From Oscillospiraceae bacterium (GTDB taxonomy: Bacteria > Bacillota > Clostridia > Oscillospirales > Oscillospiraceae), in the NCBI GenBank assembly GCA_017561205.1, contig JAFZDL010000110.1, positions 1-42,055 on the forward strand: a stretch of 42,055 bases of DNA, in the 5' to 3' direction. This document shows positions 1-42,055 of the stretch, in pieces. Position 1 is the first letter of the stretch; every line of letters starts with the position of its first letter. The position numbers and the translations under genes were made by a program. The notes below the pieces were generated by a model. The model saw nothing but the letters and a program-made list of their open reading frames with translations. It was not told the origin of the DNA and ran no database searches.

Positions 1-703
1 CCATGAGAACACCGGCCAGAGGGGTCAGACCCATGGTGGTATCCTGGCACTTGCCGTCCTTCACAGCGGACATGGAAGAACCGTTACCCAGGTGGCAGTT
101 GACCATCTTGAATTCCTTCTTGCCGTAAAGCTCTGCGGTACGCTTGGCAACATACTTGTGGGAAGTGCCGTGGAAGCCGTAGCGGCGGATGGAGTCCTTC
201 TCGTAGTACTCGGTGGGAATAGCGTAACGGTAAGCCTTGGGAGGCATGGTCATGTGGAAAGCAGTATCGAAAACAGCAACCTGGGGAGTCTTGGGCATAA
301 CAGCCTGGCAGGCGCGAATACCCATCAGGTTAGCGGGGTTATGCAGGGGGCCCAGGGGGATGCACTTCTCAATAGCCTTGATAACTTCATCGTTAATGAT
401 GCAGGAATCAAAGAATTCCATACCGCCGTGCAGAACGCGGTGGCCAACAGCATCAATCTCGTCAACAGACTTGATAACGCCGTCCACGGGGTCAACCAGA
501 ATGTCCAAAGTAGCAGCAATGGCCTCGGAGTGAGTGGGCATAGGAATGTCCTTGACAACCTTATTCTCGCCAACCTTGTGGTTCAGTCGGCCGTCAATGC
601 CAATACGCTCACACAGACCCTTTGCGGAAACTTCGCCGGTCTGGGGGTCCATCAGCTGATACTTAAGGGAAGAGCTGCCGGCATTGATAATCAGAATGTT
701 CAT
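1..703 (-). CDS. ackA: Acetate kinase, N-terminal part (runs off the left edge)
   Basis: Acetate kinase interconverts acetate plus ATP and acetyl phosphate, usually making ATP from acetyl-CoA together with phosphotransacetylase in the cytoplasm. The minus strand reads MNILIINAGSSSLKYQL from an ATG at 703, the family's N-terminal phosphate-binding motif. VGHRVLHGG, FDTAFHMTMP, YGFHGTSHKYV and NCHLGNGSS follow in the usual order. About 234 of roughly 400 residues are present and the C-terminus lies outside the window. A GGAGGCAA ribosome site sits about 7 nt before the start. It is divergent from tmcAL, which consumes acetate. The assignment is firm. Confidence 0.97.
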   Translation of the reverse strand, partial: MNILIINAGSSSLKYQLMDPQTGEVSAKGLCERIGIDGRLNHKVGENKVVKDIPMPTHSEAIAATLDILVDPVDGVIKSVDEIDAVGHRVLHGGMEFFDSCIINDEVIKAIEKCIPLGPLHNPANLMGIRACQAVMPKTPQVAVFDTAFHMTMPPKAYRYAIPTEYYEKDSIRRYGFHGTSHKYVAKRTAELYGKKEFKMVNCHLGNGSSMSAVKDGKCQDTTMGLTPLAGVLM

Positions 704-843
704 TAGAAAATTGCCTCCTATAAAAAAATCATTTTCTTTTCTTGCAGAATGTGGTAATATAACCATAGCTACGGCTATTGTACTACAGTTTTCTTAATTT
801 CTCAACCCCTGAAATGAAATATTTTTTGCAAAAGAGGGATTTT

Positions 844-1989
844 ATGGAGGCCACCGGCATTATTTGTGAATATAATCCTTTGCATTTGGGCCACCAAAAG
901 CAATGGGGGGCTGTGCGGGCCGCTTACCCGGATGGTGGTATTGTGTGTCTGATGAGCGGGAATTATGTCCAGCGGGGTGCGCCTGCCATTTTGGACAAGG
1001 GTCTGCGAGCTCAAGCTGCCATAGAATGTGGCGCAGATTTGGTGTTGGAACTGCCCATTACCGTTTCCCTCTACTCTGCCGAGGGCTTTGCCCGGGAAAG
1101 TGTTCGAATCTTGGGTGGATTTTGTGACCGGCTATGCTTTGGTGCGGAAACAGCGGACAAAGATGCCCTTCTTGCCACAGCCAACGCTTTGCTGCGGGAG
1201 GATTTTCCGGAGGCCCTCCACAGGGAGCTGGACAAAGGACTTTCCTTCCCTACCGCACGGCAAAAGGCTTTGGAAATTATGGGTTTATCCGGGGATGTCC
1301 TGTCCCAACCCAATGACATTTTGGCTGTGGAATACTGCAAAGCGATCTTGTCCTTAGGGCTTAACATAGAGCCTATGGTAATTACTCGGGAAGGCTGTTA
1401 TCACAACAGCTCGCCAGATGCACAGAACCCCTCAGCCACGGCAGTACGGGCGTTGATGCAGGAAGGCGAAAACTGGGAAAGCTTTGTTCCAAAGGCGGCT
1501 AAGGATATTTTTGCAGGCGCAAATCTTCATAATCTTGCCGCCGGTGAGCAAGCCATTCTTTACCGGCTGCAAACCATGACCGACGAGGAATTCGAGGCCC
1601 TCCCCTATGGCAGCGAGGGTCTGTGGCGAAAATTGATGCAAAATGCAAGAACCCTTGCAAATTTGGAAGATATCCTTACTGCCACCAAGTCCCGCCGGTA
1701 CACTCGCACCCGGCTTGACCGGATGGTGATGTGCGCATTTTTAGGAATTACCGAAAAAGACATCTCCTCTCCCGCCCCATACACACGGGTACTGGCACTG
1801 AACGACAAGGGCCGGGAGATTTTGAAGTCCGCTCGGGAAACAGGCTATTTCCCCAACGCAGGAGAGACGGTCAATCATCCCTATCAAGAATTGGAGATTC
1901 GCGCAGGTAGGCTATACAGTTTATTTGCCATTGGCGGCGAACAGCCCCAACAGGAGCAACAAAGACGGATATACTACAAAGGTGAATAG
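844..1989 (+). CDS. tmcAL: tRNA(Met) cytidine acetate ligase TmcAL (YlbM family)
   Basis: TmcAL uses ATP and free acetate to make N4-acetylcytidine at the wobble base of elongator tRNA-Met. The 381-residue protein starts MEATGIICEYNPLHLGHQKQ, carrying the HxGH nucleotidyltransferase signature at its N-terminus. GNYVQRGAPAILDKG and QPNDILAVEY follow, all typical of the family, and the length fits. The frame is open further upstream, but the ATG at 844 follows AGAGGGAT and matches the family start. Substrate logic links it to the divergent acetate kinase: acetyl-adenylate chemistry needs free acetate. That link is an inference from context. Confidence 0.9.
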   Translation: MEATGIICEYNPLHLGHQKQWGAVRAAYPDGGIVCLMSGNYVQRGAPAILDKGLRAQAAIECGADLVLELPITVSLYSAEGFARESVRILGGFCDRLCFGAETADKDALLATANALLREDFPEALHRELDKGLSFPTARQKALEIMGLSGDVLSQPNDILAVEYCKAILSLGLNIEPMVITREGCYHNSSPDAQNPSATAVRALMQEGENWESFVPKAAKDIFAGANLHNLAAGEQAILYRLQTMTDEEFEALPYGSEGLWRKLMQNARTLANLEDILTATKSRRYTRTRLDRMVMCAFLGITEKDISSPAPYTRVLALNDKGREILKSARETGYFPNAGETVNHPYQELEIRAGRLYSLFAIGGEQPQQEQQRRIYYKGE

Positions 1990-2170
1990 ATTGCCACGCC
2001 AGTTTGCACCCCAAGGGTACTTTGTCGGCGCTTTGCGCCTCGGGCGCGAACTGGCGCAGCAGCTTTATGTCCGCTTCACCATCAAAGGTAATATAGAGGA
2101 ATGTAAAATTCTTATACTCTATATCCCGCTGGTTCGCATCTGCAGGAATGATCTGGCAAATGTCCTTCAT
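1871..2170 (-). CDS. Possible short ORF or decayed gene, antisense to the tmcAL 3' end
   Basis: A 99-codon minus-strand frame opens with MKDICQIIPADANQRD. It has an ATG at 2170, an AAAGGGGTG ribosome site 6-8 nt upstream and a TATAAT box at 2192-2197, so its start looks functional. The middle of the frame runs through the 60-bp inverted repeat at 1997-2056, and the last part is antisense to tmcAL. I do not recognise the product. The first 37 or so residues look protein-like and the rest probably is not. It may be a real small gene, or the front of a gene cut off by the inverted repeat. Confidence 0.35.
   Translation of the reverse strand: MKDICQIIPADANQRDIEYKNFTFLYITFDGEADIKLLRQFAPEAQSADKVPLGCKLAWQSIHLCSISVFVAPVGAVRRQWQINCIAYLRESPILDRDD
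1997..2056. repeat. 60-bp inverted repeat with nested hairpins
   Basis: CGCCAGTTTGC at 1997-2007 pairs with GCGAACTGGCG at 2046-2056 (one G-T mismatch over 11 bp). Inside lie two smaller hairpins, ACCC/GGGT (2008-2018) and GGCGC/GCGCC (2027-2039). No T-run follows on the plus strand, so it is not an obvious terminator for tmcAL. The shape suits a dispersed palindromic repeat or a small folded RNA. Only one copy was noticed in this window. Confidence 0.6.
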
Positions 2171-2191
2171 AGCAGCACCCCTTTCGTGATC

Positions 2192-2220
2192 ATTATATCA
2201 AAGGTTTCCTTTTAAGTTAA
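2192..2220 (-). promoter_or_regulatory. Promoter-like sequence for the short ORF ending at 1871
   Basis: On the minus strand TTAACT (2215-2220), a 17-nt spacer and TATAAT (2192-2197) lie just ahead of the ribosome site of the 1871-2170 frame. The -10 box is perfect and the -35 box is weak. Confidence 0.5.
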
Positions 2221-2345
2221 CAAAAACTGGATATTTTACATATGTTTATGGATTTTTTCCATTTGCAAAAAACGTTAACTGTGGTGTGATACAGTTATCA
2301 ATTTACGCAGATGAAAAAATGGCTCTTCTTTACATACTGATTTTT

Positions 2346-2414
2346 GAATTCGCCAATCAAGGCGAGGTTATGCGGATGTACTATCCCTGGGATCCCGGGT
2401 GGACCGGCGAATTC
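2346..2414 (+). ncRNA. Unclassified structured element (possible regulatory RNA)
   Basis: GAATTCGCC (2346-2354) and GGCGAATTC (2406-2414) form a perfect 9-bp closing helix. The 5' arm can instead pair locally, TCGCC with GGCGA (2350-2354 and 2361-2365), giving two exclusive folds. A terminator-like hairpin follows at 2432-2455. Mutually exclusive stems before a terminator are riboswitch-like, but I match it to no known class. The rest of the 1990-2500 gap holds a possible AACTG/CAGTT inverted repeat near 2277-2297 and AT-rich DNA. Confidence 0.35.
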
Positions 2415-2417
2415 TAA
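2376..2417 (+). CDS. Possible 13-codon ORF, Trp/Tyr-rich
   Basis: ATG at 2376 encodes MYYPWDPGWTGEF and ends in tandem TAA stops. AGGCGAGG at 2360-2367 sits 8 nt upstream, a good ribosome-site distance. An in-frame ATG at 2370 would add two codons. The ORF lies inside the folded element and is followed by a terminator-like hairpin. It could be a leader peptide or chance, since the same bases form the 3' arm of the closing helix. Confidence 0.25.
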   Translation: MYYPWDPGWTGEF

Positions 2418-2431
2418 TAAGCCCTATCCCG

Positions 2432-2455
2432 AGAGCTACCCTTGCGGGTGGCTCT
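2432..2455 (+). terminator. Terminator-like hairpin ahead of the dus gene
   Basis: AGAGCTACCC (2432-2441) pairs with GGGTGGCTCT (2446-2455) around TTGC, 10 bp with one G-U pair, followed by a short TTTCC tract. The next promoter's -35 box lies in the loop and 3' arm, so an RNA made upstream may end here while dus starts its own transcript. Confidence 0.5.
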
Positions 2456-2470
2456 TTCCTATGATATAAT
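2442..2470 (+). promoter_or_regulatory. Promoter of the dihydrouridine synthase gene
   Basis: TTGCGG (2442-2447), a 17-nt spacer and TATAAT (2465-2470). The predicted start near 2477 leaves about 24 nt of leader with a TTGGAG ribosome site before the ATG at 2501. Confidence 0.7.
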
Positions 2471-2500
2471 GGCAAAAAGTATCCAAATTGGAGATAGCTT

Positions 2501-3448
2501 ATGCGTTATGATTTTGCACCCTTAGAGGGGCTGACAGACAGTATTTACCGCCGTCTGCATCGTAAATATTTCCCTGGGGTGGATCGGTATTTTACCCCCT
2601 TCTTCTCCCCAACCGTTCATCGTGCTTTAACCCCCCGGGAGGCAAGGGAATTGCCCCCGGCTGACAGCATAGATTTTTCTATTGTACCTCAGCTTCTTAC
2701 GAAAGTACCGGAGGATTTTCTTTGGATGGCCGGGGTGTGCAGGGATCGGGGCTATGCAGAAGTCAATCTCAACATCGGCTGCCCCTCGGGAACTGTCACT
2801 GCCAAGGGAAAAGGCGCTGGAATGCTCCGGGATTTAGACAGCCTTGATTCCTTTTTGTATGCAGTATTTTCTTCTGCTCCCCTGCCCGTTTCCATCAAGA
2901 CGCGAATAGGTTTTGAATCCGCTGAAGAATTTTCTAAAATCCTGCATATCTACAACCGCTACCCCCTAAAAGAGTTGATTATTCACCCTCGTGTACGAAA
3001 AGAGTTCTATAACGGGCCTGTGGATATGGAGAGTTTTCGGTATGCCTTGCAGGAAAGCAAAGCACATGTTTGCTACAACGGTAGTTTGCGGACAAAAAGT
3101 GAAATATCCGTCTTTTCTGCAGAATTCCCCTCCGCGGACGGCATTATGCTGGGCAGAGCCTTGGTCGCCGATCCGGGACTTCTCACCCCCGGTGGCACCA
3201 CCGCTGACAAATTAGAGAATTTCCACGGTGAATTACTGGAAGAATACACCCGGGAATTCGGCGGCACACGGAATGCTATGTTCCGACTGAAAGAAAACTG
3301 GCATTACTGGCTGTGCAAATTCGAAGGCGCTGAAAAGTTAGGAAAACGGCTGCGAAAAGCCACAGATGTAGAAGAATATAAGTCTGTTACTTGTGAAATA
3401 TTTCACAACCTGCCTATGCGGGAAGATATTGTTCCCGATTGGGACTAG
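2501..3448 (+). CDS. tRNA-dihydrouridine synthase family protein
   Basis: Dus enzymes reduce uridines in the tRNA D-loop using FMN and NADPH. The 315-residue protein has the FMN TIM-barrel opening FAPLEGLTDSIYRR. The catalytic loop is NLNIGCPSGTVTAKGKGAGML with the proton-donor Cys at residue 94. SIKTRIG (Lys133) and IIHPRVRKEFYNG follow, and MLGRALVADPGLL is the phosphate-binding end. The barrel is followed by a short helical domain with basic residues. The exact subfamily (which D-loop position) cannot be told by eye. The gene stands alone, with its own promoter and a strong terminator directly after the stop. Confidence 0.92.
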   Translation: MRYDFAPLEGLTDSIYRRLHRKYFPGVDRYFTPFFSPTVHRALTPREARELPPADSIDFSIVPQLLTKVPEDFLWMAGVCRDRGYAEVNLNIGCPSGTVTAKGKGAGMLRDLDSLDSFLYAVFSSAPLPVSIKTRIGFESAEEFSKILHIYNRYPLKELIIHPRVRKEFYNGPVDMESFRYALQESKAHVCYNGSLRTKSEISVFSAEFPSADGIMLGRALVADPGLLTPGGTTADKLENFHGELLEEYTREFGGTRNAMFRLKENWHYWLCKFEGAEKLGKRLRKATDVEEYKSVTCEIFHNLPMREDIVPDWD

Positions 3449-3450
3449 TA

Positions 3451-3482
3451 AAAAAATGCGTGTCAGCAGACACGCATTTTTT
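3451..3482. terminator. Bidirectional terminator between dus and the FmdE gene
   Basis: A perfect 14-bp stem (3451-3464 with 3469-3482) around AGCA has an A-run on the left and a T-run on the right. It can stop transcription from both converging genes. Confidence 0.9.
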
Positions 3483-3483
3483 G

Positions 3484-3981
3484 TTATTTGTCACAGCAAT
3501 CCAAACACAGCTTTTTATCGCCAACAGTTTGCATCCATTTTGCGCCGGTTTTTTCGCCGCAGCAATCGCAGATATAGGATTCAAAAATCCGCGCCTTTTC
3601 CGGGATAGGAAGTGTGGTTTCCTTTACTTCAAACATTTCTTCCAGGCAGCATGCCTGGTAATACGCAAAGGCGTCTTCTTTTTTGATTTCTGCAGGCTTC
3701 AGCACTAAGCGGACAGATTTTCCGGTCTTGCGGTTATAGAAGGAATAAGCGGATTTGCCGCAAATATGGAATAACAGATTTCCCTTGCCCACGCTGCAGC
3801 CCAGCATTACCTGGATGGCATCCACGCCGCAGGCATCGTTTTCGGCAATACAGACCACCTGCTCATCCTCAGAAAATTCCAGGTCAAGCAATTGAGCAGC
3901 ATACAGGCTTGCTTTATACCCAATGGTTAAACCACCGCATTCGTGGCCGTGAAAGGCTACGCAATCTTCCCAGATTTTCAT
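3484..3981 (-). CDS. FmdE family protein with C-terminal zinc finger
   Basis: The 165-residue protein has the FmdE signature near the start, FHGHECGGLTIGYKA, then AENDACGVDAIQVMLGCSVGKGN. It ends in a two-CxxC zinc ribbon (CDCCGEKTGAK... LCLDCCDK). FmdE domains were named from the formylmethanofuran dehydrogenase operon, and most bacterial members have no proven function. Conserved His/Cys residues suggest metal or cluster binding. Its ATG overlaps the stop of the ABC ATPase gene by 4 bp, so it is the last gene of the importer operon. By inference it may handle the imported metal, perhaps molybdenum, tungsten or iron. Confidence 0.85.
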   Translation of the reverse strand: MKIWEDCVAFHGHECGGLTIGYKASLYAAQLLDLEFSEDEQVVCIAENDACGVDAIQVMLGCSVGKGNLLFHICGKSAYSFYNRKTGKSVRLVLKPAEIKKEDAFAYYQACCLEEMFEVKETTLPIPEKARIFESYICDCCGEKTGAKWMQTVGDKKLCLDCCDK

Positions 3982-4739
3982 ACTTCCTCCTTCACCAGCA
4001 CCATACGCCGGTCTTCAATTTCTACAACTTTCGCATCCACGCCATAGACTTCTTTCAGTGCCTTGCTGTCCAGCACGCTGTGATCGCCATATCGGTAGAT
4101 CTGACCGTCTTTTAAGAGCAGGAAACGGTCACAAAACTGCAGTGCAAGGTTCAGATCGTGGATAACGACAACCGCGATCATATTGTCCTTATGGCAGATA
4201 GAGCGGACCATTTTCAGCACCTGGTACTGGTTCTGAATATCTAAGGCGCTGGTTGGCTCATCGAGCAACAGAGCCTTCGGCTGCTGCGCTAAAGCTCTTG
4301 CCAGCATAACCTTTTGTTTTTCACCGCCGGAAAGCTCGTTGAGGAATCTGCCCCGCATATCCTCCACATCCAGCCGGTGCATAGCATCGTGGACAATGTG
4401 GTGGTCTTCCTCGGTGAAACCCCAGATCATATAAGGTCTGCGTCCCAGCATCACCACATCGTGAACAGTCATTTGGGTATCGGGAACGCTTTGGGAAACA
4501 AATGCCACCTGCTTTGCCACCTCACGGGTTGGCATTTCCAGCAGGTTCTCCCCATCAAGCAACACTTCACCGGAATCGGGCTTTAGAATGTGATTAAAGC
4601 ACTTAAGGAGCGTACTTTTACCTACACCGTTATTGCCCAAAATGGCAAGGAATTTGCCCGGTTCAATTGTAAAGGAAACATCTTTCAGGACTTCCGGACT
4701 TCCCTTGTAATGGTACGATAAATTTTTAATCTCCATCAT
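3978..4739 (-). CDS. ABC transporter ATP-binding protein (FecE/BtuD type)
   Basis: This is the cytoplasmic ATPase of the importer formed with the next two genes. MEIKNLSYHYKG opens the 253-residue protein. Walker A is GNNGVGKSTLL, the signature is LSGGEKQKVMLARAL, Walker B is ALLLDEPTSALD, and the switch His lies in VIHDLNLA. The frame is open about 90 codons further upstream, but that stretch overlaps the permease. ATGATGGAG at 4739 overlaps the permease stop by 4 bp, the usual translational coupling. The family moves iron-siderophores, heme, cobalamin and some oxyanions, so the substrate is not set by this subunit. Confidence 0.95.
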   Translation of the reverse strand: MMEIKNLSYHYKGSPEVLKDVSFTIEPGKFLAILGNNGVGKSTLLKCFNHILKPDSGEVLLDGENLLEMPTREVAKQVAFVSQSVPDTQMTVHDVVMLGRRPYMIWGFTEEDHHIVHDAMHRLDVEDMRGRFLNELSGGEKQKVMLARALAQQPKALLLDEPTSALDIQNQYQVLKMVRSICHKDNMIAVVVIHDLNLALQFCDRFLLLKDGQIYRYGDHSVLDSKALKEVYGVDAKVVEIEDRRMVLVKEEV

Positions 4740-5791
4740 TGCCGTTTTCCTCCTTTGAACAGAAGGTACAGAAACAGCGGGCCACCCAGGAAAGATGTAA
4801 TGGCGCCAATGGGCAGGATCACAGGGCTGATAACTGTTCTTGCAAACAGGTCGCTGAGCAAAAGTAGCGTTGCGCCGCCCAGGATAGAACCGGGAATTAG
4901 GTACACATGGTTGTTGCCCACTACCATACGGACGATATGGGGCGCTACTAAACCGATAAAGCTGATAAGACCCACATTGGACACGATCACGCTGCTGCAT
5001 AGGCAACACAGCACCATATTCACAAGGATCAGGCGTTTTACATTGATGCCAAGACTGATGGCAGTCTCCTCACCGCTTAAAAGGGCGTTGTAATCCCAAC
5101 GGTGGATGGTGCAGTACAAGCAAAGCACTGCAACAATCGCAGCCATACCGCCCAGGTCTTCCCAACCGGTACTGCCCAGCTCACCGAAAGTCCAAAACAC
5201 CAGGGTAGACAACTGCACCTCGTCGGCAAAGTACTGAATGAGGGTGGTTGCTCCAGTAAACATAGAACTGATCGCCACACCAGCCAGCACAATCCCCTCC
5301 GGGGACACCCGGCGGAATTTGGACAAACCTAAAATCACCAGTGCCACAGCAATAGAGCCTAAAAAGGCGCACAGTGGTATTCCCAAGCGGTCTGTCACAC
5401 CCAAGCCCAACACTACAATTGCAAAGGCTGCGCCAAAAGTTGCACCCTGTGATACGCCCAAGGTAGATGCAGATGCCAGCGGGTTGCGAAGAACAGCCTG
5501 GAGAATACAACCGGCCAAGCCCAAGCCGCCGCCAGCCAAAATGGCCGTGATGATCCGGGGTAAGCGATTATTTTGAACAATCAGATTAATCTTTTTATCG
5601 GAAGACTGTCCAAAGATACCCTTGATCAATTCTGCGATAGGGGTTTCATAGGAACCCGCCCGCAAGCTCAAAAGAACGGTCAGCAACAACACACCACTTA
5701 AGGCAGCAAGAAAGCTAATGCTTTTTACCCTGTTTTTTCTGTAGAGAGCATCTATTCCATTATTCTCCGATTTTGATGGGACGGAATGCAT
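4736..5791 (-). CDS. ABC transporter permease (FecCD/BtuC family)
   Basis: The 351-residue membrane protein has about ten hydrophobic helices. It carries the family motifs RLPRIITAILAGGGLGLAGCILQ, NPLASASTLGVSQGA and LISFIGLVAPHIVRMVVG, the last holding the helix that contacts the ATPase. It works as a homodimer. The start at 5791 lies 32 bp inside the end of the binding-protein gene, and AAGGAGG seven nt before the ATG makes this start convincing. The only other early ATGs are out of frame. Confidence 0.95.
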   Translation of the reverse strand: MHSVPSKSENNGIDALYRKNRVKSISFLAALSGVLLLTVLLSLRAGSYETPIAELIKGIFGQSSDKKINLIVQNNRLPRIITAILAGGGLGLAGCILQAVLRNPLASASTLGVSQGATFGAAFAIVVLGLGVTDRLGIPLCAFLGSIAVALVILGLSKFRRVSPEGIVLAGVAISSMFTGATTLIQYFADEVQLSTLVFWTFGELGSTGWEDLGGMAAIVAVLCLYCTIHRWDYNALLSGEETAISLGINVKRLILVNMVLCCLCSSVIVSNVGLISFIGLVAPHIVRMVVGNNHVYLIPGSILGGATLLLLSDLFARTVISPVILPIGAITSFLGGPLFLYLLFKGGKRQ

Positions 5792-6845
5792 AACCGGCCT
5801 CCTTCAGCATTTCATAGGGGTTTGTCCCCAGTAGTTTTTCAAAGATTTCCCCTGCTTTTGCAACAGGGTCAACATCTTTGAACTGTTCCGGGTAGATAAC
5901 GCAAGCAGCATAATAGGCATCTGCCAGCGCGGTTTCCAGATTTGACGCATTGGAACGGAAGGAAATTTGTGAATAGACCTTGCCTTCCTTCACTGCCTTC
6001 AATGCGTTGTAATAGGCGGGGTTCTTGATATAATCCTCATTGATTAGGTTCATACCGTTAAAGTCCAGCAGAATGATATCCGGATCCCAGGAAAGTACCT
6101 TTTCCAGGTCAATATTGAATGCGCCAGATTTACCGGTGGTGTCTGCCAGGTTCTTGGCGCCGATCAGCGCCAAGGGGCCGTATCCGGCCTCAGTTCCCTC
6201 AAAGCCGTGGTGGCCCTTGAAGGACACACCTCCCACATAAACAAAGGGCTTTTCGCTATCGGGGATATCCTTGGTTCTGTCAGTCAGATCTTTTTTAATG
6301 CCATCCAGGTAAGTTTTCAGCTCTGTGGCCCGGTATTCCTTGCCGTAAAGCTCGCCTAAAATGCGGATGGTTTCATAAGCCGCATCGTCCAAGGTTGTAT
6401 CGCTACCGGGAATCACCACAACGGGGGTGCCGGTCTTATTCTGTAGGTCGTCGGCTTCCACAGAGGCGGATTGGCTCATCACAATGACATCCGGAGATAC
6501 CTTGATGATTTCCTCGGCAAAGGGGTTTCCGTTGGTGCCGATTACAGGAAGGTCTTTGAATTTCTCGATATTTACATAGTTATAAAGCCGGGAAATTACA
6601 GCTTCTTTTTCACAGTCCTCCACAGCGACTACCAAGTCCTGCGCGCCCATATAGCAGGTATAGCGCAGAGCACCCACACCCACGCAGACGATGGATTTAA
6701 CCTCTTCGGGGATCTCCACTTCTCTGCCTTTGACATCGGTGATGATGCGGGTCTTGTCCACGGGCTCGGTGGTCTGTTTGGAACAGCCTGCAAACAGGCT
6801 TAGGCAAAGAACAACAGCCAGGAGTAACGCAAGGATCTTTTTCAT
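5760..6845 (-). CDS. ABC transporter substrate-binding lipoprotein (periplasmic-binding protein 2 family)
   Basis: This is the extracellular lipid-anchored receptor of the importer. The signal peptide MKKILALLLAVVLCLSLFAGC ends in the lipobox LFAGC with Cys21 as the lipidation site. The mature 340 residues have the BtuF/FepB-type two-lobe layout with a long linking helix: TDVKGREVEIPEEVKSIVCVG, SPDVIVMSQSASVEADDL and LSWDPDIILLDFNGMN. The family takes iron complexes, heme, cobalamin or molybdate/tungstate. The neighbouring FmdE gene makes a molybdenum- or tungsten-related ligand possible, but this is only inferred. It is the first gene of its operon. Confidence 0.93.
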   Translation of the reverse strand: MKKILALLLAVVLCLSLFAGCSKQTTEPVDKTRIITDVKGREVEIPEEVKSIVCVGVGALRYTCYMGAQDLVVAVEDCEKEAVISRLYNYVNIEKFKDLPVIGTNGNPFAEEIIKVSPDVIVMSQSASVEADDLQNKTGTPVVVIPGSDTTLDDAAYETIRILGELYGKEYRATELKTYLDGIKKDLTDRTKDIPDSEKPFVYVGGVSFKGHHGFEGTEAGYGPLALIGAKNLADTTGKSGAFNIDLEKVLSWDPDIILLDFNGMNLINEDYIKNPAYYNALKAVKEGKVYSQISFRSNASNLETALADAYYAACVIYPEQFKDVDPVAKAGEIFEKLLGTNPYEMLKEAGYAFRPIKIGE

Positions 6846-6921
6846 ACAATACCTCTTTCTTTTTCTGGCAAGCTATGCTATAATTGCCTTGCCTGCCTTT
6901 ATTTGACGATTTTGGTCGGCA

Positions 6922-6953
6922 CGCCCCGGTGTAGTTCCAGCTATACCGGGGCG
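6922..6953 (-). promoter_or_regulatory. Stable hairpin in the leader of the metal importer operon
   Basis: A 13-bp stem with one G-U pair (CGCCCCGGT... ACCGGGGCG) and a 6-nt loop lies between the predicted transcription start near 6957 and the lipoprotein start at 6845. No T-run follows it on the minus strand. It sits right at the 5' end of the RNA and could stabilise the message or be part of a ligand-sensing leader. I match it to no named riboswitch. Confidence 0.45.
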
Positions 6954-6962
6954 CCTTCATTC

Positions 6963-6991
6963 ATTATAAAGATTCCCCCCATCAGGCACAA
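6963..6991 (-). promoter_or_regulatory. Promoter of the metal importer operon
   Basis: On the minus strand TTGTGC (6986-6991), a 17-nt spacer and TATAAT (6963-6968). The leader is about 110 nt. No clear Fur or MntR box was recognised. Confidence 0.7.
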
Positions 6992-7004
6992 GCCCGGTGG
7001 GGGG
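6975..7004 (-). terminator. Hairpin after mgtE, probable weak terminator
   Basis: CCCCCC...GGGGGG with an inner GGGC/GCC(T) pairing spans 6975-7004, just downstream of the mgtE stop. The following tract is AATCTTTATAAT, so it is U-poor. The same DNA holds the -35 box and spacer of the importer promoter. Confidence 0.5.
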
Positions 7005-7021
7005 ATATTTTTGCGATTTTT

Positions 7022-8080
7022 TCACATTTTTTGCACCAAAAGCAGCCACGCAAGACCATAATAGGCAACCACTGCCACCAAATCGTTTATGGTGGTAATC
7101 AGCGGTCCGGAAGCTACTGCCGGATCGATGTTCAGTTGCTTGAACAGCAGCGGCACAGCCGTACCAAAAATGCTGGAAAGTCCCATCGAGATCACCAAGG
7201 CAATGCCGGTACATACAGACACCGAAAACGCCATCTGCGCCGTTTCTCCCTTTGCCATCAAGTACAAGCCGACCAAGACAAAAGAAACTGCGCCCAGCAG
7301 CAGGCCATTACACAAACCCACCTTGGCCTCTTTGACCACAAGGGAGAATTTTTCTCTGTCCCGCAGTTGAGAATCCATCAGCACGCGGACTGTAACTGCC
7401 AGGGATTGCGTACCTACATTTCCCGCCATTCCTAAAATCAATGACTGAAAACAAATGACTACTGTAAGGCTTGCAACTACCTGCTCAAACAAGCCCACCA
7501 CACCGGATACCAGCAGGCCTAAGCCCAACAGTATCACCAGCCAGGGCAGTCTTTTTCGGATGCTTTGCTTTAGGGGTTCTTGCAGATCTTCCTCAGATGT
7601 CAAACCACCCAGCTTTGCATAATCATCGCCCATAGCTTCGTCTACCAAACGGGTGATATCCTGGGCAAGCAAAACACCTACCAAACGGTTCTCGTTATCC
7701 AGTACCGGGACAGAATCCTCATTGCTTTCTACGAGCCGTTCCATACATGCATCAATCAGCTCATTGGCATACACATAAGGACAGTTCCTTTCGGTGATAT
7801 CTTCCAGCCTGGTACTCTCCCTGGCGATAATCAGGTCCTTCAAATTGATGGTGCCTACAAATCTATTATCCGCATCCACCACGTAGATAACGGAAATATT
7901 GTCGTTATCGGCTGCCTGCTTCACAAGCTCTCGCATCGCCTGCTTCACAGGTGTTCCGGTCGAAACAGCAACAAAATTCTCTGTCATTTTGCTGCCGATC
8001 TCCTGCTCCGGACCACCGACAATTATTTCCCCTATGGGATTGAATACATTCTCTTGTAAAACTTTCTTTTTCCTAACCAT
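7022..8080 (-). CDS. mgtE: Magnesium transporter MgtE, short form without the N-terminal domain
   Basis: MgtE forms a dimeric Mg2+ channel in the membrane that is gated by cytoplasmic CBS domains. This 352-residue version has two CBS motifs (about 32-90 and 95-150), a connecting helix and five membrane helices (about 178-350). The conserved GMAGNVGTQSLAV stretch lies near residue 218. The usual superhelical MgtE_N domain (about 130 residues) is missing, with only 30 basic or polar residues before CBS1. That domain normally helps close the channel at high Mg2+, so gating may differ. It has its own promoter and a leader of about 230 nt. Confidence 0.93.
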   Translation of the reverse strand: MVRKKKVLQENVFNPIGEIIVGGPEQEIGSKMTENFVAVSTGTPVKQAMRELVKQAADNDNISVIYVVDADNRFVGTINLKDLIIARESTRLEDITERNCPYVYANELIDACMERLVESNEDSVPVLDNENRLVGVLLAQDITRLVDEAMGDDYAKLGGLTSEEDLQEPLKQSIRKRLPWLVILLGLGLLVSGVVGLFEQVVASLTVVICFQSLILGMAGNVGTQSLAVTVRVLMDSQLRDREKFSLVVKEAKVGLCNGLLLGAVSFVLVGLYLMAKGETAQMAFSVSVCTGIALVISMGLSSIFGTAVPLLFKQLNIDPAVASGPLITTINDLVAVVAYYGLAWLLLVQKM

Positions 8081-8126
8081 TGTCCCTTTGCCCCCTTACA
8101 TAAATAGTTTTCGGCAAAAACGGGCG

Positions 8127-8206
8127 CAAAAATACCATTGCCCCCTTGCAGCAAATCGCACACCCTTATTTGCCGGTGCAGTAATGCTCATCAAGCGGAC
8201 AATGGT
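8127..8206 (-). promoter_or_regulatory. Structured leader of mgtE with terminator-like 3' end
   Basis: On the minus strand ACCATTGTCC (8197-8206) pairs with GGGCAATGGT (8134-8143), 10 bp with one G-U pair, enclosing a second hairpin GCAAAT/ATTTGC. The closing helix is followed by ATTTTTG. A long stem with a U-run in front of a Mg2+ transporter suggests transcription attenuation. It does not show the sequence boxes I know for the M-box (ykoK), so its class is open. The rest of 8081-8349 holds the promoter and a possible short ORF. Confidence 0.45.
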
Positions 8207-8212
8207 AACAGG

Positions 8213-8275
8213 TCAAAAAATTATAGACAGCCGTACCCTATCCGCATTTCGTTTACAACTACTGTCGCCGTCCAT
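8213..8275 (-). CDS. Possible 20-codon leader ORF upstream of mgtE
   Basis: ATG at 8275 opens MDGDSSCKRNADRVRLSIIF and stops at 8213. A GAGG ribosome site lies 8 nt upstream and the ORF starts about 37 nt after the predicted mgtE transcription start. It ends just ahead of the attenuator-like stem. Translation-coupled leaders exist for other Mg2+ transporters, so a role in sensing is conceivable, but the ORF may be chance. Confidence 0.25.
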   Translation of the reverse strand: MDGDSSCKRNADRVRLSIIF

Positions 8276-8318
8276 AATTTTTACCTCACTTTTGTATTTT
8301 CTGCCTTTTGGCCAATAT

Positions 8319-8347
8319 ATTCTATCACAATTTCTGTAGCTTTGCAA
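8319..8347 (-). promoter_or_regulatory. Promoter of mgtE
   Basis: On the minus strand TTGCAA (8342-8347), a 17-nt spacer and TAGAAT (8319-8324). The -35 box touches the end of the nitroreductase gene's 3' region, giving a leader of about 230 nt. Confidence 0.65.
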
Positions 8348-8349
8348 CT

Positions 8350-8877
8350 TTAGATTTCGGTAACCAGCTCGGAAAGCGTTTTCCGCTTTTTCTCCCGGAG
8401 CTTATCACCTTCTTTGGCATATCCAATGGTGATGACCAGACGCACAGCGCCGTTAAGGCCGCAAATTCCCCGAATCTTTTCATCGTCCAACCAGCCCAAA
8501 ATACAGGTGGACAGACCCTGCGCACAGGCCTCTGCGGTAATATAGGCAGCTGCAATGCCGATATCAATAGAGCGGTAATCGTTGCCCTTGACCTTAGCGC
8601 CCAGGGCGGCAGACTTCACATAGGGCATTTCAGAAATCACCAGCAATACAGGGGCATCAGAGGCAAACTTGTTCATACCCATTCCCTGTGTTGCCTTGGC
8701 AACCTGCTTGGCAGCTTCACCGGAGCACACTGTAAAGTGGTAGGGTTGGCCGTTACAGGCAGAGGGCGCAATCCGGGCAGTTTCCAAAATGGCTTTGATT
8801 TTTTCCTCTTCCACCGGACGGGTAGAATCATATGCGCGGCAAGACTGCCGGTTCTGTGCAATTTCGTAAAAGTTCAT
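8350..8877 (-). CDS. Nitroreductase family flavoprotein
   Basis: This FMN-dependent NAD(P)H oxidoreductase fold typically reduces nitro groups, quinones or flavins as a dimer. The 175-residue protein has the three FMN-contact stretches: RQSCRAYD near the start, APSACNGQPYHF near residue 37, and the C-terminal REKKRK. The conserved IGIAAAYITAEACAQGLSTC helix lies between. A GGAGG ribosome site precedes the ATG, and a good promoter lies 30-57 bp upstream. The physiological substrate is unknown. Confidence 0.9.
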   Translation of the reverse strand: MNFYEIAQNRQSCRAYDSTRPVEEEKIKAILETARIAPSACNGQPYHFTVCSGEAAKQVAKATQGMGMNKFASDAPVLLVISEMPYVKSAALGAKVKGNDYRSIDIGIAAAYITAEACAQGLSTCILGWLDDEKIRGICGLNGAVRLVITIGYAKEGDKLREKKRKTLSELVTEI

Positions 8878-8905
8878 TAATAATCCTCCAGTATTTTATG
8901 CCACC

Positions 8906-8934
8906 AATATACCATCTTTTCCTATGCTTTGCAA
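8906..8934 (-). promoter_or_regulatory. Promoter of the nitroreductase gene
   Basis: On the minus strand TTGCAA (8929-8934), a 17-nt spacer and TATATT (8906-8911). Confidence 0.7.
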
Positions 8935-8946
8935 CGGAAAATTTAT

Positions 8947-8968
8947 GGCGGGTGCAGATGCACCCGCC
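8947..8968 (-). terminator. Terminator after the SDR gene
   Basis: A perfect 10-bp GC-rich stem (GGCGGGTGCA/TGCACCCGCC) with a 2-nt spacer, followed on the minus strand by ATAAATTTT. It separates the SDR operon from the nitroreductase promoter. Confidence 0.7.
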
Positions 8969-8978
8969 ACAATTTTAT

Positions 8979-9779
8979 TTAGGGACGAAGGCCCAGGCCG
9001 CCCTCTAAGGTGAGGGTCTCGCCGGTCATATACTTAAGCTCCGGGGAAGTCAGCGCCACGCAGGCTCTGCCGATCTCCAACTCCACATCGCCGAAGTGAC
9101 CCATGGGTGGCATATGCACATTGGCCTTGAAGGCTTCCGGGTAGGCATTGGCCCAATTCTCCAGCTGGGCTGTCCAGGCCAGAGGGCAGATCACATTCAC
9201 ATTGATGCCATCCTTACCCCATTCTGTGGCAGCTACCCGGGACATACCCCGGATGCCCTCTTTGGCGGCAGCATAGGCGCTTTGTCCGAAATTACCGGAC
9301 AGGCCCGCGCCAGATGCAAAGTTGATCACACTGCCCTTGGTTTTCGCCAAGTAGGGATAGCAGGCTTTCATATAGTAGAAGGTTGCGTAAAGGCCGGAAT
9401 ACAGCGCCAGGTCGAACTGCTCGGTGGTATGGTCTGCCAGGGTCACGCCGGAGGCCGAGGCCTGGGCGTTGTTGATAAGAACGTGGATATTTCCAAAGGT
9501 TTCTACCGCTTTGCGGACAACCTCCTGCACCACTTTTTCATTGTCAGCGCCGGCGCTCACATCCGCCTGCACAGGCAGTACCTTTACGCCGTAGAGCTGT
9601 TCCAATTCTTCCTTGGCATCCAAGAGCTTTTGTAAATTGCGGCCGGTGATGACCAGGTTTGCCCCTTCCTTGGCAAAAGCGGTGGCAATGCCGTAGCCGA
9701 TAGAACCGCAGCGGCCATCCTTTAAGGTAGCCTTACCGCCGCCGGTAATGATAACGGTCTTTCCATTCAAATAACCCAT
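8979..9779 (-). CDS. Short-chain dehydrogenase/reductase (SDR)
   Basis: This is a cytoplasmic NAD(P)-dependent oxidoreductase of 266 residues. The Rossmann start VIITGGG is followed by an insert (KATLKDGRCG) before SIGYGIA, so the glycine motif is longer than in classical SDRs. VLINNAQ replaces NNAG. The catalytic residues are Ser in VINFASGAG and YxxxK in YAAAKEG. The C-terminus carries the usual GETLTLEGG loop. It is the third gene of the operon with the zinc-ribbon and ferredoxin genes, 13 bp after the latter. The substrate cannot be read from sequence; sugar, ketoacyl or steroid reduction are all possible. Confidence 0.88.
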   Translation of the reverse strand: MGYLNGKTVIITGGGKATLKDGRCGSIGYGIATAFAKEGANLVITGRNLQKLLDAKEELEQLYGVKVLPVQADVSAGADNEKVVQEVVRKAVETFGNIHVLINNAQASASGVTLADHTTEQFDLALYSGLYATFYYMKACYPYLAKTKGSVINFASGAGLSGNFGQSAYAAAKEGIRGMSRVAATEWGKDGINVNVICPLAWTAQLENWANAYPEAFKANVHMPPMGHFGDVELEIGRACVALTSPELKYMTGETLTLEGGLGLRP

Positions 9780-9792
9780 AAAAACATCTCCT

Positions 9793-10413
9793 TTATTTTA
9801 TGATTTGCCCGTCGGGGCTGATGGTTACGATCTGCAAGGGAATATCTTTGCCGCATTGGGCAATGGCCGTCTCGGCTGCATAGGAAAGGCCGCCGCAGCA
9901 AGGCACTGTCATACGCGTCAAGGTAACTGATCGGATATTGTTATTTTGCAAAATTGCAGTGAGCTTATCGCTATAGTTTACCCCGTCCAACTTAGGGCAT
10001 CCCGCCAAAGTAACGCGGCCGTTGATAAAATCCCGGTGGAAATTACCATAAGCAAAGGCGGTACAGTCAGCGGCGATCAGCAGGTCGGCATCAGCAAAGT
10101 AAGGGGCGCTCACCGGGGTCAGCTTGATCTGCACGGGAAAGTTTTGCAGGCAATTCGGCGCATCCGCGGCAGCTTTCACTGCCTTGATCTTTTGCACTGC
10201 GGCTTCGTTATAGGCCGGGGCTTCTCTTACTTCAAAAGTAATGGCTTTCACCGGACAAGCCGGCAAGCAATCGCCCAGTCCGTCGCAGTAGTCCTCCCGG
10301 AGAAGTTTCGCTTTACCGTTCACCATACCGATAGCTCCCTCGTGGCAGGCAGAGGCGCAAAGGCCGCAGCCGTTACAGAGAGATTCGTCGATCTTGATGA
10401 TTCTTCTTTTCAC
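9793..10413 (-). CDS. 4Fe-4S ferredoxin-domain protein with Cys-containing C-terminal domain
   Basis: The 206-residue protein starts with a bacterial ferredoxin domain. The first motif is complete, CNGCGLCASACHEGAI. The second is the CDGLGDCLPACPVKAI variant, with the spacing of a known Clostridia/archaeal family. The remaining 130 residues have two further Cys sites, GCPKLDGVNY and VPCCGG, which could bind another metal. The start is GTG at 10413, two bp from the previous stop TGA, with AAGGAGG upstream. The adjoining ATG is out of frame. It probably carries electrons for the operon, perhaps to the SDR. The exact partner is unknown. Confidence 0.85.
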   Translation of the reverse strand: MKRRIIKIDESLCNGCGLCASACHEGAIGMVNGKAKLLREDYCDGLGDCLPACPVKAITFEVREAPAYNEAAVQKIKAVKAAADAPNCLQNFPVQIKLTPVSAPYFADADLLIAADCTAFAYGNFHRDFINGRVTLAGCPKLDGVNYSDKLTAILQNNNIRSVTLTRMTVPCCGGLSYAAETAIAQCGKDIPLQIVTISPDGQIIK

Positions 10414-10414
10414 A

Positions 10415-10663
10415 TCAGCCCGCCTCCTTCTGCCGCTTGGCAATGGCCATCATTGCCTCATACATTTCTTCACCTACGCACTGCTTGGCATATTTGCACC
10501 ACTGGACACAGCTTAACGCATCATTATAGGCAACAAAGCCACATTTATCGCAGGCCACCTCTGTATCCACAGAGAACAGTTCAATGATATTGCCGCACTT
10601 GGGACACACCTTCTCATTGATGGTGATATCCTTGGATTTACTTTGACAACCGGTGTAGGTCAT
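10415..10663 (-). CDS. Small zinc-ribbon/rubredoxin-like Cys-rich protein
   Basis: The 82-residue protein begins MTYTGCQSKSKDITINEKVCPKCGN. Two CxxC knuckles (CPKCG and CDKCG) suggest a zinc or iron ribbon, followed by a third Cys cluster, SCVQWCKYAKQCVG. The frame is open further upstream into the palindromic repeat, but the ATG at 10663 with AAAGGAGAGATCACT before it is clearly the start. It leads the ferredoxin and SDR operon and lies opposite a Crp/Fnr regulator. I know it only as a conserved hypothetical protein; redox or metal sensing is plausible. Confidence 0.75.
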   Translation of the reverse strand: MTYTGCQSKSKDITINEKVCPKCGNIIELFSVDTEVACDKCGFVAYNDALSCVQWCKYAKQCVGEEMYEAMMAIAKRQKEAG

Positions 10664-10698
10664 AGTGATCTCTCCTTTCACACCCTCTAATTCTGGAG

Positions 10699-10739
10699 AT
10701 TGCCACGTCCCCCTCGACTTCGCTCGGGGTCCTCGCAAT
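10699..10739. repeat. REP-like palindrome (half-copy) in the operon leader
   Basis: ATTGC(CACGT...)GCAAT encloses a second stem CCCC...GGGG and the signature ACTTCGCTC...CTCGCAATGACG. It shares its ends with the right half of the element at 33896-34005. It lies in the untranslated leader of the zinc-ribbon operon, between the promoter and the ATG at 10663. Confidence 0.7.
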
Positions 10740-10758
10740 GACGCGGTGAACGAGGGTC

Positions 10759-10798
10759 TTGCTTTCTTGAATATAGTATAGTATAATAATGCCAACAA
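10759..10798. promoter_or_regulatory. Face-to-face overlapping promoters for the Crp gene and the zinc-ribbon operon
   Basis: Plus strand: TTGCTT (10759-10764), 17 nt, TATAAT (10782-10787). Minus strand: TTGTTG (10793-10798), 17 nt, TATATT (10770-10775). The two cover the same 40 bp, so RNA polymerase cannot occupy both. The tandem TATA-rich steps in between leave little room for separate control, and one regulator could switch both. Confidence 0.65.
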
Positions 10799-10830
10799 GT
10801 ATGTTTGATTTCCAACAAAGGGGTGGTTTT

Positions 10831-11502
10831 TTGGAAAAATATTTATTCATTCTCAAAGGCTGTCCGTTCTTTAGCGGTATGACCGAGCAGGAGATTCTGA
10901 CAATTCTCCACTGTATGGATGCCCAGGTAAAGAAAATGGATCGAAATGCATATATTTTCCGGGCCGGAGAAAGCACAGAGACCATGGGCCTTGTTCTGAG
11001 CGGCTCTGTGTTGGTGATCCAGGAGGATCTGTGGGGGCATCGGAATATTTTGGCCAAGGTGCTTCCCGGCGATTTCTTTGGTGAATCTTATGCCGCCACA
11101 CCGGGTAGCGTGCTGAATGTGAGTGTGGTTGCCAACGAGGATACAGAAGTTCTTATGCTGAATGTGAATCATCTGCTGACCACTTGCCAAAACGCCTGCA
11201 CCCATCACAATCACTTGATTCGGAATTTGGTGTCGGTATTGGCGGGAAAAGTGCTGCAATGGGACAGCAAAATCACCCACATCAGCAAGCGCAGCACCCG
11301 GGAAAAGCTTCTTTCCTATCTGTCTTCTGAATCTATTCGCCAAGGCAAGTTGGCCTTCGACATTCCTTACGATCGACAGCAGCTGGCTGATTATCTGTCT
11401 GTAGAGCGCTCTGCTATGTCTGCTGAGCTTTCCAAGCTTAAAAAGGAAGGCATTTTGGACACGCAAAAGAACCATTTTGTGCTGCGGGGTATTCCGGAAT
11501 GA
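10831..11502 (+). CDS. Crp/Fnr-family transcriptional regulator
   Basis: The 223-residue protein has a cyclic-nucleotide-type beta-barrel (about 10-115; AGESTETMGLVLSGSVLV, PGDFFGESYA), a dimer helix and a C-terminal winged helix-turn-helix (LADYLSVERSAMSAELSKLKKEGIL). No N-terminal Cys set for an FNR-type cluster is present. The start is uncertain. ATG at 10789 would lie upstream of the predicted transcript start. TTG at 10831 has AAAGGGGTGG just before it and gives the usual family length, so I chose TTG. It is divergent from the zinc-ribbon, ferredoxin and SDR genes, its likely targets. Confidence 0.88.
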   Translation: MEKYLFILKGCPFFSGMTEQEILTILHCMDAQVKKMDRNAYIFRAGESTETMGLVLSGSVLVIQEDLWGHRNILAKVLPGDFFGESYAATPGSVLNVSVVANEDTEVLMLNVNHLLTTCQNACTHHNHLIRNLVSVLAGKVLQWDSKITHISKRSTREKLLSYLSSESIRQGKLAFDIPYDRQQLADYLSVERSAMSAELSKLKKEGILDTQKNHFVLRGIPE

Positions 11503-11521
11503 TTCGTAATGATTTAAACGC

Positions 11522-11550
11522 TTGAAGAATGTCATTTTTCGTGGTACACT
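11522..11550 (+). promoter_or_regulatory. Promoter of the ThrE-type exporter genes
   Basis: TTGAAG (11522-11527), a 17-nt spacer and TACACT (11545-11550), followed by AAGGAG about 12 nt before the ATG at 11584. Confidence 0.55.
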
Positions 11551-11583
11551 TAACTCACTTATTATAAGGAGCGTGAACTTTTC

Positions 11584-12375
11584 ATGTCTACTGAAGAATT
11601 GGTGCAACTCAGCACCAACTCCCCGGATGCGGTTTTGGCCTGTATTTTGGATATGGGAGAATTGCTGCTTACAAACGGCGGTGAGGTCTTTCGGGTGGAG
11701 GATACCCTCAGTCGGCTCTGCGCAGCTTACGGTTTTCAAAAAATCAATGTATTCAGCATCACCTCCAGCATTGTACTGACGGTAGAATGCCCAGATGGAA
11801 AAATTCTGACCCAGACCCGTCGCATTGTCACTCGGGGTACAAATCTGCAATGTGTGACGCAGGTCAATGCCCTGTCTCGGCAGCTTTGCATGAGTCCTGT
11901 TCCTGTTGCCGAATTTCAGAAAAAGCTGGAGGAAATCCGCAAGGAAAAGACCTATTCCAAGCCCGTAATGGCTATGGGTTATGCGCTGATTTCCTGCGTA
12001 TTTGCGGTATTTTTTGGTGGCAGCTGGCTGGACGGCCTTGCCGCCGCCATTTCCGGTCTTGTGGTATTCTTTGCTCAGCAAATGATCGGTCGGCTACGGA
12101 TGAACAATCTGCTGGAAAACCTTTTGGTCAGTGCATTTACCGCCCTGGCGGTGGTTCTTTTGGTACGGTTGGGCATCGGCCACTCCCCTGCCAAGATTAC
12201 CATCGGTAATATTATGCTACTGATTCCGGGCATCGCTTTTACCACTTCCCTGCGGGATATGATCAACGGGGATACCATTTCCGGCCTCATCGGCATCAGT
12301 GAAGCTGCTATCAAAGCCATTGCTATTGCCATCGGCTTTGCACTGGTACTGGCACAGATGGGAGGTGCCCTGTGA
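11584..12375 (+). CDS. Threonine/serine exporter, ThrE N-terminal domain protein (DUF1212, YjjP type)
   Basis: The 263-residue protein has a soluble N-terminal half (LDMGELLLTNGGEVFRVEDTLSRL, ITSSIVLTVECPDGK) and about five membrane helices after residue 120, including LLIPGIAFTTSLRDMINGD. This is the ThrE/YjjP fold for export of threonine, serine or small organic acids. In this split form it needs the next gene. Its stop overlaps the next start. The ribosome site lies rather far from the ATG (about 12 nt). Confidence 0.88.
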   Translation: MSTEELVQLSTNSPDAVLACILDMGELLLTNGGEVFRVEDTLSRLCAAYGFQKINVFSITSSIVLTVECPDGKILTQTRRIVTRGTNLQCVTQVNALSRQLCMSPVPVAEFQKKLEEIRKEKTYSKPVMAMGYALISCVFAVFFGGSWLDGLAAAISGLVVFFAQQMIGRLRMNNLLENLLVSAFTALAVVLLVRLGIGHSPAKITIGNIMLLIPGIAFTTSLRDMINGDTISGLIGISEAAIKAIAIAIGFALVLAQMGGAL

Positions 12376-12827
12376 TGGAATATGTGATTCAGACTTTGAT
12401 GGGCGCTCTCGGCTCGGTGGGTTTTGCAATTGTTTTCAACACCAAGGGTAAGCGCTTGGGTTTCTTCTTTTTAGGTGGTGCATTGGCCTGGGCTGTATAT
12501 CTGCTATGTGTCCATAATGGCGCAAATATGTTTGTGGGGCTTATGTTCGCCACCATGACCGCCGGTCTGTCCAGCGAAATTTTGGCAAGAGTGATTCATG
12601 CACCGGTGTTGATCTCCCTGGTGCCGATTCTGGTGCCGCTGATTCCCGGTAGCGATCTGTACTACTGTATGGATGCGCTGGTTCGCAGCGATAAGGAGAC
12701 TTTTCTGGTTCGGGGCACTTCAGCTATCACCGCTGCCGGTGCCATTGGATTGGGCATTATCTGCACCACTGCCCTGTCCCACATCGTCTTTAGTGTCGTA
12801 AGGCATATACACAGAACCGCAAAATAA
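12375..12827 (+). CDS. Threonine/serine exporter, ThrE C-terminal domain protein (DUF3815, YjjB type)
   Basis: This 150-residue integral membrane protein of about five helices begins MEYVIQTLMGALGSVGFAIVFN. It shows the family's VPILVPLIPGSDLYYCMDALV motif. It is the partner half of the split ThrE exporter. The ATG at 12375 shares its A with the upstream TGA, and GGAGGT lies 8 nt before it. A GTG three bases earlier is possible but less likely. The transport substrate is inferred from the family only. Confidence 0.88.
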   Translation: MEYVIQTLMGALGSVGFAIVFNTKGKRLGFFFLGGALAWAVYLLCVHNGANMFVGLMFATMTAGLSSEILARVIHAPVLISLVPILVPLIPGSDLYYCMDALVRSDKETFLVRGTSAITAAGAIGLGIICTTALSHIVFSVVRHIHRTAK

Positions 12828-12902
12828 TAATCAAGTTTTGCTAAAATATATCGTATGATTTTCCAGAAACACACCTCTGTGCATGTTATACTCAGTTTAA
12901 AA

Positions 12903-12919
12903 ACCCTGTTTTACAGGGT
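12903..12919. terminator. Short hairpin after the ThrE genes
   Basis: ACCCTGT/ACAGGGT, a 7-bp stem with TTT loop. On the minus strand it is followed by five T residues; on the plus strand only by AAAA. Weak as a terminator for the ThrE genes. The rest of 12828-12971 is AT-rich with no supported feature. Confidence 0.4.
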
Positions 12920-12971
12920 AAAATGTAAACATTCAGAAGTTAGGCAAAATAGCAAACAAAGCTATTATTAA

Positions 12972-13127
12972 GCAAACCGAAATGGGTTTTGCTGTCAGCC
13001 GCCTGAACCCGATCCCATCATCGCAAGAGTTTACCGGATCAAGCAGATGTCTCACTGGACCGATGGCAACTGGGGCTATTGGGAAGCACTTCCCAAGATT
13101 CCGCTGCTTGACAAATTATCCCCTTAG
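12972..13127 (+). pseudogene. Orphan 51-codon frame, likely C-terminal gene remnant
   Basis: The frame from 12972 to the TAG at 13125 reads as convincing protein in its second half (ARVYRIKQMSHWTDGNWGY, then WEALPKIPLLDKLSP). It has no start codon before an ATG at 13047, and that ATG has no ribosome site. The Trp- and Tyr-rich composition is not random-looking. I do not recognise the parent gene. The downstream promoter's -35 box sits within its last codons, suggesting the DUF554 gene was joined to a leftover gene end. Confidence 0.4.
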
Positions 13128-13137
13128 GGATTAAAAT
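13108..13137 (+). promoter_or_regulatory. Promoter of the DUF554 gene
   Basis: Consensus TTGACA (13108-13113), an 18-nt spacer and TAAAAT (13132-13137), 23 bp before the ATG, with AGAGGGA as ribosome site. Confidence 0.75.
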
Positions 13138-13159
13138 ACCCTCAGAAAAGAGGGATCGT

Positions 13160-13879
13160 ATGATTGGATTGGGAACTATTATCAACTGCACCGCAATCCT
13201 TGCAGGCGGACTACTGGGATTGCTTTTCGGAAAATTTTTGAATAAACGCCTCCAGGACGGGCTGACAAAAGCATGCGGCATCAGCGTTCTATTCATTGGT
13301 ATTGCCGGTGCAATGGAAAAAATGCTTTCTGCGGAAGATACGGCCCTCACCGGCAGCGGCACAATGCTCTTGGTTGGCTGCTTAGCTTTGGGCGCTCTGG
13401 TGGGTGAACTTATGAACATTGAGGCAGCTTTCGGACGGTTTGGCGACTGGCTGAAGCAAAAGACCGGTAATGCCAAAGACGGTGGCTTTGTAGACGCCTT
13501 TGTCACTGCTTCGTTTACAGTATGTATCGGCGCAATGGCTATCGTAGGCGCTATTGAAGACGGCATTTTTGGTAACTGGTCGATCCTCGGTGCCAAGGCA
13601 ATCTTGGACTTGATTATCATTATGGTTATGGCTTGCGCTATGGGCAGGGGCTGCATCTTTTCTGCCATTCCTGTGGGTATTTTACAGGGCGGTGTAACAC
13701 TCCTTGCCAGGCTTCTGCAACCGCTGATGACAGAAACTGCCCTTTGGAATCTATCTATGGTAGGCTCTGTGCTGATCTTCTGTGTGGGTATCAATTTGGT
13801 ATGGGGCAAGACCGTCCGGGTTGCCAATTTGCTCCCTGCTGTGATCTTCGCCATCGCCGCCGCTTTTCTCCCCCTATAA
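13160..13879 (+). CDS. DUF554 family membrane protein (YqgA/YdfK type)
   Basis: This 239-residue protein has about seven hydrophobic helices. Family hallmarks are the start MIGLGTIINCTAILAGGLLG, then FVTASFTVCIGAMAIVGAIEDG and IPVGILQGGVT. The family is widespread in Firmicutes and enterobacteria; its function is unproven, and a transporter role is usually assumed. It has its own promoter and a strong terminator, so it is monocistronic. Confidence 0.9.
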   Translation: MIGLGTIINCTAILAGGLLGLLFGKFLNKRLQDGLTKACGISVLFIGIAGAMEKMLSAEDTALTGSGTMLLVGCLALGALVGELMNIEAAFGRFGDWLKQKTGNAKDGGFVDAFVTASFTVCIGAMAIVGAIEDGIFGNWSILGAKAILDLIIIMVMACAMGRGCIFSAIPVGILQGGVTLLARLLQPLMTETALWNLSMVGSVLIFCVGINLVWGKTVRVANLLPAVIFAIAAAFLPL

Positions 13880-13883
13880 GCTT

Positions 13884-13915
13884 AAAAACGCTATCCGTTG
13901 AGATAGCGTTTTTTT
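13884..13915 (+). terminator. Terminator after the DUF554 gene
   Basis: AAAAACGCTATC pairs with GATAGCGTTTTT around CGTTGA (12 bp), followed by a T-run. Confidence 0.9.
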
Positions 13916-13966
13916 ACGCACCAAACACCATATTTGCAAATATAATGGCAAATAAGGAGGTGCATT

Positions 13967-14761
13967 ATGGGTAATTTTGTCGTAATGGCATTGCTCGCAA
14001 CGCTGGGCACCTGGCTTGTAACCGCTTTAGGCGCGGCAACGGTTGTATTTTTCAAATCTCCAAATCCAAAGGGTTTAAATATTATGCTGGGTTTCGCCTC
14101 CGGTGTTATGATTGCTGCCAGCTTTTGGTCTCTGCTGCAACCGGCAATCGAACGGGCAGAAGCTGCAGGCGGTCTACCGGCGTATCTCGTAGCCACAGCA
14201 GGTTTTCTGTGCGGCGCAGTATTTATGTGGGTATCTGATAAGATAGTCACCTTTACCAGATCGCGAGCAGACCATGTTCAAGGAAAAGAGCAGCTCCATC
14301 GCATTATTATGCTGATTCTCTCCATCACTCTGCACAACATACCGGAAGGATTGGCGGTAGGCGTTGCCTTTGGCGCGCTACAGGAAGGCTTCACCAACGA
14401 AAGTTTAATGGGGGCAATTTCCGTAGCAGTGGGCATTGGCCTGCAAAACTTCCCCGAGGGCGCGGCGGTTTCCGTCCCACTGCGAAGGGAGGGCTATTCC
14501 CGAAAAAAGAGCTTTTTCTTGGGGCAGGCATCGGGTATGGTAGAACCGATTGCCGGTGTGCTGGGCGCATTACTGGTGGTTTCTATGGAAACGATTCTGC
14601 CCTACGCCCTGTCTTTTGCCGCCGGGGCCATGATCCTAGTGGCTGTCCATGAACTCATCCCGGAATGTCAGAGGAATCAAAGAACGCAGCCTTACGCTGC
14701 CACAATGGGCATCGTTTTGGGCTTTGCCACAATGATGCTTTTGGATGTAATGTTGGGATAA
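13967..14761 (+). CDS. ZIP family divalent metal transporter
   Basis: ZIP proteins take up zinc or other divalent metals through eight membrane helices. The 264-residue protein has the key metal-binding motif LHNIPEGLAVGVA in helix 4 and GLQNFPEGAAVSVPLR in helix 5 (His replaced by Gln in the first position, as in many bacterial members), plus VHELIPEC in helix 7-8. AAGGAGGTGCATT gives a strong ribosome site. TATAAT at 13941-13946 is the likely -10 box, with no good -35. Metal specificity cannot be read by eye. Confidence 0.92.
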   Translation: MGNFVVMALLATLGTWLVTALGAATVVFFKSPNPKGLNIMLGFASGVMIAASFWSLLQPAIERAEAAGGLPAYLVATAGFLCGAVFMWVSDKIVTFTRSRADHVQGKEQLHRIIMLILSITLHNIPEGLAVGVAFGALQEGFTNESLMGAISVAVGIGLQNFPEGAAVSVPLRREGYSRKKSFFLGQASGMVEPIAGVLGALLVVSMETILPYALSFAAGAMILVAVHELIPECQRNQRTQPYAATMGIVLGFATMMLLDVMLG

Positions 14762-14766
14762 AAACA

Positions 14767-14792
14767 ACCCCGCAGACCTTCGTCTGCGGGGT
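14767..14792 (-). terminator. Terminator of rpsU (also after the ZIP gene)
   Basis: A perfect 11-bp stem (ACCCCGCAGAC/GTCTGCGGGGT). On the minus strand it is followed by TGTTTTT, a good terminator for rpsU. On the plus strand the tail is AATTG, so it is weaker there. Confidence 0.8.
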
Positions 14793-14820
14793 AATTGCGC
14801 ATAAAGCTAAGAGGGAGAAA

Positions 14821-15003
14821 TTAATAGAACTTTCTCTTGTTCTTACGGGCAGCTTCAGACTTCTGCTTACGCTTCAGGCTGGGGCTGACGTAATGCTCAC
14901 GCTTCTTCACTTCGGCGATAACGCCCTCCTTAGCACAGCTACGCTTAAAACGACGCAGAGCGCTTTCCAGAGATTCGTTTTCCTTAACGCGAATTTCAGA
15001 CAT
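14821..15003 (-). CDS. rpsU: 30S ribosomal protein S21
   Basis: The 60-residue very basic protein [22 protein letters not shown]... ends in [17 protein letters not shown]21 joins the 30S subunit near the anti-Shine-Dalgarno sequence and helps initiation. The frame is open 11 codons further upstream, but the ATG at 15003 with GGAGGGAGGG before it is the right start. It is monocistronic, with a consensus promoter and a foldable leader. Confidence 0.97.
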
Positions 15004-15017
15004 TGTTTTCCCTCCCT

Positions 15018-15063
15018 CCGATGGTGTCCGGCTCAATCCAGGACACTTTCAGGGCCATATCGG
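15018..15063 (-). promoter_or_regulatory. Foldable rpsU leader next to the ribosome site
   Basis: On the minus strand CCGAT (15059-15063) pairs with ATCGG (15018-15022) and GTGTCC (15041-15046) with GGACAC (15024-15029). The 3' strand of the outer stem ends in the first bases of the GGAGGGAGGG ribosome site. This could allow feedback control by S21, by analogy with other ribosomal-protein leaders. No known S21 leader class is claimed. Confidence 0.4.
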
Positions 15064-15070
15064 CTCGACT

Positions 15071-15099
15071 ATTATATGCTGAATTTTCAGTTTTGTCAA
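15071..15099 (-). promoter_or_regulatory. Consensus promoter of rpsU
   Basis: TTGACA, exactly 17 nt, TATAAT on the minus strand. The spacer contains the palindrome CTGAAAATTCAG. Confidence 0.92.
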
Positions 15100-15141
15100 G
15101 CGGGATTTCTTCCTTTTTGACAGTTTTTTAGAAACTTTGGC

Positions 15142-17565
15142 TTATTTCACAATCAGGTTGACCAGCTTGTTCTTAACAACGATGGTCTTGATGATATTGC
15201 CGCCGTTCTTTTCCAGGAAATTCTTGATCTTTTGGTCGGCAAGCACGTTGGCAACCACAGTATCGTTTTCCAAATCGGCTTCCATCTCCACAGTGCCACG
15301 CATCTTGCCGTTGACCTGAACGGCGATGGTGACCTGGGTATCTTTGCACTTGGCCTCATCATAGGTGGGCCAGCTCTCATAGGCGATGGTATCATTATGA
15401 CCCAATGCCTGCCAAACTTCCTCACCCACGTGAGGAATGATGCAGGAGATCATCTTGATAAAGCCCTCAGCGTACTCTCTGGGGCAGGTGCCGTTCTTAT
15501 AGACCTCGTTGACAAAGACCATCATTTGGGCAATAGCGGTATTGAAGCCCAATACCTCGAAGTCGGAAGTGACCTTCTTAACGGTCTGATGGTAAATCTT
15601 GGTCAGCTTGCCATCGTCGGTGTCCACAATGTTCGCAGGCTCTGTAAAGAAGTTCCACACACGGTTGATAAACTTCTTAGCGCCGGCAACACCGGTGGTG
15701 CTCCAGGGCTTGGAGACCTCCAGGGGGCCCATAAACATTTCGTAAAGCCGCAGGGTATCTGCGCCATATTCACGAACCACATCACTGGGATTCACAACAA
15801 ATTCCGGGAAACGCTTACCCATCTTGATGCCGTTCTCACCCAGGATCATACCCTGGTGGACCAGCTTCTTGAAGGGCTCCTTGGTGGGTGCCAAGCCGTT
15901 ATCGTACAGGAAGCGATTCCAGATGCGGGAGTAGATCAAGTGGCCTACAGCGTGCTCAGGGCCGCCGATGTACAGGTCAACGGGCATCCAGTGCTTCAGC
16001 AGTTCGGGGTCGCAGAACGCATTCTCGTTCTTGGGGTCGATGTAACGCATAAAGTACCAGGAAGAGCCGGCAGATCCGGGCATTGTGGAAGTTTCCCGCA
16101 GGCCCTTCACACCGTTCTGGTCATACCGCTTCCACTCGTCGGCATTTTCCAGAGGCGCCTTGCCGCCGCGGCCCTTGTAGTCTTCCAGCTCGGGCAGAAC
16201 CAGGGGCAGCTCACTATCGGGCAGGAACACGGTTTCGCCCTCTTCTGTGTACACGCAGGGAACAGGCTCGCCCCAGTAGCGCTGACGGGCGAAAATCCAC
16301 TCACGGAAGTGGTAGTTGTTCTTTCTTCTGGCAACACCGGCTTTTTCCAGCTTCTCGGTGATGGCTTCCTTGGCCTCTTCTACAGTCAGACCTGTGAACT
16401 CTTCAGAGTTAACCAGCTTGCAGCCCTTGCCCAGGTAATCCTGCTTTTCAAAGGCGCATTCGCTTACATCACGGCCCTCAATGACCTGGATCATAGGGAT
16501 CTTATGGGCAACGGCATACTCAAAGTCACGCTGGTCGTGGCTGGGAACAGCCATAACAGCGCCAGTACCATAGTTGCCCAGAACGAAGTCGCCGATAAAC
16601 ACAGGAACTTCCTTGCCATTGACAGGGTTAATTGCATAAACACCCTTCAAGCAGCAGCCGGTCTTGGTCTTGCTGGCGTCGGTGCGGTCGATCTCACTTT
16701 TCTTGGCGGCCTCAGCGATGTAAGCATCCACCTCTTCCCGGTTTTCCACCCGGTCTAAGAGGCTCTGGGTGATTTTACCGTCGGGAGCAAGAACCATAAA
16801 GGTGATACCGTAAATGGTTTCGATACAGGTGGTATAGATGGAGAACTTACCGCCACCCACCAGCTTGAAGTCCACCTCAACGCCGGTAGACTTGCCGATC
16901 CAGTTGCGCTGGATCTCCTTGGTGGATTCGGGCCAGTCGATCTCCTCCAAGCCCTCCAAAAGCTTTTCTGCAAATGCAGGCTGGTCAATGACCCACTGCA
17001 TCATCATTTTCTTCTCAACAGGATAGCCACCACGCTCGGACTTGCCGTCAATAACCTCGTCATTGGCAAGCACTGTACCTAGGGCCTCACACCAGTTTAC
17101 GGGCATTTCGATGCGCTTGGCGAAGCCAGCCTCCCACAGCTTCTTAAAAATCCACTGGGTCCACTTGTAGAATTCGGGGTCAGAAGTAGCAATCACCTTG
17201 TCCCAGTCATAGTCAAAGCCCAATTCTTTCAGCTGCTTGGAGAAGGTTTCGATGTTCTTCTGGGTAAAGCCATTGGGATGGTTGCCAGTGTCCACGGCAT
17301 ACTGCTCAGCGGGCAGGCCAAAAGAGTCATATCCCATGGGGTGCAGAACATTGTAGCCCTGCATACGCTTCATACGGGACATGATATCCGTAGCGGTATA
17401 GCCTTCGGGATGGCCGGCATGCAGTCCAACACCGGAGGGATAAGGGAACATATCCAGCACATAGTACTTGGGCTTGGAGAAATCCCACACATCGGTGTGG
17501 AAGGTATTATGCTCTTCCCAGTATTTTTGCCATTTGGCTTCAACTTTCTGATGCTCGTAATTCAT
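15142..17565 (-). CDS. leuS: Leucyl-tRNA synthetase
   Basis: LeuRS charges tRNA-Leu with leucine. The 807-residue protein has the HIGH-class motif PYPSGVGLHAGHPEGY (His49-His52), the CP1 editing domain in the middle (GTGAVMAVPSHDQRDFEYA), then FARQRYWGEPVP and SSWYFMRYIDP. The KMSKS loop reads KMGKR at residues 581-585, within IKMGKRFPEFVVNPSDVVREYGAD. The C-terminal anticodon and LSU-type domain ends NKLVNLIVK. The gene is last in the smc operon, 18 bp after rsfS. Confidence 0.97.
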   Translation of the reverse strand: MNYEHQKVEAKWQKYWEEHNTFHTDVWDFSKPKYYVLDMFPYPSGVGLHAGHPEGYTATDIMSRMKRMQGYNVLHPMGYDSFGLPAEQYAVDTGNHPNGFTQKNIETFSKQLKELGFDYDWDKVIATSDPEFYKWTQWIFKKLWEAGFAKRIEMPVNWCEALGTVLANDEVIDGKSERGGYPVEKKMMMQWVIDQPAFAEKLLEGLEEIDWPESTKEIQRNWIGKSTGVEVDFKLVGGGKFSIYTTCIETIYGITFMVLAPDGKITQSLLDRVENREEVDAYIAEAAKKSEIDRTDASKTKTGCCLKGVYAINPVNGKEVPVFIGDFVLGNYGTGAVMAVPSHDQRDFEYAVAHKIPMIQVIEGRDVSECAFEKQDYLGKGCKLVNSEEFTGLTVEEAKEAITEKLEKAGVARRKNNYHFREWIFARQRYWGEPVPCVYTEEGETVFLPDSELPLVLPELEDYKGRGGKAPLENADEWKRYDQNGVKGLRETSTMPGSAGSSWYFMRYIDPKNENAFCDPELLKHWMPVDLYIGGPEHAVGHLIYSRIWNRFLYDNGLAPTKEPFKKLVHQGMILGENGIKMGKRFPEFVVNPSDVVREYGADTLRLYEMFMGPLEVSKPWSTTGVAGAKKFINRVWNFFTEPANIVDTDDGKLTKIYHQTVKKVTSDFEVLGFNTAIAQMMVFVNEVYKNGTCPREYAEGFIKMISCIIPHVGEEVWQALGHNDTIAYESWPTYDEAKCKDTQVTIAVQVNGKMRGTVEMEADLENDTVVANVLADQKIKNFLEKNGGNIIKTIVVKNKLVNLIVK

Positions 17566-17583
17566 AGCAACAATCCTTCTTTC

Positions 17584-17946
17584 TCACTCTTCAATGACGA
17601 TATCCCGCAGGTCCACCTGCTCGGCATCTGCCCACAGGCGCTCCAGGGAGTAAAATTCTCTGGCTTCCTCAGTAAACACATGGACAACCAGGCTGCCGTA
17701 GTCCAGCAGTTCCCAGGTGTTGCCCCGGTGGCCCTCACGGCCCAGCATCGGCTCGCCCAACTGCTCCAAAGTGTACTCTGCGTAATCACAGAGGGTCTTA
17801 ACATGGGTATTGGAAGTGCCAGTGCAAATCAGAAAATAATCTGCCAGGGAGCTTACCTTATCGATTTTCAGCAGCTTAATATCCAGGCCCTTCTTTTCAT
17901 CCAATGCCTTGGTGACTGCGATAGCAACTTCTTTTGCACTTAACAT
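17584..17946 (-). CDS. rsfS: Ribosomal silencing factor RsfS (Iojap family)
   Basis: RsfS binds L14 on the 50S subunit and blocks subunit joining when nutrients are short. The 120-residue protein has the core ADYFLICTGTSNTHVKTLCDYAEY and the GHRGNTWELLDYGSLVVHVFTEEAREFYSLERLW signature. It lies directly after the nadD-yqeK fusion, the classic neighbour order in Firmicutes. Confidence 0.97.
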   Translation of the reverse strand: MLSAKEVAIAVTKALDEKKGLDIKLLKIDKVSSLADYFLICTGTSNTHVKTLCDYAEYTLEQLGEPMLGREGHRGNTWELLDYGSLVVHVFTEEAREFYSLERLWADAEQVDLRDIVIEE

Positions 17947-17964
17947 AGTTTCATCCTCTCATTC

Positions 17965-19143
17965 TTATACACCGGAACGCTCCAAGAAGGCCAAGGCCTC
18001 CGCAGATTCCGGAGAAATCTCTCTTCCCTGCTGCTTCAGCAGCTTAAGGGTCATTTCAAGTCCCAATTTCAGGGCTTTATCTAAATCCGTAAAGGCCAAC
18101 TCTCGGAGTTTTTCCACCCCGGGGAAGTTCCGGTTCGGCTCCATATAGTCTGCCACATACAGAATTTTTTCCAAAGTATTCATATTCGCTTTTCCGGTGG
18201 TATGGCTGCGAATAGCAGCTACCACTTCCCTATTCTCCCCAAATATCCGGTCGGCAACCAGGCTGCCGGTCAATGCGTGGAGGGTTTTAGGATTTTTCTC
18301 GTGAAAAGTATCCAACATCATACCATACTCCCGGCTCAATGTCAATTGCAAGGGGCCATCCAGGGCTTTCGTGATATCGTGGAGAAGTCCGGCTCTTGCC
18401 GCGTCAAGCTCGTCAGCGCCCCAGCGTCGGGCCAATTCCGCTGCCGTATCCCGGCAGTCTAAAATATGGGCCACCCGGCTGGGTTTCACCAGACTCACCG
18501 CCACTTGCTCCAATTCCTCTATGGGTAAGTTTCGGTAATCTTTGGCAATGCCGTAAAAACCTTGCTGACGAATATAGTTTCCCACGCTCTCCGGCAGGAA
18601 AGAATCTGCGCAACGGAAGATCAGCATTCGTCGCAGTTGGGTGGAAGAAATGGCCGTTACAGGATTTTTCACCAGATACACTTTAGCCCCTTGGGCTTCT
18701 AAGGTTTTCTTTTGTTCCTCGATCTGTTCCAGTTCGCCCTTATCCCCCCTGTAGAGGACACCCAAAGCTGCCTTTTGCAGAATCCGCGCAGGTTCTTTCC
18801 AGCTAAGGAAAGAAAGGAACATATCTGTGCCTATCAGCAAGACGAGTTCTTTGTCCGGGTACTGGGCTGCGATGGCTTCCACGGTTTCATAGGTATAGCT
18901 GGTGCCGCCACGGCACAATTCAATATCGCTGACCTCCATACTCTCACCGGCAGCAAGCTTCAGCATCTGCGCTCTTTGCTCCGGGGTGGGAGAATGGGAA
19001 GGTATGGTTTTATGAGGAGAAATGCAAGAGGGTATCAGCAAAAGGCGCTCCAACTCCAGGGCCGCAATGGCATAGCTCGCCCCCCGGATATGGCCTGCAT
19101 GGGGCGGGTTAAAGGTACCGCCGTAAATGCCGATCCGCTTCAT
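17965..19143 (-). CDS. Fused nicotinate-nucleotide adenylyltransferase and YqeK HD phosphohydrolase
   Basis: Residues 1 to about 195 are NadD, which makes deamido-NAD from nicotinate mononucleotide and ATP. It has GGTFNPPHAGHI (HxGH), LIGTDMFLSFLSWKE and the ISSTQLRRM loop. Residues from about 205 to 392 are a YqeK-type HD domain, with His in VAHILDCRDTAAELARRWG, the HD pair in AGLLHDITK, and later His and Asp ligands in IRSHTTG and YVADYMEP. YqeK proteins cleave diadenosine tetraphosphate symmetrically. In most Firmicutes the two are adjacent genes; here there is one 392-residue frame with no stop between them. Confidence 0.93.
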   Translation of the reverse strand: MKRIGIYGGTFNPPHAGHIRGASYAIAALELERLLLIPSCISPHKTIPSHSPTPEQRAQMLKLAAGESMEVSDIELCRGGTSYTYETVEAIAAQYPDKELVLLIGTDMFLSFLSWKEPARILQKAALGVLYRGDKGELEQIEEQKKTLEAQGAKVYLVKNPVTAISSTQLRRMLIFRCADSFLPESVGNYIRQQGFYGIAKDYRNLPIEELEQVAVSLVKPSRVAHILDCRDTAAELARRWGADELDAARAGLLHDITKALDGPLQLTLSREYGMMLDTFHEKNPKTLHALTGSLVADRIFGENREVVAAIRSHTTGKANMNTLEKILYVADYMEPNRNFPGVEKLRELAFTDLDKALKLGLEMTLKLLKQQGREISPESAEALAFLERSGV

Positions 19144-19162
19144 TGCATTACCCCCTCTGTAG

Positions 19163-19634
19163 TTAGTCTTGGTTTTTCAGCTGTCGCTCTCTGTCACGCT
19201 CAATGGCTTTATCAATGGCCATTTGGCGGAAGTATTCATTCCGCTGCTCCCGGACTTTTCTTGCCGCTTGGCGGCGAGCCTGGGCGCCCTTGCGGACAGG
19301 GTTTTTCTTGCCGGATGGGGTTTCTTTCCGCTTGGCGCGGCCGGACTGATTCCGCTGGTCCTGGAGCTGCTGGCTGAACCGGTAGATCACAAACTTCGTG
19401 CCGATCACAGCAACACCCTCAGCGCCGGTATATTGGCAAATCTCGTCGCAGACCTCCCGGGGGGGACATCATTGCGCCCTCCAGCACTTTGCCCTTTACC
19501 AATTCCCGGGCATTCAGCTGGTTCTCTGCTTCGGCGATCACCGCATCGGTAACGCCGCCTTTACCCACCATCAAGGTGGTATCTATGGTTGTGGCCTGGC
19601 TTCGCAGCTCTGCCCGTTCTTTACTTGTCAGCAT
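19163..19634 (-). pseudogene. yhbY: YhbY/CRS1-type RNA-binding protein, frameshifted at a C7 run
   Basis: The first frame (start 19634) reads MLTSKERAELRSQATTIDTT, then LMVGKGGVTDAVIAEAENQL and NARELVKGKVLEGA, a typical YhbY KH-like domain for ribosome assembly. It then runs into SPPGGLRRD and a stop at 19419. The correct continuation, REVCDEICQYTGAEGVAVIG then TKFVIYR, lies in the next frame and runs to 19163 with a very basic tail. Seven C residues (plus-strand G7 at 19459-19465) mark the switch. Removing one C restores one frame. It may be a sequencing or assembly error, a recent mutation or slippage. The tail of about 65 residues, rich in Lys and Arg, exceeds the usual family length. Confidence 0.85.
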
Positions 19635-20226
19635 AGCCTGCCTCCTTCAGTTTCTCATAAAACAGTTTCAATGCGTTTGCCCGGTGGGATACTTGATTTT
19701 TGTCCTCCGGGGACATTTCCGCCGTGGATTTGCCTGCAGGGGGATAGTAGAAAATGGGGTCGTAGCCGAAGCCATTCTCTCCCCGCGGCTCACGAAGCAG
19801 CTCACCGTGGATCTCACCCCGGGCCTGGATTGCTTTACCGTCGGGGGTGACCATAGTGATCACGCAGACAAATTGTGCCTGGCGCTGGCCGTCGGGAACA
19901 TGTTCCGTGTTCTTCAGCAACAGAAGAAGTCTTCCCCAATCGTCCAAAGAATCGTCAAAGCCATAGCGAGCGGAGTAAACGCCCGGCTCGCCGTTCAGCG
20001 CATCCACCGCAATACCGGAATCGTCTGCCAGAGCAGGAAGGCCGGTGGCCTCCATCACAGCCTTGGCCTTCAGAAGAGAATTTTCCTCGAAGGTGGTGCC
20101 GGTTTCTTCCACATCGATATCCATGCCCAACTCGGACTGGAGCACCAATTCTATATCAAATTGCTGGGTGATTTTGCTGATCTCCACCAGCTTGTGCTTA
20201 TTTTTACTTGCAAGAACTACTTTCAT
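19621..20226 (-). CDS. rdgB: dITP/XTP pyrophosphatase (RdgB/HAM1 family)
   Basis: This enzyme removes non-canonical purine triphosphates (ITP, dITP, XTP). The 201-residue protein opens VVLASKNKHKLVEI and has TGTTFEENSLLKAKA, PALADDSGIAVDAL, GVYSARYG, GENGFGYDPIF and SHRANAL, all family motifs in order. The gene overlaps ftsY by 4 bp (ATGA) and yhbY by 14 bp. Confidence 0.96.
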   Translation of the reverse strand: MKVVLASKNKHKLVEISKITQQFDIELVLQSELGMDIDVEETGTTFEENSLLKAKAVMEATGLPALADDSGIAVDALNGEPGVYSARYGFDDSLDDWGRLLLLLKNTEHVPDGQRQAQFVCVITMVTPDGKAIQARGEIHGELLREPRGENGFGYDPIFYYPPAGKSTAEMSPEDKNQVSHRANALKLFYEKLKEAGYADK

Positions 20227-21131
20227 TGCAACAGTGCCTCCACAAAATCTTTGGCTTCAAAGGGCATCAGGTCGTCAGCCTTCTCGCCCACACCCACGAA
20301 TTTCACAGGAATCTGCAGGCTATCCGCCACAGCGATCACAATACCGCCCTTGGCAGTACCGTCTAACTTGGTCAAGGCAATGGCGGTAACGCCGGCGATT
20401 TCCTTGAACTGCTTGGCCTGGATAAGGCCGTTTTGACCGGTAGTGCCGTCCAGCACCAACAGCACTTCTTTGGCACTATTCGGCAATTCCCGCTCCACAA
20501 TACGGCTAATCTTATTCAGTTCGTTCATCAAATTGGTCTTATTATGCAGACGGCCGGCGGTGTCAATGATGATCACATCTGCACCCTTGGCCTTGGCAGA
20601 CTGGATACCATCATACACCACAGATGCAGGATCTGCACCCTCACTCTGACGGACAATGCCGCTGCCGGAACGCTCAGCCCAGATTTCCAACTGGTCTGCC
20701 GCTGCAGCGCGGAAAGTATCGCCTGCAACCAAGAGGACATTTTTACCTTGGCTTTTCAGCTGGGTGGCGATCTTACCGATGGTGGTAGTTTTACCTACGC
20801 CGTTAACGCCAATCACCAAAATCACAGAGGGCTTGGTGGACAGATTTAATGCCGTGTCGCCCACATTCAACATCTCAACCAGAATCTCTTTCAAAGCTGT
20901 CTTGGCTTCTTCTGTGGTTTTCAGGTGTTGTTCCTTGATGGTTTTTCGAAGGCTATCAGTAGCCTTCACAGCAGTATCTACACCCAGGTCAGCAATGATT
21001 AAGCTTTCTTCCAGCTCGTCATAGAAATCGTCATCGATCTCGGAAAAGCCGGAGAACACATTGTCCAAGGTATTGGACAGGGCATCTCTTGTCTTGGTTA
21101 GACCTGCTTTGATTTTATCAAAAAAGCCCAT
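20223..21131 (-). CDS. ftsY: Signal recognition particle receptor FtsY
   Basis: FtsY is the membrane-associated GTPase that receives SRP-bound ribosomes. The 302-residue protein has a short N domain and the NG GTPase: GVNGVGKTT at 108-116, VAGDTFRAAAADQL, IIDTAGR, ALTKLDGTAKGG and VGVGEKADDLMPF. The acidic A domain seen in enterobacteria is absent, as usual in Firmicutes. It follows smc by 11 bp. Confidence 0.97.
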   Translation of the reverse strand: MGFFDKIKAGLTKTRDALSNTLDNVFSGFSEIDDDFYDELEESLIIADLGVDTAVKATDSLRKTIKEQHLKTTEEAKTALKEILVEMLNVGDTALNLSTKPSVILVIGVNGVGKTTTIGKIATQLKSQGKNVLLVAGDTFRAAAADQLEIWAERSGSGIVRQSEGADPASVVYDGIQSAKAKGADVIIIDTAGRLHNKTNLMNELNKISRIVERELPNSAKEVLLVLDGTTGQNGLIQAKQFKEIAGVTAIALTKLDGTAKGGIVIAVADSLQIPVKFVGVGEKADDLMPFEAKDFVEALLQ

Positions 21132-21142
21132 AAATAACTCCT

Positions 21143-24100
21143 TTATTCCACAATTCCCAGGTACTCTTCCATCTGGTTTAGATCCAGGCGCAGCAGCTTA
21201 CTGATACCCTGCTCCTGCATGGTCACACCGTACAGCACATCAGAAGCTTCCATGGTACCACGGCGGTGAGTGATGACGATAAACTGGGTCTTGGTGCTAA
21301 GATTCCGCAGATAAGAGGAGAAGCGCTCCACGTTCCGGTCGTCCAAAGCTGCGTCGATCTCGTCAAGCATACAGAAGGGCGTGGGCCGCACCTTCAAAAT
21401 AGCAAAGTACAGGGCAATTGCCACGAAGGCCTTCTCGCCACCGGACAGCAGTGTGATGGTCTTGACCTGCTTTCCGGGAGGCTGCACACGAATTTCAATG
21501 CCGCAAGTCAAGGGATTTTCCGGGTCCTCCAGCAGAAGCTGGCCCTTACCGCCCTGGAACATCTCTTCAAAGACCTTACCGAAGTACTCATTGATCTTTG
21601 CAAACTCCGTAACGAAGATCTCCGTCATTTGCTGGGTGATTTCCTTGATGATGCCCTCTAAGTCCTTCTTGGCGCTGAGCACATCATCCCGTTGAGCGGT
21701 TAGGTAGGTATACCGCTCGTTGACACGGGCAAACTCTTCGATGGCGCCCAGGTTTGGCGTACCCAAGGAAGAAATCTTCCGCTTTAGCTCGGCGATCCGA
21801 CGAGAAGCTGCTGCCACGGATTCGATCTCGGCTTTCTTTTCCACAGCAGTGCCGGGGGTCAAACCATAGGTATCCCACAGCTTATCCACGGTGTTCCGCT
21901 CCTCAATAAGGGCGGTTTCTTTCTTATTTTCAAGCAATGCGCAAGCCCGCTCCATATTGAGAATGGACTTGTTCTTCTCCTGGATATCGCCCTCGGTCTT
22001 GGACTTTTCTGCCTCTATGCGGGCATACTCACCCTGGGCATCCTTCATGCCCTGGCGGACTCTGGCGATCTCTGCAGCATTTTCTTCCTGGCGCTTGAAC
22101 TGGCGCTGGATTTCCTCCTGCAGGCGGACATTTTCCGCTGCAATGGCATCGATATCAGACAGCTTTCTGCTCTTATCTCCCTCTGCGGCAGCTTGCAGTA
22201 CCCGCAGGTCAGCGATGTGGGCATTGGCAGTAGTACGCTCTGCCTCCAATGCGGCCGAATCGGTACGCAGGGCATTCATCTGATCGGTAATTACAGAAGT
22301 TGCCTTATCCGCCTCGGACTGAGTTCCTTCCAAAGCGCTGATCTGCTGACGAGTTTGGTGTAGTTGCTCGGTGAATACGCCCACCTGAGCCCGGATAGCA
22401 GCCAGCTGCTCACGATCGGCAGCATCACGCTTTTCCAGATTTTCCAGTTCGCGGGCAGCGGCATCCTTGGCATCGCAGATAGCCTGCAGCCAGGTTTCCC
22501 GCTGGCGGACATAACCCTCCTGGGTCAGCACCTGCTTTTCGGCCTCCTGGAGCTGCTCCCGGGCGGTATTCATCTGGAACTCCACCTGGTCAGCAGCGCG
22601 GCGGGCCTCCTGGAACTCCGTTTCCAAAGTTTCCAGCTTAGCGGACAATTCCTTTTCCCGGGCTGTCAGTTTGTCCAATTCGTTGGCACGGCTCAAGATG
22701 CCGGCCTCTCTATTCACAGAACCGCCGGTCATAGAACCGCCGGGGTTCACCACCTGGCCGTCCAGGGTAACGATCTTAAAACGATTACCATACTGCTTTG
22801 CCATAGCAATGGCAGCATCAATATCTTCAACGATCACAATACGGCCCAACAGGTCTTCCATCAGGTTTTCATATCGTTTTTCAAACTTGATAAGCTTGGA
22901 TGCAATGCCCACATAGCCCCGGCATTTCTCAAGACCCGTTTCCTTCAACACTCTGCCACGAATGGAAGACAATGGCCAGAAGGTAGTACGGCCGCCGTTT
23001 GTGCGCTTTAAGTAGGCAATGGCCGCTTTGGCGTCCTGCTCGGAATCCACAACGATCTGCTGCATAGCGCCACCCAAGGCGATCTCAACAGCCACGGTGT
23101 ACTGATCCTCGGCACGGATTAGCTGAGAGATAGGGCCGTGGATATGACCCAGAGAGCCGCCCTTGGCCGCCTGCATCACCTGGCGGACGGACTTTTGATA
23201 GCCCTCAAAATCCTGCTCCATCGCCCGGAACGCACGAGCCTTGGCTGAAACCTCGTCCAACTGGTTTCGTAGCTTCTGCACCTGCTCAGCCAGTTCGTCA
23301 CGGCGCTTTACGCGAGTGGTCTGACGAAGGGTATAGCCGGCAATGGCATTTTGGTTTGCAGTAACTTCTTCCTGGGCCTTTTTCAGTTCCTTTTGGCAAG
23401 CAGCCATCTGCTCCCGGGCATCCTGCTCCTTGGCCTCACCGGATTGCAGGTCTGCGCGAAGCTCCTCCGCTCTTGCAGTGCTGCCGGCCATATTGGCCTC
23501 CAGCGCCTTTTCATCTGCTTCTCGGGCAGCTAAGTCGGCAGTCAGATTCACTTCACGGGTACGCAGTTCCATAAACTGCCGGGTGAGGCCCTGGGCATCG
23601 GCGGTCATAGCCATCAGCTGCTTTTGCAGCACTTCCAACTCAGCCGCCTTTTGGGCTACGATCGTATCAATCTCAGCAACACGGGCTGTGGCCTGCTCCA
23701 TCTGGACTGTCAAACCGCTACTGCGGTCCTCCTGACCCTGCAAATCTTCCTTACTACGGGCAATGGTTTCTTCGTTATGCTTAACAGTACTTTCCAGAAC
23801 GGCAATCTGTCCTTCGATCTGCTGATGGGTACCCTCCAACAAGGAGACCTGGTCACGAAGGGTATCCACAGCGCCGTTCTGATGGCGCAACTGGGCGCCC
23901 ATCTGCTCGGCAGACAGGTACATCTTTTCCAAATCATCGTGAGCCTGCTGCAGCACAAAGGAAGCAGAAGTATAGTCCTCCTCTGCCTTCTTGGCCTCGG
24001 CAGAAAGCTTGTCCAGCTTATCCAGCCACACAGCAACCTCAATACCCTGCAATTCGTCACGCAGCTCCAAATACTTGGTTGCCTTCTCGGACTGCACGCG

Positions 24101-24715
24101 CAAAGGCTCCAACTGCAGCTCCAGTTCGGAAACCTTGTCGCCAATACGCATCAGATTATCTTCCGTATGGGCTAATTTCCGCTCGGTCTCTTCTTTGCGG
24201 TGGCGGTACTTGGAAATACCGGCAGCCTCTTCAAAAATCTCACGGCGGTCAGCACTCTTGAGCGACAAAATTTCGTCAATTCTGCCCTGGCCGATATTGG
24301 AATAGCCCTCTTTACCCAGGCCGGTGTCCATAAACATCTCATTAATGTCACGAAGACGGGCAGATTGGCGGTTGATATAGTATTCACTGTCGCCGCTGCG
24401 ATAATACCGGCGGGTGATCATAACCTCGTCGGAATCGTAGGGCAGCGCGCGGTCGGAATTGTCCAGAATCAAGGTTGCCTCGGCAAAGCCAACAGCCGCT
24501 CTTTTCTGCGTGCCGCCGAAGATCACATCCTCCATTTTTGCGCCACGGAGAGTCTTGGAGCTTTGCTCGCCCATAACCCACAAAATGGCATCGGAAATAT
24601 TGGATTTACCGGAGCCGTTGGGGCCAACGATGGCAGTAATATCGTCGCCGAAGCGGATCAGTGTTTTATCGGGGAAGGACTTAAAGCCCTGCACCTCCAA
24701 AGATTTCAAATACAT
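21143..24715 (-). CDS. smc: Chromosome segregation protein SMC
   Basis: SMC is the ATPase of the bacterial condensin that organises and separates chromosomes. The 1190-residue protein has Walker A IVGPNGSGKSN near residue 32, long coiled coils, a hinge around 500-680 (GSMTGGSVNREAG), then the C-terminal signature LLSGGEKAFVAIAL and Walker B CMLDEIDAALDD. Length is normal. It begins the operon smc, ftsY, rdgB, yhbY, nadD-yqeK, rsfS, leuS. The common upstream neighbour rnc is not here. Confidence 0.98.
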   Translation of the reverse strand: MYLKSLEVQGFKSFPDKTLIRFGDDITAIVGPNGSGKSNISDAILWVMGEQSSKTLRGAKMEDVIFGGTQKRAAVGFAEATLILDNSDRALPYDSDEVMITRRYYRSGDSEYYINRQSARLRDINEMFMDTGLGKEGYSNIGQGRIDEILSLKSADRREIFEEAAGISKYRHRKEETERKLAHTEDNLMRIGDKVSELELQLEPLRVQSEKATKYLELRDELQGIEVAVWLDKLDKLSAEAKKAEEDYTSASFVLQQAHDDLEKMYLSAEQMGAQLRHQNGAVDTLRDQVSLLEGTHQQIEGQIAVLESTVKHNEETIARSKEDLQGQEDRSSGLTVQMEQATARVAEIDTIVAQKAAELEVLQKQLMAMTADAQGLTRQFMELRTREVNLTADLAAREADEKALEANMAGSTARAEELRADLQSGEAKEQDAREQMAACQKELKKAQEEVTANQNAIAGYTLRQTTRVKRRDELAEQVQKLRNQLDEVSAKARAFRAMEQDFEGYQKSVRQVMQAAKGGSLGHIHGPISQLIRAEDQYTVAVEIALGGAMQQIVVDSEQDAKAAIAYLKRTNGGRTTFWPLSSIRGRVLKETGLEKCRGYVGIASKLIKFEKRYENLMEDLLGRIVIVEDIDAAIAMAKQYGNRFKIVTLDGQVVNPGGSMTGGSVNREAGILSRANELDKLTAREKELSAKLETLETEFQEARRAADQVEFQMNTAREQLQEAEKQVLTQEGYVRQRETWLQAICDAKDAAARELENLEKRDAADREQLAAIRAQVGVFTEQLHQTRQQISALEGTQSEADKATSVITDQMNALRTDSAALEAERTTANAHIADLRVLQAAAEGDKSRKLSDIDAIAAENVRLQEEIQRQFKRQEENAAEIARVRQGMKDAQGEYARIEAEKSKTEGDIQEKNKSILNMERACALLENKKETALIEERNTVDKLWDTYGLTPGTAVEKKAEIESVAAASRRIAELKRKISSLGTPNLGAIEEFARVNERYTYLTAQRDDVLSAKKDLEGIIKEITQQMTEIFVTEFAKINEYFGKVFEEMFQGGKGQLLLEDPENPLTCGIEIRVQPPGKQVKTITLLSGGEKAFVAIALYFAILKVRPTPFCMLDEIDAALDDRNVERFSSYLRNLSTKTQFIVITHRRGTMEASDVLYGVTMQEQGISKLLRLDLNQMEEYLGIVE

Positions 24716-24755
24716 CGCAAAAACCTCTTGCCAAAAAGTTAAATTTAATCAGTTT

Positions 24756-24784
24756 ATTATACTGAAAAAAACGAAAAATTGCAA
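24756..24784 (-). promoter_or_regulatory. Promoter of the smc operon
   Basis: On the minus strand TTGCAA (24779-24784), a T-rich 17-nt spacer and TATAAT (24756-24761). The leader is about 35 nt with AAGAGG as ribosome site. Confidence 0.75.
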
Positions 24785-24875
24785 GGCTTTCTTTCCATAT
24801 TTTACACAAATCGGTGTGCTTATTGCAATGATGGGCAACACCTGCGCCATTTTTACTGCCTGTAAGATTTTTTTA

Positions 24876-24904
24876 TTGCCAAAAAGGGTTGTTTTTGTTA
24901 TAAT
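24876..24904 (+). promoter_or_regulatory. Promoter of the membrane E2-like gene, very close to its start codon
   Basis: TTGCCA (24876-24881), a 17-nt spacer and TATAAT (24899-24904). The predicted first base is near 24911 while the ATG is at 24914, leaving almost no leader and no ribosome site. Confidence 0.65.
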
Positions 24905-24913
24905 AACCGTGTT

Positions 24914-26305
24914 ATGGAAAAGAGAAAGAGTTTCTACGTCAGTCCAAAAAACGGATTGACCTGGCTGGTAGTCCTTTGCATGGTCTGCTCGGCAGTGGCC
25001 CGCGTTTTGTTCGGTGAGAAAGGCATCGATGTGTGGAGCCAAATCGTTCTGCCAATCGCAGCAGTCCTGCTTTATGGGGCAATCTGCCTGTTCAGCGGCA
25101 AGGAGCGGTTCTATAAGACCGCTATCCCCTTCTGGATGATTTGCATTTATTACAGTTTCGTCTTTACCGGGTACAATTTCGGCGACTATGACAAGATGAT
25201 TGATGTACTGTACGCCATCGCTATGTTCTTCATCGCTGTTATATACACCCAGGTAACCTGCGGCAAAATCCCCGCAAGCTCGCTAATTATATTGCTGGCT
25301 TTAGCGCCCTTTGGCGCTCTTCTGTACCTGGAGCGGGACAATTGGCAGAATCCTGCCCTGTTGGCTGATGCTTTGCTGACTTTGGGGCTGGTGCTGGTCG
25401 TATTTGCCCTGCGTGTGCATCCTGCCGGTGAATACCATCCCACCTGGGGCGACCGTATCGACGGCCGTCGAATTCGCACAGAGCCTCCTATCAATCAAAT
25501 CGGACCTTACCTGATGTGGACTCGTTGCGCCTCTATGAATCTATTCGCTGATGCCATTGAGATCAGCAATGCCGAGCGCTACATCCGGCAAAAGCGCCGG
25601 GAGGGTTTGACTTCTTTCGGTATGATGCATGTGATGTTGGCTGCCTACTGCCGCGCACTGTGCAAGTACCCCGGTATTAACCGTTTTATCTCCGGTCAAA
25701 AGCTCTATACCCACGGCAACGACATTCAGTTCTGCCTGACCGTAAAGAAGGATATGACCACCAGCTCCCCCGATACTGTTATCAAAGTACACTTGACCCC
25801 CACCGACACCCCTGAGGATGTTTACAACAAGATCAACAAAGAAGTAGAAAATGTCAAGAATACGCCTTTGGATTCCAATCTTGACAACACCGCCAACCTG
25901 CTGACCATGATTCCCGGTGTATTTCTAAAATTCGTTGTTTGGCTGTTGCGGGTGTTGGATTATTTCGGACTGCTCCCCAAGTTCCTGTTGGAAGTAAGTC
26001 CCTTCCACGGAAGTGTGTTCTTCACCTCTATGGGTAGCTTAGGTATTCCTCCCATCTTCCATCATCTGTACGATTTCGGTAATCTGCCCGTATTCGTATC
26101 TTTCGGCTGTAAGCGCCGGGCTTTGGAAGTGCAGGAAGACGGCTCTGTTGTGCAACGGAAATATGTGGATATTAAGATCTCCACCGACGAAAGAACCGTG
26201 GATGGTTTCTACTACGCCACCTTCTTCAAGCACTACAAGCATTTGCTCCTCCGTCCGGAAATCCTGGAAACGCCTGTGGAAGAAGTTAAGCAGGATGTTG
26301 ACTAA
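24914..26305 (+). CDS. Six-helix membrane protein fused to an E2/CAT-like acyltransferase domain with altered active site
   Basis: Residues 1-170 hold about six hydrophobic helices (near 14-33, 42-62, 70-90, 96-115, 120-140 and 148-167). Residues 180-463 resemble the catalytic domain of 2-oxoacid dehydrogenase E2 or chloramphenicol acetyltransferase: TSFGMMHVMLAAYCRALCKYPGINRFI, VFFTSMGSLGIPPI, and the C-terminal STDERTVDGFYYATFFKHYK. In E2 enzymes that last motif is DHRxxDG, with His as the catalytic base. Here Glu426 replaces the His, while Asp430 and Gly431 remain. No lipoyl or E1-binding domain is present. It may be a membrane acyltransferase using other chemistry, or a non-catalytic binding protein. 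birA follows after 3 bp. Confidence 0.8.
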   Translation: MEKRKSFYVSPKNGLTWLVVLCMVCSAVARVLFGEKGIDVWSQIVLPIAAVLLYGAICLFSGKERFYKTAIPFWMICIYYSFVFTGYNFGDYDKMIDVLYAIAMFFIAVIYTQVTCGKIPASSLIILLALAPFGALLYLERDNWQNPALLADALLTLGLVLVVFALRVHPAGEYHPTWGDRIDGRRIRTEPPINQIGPYLMWTRCASMNLFADAIEISNAERYIRQKRREGLTSFGMMHVMLAAYCRALCKYPGINRFISGQKLYTHGNDIQFCLTVKKDMTTSSPDTVIKVHLTPTDTPEDVYNKINKEVENVKNTPLDSNLDNTANLLTMIPGVFLKFVVWLLRVLDYFGLLPKFLLEVSPFHGSVFFTSMGSLGIPPIFHHLYDFGNLPVFVSFGCKRRALEVQEDGSVVQRKYVDIKISTDERTVDGFYYATFFKHYKHLLLRPEILETPVEEVKQDVD

Positions 26306-26308
26306 ATT

Positions 26309-27106
26309 ATGAAAGAACAAATTTTATCTCAATTTACTACAGAGTGTCCCTGGCGGGACACTCTGTATTGGTATGATACCATCGATTCCACCAACACCCG
26401 GGCGAAAGCCCTTGCCAAAGAAGGTGCTCCTGCGGGAACTGTATTGATCGCAGGCAACCAAACCGGTGGTCGGGGGCGCTTAGGGCGCAGTTTTTCCTCC
26501 CCTGCCGGAATGGGTGTATATCTGTCCGTGATACTCCGTCCCGGTTGTAAAGGGAATCAGCTTATGCATTTGACCTGTGCTACCGCTGTTGCCGCCTGCG
26601 AAGCTGCAGAAAAAGCAAGTGGTATCGTTCCTGGCATAAAATGGATCAACGATTTGGTTTGCGGAAAAGAAAAGTTAGGCGGCATCCTAACGGAAATGTC
26701 TGTAAACAGTGACGGTTTTGTGGATTGGGCAGTTGTGGGCATCGGCATAAATTGCTGTCAAAAAAAGACAGATTTTCCAACCGAATTGCAAAACATGGCC
26801 ACTTCCCTGCTCTTACAGACCGGAAAAGCCTGTCATCCTGCCCTGTTGGCCGCTTGTCTAACCGAATCTCTTTACGAAATGGATAAGATTCTTCTATCGC
26901 AAAAACAGCAGCTTATGGACATCTATCGCCGCCATTGCGTGACCCTTGGAAAACAAATTCTCATGGTGCGGGGCGAAGAATCCGCCTACGGAGAAGCCTT
27001 GGATTTGGACGAGGACGGCGGACTGCTGGTTCGTTTCTCAGACGGAACGGAAAAGGTTGTCAGTTCCGGGGAAGTCAGCATCCGGGGTATGTATGGATAT
27101 GTATAA
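26309..27106 (+). CDS. birA: Biotin-[acetyl-CoA carboxylase] ligase BirA (no DNA-binding domain)
   Basis: BirA attaches biotin to the carboxyl carrier protein. The 265-residue protein has DSTNTRAKALA, the biotin-AMP loop GGRGRLGRSFSSPAGMGVYLS, KWINDLVCGKEKLGGIL and the C-terminal SH3-like cap (LLVRFSDGTEKVVSSGEVSIRG). The N-terminal HTH of the E. coli repressor form is missing, so it is enzyme only. It lies 3 bp after the E2-like gene with no strong ribosome site, so translation is probably coupled. Confidence 0.94.
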   Translation: MKEQILSQFTTECPWRDTLYWYDTIDSTNTRAKALAKEGAPAGTVLIAGNQTGGRGRLGRSFSSPAGMGVYLSVILRPGCKGNQLMHLTCATAVAACEAAEKASGIVPGIKWINDLVCGKEKLGGILTEMSVNSDGFVDWAVVGIGINCCQKKTDFPTELQNMATSLLLQTGKACHPALLAACLTESLYEMDKILLSQKQQLMDIYRRHCVTLGKQILMVRGEESAYGEALDLDEDGGLLVRFSDGTEKVVSSGEVSIRGMYGYV

Positions 27107-27113
27107 ATTTTTC

Positions 27114-27142
27114 TTGCATTTTATATGCCTATTGGTTATAAT
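27114..27142 (+). promoter_or_regulatory. Promoter of the small acidic membrane protein gene
   Basis: TTGCAT (27114-27119), a 17-nt spacer and TATAAT (27137-27142), just after the birA stop. Confidence 0.7.
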
Positions 27143-27192
27143 ATCCTTAGAGAACACACCCTGAAACATATCTTTTATGGGAGGTTATGATT

Positions 27193-27411
27193 ATGAAAGC
27201 ATTTAACAAAATTCTGAAGGTTTTCCTGGCTTTGGCCGCTGTTGCCGGCATCATTTATACCATCGCTGCTTACGGCGAACGGATCGTTGCTTGGGCAAGA
27301 AATCTTCTGGAAACTCTGCGAGCTAAGATTGATTACTGTTACAACGATGATGAGGATTTCGATGAGGAATTCTGTGACGATGTAACCGACGAGGAAGATT
27401 TCGAGGCTTAA
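27193..27411 (+). CDS. Small membrane-anchored protein with acidic tail
   Basis: The 72-residue protein MKAFNKILKVFLALAAVAGI... has one hydrophobic helix (about 8-27). A short amphipathic stretch follows, then a highly acidic tail rich in Asp and Glu (NDDEDFDEEFCDDVTDEEDF). GGGAGG lies 8 nt before the ATG at 27193; an ATG two codons earlier is too close. It has its own promoter and terminator. I do not know its function. The layout recalls small Clostridia proteins with an inner-membrane helix and cytoplasmic charged tail. Confidence 0.75.
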   Translation: MKAFNKILKVFLALAAVAGIIYTIAAYGERIVAWARNLLETLRAKIDYCYNDDEDFDEEFCDDVTDEEDFEA

Positions 27412-27421
27412 CACAAACAAT

Positions 27422-27456
27422 AAAAATTGCCATCTCATAAGAGATGGCAATTTTTT
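27422..27456. terminator. Bidirectional terminator between the small membrane protein gene and hpf
   Basis: A perfect 15-bp stem (27422-27436 with 27441-27455) around ATAA, with A-run and T-run at the ends. It serves both converging genes. Confidence 0.92.
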
Positions 27457-27467
27457 ATGCAATATTA

Positions 27468-28004
27468 TCAATTGGCGTCATCTATCAAGCCATAGCCCCC
27501 ATCGTTTCTGCGGTAGACCACCGCGAAGGAGCCGCCGTTATCCTCATCCCGGAAGGCGAAGAAGCTATGCTCCAGCAGGTTCATCTGCAGAATTGCCTCT
27601 TCACGGGTCATGGGTTTGAAATAGAACTGCTTGGTACGGACCAGTTTTAGATCCTCTTCCGGCTCATCTGCCGCAAAGGAAGTTTCCTCAACAGTGCGGG
27701 TGAAGGCATCCTGCCGCAAACGGCGGGCCAGGCGGGTCTTGTTCTTGCGGATCTGTCCTTCAATAGTGCCTACAGCAGCATCGATGGATGCGAACATATC
27801 CGAAGTGCCTTCGCTGGCGCGGAACCAAGTTCCGGCGCCGTGAACCGTAAGCTCTACTTTGTTACGGTTCTTCTCCACAGAAAATACAATCAGGGCTTCC
27901 GCATCCTCCTCAAAGTACCGGGAAAGCTTCATTACTTTCTTCTCGGCGTAGGCATGAACATTGCCGGGCAGTTTCACTTTCTTTTCACTGAACTGAAATT
28001 TCAT
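27468..28004 (-). CDS. hpf: Ribosome hibernation promoting factor, long form
   Basis: Long HPF makes inactive 100S ribosome dimers in stationary phase. The 178-residue protein has the S30AE N-terminal domain (about 1-95; VELTVHGAGTWFRASEGTSDMFASIDAAV), a linker, and the C-terminal dimerisation domain (about 122-178; VRTKQFYFKPMTREEAILQMNLLEHSFFAFRDEDNG). Ribosome site AAAGGAG. The leader carries a small CACCG/CGGTG hairpin at 28026-28041. Confidence 0.97.
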   Translation of the reverse strand: MKFQFSEKKVKLPGNVHAYAEKKVMKLSRYFEEDAEALIVFSVEKNRNKVELTVHGAGTWFRASEGTSDMFASIDAAVGTIEGQIRKNKTRLARRLRQDAFTRTVEETSFAADEPEEDLKLVRTKQFYFKPMTREEAILQMNLLEHSFFAFRDEDNGGSFAVVYRRNDGGYGLIDDAN

Positions 28005-28048
28005 ATGCGGTCGCTCCTTTCATTTCACCGACACTTCGGTGTACTATA

Positions 28049-28077
28049 ACTATACCACGATTTCCCTATTCCGACAA
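28049..28077 (-). promoter_or_regulatory. Promoter of hpf
   Basis: On the minus strand TTGTCG (28072-28077), a 17-nt spacer and TATAGT (28049-28054). It abuts the stop of the DUF4364 gene. Confidence 0.65.
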
Positions 28078-28079
28078 GG

Positions 28080-28619
28080 TCAGTCGTCATATTCCTCCGT
28101 ATCCAGAAGCTGTGTCATTATTAAATTGTAGGTCAGCTCGGCCTTTTCTTCAAAAAGCTTACCCAAGCGAAGGGCTTGGCGCTGATTGGGGGCCATCAGC
28201 TCCAGGGTCATCAGATTACCCATTTCGTCATCCAGGGTCATCACCACAGAATACTCACCGCTTTCACGGGGAACCACCTTGGATTTCACAAAGCTCTGTC
28301 GGCGAAGCTGGCGGTTAAATTTATCAATGGCATTTTCAGCCCGCTGTCTTACGCTAAACGCCAAGGAGTCCTCTGTCAGTCTGCCGTCTTCCCTACCCTT
28401 CTCAGTAATGGCGTACCGTTCATCCTCGGACTGGATCATATGACCGGTGGCCACCATCTCGGGCAGCGCAGTACATACATCAAAATAGCTCAGGCACTCG
28501 TCCTGGTAGCACAGTTCATAGACCTCCTGCGCGGTCATAGGATACTGGACCCGGGCTGCCACAAACAGAATCAAAACCTTCACATCCATCATATCGTGGA
28601 TGAATCCCAATCGCTTCAT
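28080..28619 (-). CDS. DUF4364 family winged-helix protein
   Basis: The 179-residue protein MKRLGFIHDMMDVKVLILFV... has a winged-helix-like N-terminal half (TAQEVYELCYQDECLSYFDVCTAL, ITEKGRE) and a beta-rich C-terminal half. This matches the Clostridia-specific DUF4364 family, thought to be transcriptional regulators. The upstream open frame is not used: GAGGTG precedes the ATG at 28619, and a promoter lies 20-47 bp ahead. It is divergent from dpaA. Targets are unknown. Confidence 0.8.
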   Translation of the reverse strand: MKRLGFIHDMMDVKVLILFVAARVQYPMTAQEVYELCYQDECLSYFDVCTALPEMVATGHMIQSEDERYAITEKGREDGRLTEDSLAFSVRQRAENAIDKFNRQLRRQSFVKSKVVPRESGEYSVVMTLDDEMGNLMTLELMAPNQRQALRLGKLFEEKAELTYNLIMTQLLDTEEYDD

Positions 28620-28638
28620 AATCATCACCTCTACATTT

Positions 28639-28666
28639 ATTATACAGGACTGCCGAAAAAAATCAA
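28639..28666 (-). promoter_or_regulatory. Promoter of the DUF4364 gene
   Basis: On the minus strand TTGATT (28661-28666), a 16-nt spacer and TATAAT (28639-28644). Confidence 0.65.
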
Positions 28667-28668
28667 GC

Positions 28669-28697
28669 ACAACAGAGACTGCAACGGCATAATCTGT
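28669..28697 (+). promoter_or_regulatory. Possible sigma-K promoter of dpaAB
   Basis: AC (28669-28670), a 17-nt spacer and CATAATCTG (28688-28696) resemble the mother-cell sigma-K pattern AC-N16/17-CATAnnnTA, with one mismatch in the last TA. No sigma-A boxes were seen here. The expected mother-cell expression of dipicolinate synthase supports it. Confidence 0.4.
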
Positions 28698-28716
28698 CAC
28701 GAAAGGGTGAATCGTT

Positions 28717-29451
28717 ATGGATGACTGTATTATTTATACCGCCGGGTACTCCCCCGCTATGAGTTATTGCGTACAAATTTTGAAAAAGGCAGGCTTTACA
28801 TTACTCGACCAGCCCAGCATGGAGGCAACTCACCTGTTGCTGCCAGTTCCCAGCTTCACACCGGACGGGAGCATTGTAGGTGGTGGCAATTTGCGAACGC
28901 TGCTGACCTTGCTGCCGGGCAACATCACTGTTATTGGCGGAAATTTGGACTGTCCAGAGCTGGTGGGTTATGCAACGGTGGATCTGCTGCAGGACGAGAG
29001 CTACCTTACAGCCAATGCCAACATCACCGCTTATTGCGCCATCAAAGTTGTGCTGAATCAATTGTCGGTGATTTTGGAGGAATGTCCGGTGCTGGTAATC
29101 GGCTGGGGGCGGATCGGAAAATGCCTGTCCCGGCTGCTTAGGCAAATGGGCGCTGATGTAACTGTCTGCGCCAGAAAAGCAAAGGATCGCAGTATTCTTT
29201 CTGCGATGGGATATGATGCGGTAGATTTTCATGAAGTGGACTTATCCGCCTACAAAGTGGTATATAATACAGTTCCCACGATGATTTTCCCCACTTGTCC
29301 GGGTAGTGCCTTAAAAATCGATCTGGCCTCCAAGCTGGGATTGGGAAGCCCGGATGTGATCTGGGCCAGAGGCTTGCCCGGCAAGGACGCTCCGGAAAGT
29401 TCCGGCAAGCTCATTGCCAAAACACTGATTCCTATACTGAGAAAGGAGTAA
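28717..29451 (+). CDS. dpaA: Dipicolinate synthase subunit A, compact form
   Basis: With DpaB it oxidises dihydrodipicolinate to dipicolinic acid in the mother cell for loading into spores. The 244-residue protein has the NAD(P) motif VIGWGRIGKCLSRLL, MGADVTVCARK, VVYNTVPTMIF and a C-terminal GLPGKDAPESSGKLIA. This matches the SpoVFA GLPGxxAPxxAG end. It is about 50 residues shorter than the Bacillus protein, mostly in the N-terminal domain. AAAGGGTGA is the ribosome site. The dpaB start follows after 2 bp. Confidence 0.88.
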   Translation: MDDCIIYTAGYSPAMSYCVQILKKAGFTLLDQPSMEATHLLLPVPSFTPDGSIVGGGNLRTLLTLLPGNITVIGGNLDCPELVGYATVDLLQDESYLTANANITAYCAIKVVLNQLSVILEECPVLVIGWGRIGKCLSRLLRQMGADVTVCARKAKDRSILSAMGYDAVDFHEVDLSAYKVVYNTVPTMIFPTCPGSALKIDLASKLGLGSPDVIWARGLPGKDAPESSGKLIAKTLIPILRKE

Positions 29452-29453
29452 GT

Positions 29454-30014
29454 ATGAATATCGGCTTTGCTGTGTGCGGCTCCTTCTGCACCTATCAGCA
29501 GGTTTTCCCTGTGATGGAAGCATTGGCAGCAGAGCACACTGTTATTCCCATTTTTTCAGACGTTTCCTATACCACCGATAGCCGTTTCGGCACACATAAA
29601 GACCATATCGACAGAGCGGAGCAAATCTGCGGTCACGAAGTTTTGCACACGATCCCCCAGGTAGAACCCATCGGCCCCAAAGGGCTGTTGGACGCTTTGG
29701 TCATAGCCCCCTGTACGGGAAACACCCTGGCAAAGCTGGCTCACAGCATTGCGGACGGCCCTGTGACTATGGCCGCAAAAAGCCACTTGCGGAATGGGCG
29801 ACCTGTAATTGTAGCTGTATCCACCAATGATGCCCTGGCAGGCGCTGCGGAGAATATCGGCACGCTCCTGGGGCGAAAGCATTATTATTTTGTGCCCTTT
29901 GGACAGGATAGCCCGGAGAAAAAGCCCACCAGTATGGTAGCGGATTTCACCAAGATCCCGGATACTTTGACTTTGGCCTTGGAAGGAAAACAAATACAGC
30001 CGATTATCCTATAA
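29454..30014 (+). CDS. dpaB: Dipicolinate synthase subunit B (flavoprotein family)
   Basis: The 186-residue protein MNIGFAVCGSFCTYQQVFPVM has the flavoprotein/decarboxylase-like fold of SpoVFB: FSDVSYTTDSRFGTHKDHI, LVIAPCTGNTLAKLAHSIADGPVTMAAKSHLRN and VAVSTNDALAGAAENIG. It is the second subunit of dipicolinate synthase. Its presence is the best evidence that the organism makes endospores. A strong terminator follows. Confidence 0.93.
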   Translation: MNIGFAVCGSFCTYQQVFPVMEALAAEHTVIPIFSDVSYTTDSRFGTHKDHIDRAEQICGHEVLHTIPQVEPIGPKGLLDALVIAPCTGNTLAKLAHSIADGPVTMAAKSHLRNGRPVIVAVSTNDALAGAAENIGTLLGRKHYYFVPFGQDSPEKKPTSMVADFTKIPDTLTLALEGKQIQPIIL

Positions 30015-30019
30015 ACAAA

Positions 30020-30050
30020 ACCGGGTCAGCAAATGCCGACCCGGTATTTT
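30020..30050. terminator. Bidirectional terminator between dpaB and nadE
   Basis: ACCGGGTC (30020-30027) pairs with GACCCGGT (30038-30045), with ATTTT on the plus side and TTTTGTTT on the minus side. Confidence 0.85.
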
Positions 30051-30054
30051 CAAA

Positions 30055-32004
30055 TTATAGTTTTTCCACTTCGTTCAGCCAGATGCGGCCGGTGGCATCG
30101 CTGGGCATCCTCAGGTCTCCGCGGGGACTGAGGGAAATATCCCCCACCTTTGCGCCATCGGGCATGCAACTGCGCTTAAACTGTTGGGTAAAGAAACGGC
30201 GGTAGAACACCTTCAGCCATTTTTTGATGGTTTCACCGTCGAAGTCATCCCGAAAAGCCCGGCAGGCCAAAACATAGATCTTTGCGGGAGTATAGGCATA
30301 CCGCAAGGTATAATACAGGAAGAAATCGTGGAGGGCGTAGGGACCAACCAAGTCTTCCGTCTGCTGGGATATCTTACCGGTCTCATCCGGGGGCAAAAGT
30401 TCCGGGCTAATAGGCGTATCCAAAATATCCAGCAACACATCCTTTGCCGCAGCAAATTGCGGTATCTCCGCAATGGCGGCAATCATCCAGCGGATCAAGG
30501 TTTTGGGAACGGATGCGTTCACGCCGTACATACTCATATGGTCGCCGTTATAGGTACACCAGCCCAAGGCCAGTTCACTCAGATCGCCGGTACCCACCAC
30601 GATACCGCCCACCTGGCCCGCATAGTCCATAAGAATTTGCGTACGCTCTCTAGCCTGGGCATTTTCATAGGTGGTATCAAATGCGTTGGGATCGTGTTCA
30701 ATATCCCGGAAGTGGGTATTCACAGCATCTTTGATGGAAATTTCCTTACAGGTGATACCCAGTTTTTCCATCAAAGCCCAGGAATTGCGGTAGGTGCGGT
30801 CGGAAGTACCGAAGCAAGGCATGGTAATGCCGCACACATCGCTCATAGGACGGCCCAGCCGGCGCATAGCCTCCACCGCCACCAACAGAGCAAGGGTGGA
30901 GTCCAAGCCACCGGAGATACCAATCACCGCCTTCGCTCCAATAGTCTTCAGCCGCTGGGCAAGGCCGGTCACTTGTAGATTAAAAACAGAATTGCAATGT
31001 TCTGTCCGCGCCTGCTTGGTCTGGGGAATGAAGGGCAGCTTATTAAGCTTGTACAAGCTTCCGTCGGAACGGAGGGGTTTGCTGCCGCAATCCACTATGC
31101 GGGCAGATTCTATTTTGCCATAGAATGAAACTGCATCCCGCACGCTCTTGTTGAGTCGCCGCTCACTGCGGACACAGCCCAGGTCCGCATCCTGCACCAG
31201 CAGGTAATCAGTCTGCAATTCCTGAGAATTCTCCGTCAGCACAGCGCCGGTCTCTGCAATAATGCTATGGCCGGAGAACACCATATCCTGGGTGGACTCG
31301 GTGTAGCCGGAAGATGTATAGGCATAGATACAGTTACAGATGGCGGATTGATGTCTTACCAAATTCCGGCGGTCAGCCCGCTTACCCACAGTTTCGGGAG
31401 ATGCGGACAGGTTCACGATCACCTCCGCACCGCCCAACGCCAATAAAGTAGACGGAGGCATCGGTGTCCACAGGTCTTCGCAAATTTCCATACCAATCCG
31501 GGCACCATCGCCCAGCTTGAATATCAAATCACTACCAACGGGAATCTCATAGTCGCCGGCAATGCCTAATTCCCGGGCGCTTACTTGCTTTTGGTGCAGA
31601 TCTTCCGAGGATGAGAACCAACGGCGCTCATAGAATTCCTTATAATTAGGCAGGTAGGTCTTGGGTACGATGCCGTGGACCTTGCCGCCGGACAGCAGCG
31701 CACCGCAGTTATACATCTGTCCCCCGATCACCAAGGGCAGACCCACCGCCACATGCAGTGCCGGAAATTTCTCAGTATACTTACAAATTTCGTTCAAGCC
31801 TGCAACGGCAGCATTCAACAGGGTCTCCTGGAAGAACAAATCTCCACAGGTATAGCCGGTGAGTGCCAATTCGGGAAATACCACCAAGTCACAGCCGGCA
31901 TTTTCCGCTTCGGCAATTTTATCGCAAATATCCCGGGCATTTTGCTCCGCATCCCCTACCCGCACCGCAGGTACGGCACAGCCGATTCTGATATAATCCA
32001 GCAT
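30055..32004 (-). CDS. nadE: Glutamine-dependent NAD+ synthase
   Basis: It makes NAD from deamido-NAD with ammonia from glutamine. Residues 1 to about 280 are the nitrilase-type glutaminase, with catalytic Glu45 in VVFPELALTGY, Lys in IVPKTYLPNYKEFYERRWF and Cys in IGMEICEDLWTP. The rest is the synthetase with PP-loop GISGGLDSTLALLVA, IVVGTGDLSELALGWCTYNGDHMS and NASVPKTLIRWMI. The length of 649 residues is normal. It completes NadD, found in the smc operon. It has its own promoter. Confidence 0.97.
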   Translation of the reverse strand: MLDYIRIGCAVPAVRVGDAEQNARDICDKIAEAENAGCDLVVFPELALTGYTCGDLFFQETLLNAAVAGLNEICKYTEKFPALHVAVGLPLVIGGQMYNCGALLSGGKVHGIVPKTYLPNYKEFYERRWFSSSEDLHQKQVSARELGIAGDYEIPVGSDLIFKLGDGARIGMEICEDLWTPMPPSTLLALGGAEVIVNLSASPETVGKRADRRNLVRHQSAICNCIYAYTSSGYTESTQDMVFSGHSIIAETGAVLTENSQELQTDYLLVQDADLGCVRSERRLNKSVRDAVSFYGKIESARIVDCGSKPLRSDGSLYKLNKLPFIPQTKQARTEHCNSVFNLQVTGLAQRLKTIGAKAVIGISGGLDSTLALLVAVEAMRRLGRPMSDVCGITMPCFGTSDRTYRNSWALMEKLGITCKEISIKDAVNTHFRDIEHDPNAFDTTYENAQARERTQILMDYAGQVGGIVVGTGDLSELALGWCTYNGDHMSMYGVNASVPKTLIRWMIAAIAEIPQFAAAKDVLLDILDTPISPELLPPDETGKISQQTEDLVGPYALHDFFLYYTLRYAYTPAKIYVLACRAFRDDFDGETIKKWLKVFYRRFFTQQFKRSCMPDGAKVGDISLSPRGDLRMPSDATGRIWLNEVEKL

Positions 32005-32033
32005 GGCAAGCCTCCGTTACTGTTATTATTGTC

Positions 32034-32061
32034 ATCATACCACATTTTCCCCATTTTGCAA
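32034..32061 (-). promoter_or_regulatory. Promoter of nadE
   Basis: On the minus strand TTGCAA (32056-32061), a 16-nt spacer and TATGAT (32034-32039). No NadR- or NiaR-like box was recognised. Confidence 0.55.
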
Positions 32062-32129
32062 TAAAATAAAATTTTCATTTCCCTAAGAAGAAAACTGTGC
32101 TATACTGTAAGAAACAGGAGGTGGGCCTT

Positions 32130-33107
32130 ATGCCGAAATCTGATAATCAAAAATTGAAGATCTTTTATATACTGGACTATCTGCAAAGAAACTCCCACGA
32201 GGGAGGCCTCGTGAGAGCTTCGGATCTGATTGCTATGCTGGACAGGCAGCACAACATCTCCTGTGACCGAAAGACGGTCTATTCCGATATTGCTGCCTTG
32301 CAGGAATACGGTGTGGATATCGTTTCTGTACCCGGCAAGAACGGCGGTTATTATATCGCATCCCGGAATTTTGAATTACCGGAACTCAAATTACTTATCG
32401 ATGCAGTGCAATCCAGCCGCTACTTAACAGAGAAAAAGTCCAAAGAACTCATCGAAAAGCTACTGACCCAATGCAACGAACAGGATGCCAGTCTAATGAA
32501 GCGCAATGTGCTGGTTTCCGGCCGGGTCAAGAGTATGAATGAGACCATCTATTACAGCGTGGACACCATTCAGAATGCCATTACCCAAAACAGGCAAATT
32601 ACTTTCTCCTATTTCGACTGGGACTTGGGTGGCAAGCGGAAGTTCCGGGACAAGTCCTATGTTGCCAGCCCCTACGGGCTGTGCCAGGATAACGAGAATT
32701 GCTATCTTTTGGCATCGTCTGAACGGCACGGCATTACTTCTTACCGGGTGGACAGAATGATGGACATAAAGCTACTGGATACCAAGCGCACTCCCTGTCC
32801 AGAGCTGACCGGTGCTGCCCTTACCGAGCACGCCAATCGGCTTTTCCAAATGTATTCCGGCAGCCAGACCAATGTGAAAATGCGTTTTCACAGAAGTCTT
32901 ATCAATGTGGTTATTGACCGATTCGGCAAGGACACCATGCTGATCCCCGACGGTGAGGAACATTTTAACTTTACAGTAAATGTTGCGGTATCACCGATGT
33001 TTTTAAGCTGGGTGATGGGTTTTGGCAGCAAGGCCAAGATTCTCTATCCCCAAAGCGTTGTGGATCAGCTGCGTGATCTTTGCCAGGAGGCTATGAGCCA
33101 GTACTGA
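32130..33107 (+). CDS. WYL-domain transcriptional regulator
   Basis: The 325-residue protein has an N-terminal HTH_11-type DNA-binding domain (LKIFYILDYLQRNSHEGGLV, SCDRKTVYSDIAALQEYG, VPGKNGGYYIASR) and a central WYL domain (ITFSYFDWDLGGKRKF, SPYGLCQDNENCYLLASSERH, TSYRVDRMMDI), ending with a WCX-like region. The ATG at 32130 follows AGGAGGTGGG; TATACT at 32101-32106 puts the transcript start after an earlier in-frame ATG. WYL proteins bind nucleotides or oligonucleotides and often control defence or DNA repair, but no such genes are near. Its end overlaps the lipoprotein gene by 17 bp. Confidence 0.88.
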   Translation: MPKSDNQKLKIFYILDYLQRNSHEGGLVRASDLIAMLDRQHNISCDRKTVYSDIAALQEYGVDIVSVPGKNGGYYIASRNFELPELKLLIDAVQSSRYLTEKKSKELIEKLLTQCNEQDASLMKRNVLVSGRVKSMNETIYYSVDTIQNAITQNRQITFSYFDWDLGGKRKFRDKSYVASPYGLCQDNENCYLLASSERHGITSYRVDRMMDIKLLDTKRTPCPELTGAALTEHANRLFQMYSGSQTNVKMRFHRSLINVVIDRFGKDTMLIPDGEEHFNFTVNVAVSPMFLSWVMGFGSKAKILYPQSVVDQLRDLCQEAMSQY

Positions 33108-33612
33108 TTTCCTCCCGCTCCTGGGCCAAACGGAACGATCCGAAGATCTCTTTCCATGCAGGCTGCACCCGGCTGGCTGCTTTTTCATCCGCCAAAGCGG
33201 TGAGAACATAGTGGTAGTGACCATCGTCCAGGACACAGCCCCGGCCAACCTGCACACCGTTCTCTCCACCGGTTGCCCAAACCCAACGGTAGCGCTTCAC
33301 GCCCTTTTCCTCAGTCTGCATAATTTGCAGGTCTGCCCGGTCCATTCCCGTAACATTACGGATTGTTTTATTGAGATCTCCAGAAGCCACTGTCTGTACG
33401 GTAACGGAATAATCGTCGCAAATGTACAGTGTTCCTGTCTTTTCGCTCTGCAGCACAGGTGCGGAAAGCTCCTCAGGCAGCTGCAGCAGCACCCGTTGCA
33501 TTGTTGCAATTACAGGCGTTTCCTCCACATCACCCACAGTTTCCAGAGTTTTTTCCCCACCACAGCCGGCAAGCAGCAATGCAAGTATGGGTATCACCCA
33601 AAGTTTTTTCAT
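33091..33612 (-). CDS. Putative lipoprotein of unknown function
   Basis: The 173-residue protein starts with a signal peptide MKKLWVIPILALLLAGCGGE; the lipobox LLAGC puts the lipidated Cys at residue 17. The mature part has no Cys pattern or known motif that I recognise. It includes TGTLYICDDYSVTVQTVASGD and YRWVWATGGENGVQVGRGCV. GGAGGGGTC is the ribosome site. It converges on and overlaps the WYL gene by 17 bp, so the two messages share an antisense end. Function unknown. Confidence 0.75.
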   Translation of the reverse strand: MKKLWVIPILALLLAGCGGEKTLETVGDVEETPVIATMQRVLLQLPEELSAPVLQSEKTGTLYICDDYSVTVQTVASGDLNKTIRNVTGMDRADLQIMQTEEKGVKRYRWVWATGGENGVQVGRGCVLDDGHYHYVLTALADEKAASRVQPAWKEIFGSFRLAQEREEISTGS

Positions 33613-33640
33613 ACTGACCCCTCCAGAAAGGATTTTGACT

Positions 33641-33895
33641 ATGCATATCTACCTGTTAGCAGTAAATGCATTGGGGCTAATCATTATGCATTACGACAAG
33701 TATCTGGCAAAAAATAATATGTGGCGCATCCCGGAGAAGACCCTCCTGGGCATTGCGGTCATCGGCGGCAGTTTAGGATGTATTTTAGGTATGTACTCTG
33801 CCAGGCACAAGACAAGAAAGCCGAAATTTGCCATAGGACTTCCGGTGATTTTGATTGCGCAAATATCGGCAACCGCTTTATATATGCAAAAATAA
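33641..33895 (+). CDS. DUF1294 family small membrane protein
   Basis: The 84-residue protein has the DUF1294 signature HYDKYLAKNNMWRIPEKTLLGIAVIGGSLGCILGM followed by RHKTRKPKF, and three hydrophobic segments. The frame is open upstream across the lipoprotein gene, but AAAGGA before the ATG at 33641 and the family length fix the start. Function unknown. Confidence 0.85.
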   Translation: MHIYLLAVNALGLIIMHYDKYLAKNNMWRIPEKTLLGIAVIGGSLGCILGMYSARHKTRKPKFAIGLPVILIAQISATALYMQK

Positions 33896-34005
33896 CAAAA
33901 ACACGTCATTCCGAGCCTGCGTCTGCAGGCGTGGGAATCCGTTTCTAAAGCCATCAGAGATACGGATTGCCACGTCGCTTCGCTCCTCGCAATGACGTGT
34001 TTTTT
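33896..34005. repeat. REP/MITE-like double palindrome, about 100 bp
   Basis: AAAAACACGTCATT and AATGACGTGTTTTT form a perfect inverted terminal repeat of about 14-15 bp. Inside lie two hairpins: left ATTCC...GGAAT with CCTGC/GCAGG, right ATTGC...GCAAT. The right half carries the widely seen ATTGCCACGTCGCTTCGCTC consensus, shared with the copy at 10699-10739. Its A- and T-runs also make it a bidirectional terminator between the DUF1294 gene and the C_GCAxxG gene. Confidence 0.85.
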
Positions 34006-34018
34006 TGGTATATTATTG

Positions 34019-34465
34019 TCAAATTGGATTCTCTGCAATAAACGCATCCATCAGGTCGGCGGCGGTCATCACCATTCGCACGCAGGGGCGCTGGGCATAG
34101 TACTGGGCCGTTCTGGGAGATGGGTTTGGATCTGTAGGCGGGTTATCCAGCAGTTCCCGGCAGATAATGCTGCCGTTTATGTCCCGGAACTTATTTCCCA
34201 ATTCCTGAACCCGGGCGTAAAGCAGTTTCTTTTCCTTATCTGCATTAGGATCGTCATAGCCATACAGGTGGCTCAGCACCATAAACATACCGCTTACTGC
34301 GCCGCAGACCTCTCGGAGTCTGCCCATTCCGCCTCCAAAGCCTGAAGAAATTTTTGCCGTATATTCCGGCTCCAAACCGGTTACATCGCAAAAGGCTACC
34401 GCCACAGCCTGGGCGCAGTTATAGCCCTGCATAAACAGTTCAGCCGCTTTTTCAGAATGTGTCAT
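34019..34465 (-). CDS. C_GCAxxG_C_C family redox-type protein
   Basis: The 148-residue protein matches a family of putative redox-active proteins named for its Cys pattern. It has GYNCAQAVAVAFCDVTG, SSGFGGGMGRLREVCGAVSGMFMVLSHLYGY, then single Cys in SIICRELL and RPCVRMV. Such proteins often sit beside oxidoreductases in anaerobes. Here the ATG overlaps the stop of the preceding flavoprotein gene by one base (TAATG), so it is third in a three-gene operon. Biochemical function unproven. Confidence 0.88.
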   Translation of the reverse strand: MTHSEKAAELFMQGYNCAQAVAVAFCDVTGLEPEYTAKISSGFGGGMGRLREVCGAVSGMFMVLSHLYGYDDPNADKEKKLLYARVQELGNKFRDINGSIICRELLDNPPTDPNPSPRTAQYYAQRPCVRMVMTAADLMDAFIAENPI

Positions 34466-36042
34466 TATAATCCCTCCATTAGTTTCTCTGCAGATACGAT
34501 ACCATCAATGGCTGCAGACATGATACCACCTGCATAGCCCGCGCCCTCTCCCGCCGGGTAAAGACCCCGCATGCCTGTGGACTGACCGGATTCATCCCGG
34601 TTGATCCGCACGGGAGAAGAACTTCTCGTTTCCGGGGCAGTAAGTACGCTATCCGCCATAGCGAAGCCTTTGAGATTTCCATCCAACTGCGGTAACGCAG
34701 TTTTGAGTGCCGTGGTGATTTTCTCCGGCAGGACATCGTGCAGATCACACCACACAACACCGGGCTTATAGGTAGGCTGCACTGACCCGGCTGCTACAGA
34801 GGTTTTCGTATCAAGAAAATCTCCCACCAGCTGGGCCGGTGCTTTATAATTCCCGCCACCGGCAGCAAATGCTTTTTCTTCGATCTCCCGCTGCCAGTAC
34901 ATACCGGAAAGCGGGTGATCTGTGGGGAAGTCTTTGGGGTTTAGGGTTACCAAAAGCGCTGCATTGGCATTTTCCCCATCCCGGTCGGCATAGCTCATTC
35001 CATTGGTGACAACACCTCCCTCTTCCGAGGCAGCAGCTACCACATAGCCGCCGGGGCACATACAGAAGGTATAGACCGTTTCGTTATCCAGGTGCTTTAC
35101 TAACTTATAGTCAGCCGGGGGCAAAACCGGATTAACCATACCGTACTGGGCTGCATCCAGAAGGCTCTGGGGATGCTCAATACGCACACCCATGGCAAAT
35201 GGCTTAGCCTCCATGGGAATGCCCTGTTCATAAAGATAGGAGAAAGTATCCCGGGCGCTGTGACCGATGGCAAAGATTACATTGTCACAAGCAAGGGTTT
35301 CTGCACCGTTAATCTCCAACCCGGCAATCTTCCCCTCTTTTTGCACAATGCCTGTAACCTGGGCGTTAAATTGCACTTCGCCGCCCAGGCTGATGATGCG
35401 TTTTCTTAAGTTTTGCACCACTTCCAAAAGCACGTCCGTACCGATATGGGGCTTGGCATCAAAGAGGATATCCTCCCGGGCGCCGGCTTTGACAAACTGT
35501 TCCAAAATCCAGCCAATACGGGGGTTATTCACGCCGGTATTCAGCTTACCGTCGGAAAAAGTACCGGCGCCGCCCTCACCGAACTGCACATTGCTCTTTA
35601 CGTCCAGTTCACCGGTTTCCCAGAATTTCTGCACCTTTTGATGCCGGGTCACCGCATCCTCTCCCCGCTCCAAAACAACGGGCTTGAGGCCTGCCAATGA
35701 CAGCACCAGGGCCGCAAACATACCCGCAGGACCAAATCCCACCACTACCGGGCGGTTTTGGGGAACTTTATCGCATTTGGGTACTTTATAGTACTTATCC
35801 GCAACCATACTTGCCCGCTTACAACGGGAGTTTTTCAGTATTTTATTTTCATTGCCGGCCACTGCCACATCCACCGTGTACACAATCCGCACATCCGGCT
35901 TTTTCCGGGCATCCACCGACCGACGGACGATGGAGAGCTTGTAGATTTTGGATTGGGGTATACGCAGGGCCTGGGCCGCCTCAAAGGGCAGTTGAGCCGG
36001 GTTATGCTCCGGGGGCAGGGATATTTCCCGAATTCGTATCAT
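34465..36042 (-). CDS. FAD-dependent oxidoreductase (COG2509 type)
   Basis: The 525-residue protein has an N-terminal extension of about 100 residues (IPQSKIYKLSIVRRSVDARK) before the FAD Rossmann motif VVVGFGPAGMFAALVLSLAG. It then has VQFGEGGAGTFSDGKLNTGV, FAIGHSARDTF and the C-terminal LYPAGEGAGYAGGIMSAAIDG. This is the uncharacterised dehydrogenase family COG2509; substrates unknown. ATG at 36042 overlaps the upstream gene by 4 bp, with AAAGGAAA before it; an ATG 18 codons earlier is less likely. Confidence 0.87.
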   Translation of the reverse strand: MIRIREISLPPEHNPAQLPFEAAQALRIPQSKIYKLSIVRRSVDARKKPDVRIVYTVDVAVAGNENKILKNSRCKRASMVADKYYKVPKCDKVPQNRPVVVGFGPAGMFAALVLSLAGLKPVVLERGEDAVTRHQKVQKFWETGELDVKSNVQFGEGGAGTFSDGKLNTGVNNPRIGWILEQFVKAGAREDILFDAKPHIGTDVLLEVVQNLRKRIISLGGEVQFNAQVTGIVQKEGKIAGLEINGAETLACDNVIFAIGHSARDTFSYLYEQGIPMEAKPFAMGVRIEHPQSLLDAAQYGMVNPVLPPADYKLVKHLDNETVYTFCMCPGGYVVAAASEEGGVVTNGMSYADRDGENANAALLVTLNPKDFPTDHPLSGMYWQREIEEKAFAAGGGNYKAPAQLVGDFLDTKTSVAAGSVQPTYKPGVVWCDLHDVLPEKITTALKTALPQLDGNLKGFAMADSVLTAPETRSSSPVRINRDESGQSTGMRGLYPAGEGAGYAGGIMSAAIDGIVSAEKLMEGL

Positions 36043-37253
36043 TTTGTTTCCTTTCCGGCATGCAGACCTGCGCATCGCCCGGAACTCCAGGCCCATTGCA
36101 GGTTATAGCCGCCGCAATCGCCGTCGATATCCAGCACTTCGCCGCAAGCATACAGACCGGGCACCAGTCGGCTTTCCATTGTATTTTCATCAAACTGGTC
36201 GGTCAGCACACCGCCGGCTGTGACCTGGGCGCTGTCCATTCCAAGGGGTTCTGTTAATAGAATTTCCAAATTCTTCACAGCTTCGCAGACAGCTTCAAGC
36301 TCTGCATTGCTCAGTTCCTTTGCAAGATTTTTGCCACGGACACCGGCAGTTTTGGTCAGCACGCGACCCAGCCGGTTATGAAGAATACCTGTGAGCAAAT
36401 CCTCCATAGGCAGGTCACTTTCTCTGCGTTTTTGTAACGCATTTTTCAGTTCATCCTCCGTCCAATCCGGGAGGAAATCCATCCGGGCTGTCCACTCTCC
36501 CGGGCCATAGCACACATCCCGGGAAATCTCAAACGCAACAGGGCCGGAAATACCCATTTCTGTCAATTGCAGTTCACCGCTGCTTTGACTAAATAATTGT
36601 CCGTCTTTTAATATCTCGATATGGCAGTTAGCACGCACACCCTTAAGGGCAGCGCAACCGCTCCAATCCGCTTTGATCTGCACCAGGGAGGGGCGCAGGC
36701 GGGTGGATTTATGGCCTAATTTGCTTAGCAGCTTATAGCCGGACATGGTACCGCCCAGCTTACTGCCGGCCAGACCGCCGCAGGCAATGATCAGCTTATC
36801 GCAGTCAACGGTCTCCTCACTGCTGGTCACCACAAAACCTGCGGGTGTTTTCTGCACTTTTTCTGCATCAAAGCCCAGCTTCAAGGTGATATTGGGCTTA
36901 TTGAGATTCAGCCGTAGCACATCCACTACAGAATTGGCCTGGTCGGAATAGGGGTAGACCTTACCGCTGTCTTTCGTGACGGTATAAAGGCCCAACTCTG
37001 CAAACCAGTTAAGGGTCGCCCGGGGACCAAAGGCGGAGATTGCACTTTGCACAAATTCCGGGTTCGTGCCGTTATAGCCACCCCGGTCTGCGCGCATATT
37101 GGAAAGATTGCAGCGGCCGTTGCCAGTTGCCTGGAGCTTACGGCCAACACGAGCCTGCCGCTCCATCAAAATCACGCTCACTGCGGGATTCTCCGCTGCT
37201 GCCAAAGCTGCCGCCATACCGGAAGCACCGGCGCCAATAATGCCAATTACCAT
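36039..37253 (-). CDS. FAD-dependent oxidoreductase (HI0933/BaiN family)
   Basis: The 404-residue protein starts MVIGIIGAGASGMAAALAAA (FAD-binding) and has the family hallmark LQATGNGRCNLSNM near residue 47. IIACGGLAGSKLGGTMSGY follows, and the end GGVLTDQFDENTMESRLVPGLYACGEVLDIDGDCGGYNLQWAWSSG. BaiN proteins are named from bile-acid operons, but this broad family is in nearly all Clostridia, so a bile-acid role is not implied. It is first in the operon with the COG2509 and C_GCAxxG genes. AGGTGAAACT precedes the ATG. Confidence 0.9.
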   Translation of the reverse strand: MVIGIIGAGASGMAAALAAAENPAVSVILMERQARVGRKLQATGNGRCNLSNMRADRGGYNGTNPEFVQSAISAFGPRATLNWFAELGLYTVTKDSGKVYPYSDQANSVVDVLRLNLNKPNITLKLGFDAEKVQKTPAGFVVTSSEETVDCDKLIIACGGLAGSKLGGTMSGYKLLSKLGHKSTRLRPSLVQIKADWSGCAALKGVRANCHIEILKDGQLFSQSSGELQLTEMGISGPVAFEISRDVCYGPGEWTARMDFLPDWTEDELKNALQKRRESDLPMEDLLTGILHNRLGRVLTKTAGVRGKNLAKELSNAELEAVCEAVKNLEILLTEPLGMDSAQVTAGGVLTDQFDENTMESRLVPGLYACGEVLDIDGDCGGYNLQWAWSSGRCAGLHAGKETK

Positions 37254-37275
37254 AGTTTCACCTACTTTCTCCCCT

Positions 37276-37304
37276 ATTATAGTAAATTTTCCGTCCGGAA
37301 ACAA
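37276..37304 (-). promoter_or_regulatory. Promoter of the flavoprotein operon with a palindrome in the spacer
   Basis: On the minus strand TTGTTT (37299-37304), a 17-nt spacer and TATAAT (37276-37281). TTTCCGTCCGGAAA at 37288-37301, a palindrome with 6-bp arms, covers the spacer and the edge of the -35 box, a good place for a repressor. Confidence 0.6.
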
Positions 37305-37315
37305 GGAAAACTTTC

Positions 37316-37343
37316 TTGCAAACTAAAAAAGGTGTGGTATAAT
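37316..37343 (+). promoter_or_regulatory. Promoter of ylmH
   Basis: TTGCAA (37316-37321), a 16-nt spacer and TATAAT (37338-37343), 29 bp before the ATG. Confidence 0.7.
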
Positions 37344-37371
37344 ACCTACAAACGCCAAGAAGGGTGAGTCT

Positions 37372-38157
37372 ATGGACCGGAGCAATATCGAGAAAATTGC
37401 AAAAACACCGGAAGACCGGGTACTCCTCGCCAAAGTCTGGGACAAGATCAACACTGGGTTGCGGAAGAACATCCCTGCAAACACCTGTTTCCTGTCCCAG
37501 CGAGAGCAAGAATTGTGCCGGTATCTTTTCGGACAACTGGACGGGCTGACTGCCTTTGGCGGTTATGCAGATGCGGAGCGGAAGATGCTTGTGTATCTGC
37601 CGGACTATTTGGACGAAAGTTATTTTCGGGAGGAAGACGCTCCGCTTACCTGTCTGCGGGCCACTTTTTATGAGGGTGACTCCCCCACCCATCGTGATTT
37701 CCTGGGCGCTTTGATGGGCGCTGGCATCGGCCGGGAAACCGTAGGCGATATCTGCGTAGGAAACGGTAGCTGCGACTTTTTTGTGACATCTGAGATTGCT
37801 CCCTATGTAGAGCAAAATTTCTTATCTGCCGGGCGCACGAAGCTCCGTTTGGAACAAATCAGCTTGGAGCAGGTTTCTGTTCCGGAGCCGGAAACAAAAG
37901 AAATCAAAGACACATTAGCATCGCTGCGCTTAGACAGTGTGATTTCTGCAGGGTTCCGCATTGGGCGCAGCGGAGCCTGCGAATATGTAACTGCCGGAAA
38001 GGCAGCTATCAACGGTTTGCCCTGTGAAAAGCCGGACAGAACTGTCGCTGAAGGAGCAACCATCTCCGTCCGGGGCTTGGGGAAAATCAAATTATACTCC
38101 GTCAACGGCCAGACGAAAAAGGGCCGCATTTCAGTGGTGATCCACCGCTATGTTTGA
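37372..38157 (+). CDS. ylmH: YlmH-type RNA-binding protein with S4 domain
   Basis: The 261-residue protein has the YlmH N-terminal region (FLSQREQELCRYLF, FGGYADAERKMLVYLPDY), the central PTHRDFLGALMGAGIGRETVGDICVGNGSCDFFV and a C-terminal S4 domain (LRLDSVISAGFRIGRSGACEYVTAGKAAINGLPCEKPDRTV). YlmH homologues bind stalled 50S subunits and act in ribosome-associated quality control. It usually sits near ftsZ/divIVA; here it is paired with the DUF896 gene, overlapping the region just before it. Confidence 0.92.
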   Translation: MDRSNIEKIAKTPEDRVLLAKVWDKINTGLRKNIPANTCFLSQREQELCRYLFGQLDGLTAFGGYADAERKMLVYLPDYLDESYFREEDAPLTCLRATFYEGDSPTHRDFLGALMGAGIGRETVGDICVGNGSCDFFVTSEIAPYVEQNFLSAGRTKLRLEQISLEQVSVPEPETKEIKDTLASLRLDSVISAGFRIGRSGACEYVTAGKAAINGLPCEKPDRTVAEGATISVRGLGKIKLYSVNGQTKKGRISVVIHRYV

Positions 38158-38167
38158 GGTGAAAAAT

Positions 38168-38380
38168 ATGGATATGAACGCTGTGATCGCACGGATCAAC
38201 GAATTGGCCGCCAAGGCAAAAAAAGAAAGCCTAACCGCCGAAGAACTGGCTGAGCGGGACAAGCTGCGCAGAATTTATATTGACTCCGTAAAGGCAAGTC
38301 TTACCGGGCATCTGGACAACACTTACATTGTCCGCCCTGACGGCTCTAAGGAAAAATTAGAACGCAAAGACAAAAAATAA
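38168..38380 (+). CDS. DUF896 family protein (YnzC type)
   Basis: The 70-residue protein MDMNAVIARINELAAKAKKE... has two predicted helices (TAEELAERDKLRRIYIDSVKAS) and the conserved VRPDGSKEKL end, which define DUF896. GAGGTGAAAAAT puts the start at the ATG at 38168, 10 bp after ylmH; an earlier in-frame ATG overlaps ylmH. Function unknown; the Bacillus relatives are SOS-linked or sporulation-neighbour proteins. Confidence 0.88.
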   Translation: MDMNAVIARINELAAKAKKESLTAEELAERDKLRRIYIDSVKASLTGHLDNTYIVRPDGSKEKLERKDKK

Positions 38381-38408
38381 AAGAAGGTGTCATCAGACAC
38401 CTTCTTTT
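38379..38408. terminator. Bidirectional terminator between the DUF896 gene and secG
   Basis: A perfect 13-bp stem (38379-38391 with 38396-38408) around ATCA, with A-run and T-run ends, serving both converging genes. Confidence 0.9.
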
Positions 38409-38418
38409 ACATTTCTCA

Positions 38419-38643
38419 TTAGATCAGGCTCAGGACCAAGGTCAGAACAATCCAAACCAAAGCAGTCCACTTGGTGAACTTGGCCAGTTTCTTTTCCTTT
38501 GTGGCAGACTTGCCCTGATTCATAAAGGAATTGGCATTGCCTGCAACAGCGCTGGACAGGCCTTCTTTACCGGTCTGCATCAGAACCAACACGATCAGGA
38601 TAATGCTGGCGATTACTTCCAAAATAGTAAGTGCAATAGTCAT
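38419..38643 (-). CDS. secG: Preprotein translocase subunit SecG
   Basis: SecG is the small accessory subunit of the SecYEG channel. The 74-residue protein has two hydrophobic helices (about 3-21 and 56-73) around the conserved LVLMQTGKEGLSSAVAGNANSF loop. GGAGGGAGGTAAC is the ribosome site. The common neighbour rnr is not here. Confidence 0.95.
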   Translation of the reverse strand: MTIALTILEVIASIILIVLVLMQTGKEGLSSAVAGNANSFMNQGKSATKEKKLAKFTKWTALVWIVLTLVLSLI

Positions 38644-38729
38644 CTTTGTTACCTCCCTCCGCTTGTGTCACCCACAATGCGGGTTGTATGTGTACACCGG
38701 AAACTCCCGATTTTATTTCAATCTCAGCA

Positions 38730-38758
38730 AGTATATCACAAGAAAATCAGAAATGCAA
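38730..38758 (-). promoter_or_regulatory. Promoter of secG
   Basis: On the minus strand TTGCAT (38753-38758), a 17-nt spacer and TATACT (38730-38735), leaving a leader of about 80 nt. Confidence 0.7.
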
Positions 38759-38776
38759 GGGGTTTTTCCGATTTTT

Positions 38777-39901
38777 TTACTTTGTTACCCAATTTCCTGT
38801 GGCCAGGCAGTTGAGATATGCATTGATAAAGGGATCCAATGCACCGTCCATGACGCCGTTCACATTGGAGGTTTCGCAGCCGGTGCGGGTATCCTTCACC
38901 AAGGTATAGGGCATAAAGACATAGTTGCGGATCTGGCTGCCCCATTCGATCTTCTTCTGCACACCCTTGATGTCGGAGATCTTCTCCAAATGCTCCCGCT
39001 CCCGGATCTCTACCAACTTACTGCGCAGCATTCTCAGACAGGTTTCCTTGTTCTGGAACTGGCTACGCTCAGTCTGGCAGGACACAACAATACCGGATTT
39101 GTGGATCAGACGGACAGCCGAGCTTGTCTTATTGATATGCTGACCGCCGGCACCGGAGGAACGGAATACCTGCATTTCATAATCCTCGGCCTTGATCTCA
39201 AAGTCCTCGCTGTCATCTTCGATTTCGGGGATAACTTCGATTGCAGCAAAGGAGGTCTGCCGACGGGCATTGGCATCAAAGGGAGATACGCGAACCAAGC
39301 GGTGGACACCGTTTTCGCCCTTTAAGAAGCCATAGGCATTCTCACCCTGGATGACGATGTCGGCGGATTTCAGGCCTGCCTCTTCGCCTTCCTGGTAGTC
39401 CATAATCTGATAAGTGAAGCCGTGACGCTCAGCCCAGCGGGTATACATACGGTAGAGCATCTGGCACCAGTCCTGGGCCTCGGTGCCACCGGCGCCGGCC
39501 TGGAAACTGACCAATGCGTTGTTCCGGTCATAGTTACCGGTGAGCAGCGTCTGCAAACGGCAGCTTTCCATATCGTCGGTGAGCTTCTGAAAACCGTCCT
39601 TCAGTTCCTCGAGCATAGAGTCGTCATCCAACTCCTCAGCCATCTCGCAGATGGTCATTAAGTCGTCCCAGATGGAAGTCATCTGCTTATATTTTTCAAG
39701 CTTGGTTTCACAGCTTTTGGTCTTCATCACGATCTGCTGGCTCTTGTCGGGATTATCCCAAAAACCGGGTGCCTCCTGCATTGCGTGCAGACGCTCCAGT
39801 TCCACCTTCAAGCCCTCAATATTCAAAGAATCAGAAAGACCATCCAGCGCAGGCTTAATATCATTTAATTTTTGTTTGTAGCTGTCGAACTCGATGTTCA
39901 T
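38777..39901 (-). CDS. prfB: Peptide chain release factor 2, no programmed frameshift
   Basis: RF2 releases the chain at UAA and UGA. The 374-residue protein has the codon-recognition motif SPF in RVSPFDANARRQTSF and the catalytic GGQ in SSGAGGQHINKTSSAVRLIH. The whole gene is one open frame: around codon 25, where many bacteria carry an in-frame UGA and a slippery site, it reads straight through SDSLNIEGLK. Feedback control by RF2 level is therefore absent. The ribosome site (GAAGG) is weak. Confidence 0.97.
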   Translation of the reverse strand: MNIEFDSYKQKLNDIKPALDGLSDSLNIEGLKVELERLHAMQEAPGFWDNPDKSQQIVMKTKSCETKLEKYKQMTSIWDDLMTICEMAEELDDDSMLEELKDGFQKLTDDMESCRLQTLLTGNYDRNNALVSFQAGAGGTEAQDWCQMLYRMYTRWAERHGFTYQIMDYQEGEEAGLKSADIVIQGENAYGFLKGENGVHRLVRVSPFDANARRQTSFAAIEVIPEIEDDSEDFEIKAEDYEMQVFRSSGAGGQHINKTSSAVRLIHKSGIVVSCQTERSQFQNKETCLRMLRSKLVEIREREHLEKISDIKGVQKKIEWGSQIRNYVFMPYTLVKDTRTGCETSNVNGVMDGALDPFINAYLNCLATGNWVTK

Positions 39902-39940
39902 TACACAGTACCTTCATTTCATAAGTTTCTTAGCCCACAT

Positions 39941-39969
39941 ATTATACCCGCAAATGGTCATTCTGTAAA
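39941..39969 (-). promoter_or_regulatory. Promoter of prfB
   Basis: On the minus strand TTTACA (39964-39969), a 17-nt spacer and TATAAT (39941-39946). Confidence 0.7.
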
Positions 39970-39991
39970 GAGGAAAATTGGATAAATCAAG

Positions 39992-40017
39992 AAAACCGGG
40001 TGAAACCACCCGGTTTT
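39992..40017 (-). terminator. Terminator after the 26-codon ORF
   Basis: AAAACCGGGTG pairs with CACCCGGTTTT around AAAC (11 bp). It lies 2 bp after the minus-strand microprotein stop and isolates it from prfB. Confidence 0.85.
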
Positions 40018-40019
40018 TG

Positions 40020-40100
40020 CTACCTTTCGCTGGGGCCGCCGTCGTCCTTATCGAAAATGAGATCATCCAGATCTGCACAAAAGCCGTTACGCCATATCAT
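40020..40100 (-). CDS. 26-codon acidic microprotein
   Basis: The minus strand reads MIWRNGFCADLDDLIFDKDD then GGPSER and stops at 40020. GAAAGGAGGGAC, one of the strongest ribosome sites in the window, lies 6 nt before the ATG. TATACT lies about 30 bp upstream and a strong terminator directly after the stop. This gene-like arrangement is better than chance would give. I know no homologue. Seven Asp residues in 26 suggest a metal-binding or regulatory peptide, but that is a guess. Confidence 0.5.
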   Translation of the reverse strand: MIWRNGFCADLDDLIFDKDDGGPSER

Positions 40101-40194
40101 TGGGGTCCCTCCTTTCTTTGCCAAGGTTACAGTATATGGCTCCGGGAACAAAAAAACTGTCACAATTTATTACCCTGTATAAAAGTTTCGCAGG

Positions 40195-40223
40195 TTGACA
40201 TCAGCGCCTTTTTCCGCTACAAT
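40195..40223 (+). promoter_or_regulatory. Promoter of the tRNA-Arg gene
   Basis: Consensus TTGACA (40195-40200), a 17-nt spacer and TACAAT (40218-40223), 12 bp before the tRNA. Confidence 0.85.
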
Positions 40224-40235
40224 ATTCTAGTATAT

Positions 40236-40312
40236 GCACCAGTAGCTCAGTTGGATAGAGCGTCCGCCTCCTAAGCGGAAGGTCGGGGGTCCGAATCCCT
40301 TCTGGTGTGCCA
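40236..40312 (+). tRNA. tRNA-Arg (anticodon CCT)
   Basis: All four arms fold in 77 nt with CCA encoded: acceptor GCACCAG/CTGGTGT (G-U at 1-72), D-arm GCTC/GAGC, anticodon stem TCCGC/GCGGA with loop CTCCTAA, T-stem GGGGG/CCCTT. Anticodon CCT reads AGG. The T-loop is TCCGAAT, with C where nearly all tRNAs have U at position 55. A terminator follows at once, so it is a single-gene transcript. Confidence 0.95.
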
Positions 40313-40354
40313 AAAGCAGTGTGTTAATCTGTAAGATTAGCGCACTGCTTTTTT
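40313..40354 (+). terminator. Terminator of the tRNA-Arg gene
   Basis: A stem of about 18 bp with two G-U pairs (from AAAGCAGTG to CACTGCTTT, closing on TAATCT/AGATTA) ends in a T-run. Confidence 0.9.
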
Positions 40355-40358
40355 ATAT

Positions 40359-40403
40359 GGTGAATTATACTATCAAGCGCAACACTTGATAGTATAATTC
40401 ACC
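40359..40403. repeat. Perfect 19-bp inverted repeat after the tRNA-Arg gene
   Basis: GGTGAATTATACTATCAAG (40359-40377) and its exact complement (40385-40403) flank the 7-nt loop CGCAACA. It lacks a T-run and lies between two terminators, so termination does not explain it. It may be a MITE-like repeat end or a binding site. Confidence 0.85.
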
Positions 40404-40414
40404 CTAATAGGAAA

Positions 40415-40448
40415 CCCCGGAATTCAATGAATTCCGGGGGGCTTTTTT
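40415..40448 (+). terminator. Third hairpin, plus-strand terminator
   Basis: CCCCGGAATTC pairs with GAATTCCGGGG around AAT (11 bp), then GGCTTTTTT. It faces the plus strand, where only the tRNA-Arg transcript could arrive. Its T-run touches the dprA stop codon. Confidence 0.8.
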
Positions 40449-41334
40449 ATAAGAAAGATTGGGCGTCAGGCTGAAGCCCTGTAATATCCGCAAGCTGGGA
40501 GATGTCAATCAGCTTGGCGCCAAGGTGATGCAGTTCTATGGCCGCGCTGCTTCTATCATCATAGCAGAACACCGAGCTCCAGTTTCTTTGCAGATTTTTG
40601 GCGGTGCCGTCCCAAGTGCCGCCTTTTTCCAAATTGGATTGGGCCACAAAAGTTTTGATACCAAGGCAATGGATCACCCGGTTGCGGCTCAACGCCCGTT
40701 GTGCAGAAAACTCTCCGTCAAAAACATCCTCGCTGAGATAGAGAACATTCTCTTTTGCACTGTGCTCTTCCAAAGAGTCCGCCACCACGGAGATGACCTT
40801 ACCCCCCGCTTCCAAACAGGCATCCTGGGCGGTTTGGTCTGCGCCCCGGGCATTTCCGGATACAAGGGTCAATCCCTGCTTCGCCACTTGTCGCCCAACT
40901 TCTTTGGCAAATTCCCGGTTGGCAGAGCGCAAAGCCCGGCTACCCACCAATGCGATGGCAGGCTCACCCAGCAAATCCAAATCACCCTTTGCCCACAGAA
41001 CACCGGGGCTGTCCAGCCCAAGACGATTGCGCAGAGCAACCGGATAGCATTCCGTTGCCCGGGTGATGGGAACACAGCCAGCCTTCTTTGCCCTTTGGAG
41101 GTAGCGCTGCAAAAGCATTTCTTCCCCAAGCAGCTCCACGATATGTGCCGCCATCTGCGGTCCATAGCCCATGGGCACAAGGTCCTCTGCTGTCACATTC
41201 CGGGTTCCTTCTTTTCGTTCCAGCTGTTCAGAGCGGACAAACAGTTCCCGGAATTGCGCCACGGTAAGGGGTTTTCTGTCCGGGTTTCCCAATTTGGATG
41301 TCAGCAGTAAAAAGCCATACTCGGCCCCGGTCAT
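40447..41334 (-). CDS. DprA/Smf-like DNA-processing protein
   Basis: DprA loads RecA on incoming single-stranded DNA. The 295-residue protein has a Rossmann core with LVGSRALRSANREFAKEVGRQVAKQGLTLVSGNARGADQTAQ, ALSRNRVIHCLGIKTFVAQSNLEKGGTWDGTAKNL. An N-terminal helical part precedes it (VTAEDLVPMGYGPQMAAHIVELLG). It resembles the Rossmann-fold Smf/DprA superfamily but is divergent from canonical DprA, so DNA uptake is not certain. Its ATG directly follows the helicase stop (TGAATG), so the two are coupled. Confidence 0.75.
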   Translation of the reverse strand: MTGAEYGFLLLTSKLGNPDRKPLTVAQFRELFVRSEQLERKEGTRNVTAEDLVPMGYGPQMAAHIVELLGEEMLLQRYLQRAKKAGCVPITRATECYPVALRNRLGLDSPGVLWAKGDLDLLGEPAIALVGSRALRSANREFAKEVGRQVAKQGLTLVSGNARGADQTAQDACLEAGGKVISVVADSLEEHSAKENVLYLSEDVFDGEFSAQRALSRNRVIHCLGIKTFVAQSNLEKGGTWDGTAKNLQRNWSSVFCYDDRSSAAIELHHLGAKLIDISQLADITGLQPDAQSFL

Positions 41335-42055
41335 TCAGCGAAACCTCCGCTTGGGCTGAGGCGCAGCCTTGACCTCTTCTTCGGTCAAATTACCTTCCGC
41401 ATCCAACTGCATAGGGCGGATGGTATAGTTAGAGAATTTTGCGATCTCGTCCAGCTTGGCTTTCTCCGGGAAGTTACCGATGATGGACCATGCAACACCC
41501 TTGCGCTTTGCCCGGCCGGTTCTGCCAATACGGTGGACATAGTACTCGTTTTCCTCAGGTACATCAAAGTTAATAACGCAGTCCACATCGTCCACATCAA
41601 TACCGCGGGAGGCTACATCTGTGGCAATCAAAATGGCAAGTTTGCCATCCCGGTAGCGCTGCATAGTCTTTTCCCGCTGGCTTTGGCGAATATCGCCGTG
41701 GATACAGTCGCAATCCGCACCGGCCCGCTGGAAATCATCGGACAAACGCTGGCACATATGCTTGGTATTGCAGAAGATCATCACCCGCTCATAGCCCTGT
41801 GTGCGGATCAGCCGCAGGGTGGTTTCTGCCTTTTCCAGGGGCGTAACGGTGATGGAATACTGATCAATATCCGGCCGGTCTTCCTGCTTGGGCTGGACAG
41901 TGATCTCTACCTCGTCCCGCTGGTACATCCAGGAAACGGTCATAACCTCCTGGGAAATGGTTGCAGAGAACAGGCCTAAGTTGCGGCGGTTTTTCACCTT
42001 CTCAATGATTTTGGTCACATCCTTGAAAAAGCCCATATCCAGCATCCGGTCTGCC
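41335..42055 (-). CDS. DEAD-box RNA helicase, C-terminal part (runs off the right edge)
   Basis: The minus strand reads ADRMLDMGFFKDV at the window edge, the end of motif II (DEAD) plus the following region. It continues with SATIS (motif III), MIFCNTKHMCQRLSDDF (IV), ILIATDVASRGIDVDDVDCVINFDVPE (V) and YVHRIGRTGRAKRKG (VI). The tail is short and basic (QPKRRFR). The N-terminal 100 or more residues lie outside the window. Such helicases remodel ribosomal RNA or mRNA. The subfamily (CshA, DeaD or DbpA-like) is not resolved. Confidence 0.95.
   Translation of the reverse strand, partial: ADRMLDMGFFKDVTKIIEKVKNRRNLGLFSATISQEVMTVSWMYQRDEVEITVQPKQEDRPDIDQYSITVTPLEKAETTLRLIRTQGYERVMIFCNTKHMCQRLSDDFQRAGADCDCIHGDIRQSQREKTMQRYRDGKLAILIATDVASRGIDVDDVDCVINFDVPEENEYYVHRIGRTGRAKRKGVAWSIIGNFPEKAKLDEIAKFSNYTIRPMQLDAEGNLTEEEVKAAPQPKRRFR

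Follow-up and report, generated by a model that had tools for sequence, protein, structure and literature searches.

The window, by which we mean the whole analysed stretch of 42,055 nucleotides from an Oscillospiraceae bacterium (contig JAFZDL010000110.1), carries on its forward strand an open reading frame at positions 24914-26305 that starts with ATG and encodes a protein of 463 amino acids. Its N-terminal membrane module (residues 1-173; 24914..25432) probably comprises six helices with both ends inside, as suggested by hydropathy, the distribution of charge in 49 aligned proteins, and stand-alone homologues in nine genomes. The remainder (residues 174-463 and the stop codon; 25433..26305) is assigned to the E2/CAT fold on the basis of PF00198, a profile search of the PDB, and an hhalign comparison with true E2 domains. 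In its motif DERTVDG (residues 425-431; 26186..26206), Glu426 (26189-26191) aligns with the catalytic His of E2. A divergent gene encoding 1190 amino acids, which from its sequence we take to be SMC-type, lies upstream (21143-24715). Downstream, birA (26309..27106, forward strand) starts 3 nt past the stop codon and encodes a biotin--protein ligase of 265 amino acids (PF03099 and PF02237, TIGR00121) that has the ligase and C-terminal domains only and lacks the N-terminal DNA-binding HTH repressor domain. It is followed on the same strand by a gene for a small protein of 74 amino acids that combines a single hydrophobic helix with an acidic tail (27187..27411), whose cluster is found near the E2-like gene in 45 loci of the birA-linked clade described below. 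The original prediction, which had described a membrane module joined to an E2-like fold, Glu426 within DERTVDG, and birA 3 nt further on, is borne out in each of these respects.

A chance origin of the reading frame was rejected because near-full-length matches (query residues 1-4 to 461-463) occur at 53 loci of other genomes, in one of which, L058, the gene is split into two open reading frames, and because dN/dS is low. Compared with two close relatives, dN/dS is 0.065-0.074 for the whole gene, 0.047-0.055 for the E2-like part, 0.118-0.126 for the membrane part, and 0.067-0.091 for birA; the E2-like gene is under strong purifying selection. Local decay of the motif was likewise rejected, given this low dN/dS and the family-wide replacement of the His.

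The membrane module and the birA neighbourhood

Hydropathy places five clear helices in the N-terminal module (residues 15-33, 44-62, 98-116, 119-137, and 148-166) and a weaker one, third in order, at residues 68-88 (mean hydropathy 0.76, with a mean of 0.87 in the 49 aligned proteins). Of the six-helix domain originally proposed, five helices are therefore clear and the sixth is weak, although six is the likely count. The membrane-form alignment, which was used for charge and for conservation of His, represents 48 of the 53 loci, without L056, L058, L063, L078, and L080. Mean numbers of Lys plus Arg in this alignment are 3.69 at the N-terminus, 2.00 in the second loop, 0.90 in the fourth loop, and 5.00 after the last helix, compared with 0.90, 0.65, and 1.61 in the remaining loops. 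This charge mostly fits the positive-inside rule and a cytoplasmic E2-like domain, the short fourth loop being the exception.

The module matches no Pfam family above cut-off; sub-threshold matches were obtained with DUF4401 and TgpA_N for the window module and with Peptidase_U4 for a stand-alone copy. Identity with a PAP2 domain was rejected, as the window protein gives no PAP2 match. Moreover, the PSxH ... H motifs of PAP2 are absent, and the helices contain no invariant or nearly invariant His; H169 and H175, the only ones in the module region, follow the final helix. A search with a module profile found stand-alone modules in nine genomes, all nine of which also carry an E2-like family member; the co-occurrence is weak because such members have a base rate of 108 in 150 genomes. 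One stand-alone module adjoins a PAP2 phosphatase (G094), and those at L264 (5874-6620) and L273 (1207-2343) are followed by repeat-protein-like genes. A weak membrane-module match in genome G049 was unconfirmed by the module profile.

In the close clade of the window gene, a birA-like open reading frame lies directly downstream in 54 of 54 loci, namely the window, one genome of the same genus, and the fetched loci other than the split L058 (52 of 53). Its start ranges from 299 nt before to 9 nt after the stop codon of the E2-like gene; the large overlaps are a product of long ORF calls, and birA is split in two at L045. The original prediction regarded the pairing as no more than suggestive, and what stands of this is a conserved order within one sub-clade. 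Beyond it, none of 17 other membrane-form genes has birA downstream (approx. 1.5 kb searched, less than 250 nt in two cases); in 14 of these 17 genomes birA is on another contig, and three drafts gave none. Furthermore, no E2-like gene was found in G049, a genome of the same genus that is 99% complete, where a homocysteine-methyltransferase-like open reading frame runs directly into birA with a 4-nt overlap. The gene immediately upstream of the E2-like gene in the birA clade is homocysteine-methyltransferase-like in 33 loci, and in five it is smc.

It is conceivable that BirA and the membrane protein form a functional pair in which the latter handles a biotinylated carrier or biotin, and the constant presence of birA in the 54 loci, although the upstream gene varies, speaks for such a link. 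However, the absence of birA from the 17 other loci, the G049 locus with birA and no E2-like gene, and upstream neighbours without an evident link that are also conserved in much of the clade make it very improbable. A partnership in chemistry was rejected in view of the empty site in G049 and of the membrane-form loci that lack birA. Because the upstream neighbours are also conserved in much of the clade, the order is best regarded as a stable operon arrangement and not as a sign of common chemistry, and the adjacency is probably incidental. As far as observed, the downstream gene encodes a normal ligase that stands outside any E2-like chemistry.

Fold assignment and active-site residues

The window protein matches PF00198 at residues 405-449 with 29.1 bits (cut-off 23). 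Pfam reported in it neither a lipoyl nor a peripheral subunit-binding domain, in agreement with the earlier statement that lipoyl and E1-binding domains are missing. A PDB search with the single sequence yielded a best match at E 0.93. A profile was also built from 73 diverse relatives; the 179 distinct members had been reduced to 75 representatives, of which L148 and L160 were left out for their degenerate motif. Its best PDB match was 3mae, an E2 catalytic domain, at E 3e-9, and among the 40 sequences listed with E values up to 1, 38 were E2 or contained an E2-type part. Moreover, PF00198 matches each of the 73 members at an E value of 0.1 or lower. In hhalign, the family aligned with 31 true E2 domains (the best match of each of 30 genomes and the window genome's own, a choice that favours typical E2) with a probability of 98.8, an E value of 1e-16, 215 columns over the domain, and 15% identity. 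Weak from the single sequence, the E2/CAT assignment is firm with the profile, and the original domain call is thereby upheld at the level of sequence profiles. Relative to true E2, the family has an insert of approx. 34 residues holding a hydrophobic helix, which in the window protein is placed at residues 334-352 (25913..25969) by the alignment gap and hydropathy. The insert was rejected as a membrane anchor, since it does not exceed the maximum hydropathy in true E2 domains.

The replacement of the catalytic His is a property of the whole family. Among 85 homologous open reading frames, two of which are the window's own copy, 83 read DER, one reads DDR, and one, the N-terminal fragment L058, has no motif. 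A further set of 72 distinct members, none of them from the birA clade (26 also among the 85; L148 and L160 kept), has Glu at position 426 in 64 cases, Asp in seven, Asn in one, and His in none; D425 and R427 are found in every one of the 72. Thr or Ser at position 371 (70/72), Ser375 (71/72), His383 (70/72), and His384 (71/72) are nearly constant; the single Asn at 426 and both losses of His383 occur in the degenerate copies L148 and L160. Asp430 is present in 62 of the 72 and replaced by Ser, Thr, or Asn in ten, and one clade lacks the Asp of the DG pair. In the 73 diverse members, from which the two degenerate ones had been left out beforehand, the invariant columns are P253, N256, S375, H383, H384, G389, D425, R427, and G431. 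In contrast, all 31 true E2 domains keep DHR in the hhalign comparison. The His change had been tied to the membrane version, a view that does not hold because soluble members share it; and homologues with an intact DHRxxDG, which might have reduced the window gene to a plain variant, were not observed: none of the family members examined has the His. Tandem pairs of E2-like genes that read DDR and not DER occur at L089, L091, and L090/L102, and no ligase cluster lies beside L089-L091.

In the hhalign mapping, Thr371 (26024..26026) corresponds to the Ser of E2 'SNLG', and the pair His383-His384 (26060..26065) corresponds to the 'TP' of E2 'FTPVIN', beside the Phe, a position given by alignment only. 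This Phe presumably lines the lipoamide channel in Azotobacter E2p, and the His pair is a possible replacement base close to the active site. According to the excerpted text of PMC8421416, D-H-R is conserved in all E2 and a salt bridge between its Asp and Arg fixes the His, and S551 of E. coli E2p is said to stabilise the tetrahedral intermediate. With the bridge serving to hold the His in E2, the family therefore retains the two flanking residues and exchanges the one between them.

Resemblance to the catalytic domain of E2 (PF00198) extends to the whole-domain profile match, the D-x-R frame, the oxyanion-site Thr/Ser, and the N of 'PxLN'. Unlike E2, the window family lacks lipoyl and subunit-binding domains, has Glu or Asp in place of the His, and carries the His-His pair and the insert; one clade of this 'DER family' bears a membrane module, and the window gene is adjoined by the divergent smc and by birA, not by E1 or E3 genes. 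The PF00198 match could in itself be explained if the gene encoded a usual E2 subunit of a 2-oxoacid dehydrogenase complex that carries a single substitution. This reading is refuted, and retains next to no probability, because the genome has its own E2 elsewhere and because the family is separated from E2 by a long distance in the tree and shares 15% identity with it. That E2 reads DHRAVDG, has three lipoyl-type repeats (by eye), and stands beside an E3-like gene (also by eye). As a stand-alone domain without a lipoyl arm, the family resembles CAT and the CatA-like O-acetyltransferases (NF033155), and CAT and the E2-like domain presumably belong to the same superfamily. Matches to NF033155 are weak, however, and limited to three of the 73 members (best 5.1e-5), and unlike CAT, the window family lacks the His of HxxxDG and gives no PF00302 match.

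The family profile also matched, at E 0.17, the 6h60 chain, which we take to be the E3-binding protein (protein X) of the pyruvate dehydrogenase complex. The E3-binding protein has an E2 fold that reportedly lacks the catalytic His, carries lipoyl and binding domains, and is built into the core of the complex; the DER family differs from it in being a separate family with conserved residues of its own. A Glu at the His position could also be displayed by a pseudoenzyme, and by analogy with the E3-binding protein of the mammalian complex, the window protein might be a non-catalytic scaffold or sensor, a trimer of the E2 fold that has ceased to be catalytic and serves to bind acyl-CoA or a partner. 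The absence of the catalytic His from every member examined, the absence of lipoyl and subunit-binding domains, and the loss of the second catalytic Asp in one clade are consistent with such a role. In E. coli E2o, the excerpted text of PMC5986005 gives complex activities of 2.1% for His375 changed to Ala, 0.5% for Asn, 1.0% for Cys, 12.6% for Gly, and 59.4% for Trp, and 2.1% activity is left in Asp374Ala. The same excerpts record the authors' doubt that His375 acts in acid-base catalysis and cite, for CAT His195Ala, a 9 x 10^5-fold decrease in kcat. The record on whether loss of the His equals loss of activity is thus mixed: the His is essential in CAT, which favours a scaffold, and some changes of it are tolerated by E2o, which does not. 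Furthermore, conservation in the family is among the highest at the residues aligned to the E2 active site, for which a pure scaffold has no obvious need, and the sister clade has tight operons with a fatty-acyl-CoA-ligase-like gene, as described below. On balance, we regard a non-catalytic role, raised in the original prediction as a non-enzymatic trimer, as somewhat unlikely. Replacement of the catalytic histidine-195 was reportedly the subject of a 1994 paper on CAT.

Sister-clade operons and candidate function

The soluble sister clade with DER(I/L)ADG-type motifs (ADG clade) provides a link to lipid metabolism. Of 40 ADG loci, 27 have a gene resembling long-chain acyl-CoA ligases on the same strand and at most three genes away. 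It lies directly downstream in 21 of them, and many of these ligase genes overlap the E2-like gene by a few nucleotides; in gene slots four to eight genes off, the ligase occurs in 0 of 261. The encoded enzyme is AMP-forming and closest to long-chain-fatty-acid--CoA ligases (NF006181 at 380 bits, under the model cut-off of 705). A PlsC-like gene is found near six of the 40 ADG loci (p 0.012) and a PAP2-like gene near five (p 0.029), both weak enrichments. At L098, a PAP2-like part is fused to the E2-like domain in one protein of 503 amino acids, and at four loci a separate PAP2-like gene lies directly upstream of the E2-like gene; the PAP2 identity of the fused part relies on sub-threshold matches and on its seven homologues, three of which exceed the Pfam cut-off. 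The operon at L239 (4342-8847) contains the E2-like gene, a ligase-like gene, an acyl carrier protein gene (PF00550), and a second ligase gene; the sole other acyl-carrier match is near L258, on the opposite strand. The idea of another acyl carrier, put forward in the original prediction, gains support from these sister-clade operons with a fatty-acyl-CoA-ligase-like gene and, once, also an acyl carrier protein.

The loci in these counts were hand-picked from match lists and are non-random, and the clade is defined by motif and score. Loci L139, L141, L245, and L247, where the E2-like open reading frame has no gene call, are outside the neighbour counts; the DDR tandem pairs L089-L091 and L102-L104 (flanks of approx. 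1.5 kb) are outside the ligase operon counts; and L087 and L098 were dropped from the latter as duplicates of L164 and L163. In the window's own group (soluble group 1 and the membrane form), the ligase was found in one of 48 loci, as a tandem copy beside an ADG member, and in the other loci it was found in none of 36; nor do these 48 and 36 loci contain the PlsC- or PAP2-like gene of the ADG operons. The lipid operon link is limited to the sister clade and does not reach the window's own group.

Other neighbours were also observed. A metallo-beta-lactamase-fold-like hydrolase gene (by eye) is present at -1 or -2, together with the ligase, at L205, L206, L209, L210, and L249. At L087 (the same place as L164) and L088, the E2-like gene lies between a DAG-kinase-like gene and the UppP (BacA) gene. 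In the window's group, a PAP2-GDPD gene is downstream in four loci, and V-type ATPase genes (named by eye) are divergent upstream of soluble group-1 members at 13 loci between L122 and L160.

The explanation that we favour, with a probability of roughly 0.45, is that the window protein is an active acyltransferase at the membrane, dependent on acyl-CoA or acyl carrier protein, in which an acidic residue or the His pair replaces the His. The acyl group would be taken from CoA or an acyl carrier protein, not from a lipoyl arm, and its recipient, on the cytoplasmic side of the membrane, would be a lipid or some other acceptor. The role of the missing His would fall to Glu426 or to one of His383/His384 in the same pocket, the fused six-helix module would hold the domain at the membrane, and the biotin ligase would be a stable operon neighbour outside the chemistry. 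Our confidence is held at this level because the chemistry is carried over from the sister clade and from general knowledge of E2 and CAT. The confinement of the lipid operons to the sister clade, the essential His of CAT, the near-inactive His375Asn and His375Cys forms of E2o, and the clade without the Asp of the DG pair argue against an active acyltransferase.

A rather improbable alternative is that the protein catalyses another reaction, as a thioesterase, as a transferase dependent on acyl-AMP or acyl-phosphate, or as a metal-dependent hydrolase that uses His383, His384, Glu426, and Asp430. The unusual conserved His, His, and Glu/Asp, which by alignment lie near the active site, and the ligase gene close by in sister-clade operons are compatible with such a reaction, but the family shares with acyltransferases the oxyanion-site Thr/Ser and the Asp-x-Arg frame, and a metal site is weakened by the inconstancy of Asp430 (62/72). 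If the protein is indeed an active acyltransferase, nature would have answered, for a whole family, the question of whether the CAT/E2 fold requires its His, which in CAT and E2o has been approached only through substitution mutants, and an unrecognised acyltransferase would be added to the lipid metabolism of gut Clostridia.

Distribution and history of the family

Family members are common in the relatives of the window genome. A match was found in 108 of 150 genomes of its taxonomic family, in 80 of 147 genomes of its order, and in 16 of 398 genomes of a phylum sample, the window's included; three of these 16 matches are very weak, and one of the three is a true E2. The fused membrane form occurs in at least 19 of the 150 genomes, again including the window's own. 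What can be taken as solid is that the fold has a uniform branch which lacks the catalytic His and is common in the window's order. The window protein carries all features of the DER family, namely D-(E/D)-R, T/S371, H383-H384, the insert, and the absence of a lipoyl domain. None of the papers listed in searches of open-access literature was recognised as a description of this family, and the excerpts of PMC11064477 and PMC11985408 concern other subjects; it is apparently an undescribed, distinct bacterial branch of the E2 fold.

A tree of 138 rows (136 family members and two E2 as outgroup), built by a quick method, unites the fused forms in one group surrounded by soluble relatives (29 rows, SH-aLRT 91). 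The birA-linked forms make up a subgroup of it (12 rows, support 100), in which the birA clade is represented by 11 of its 54 rows and the window. Most relatives examined are soluble, and the membrane form arose among soluble ones. The simplest history suggested by the tree is one fusion, followed by one birA arrangement. More tentatively, it is possible that a branch in gut Clostridia exchanged the His for an acidic residue and a His-His pair and moved from lipoyl chemistry to the acylation of membrane lipids with acyl-CoA or acyl-ACP, and that the window protein would be its membrane-integrated form.

Whole-genome searches covered the window's phylum. A plasmid collection from any phylum gave one match, on a Vescimonas replicon, and a phage collection gave two unannotated 'Bacteriophage sp.' contigs. 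The family member on a 'Bacteriophage sp.' contig from human faeces (MT836678.1, 5079-5888) shows 33.7% identity.
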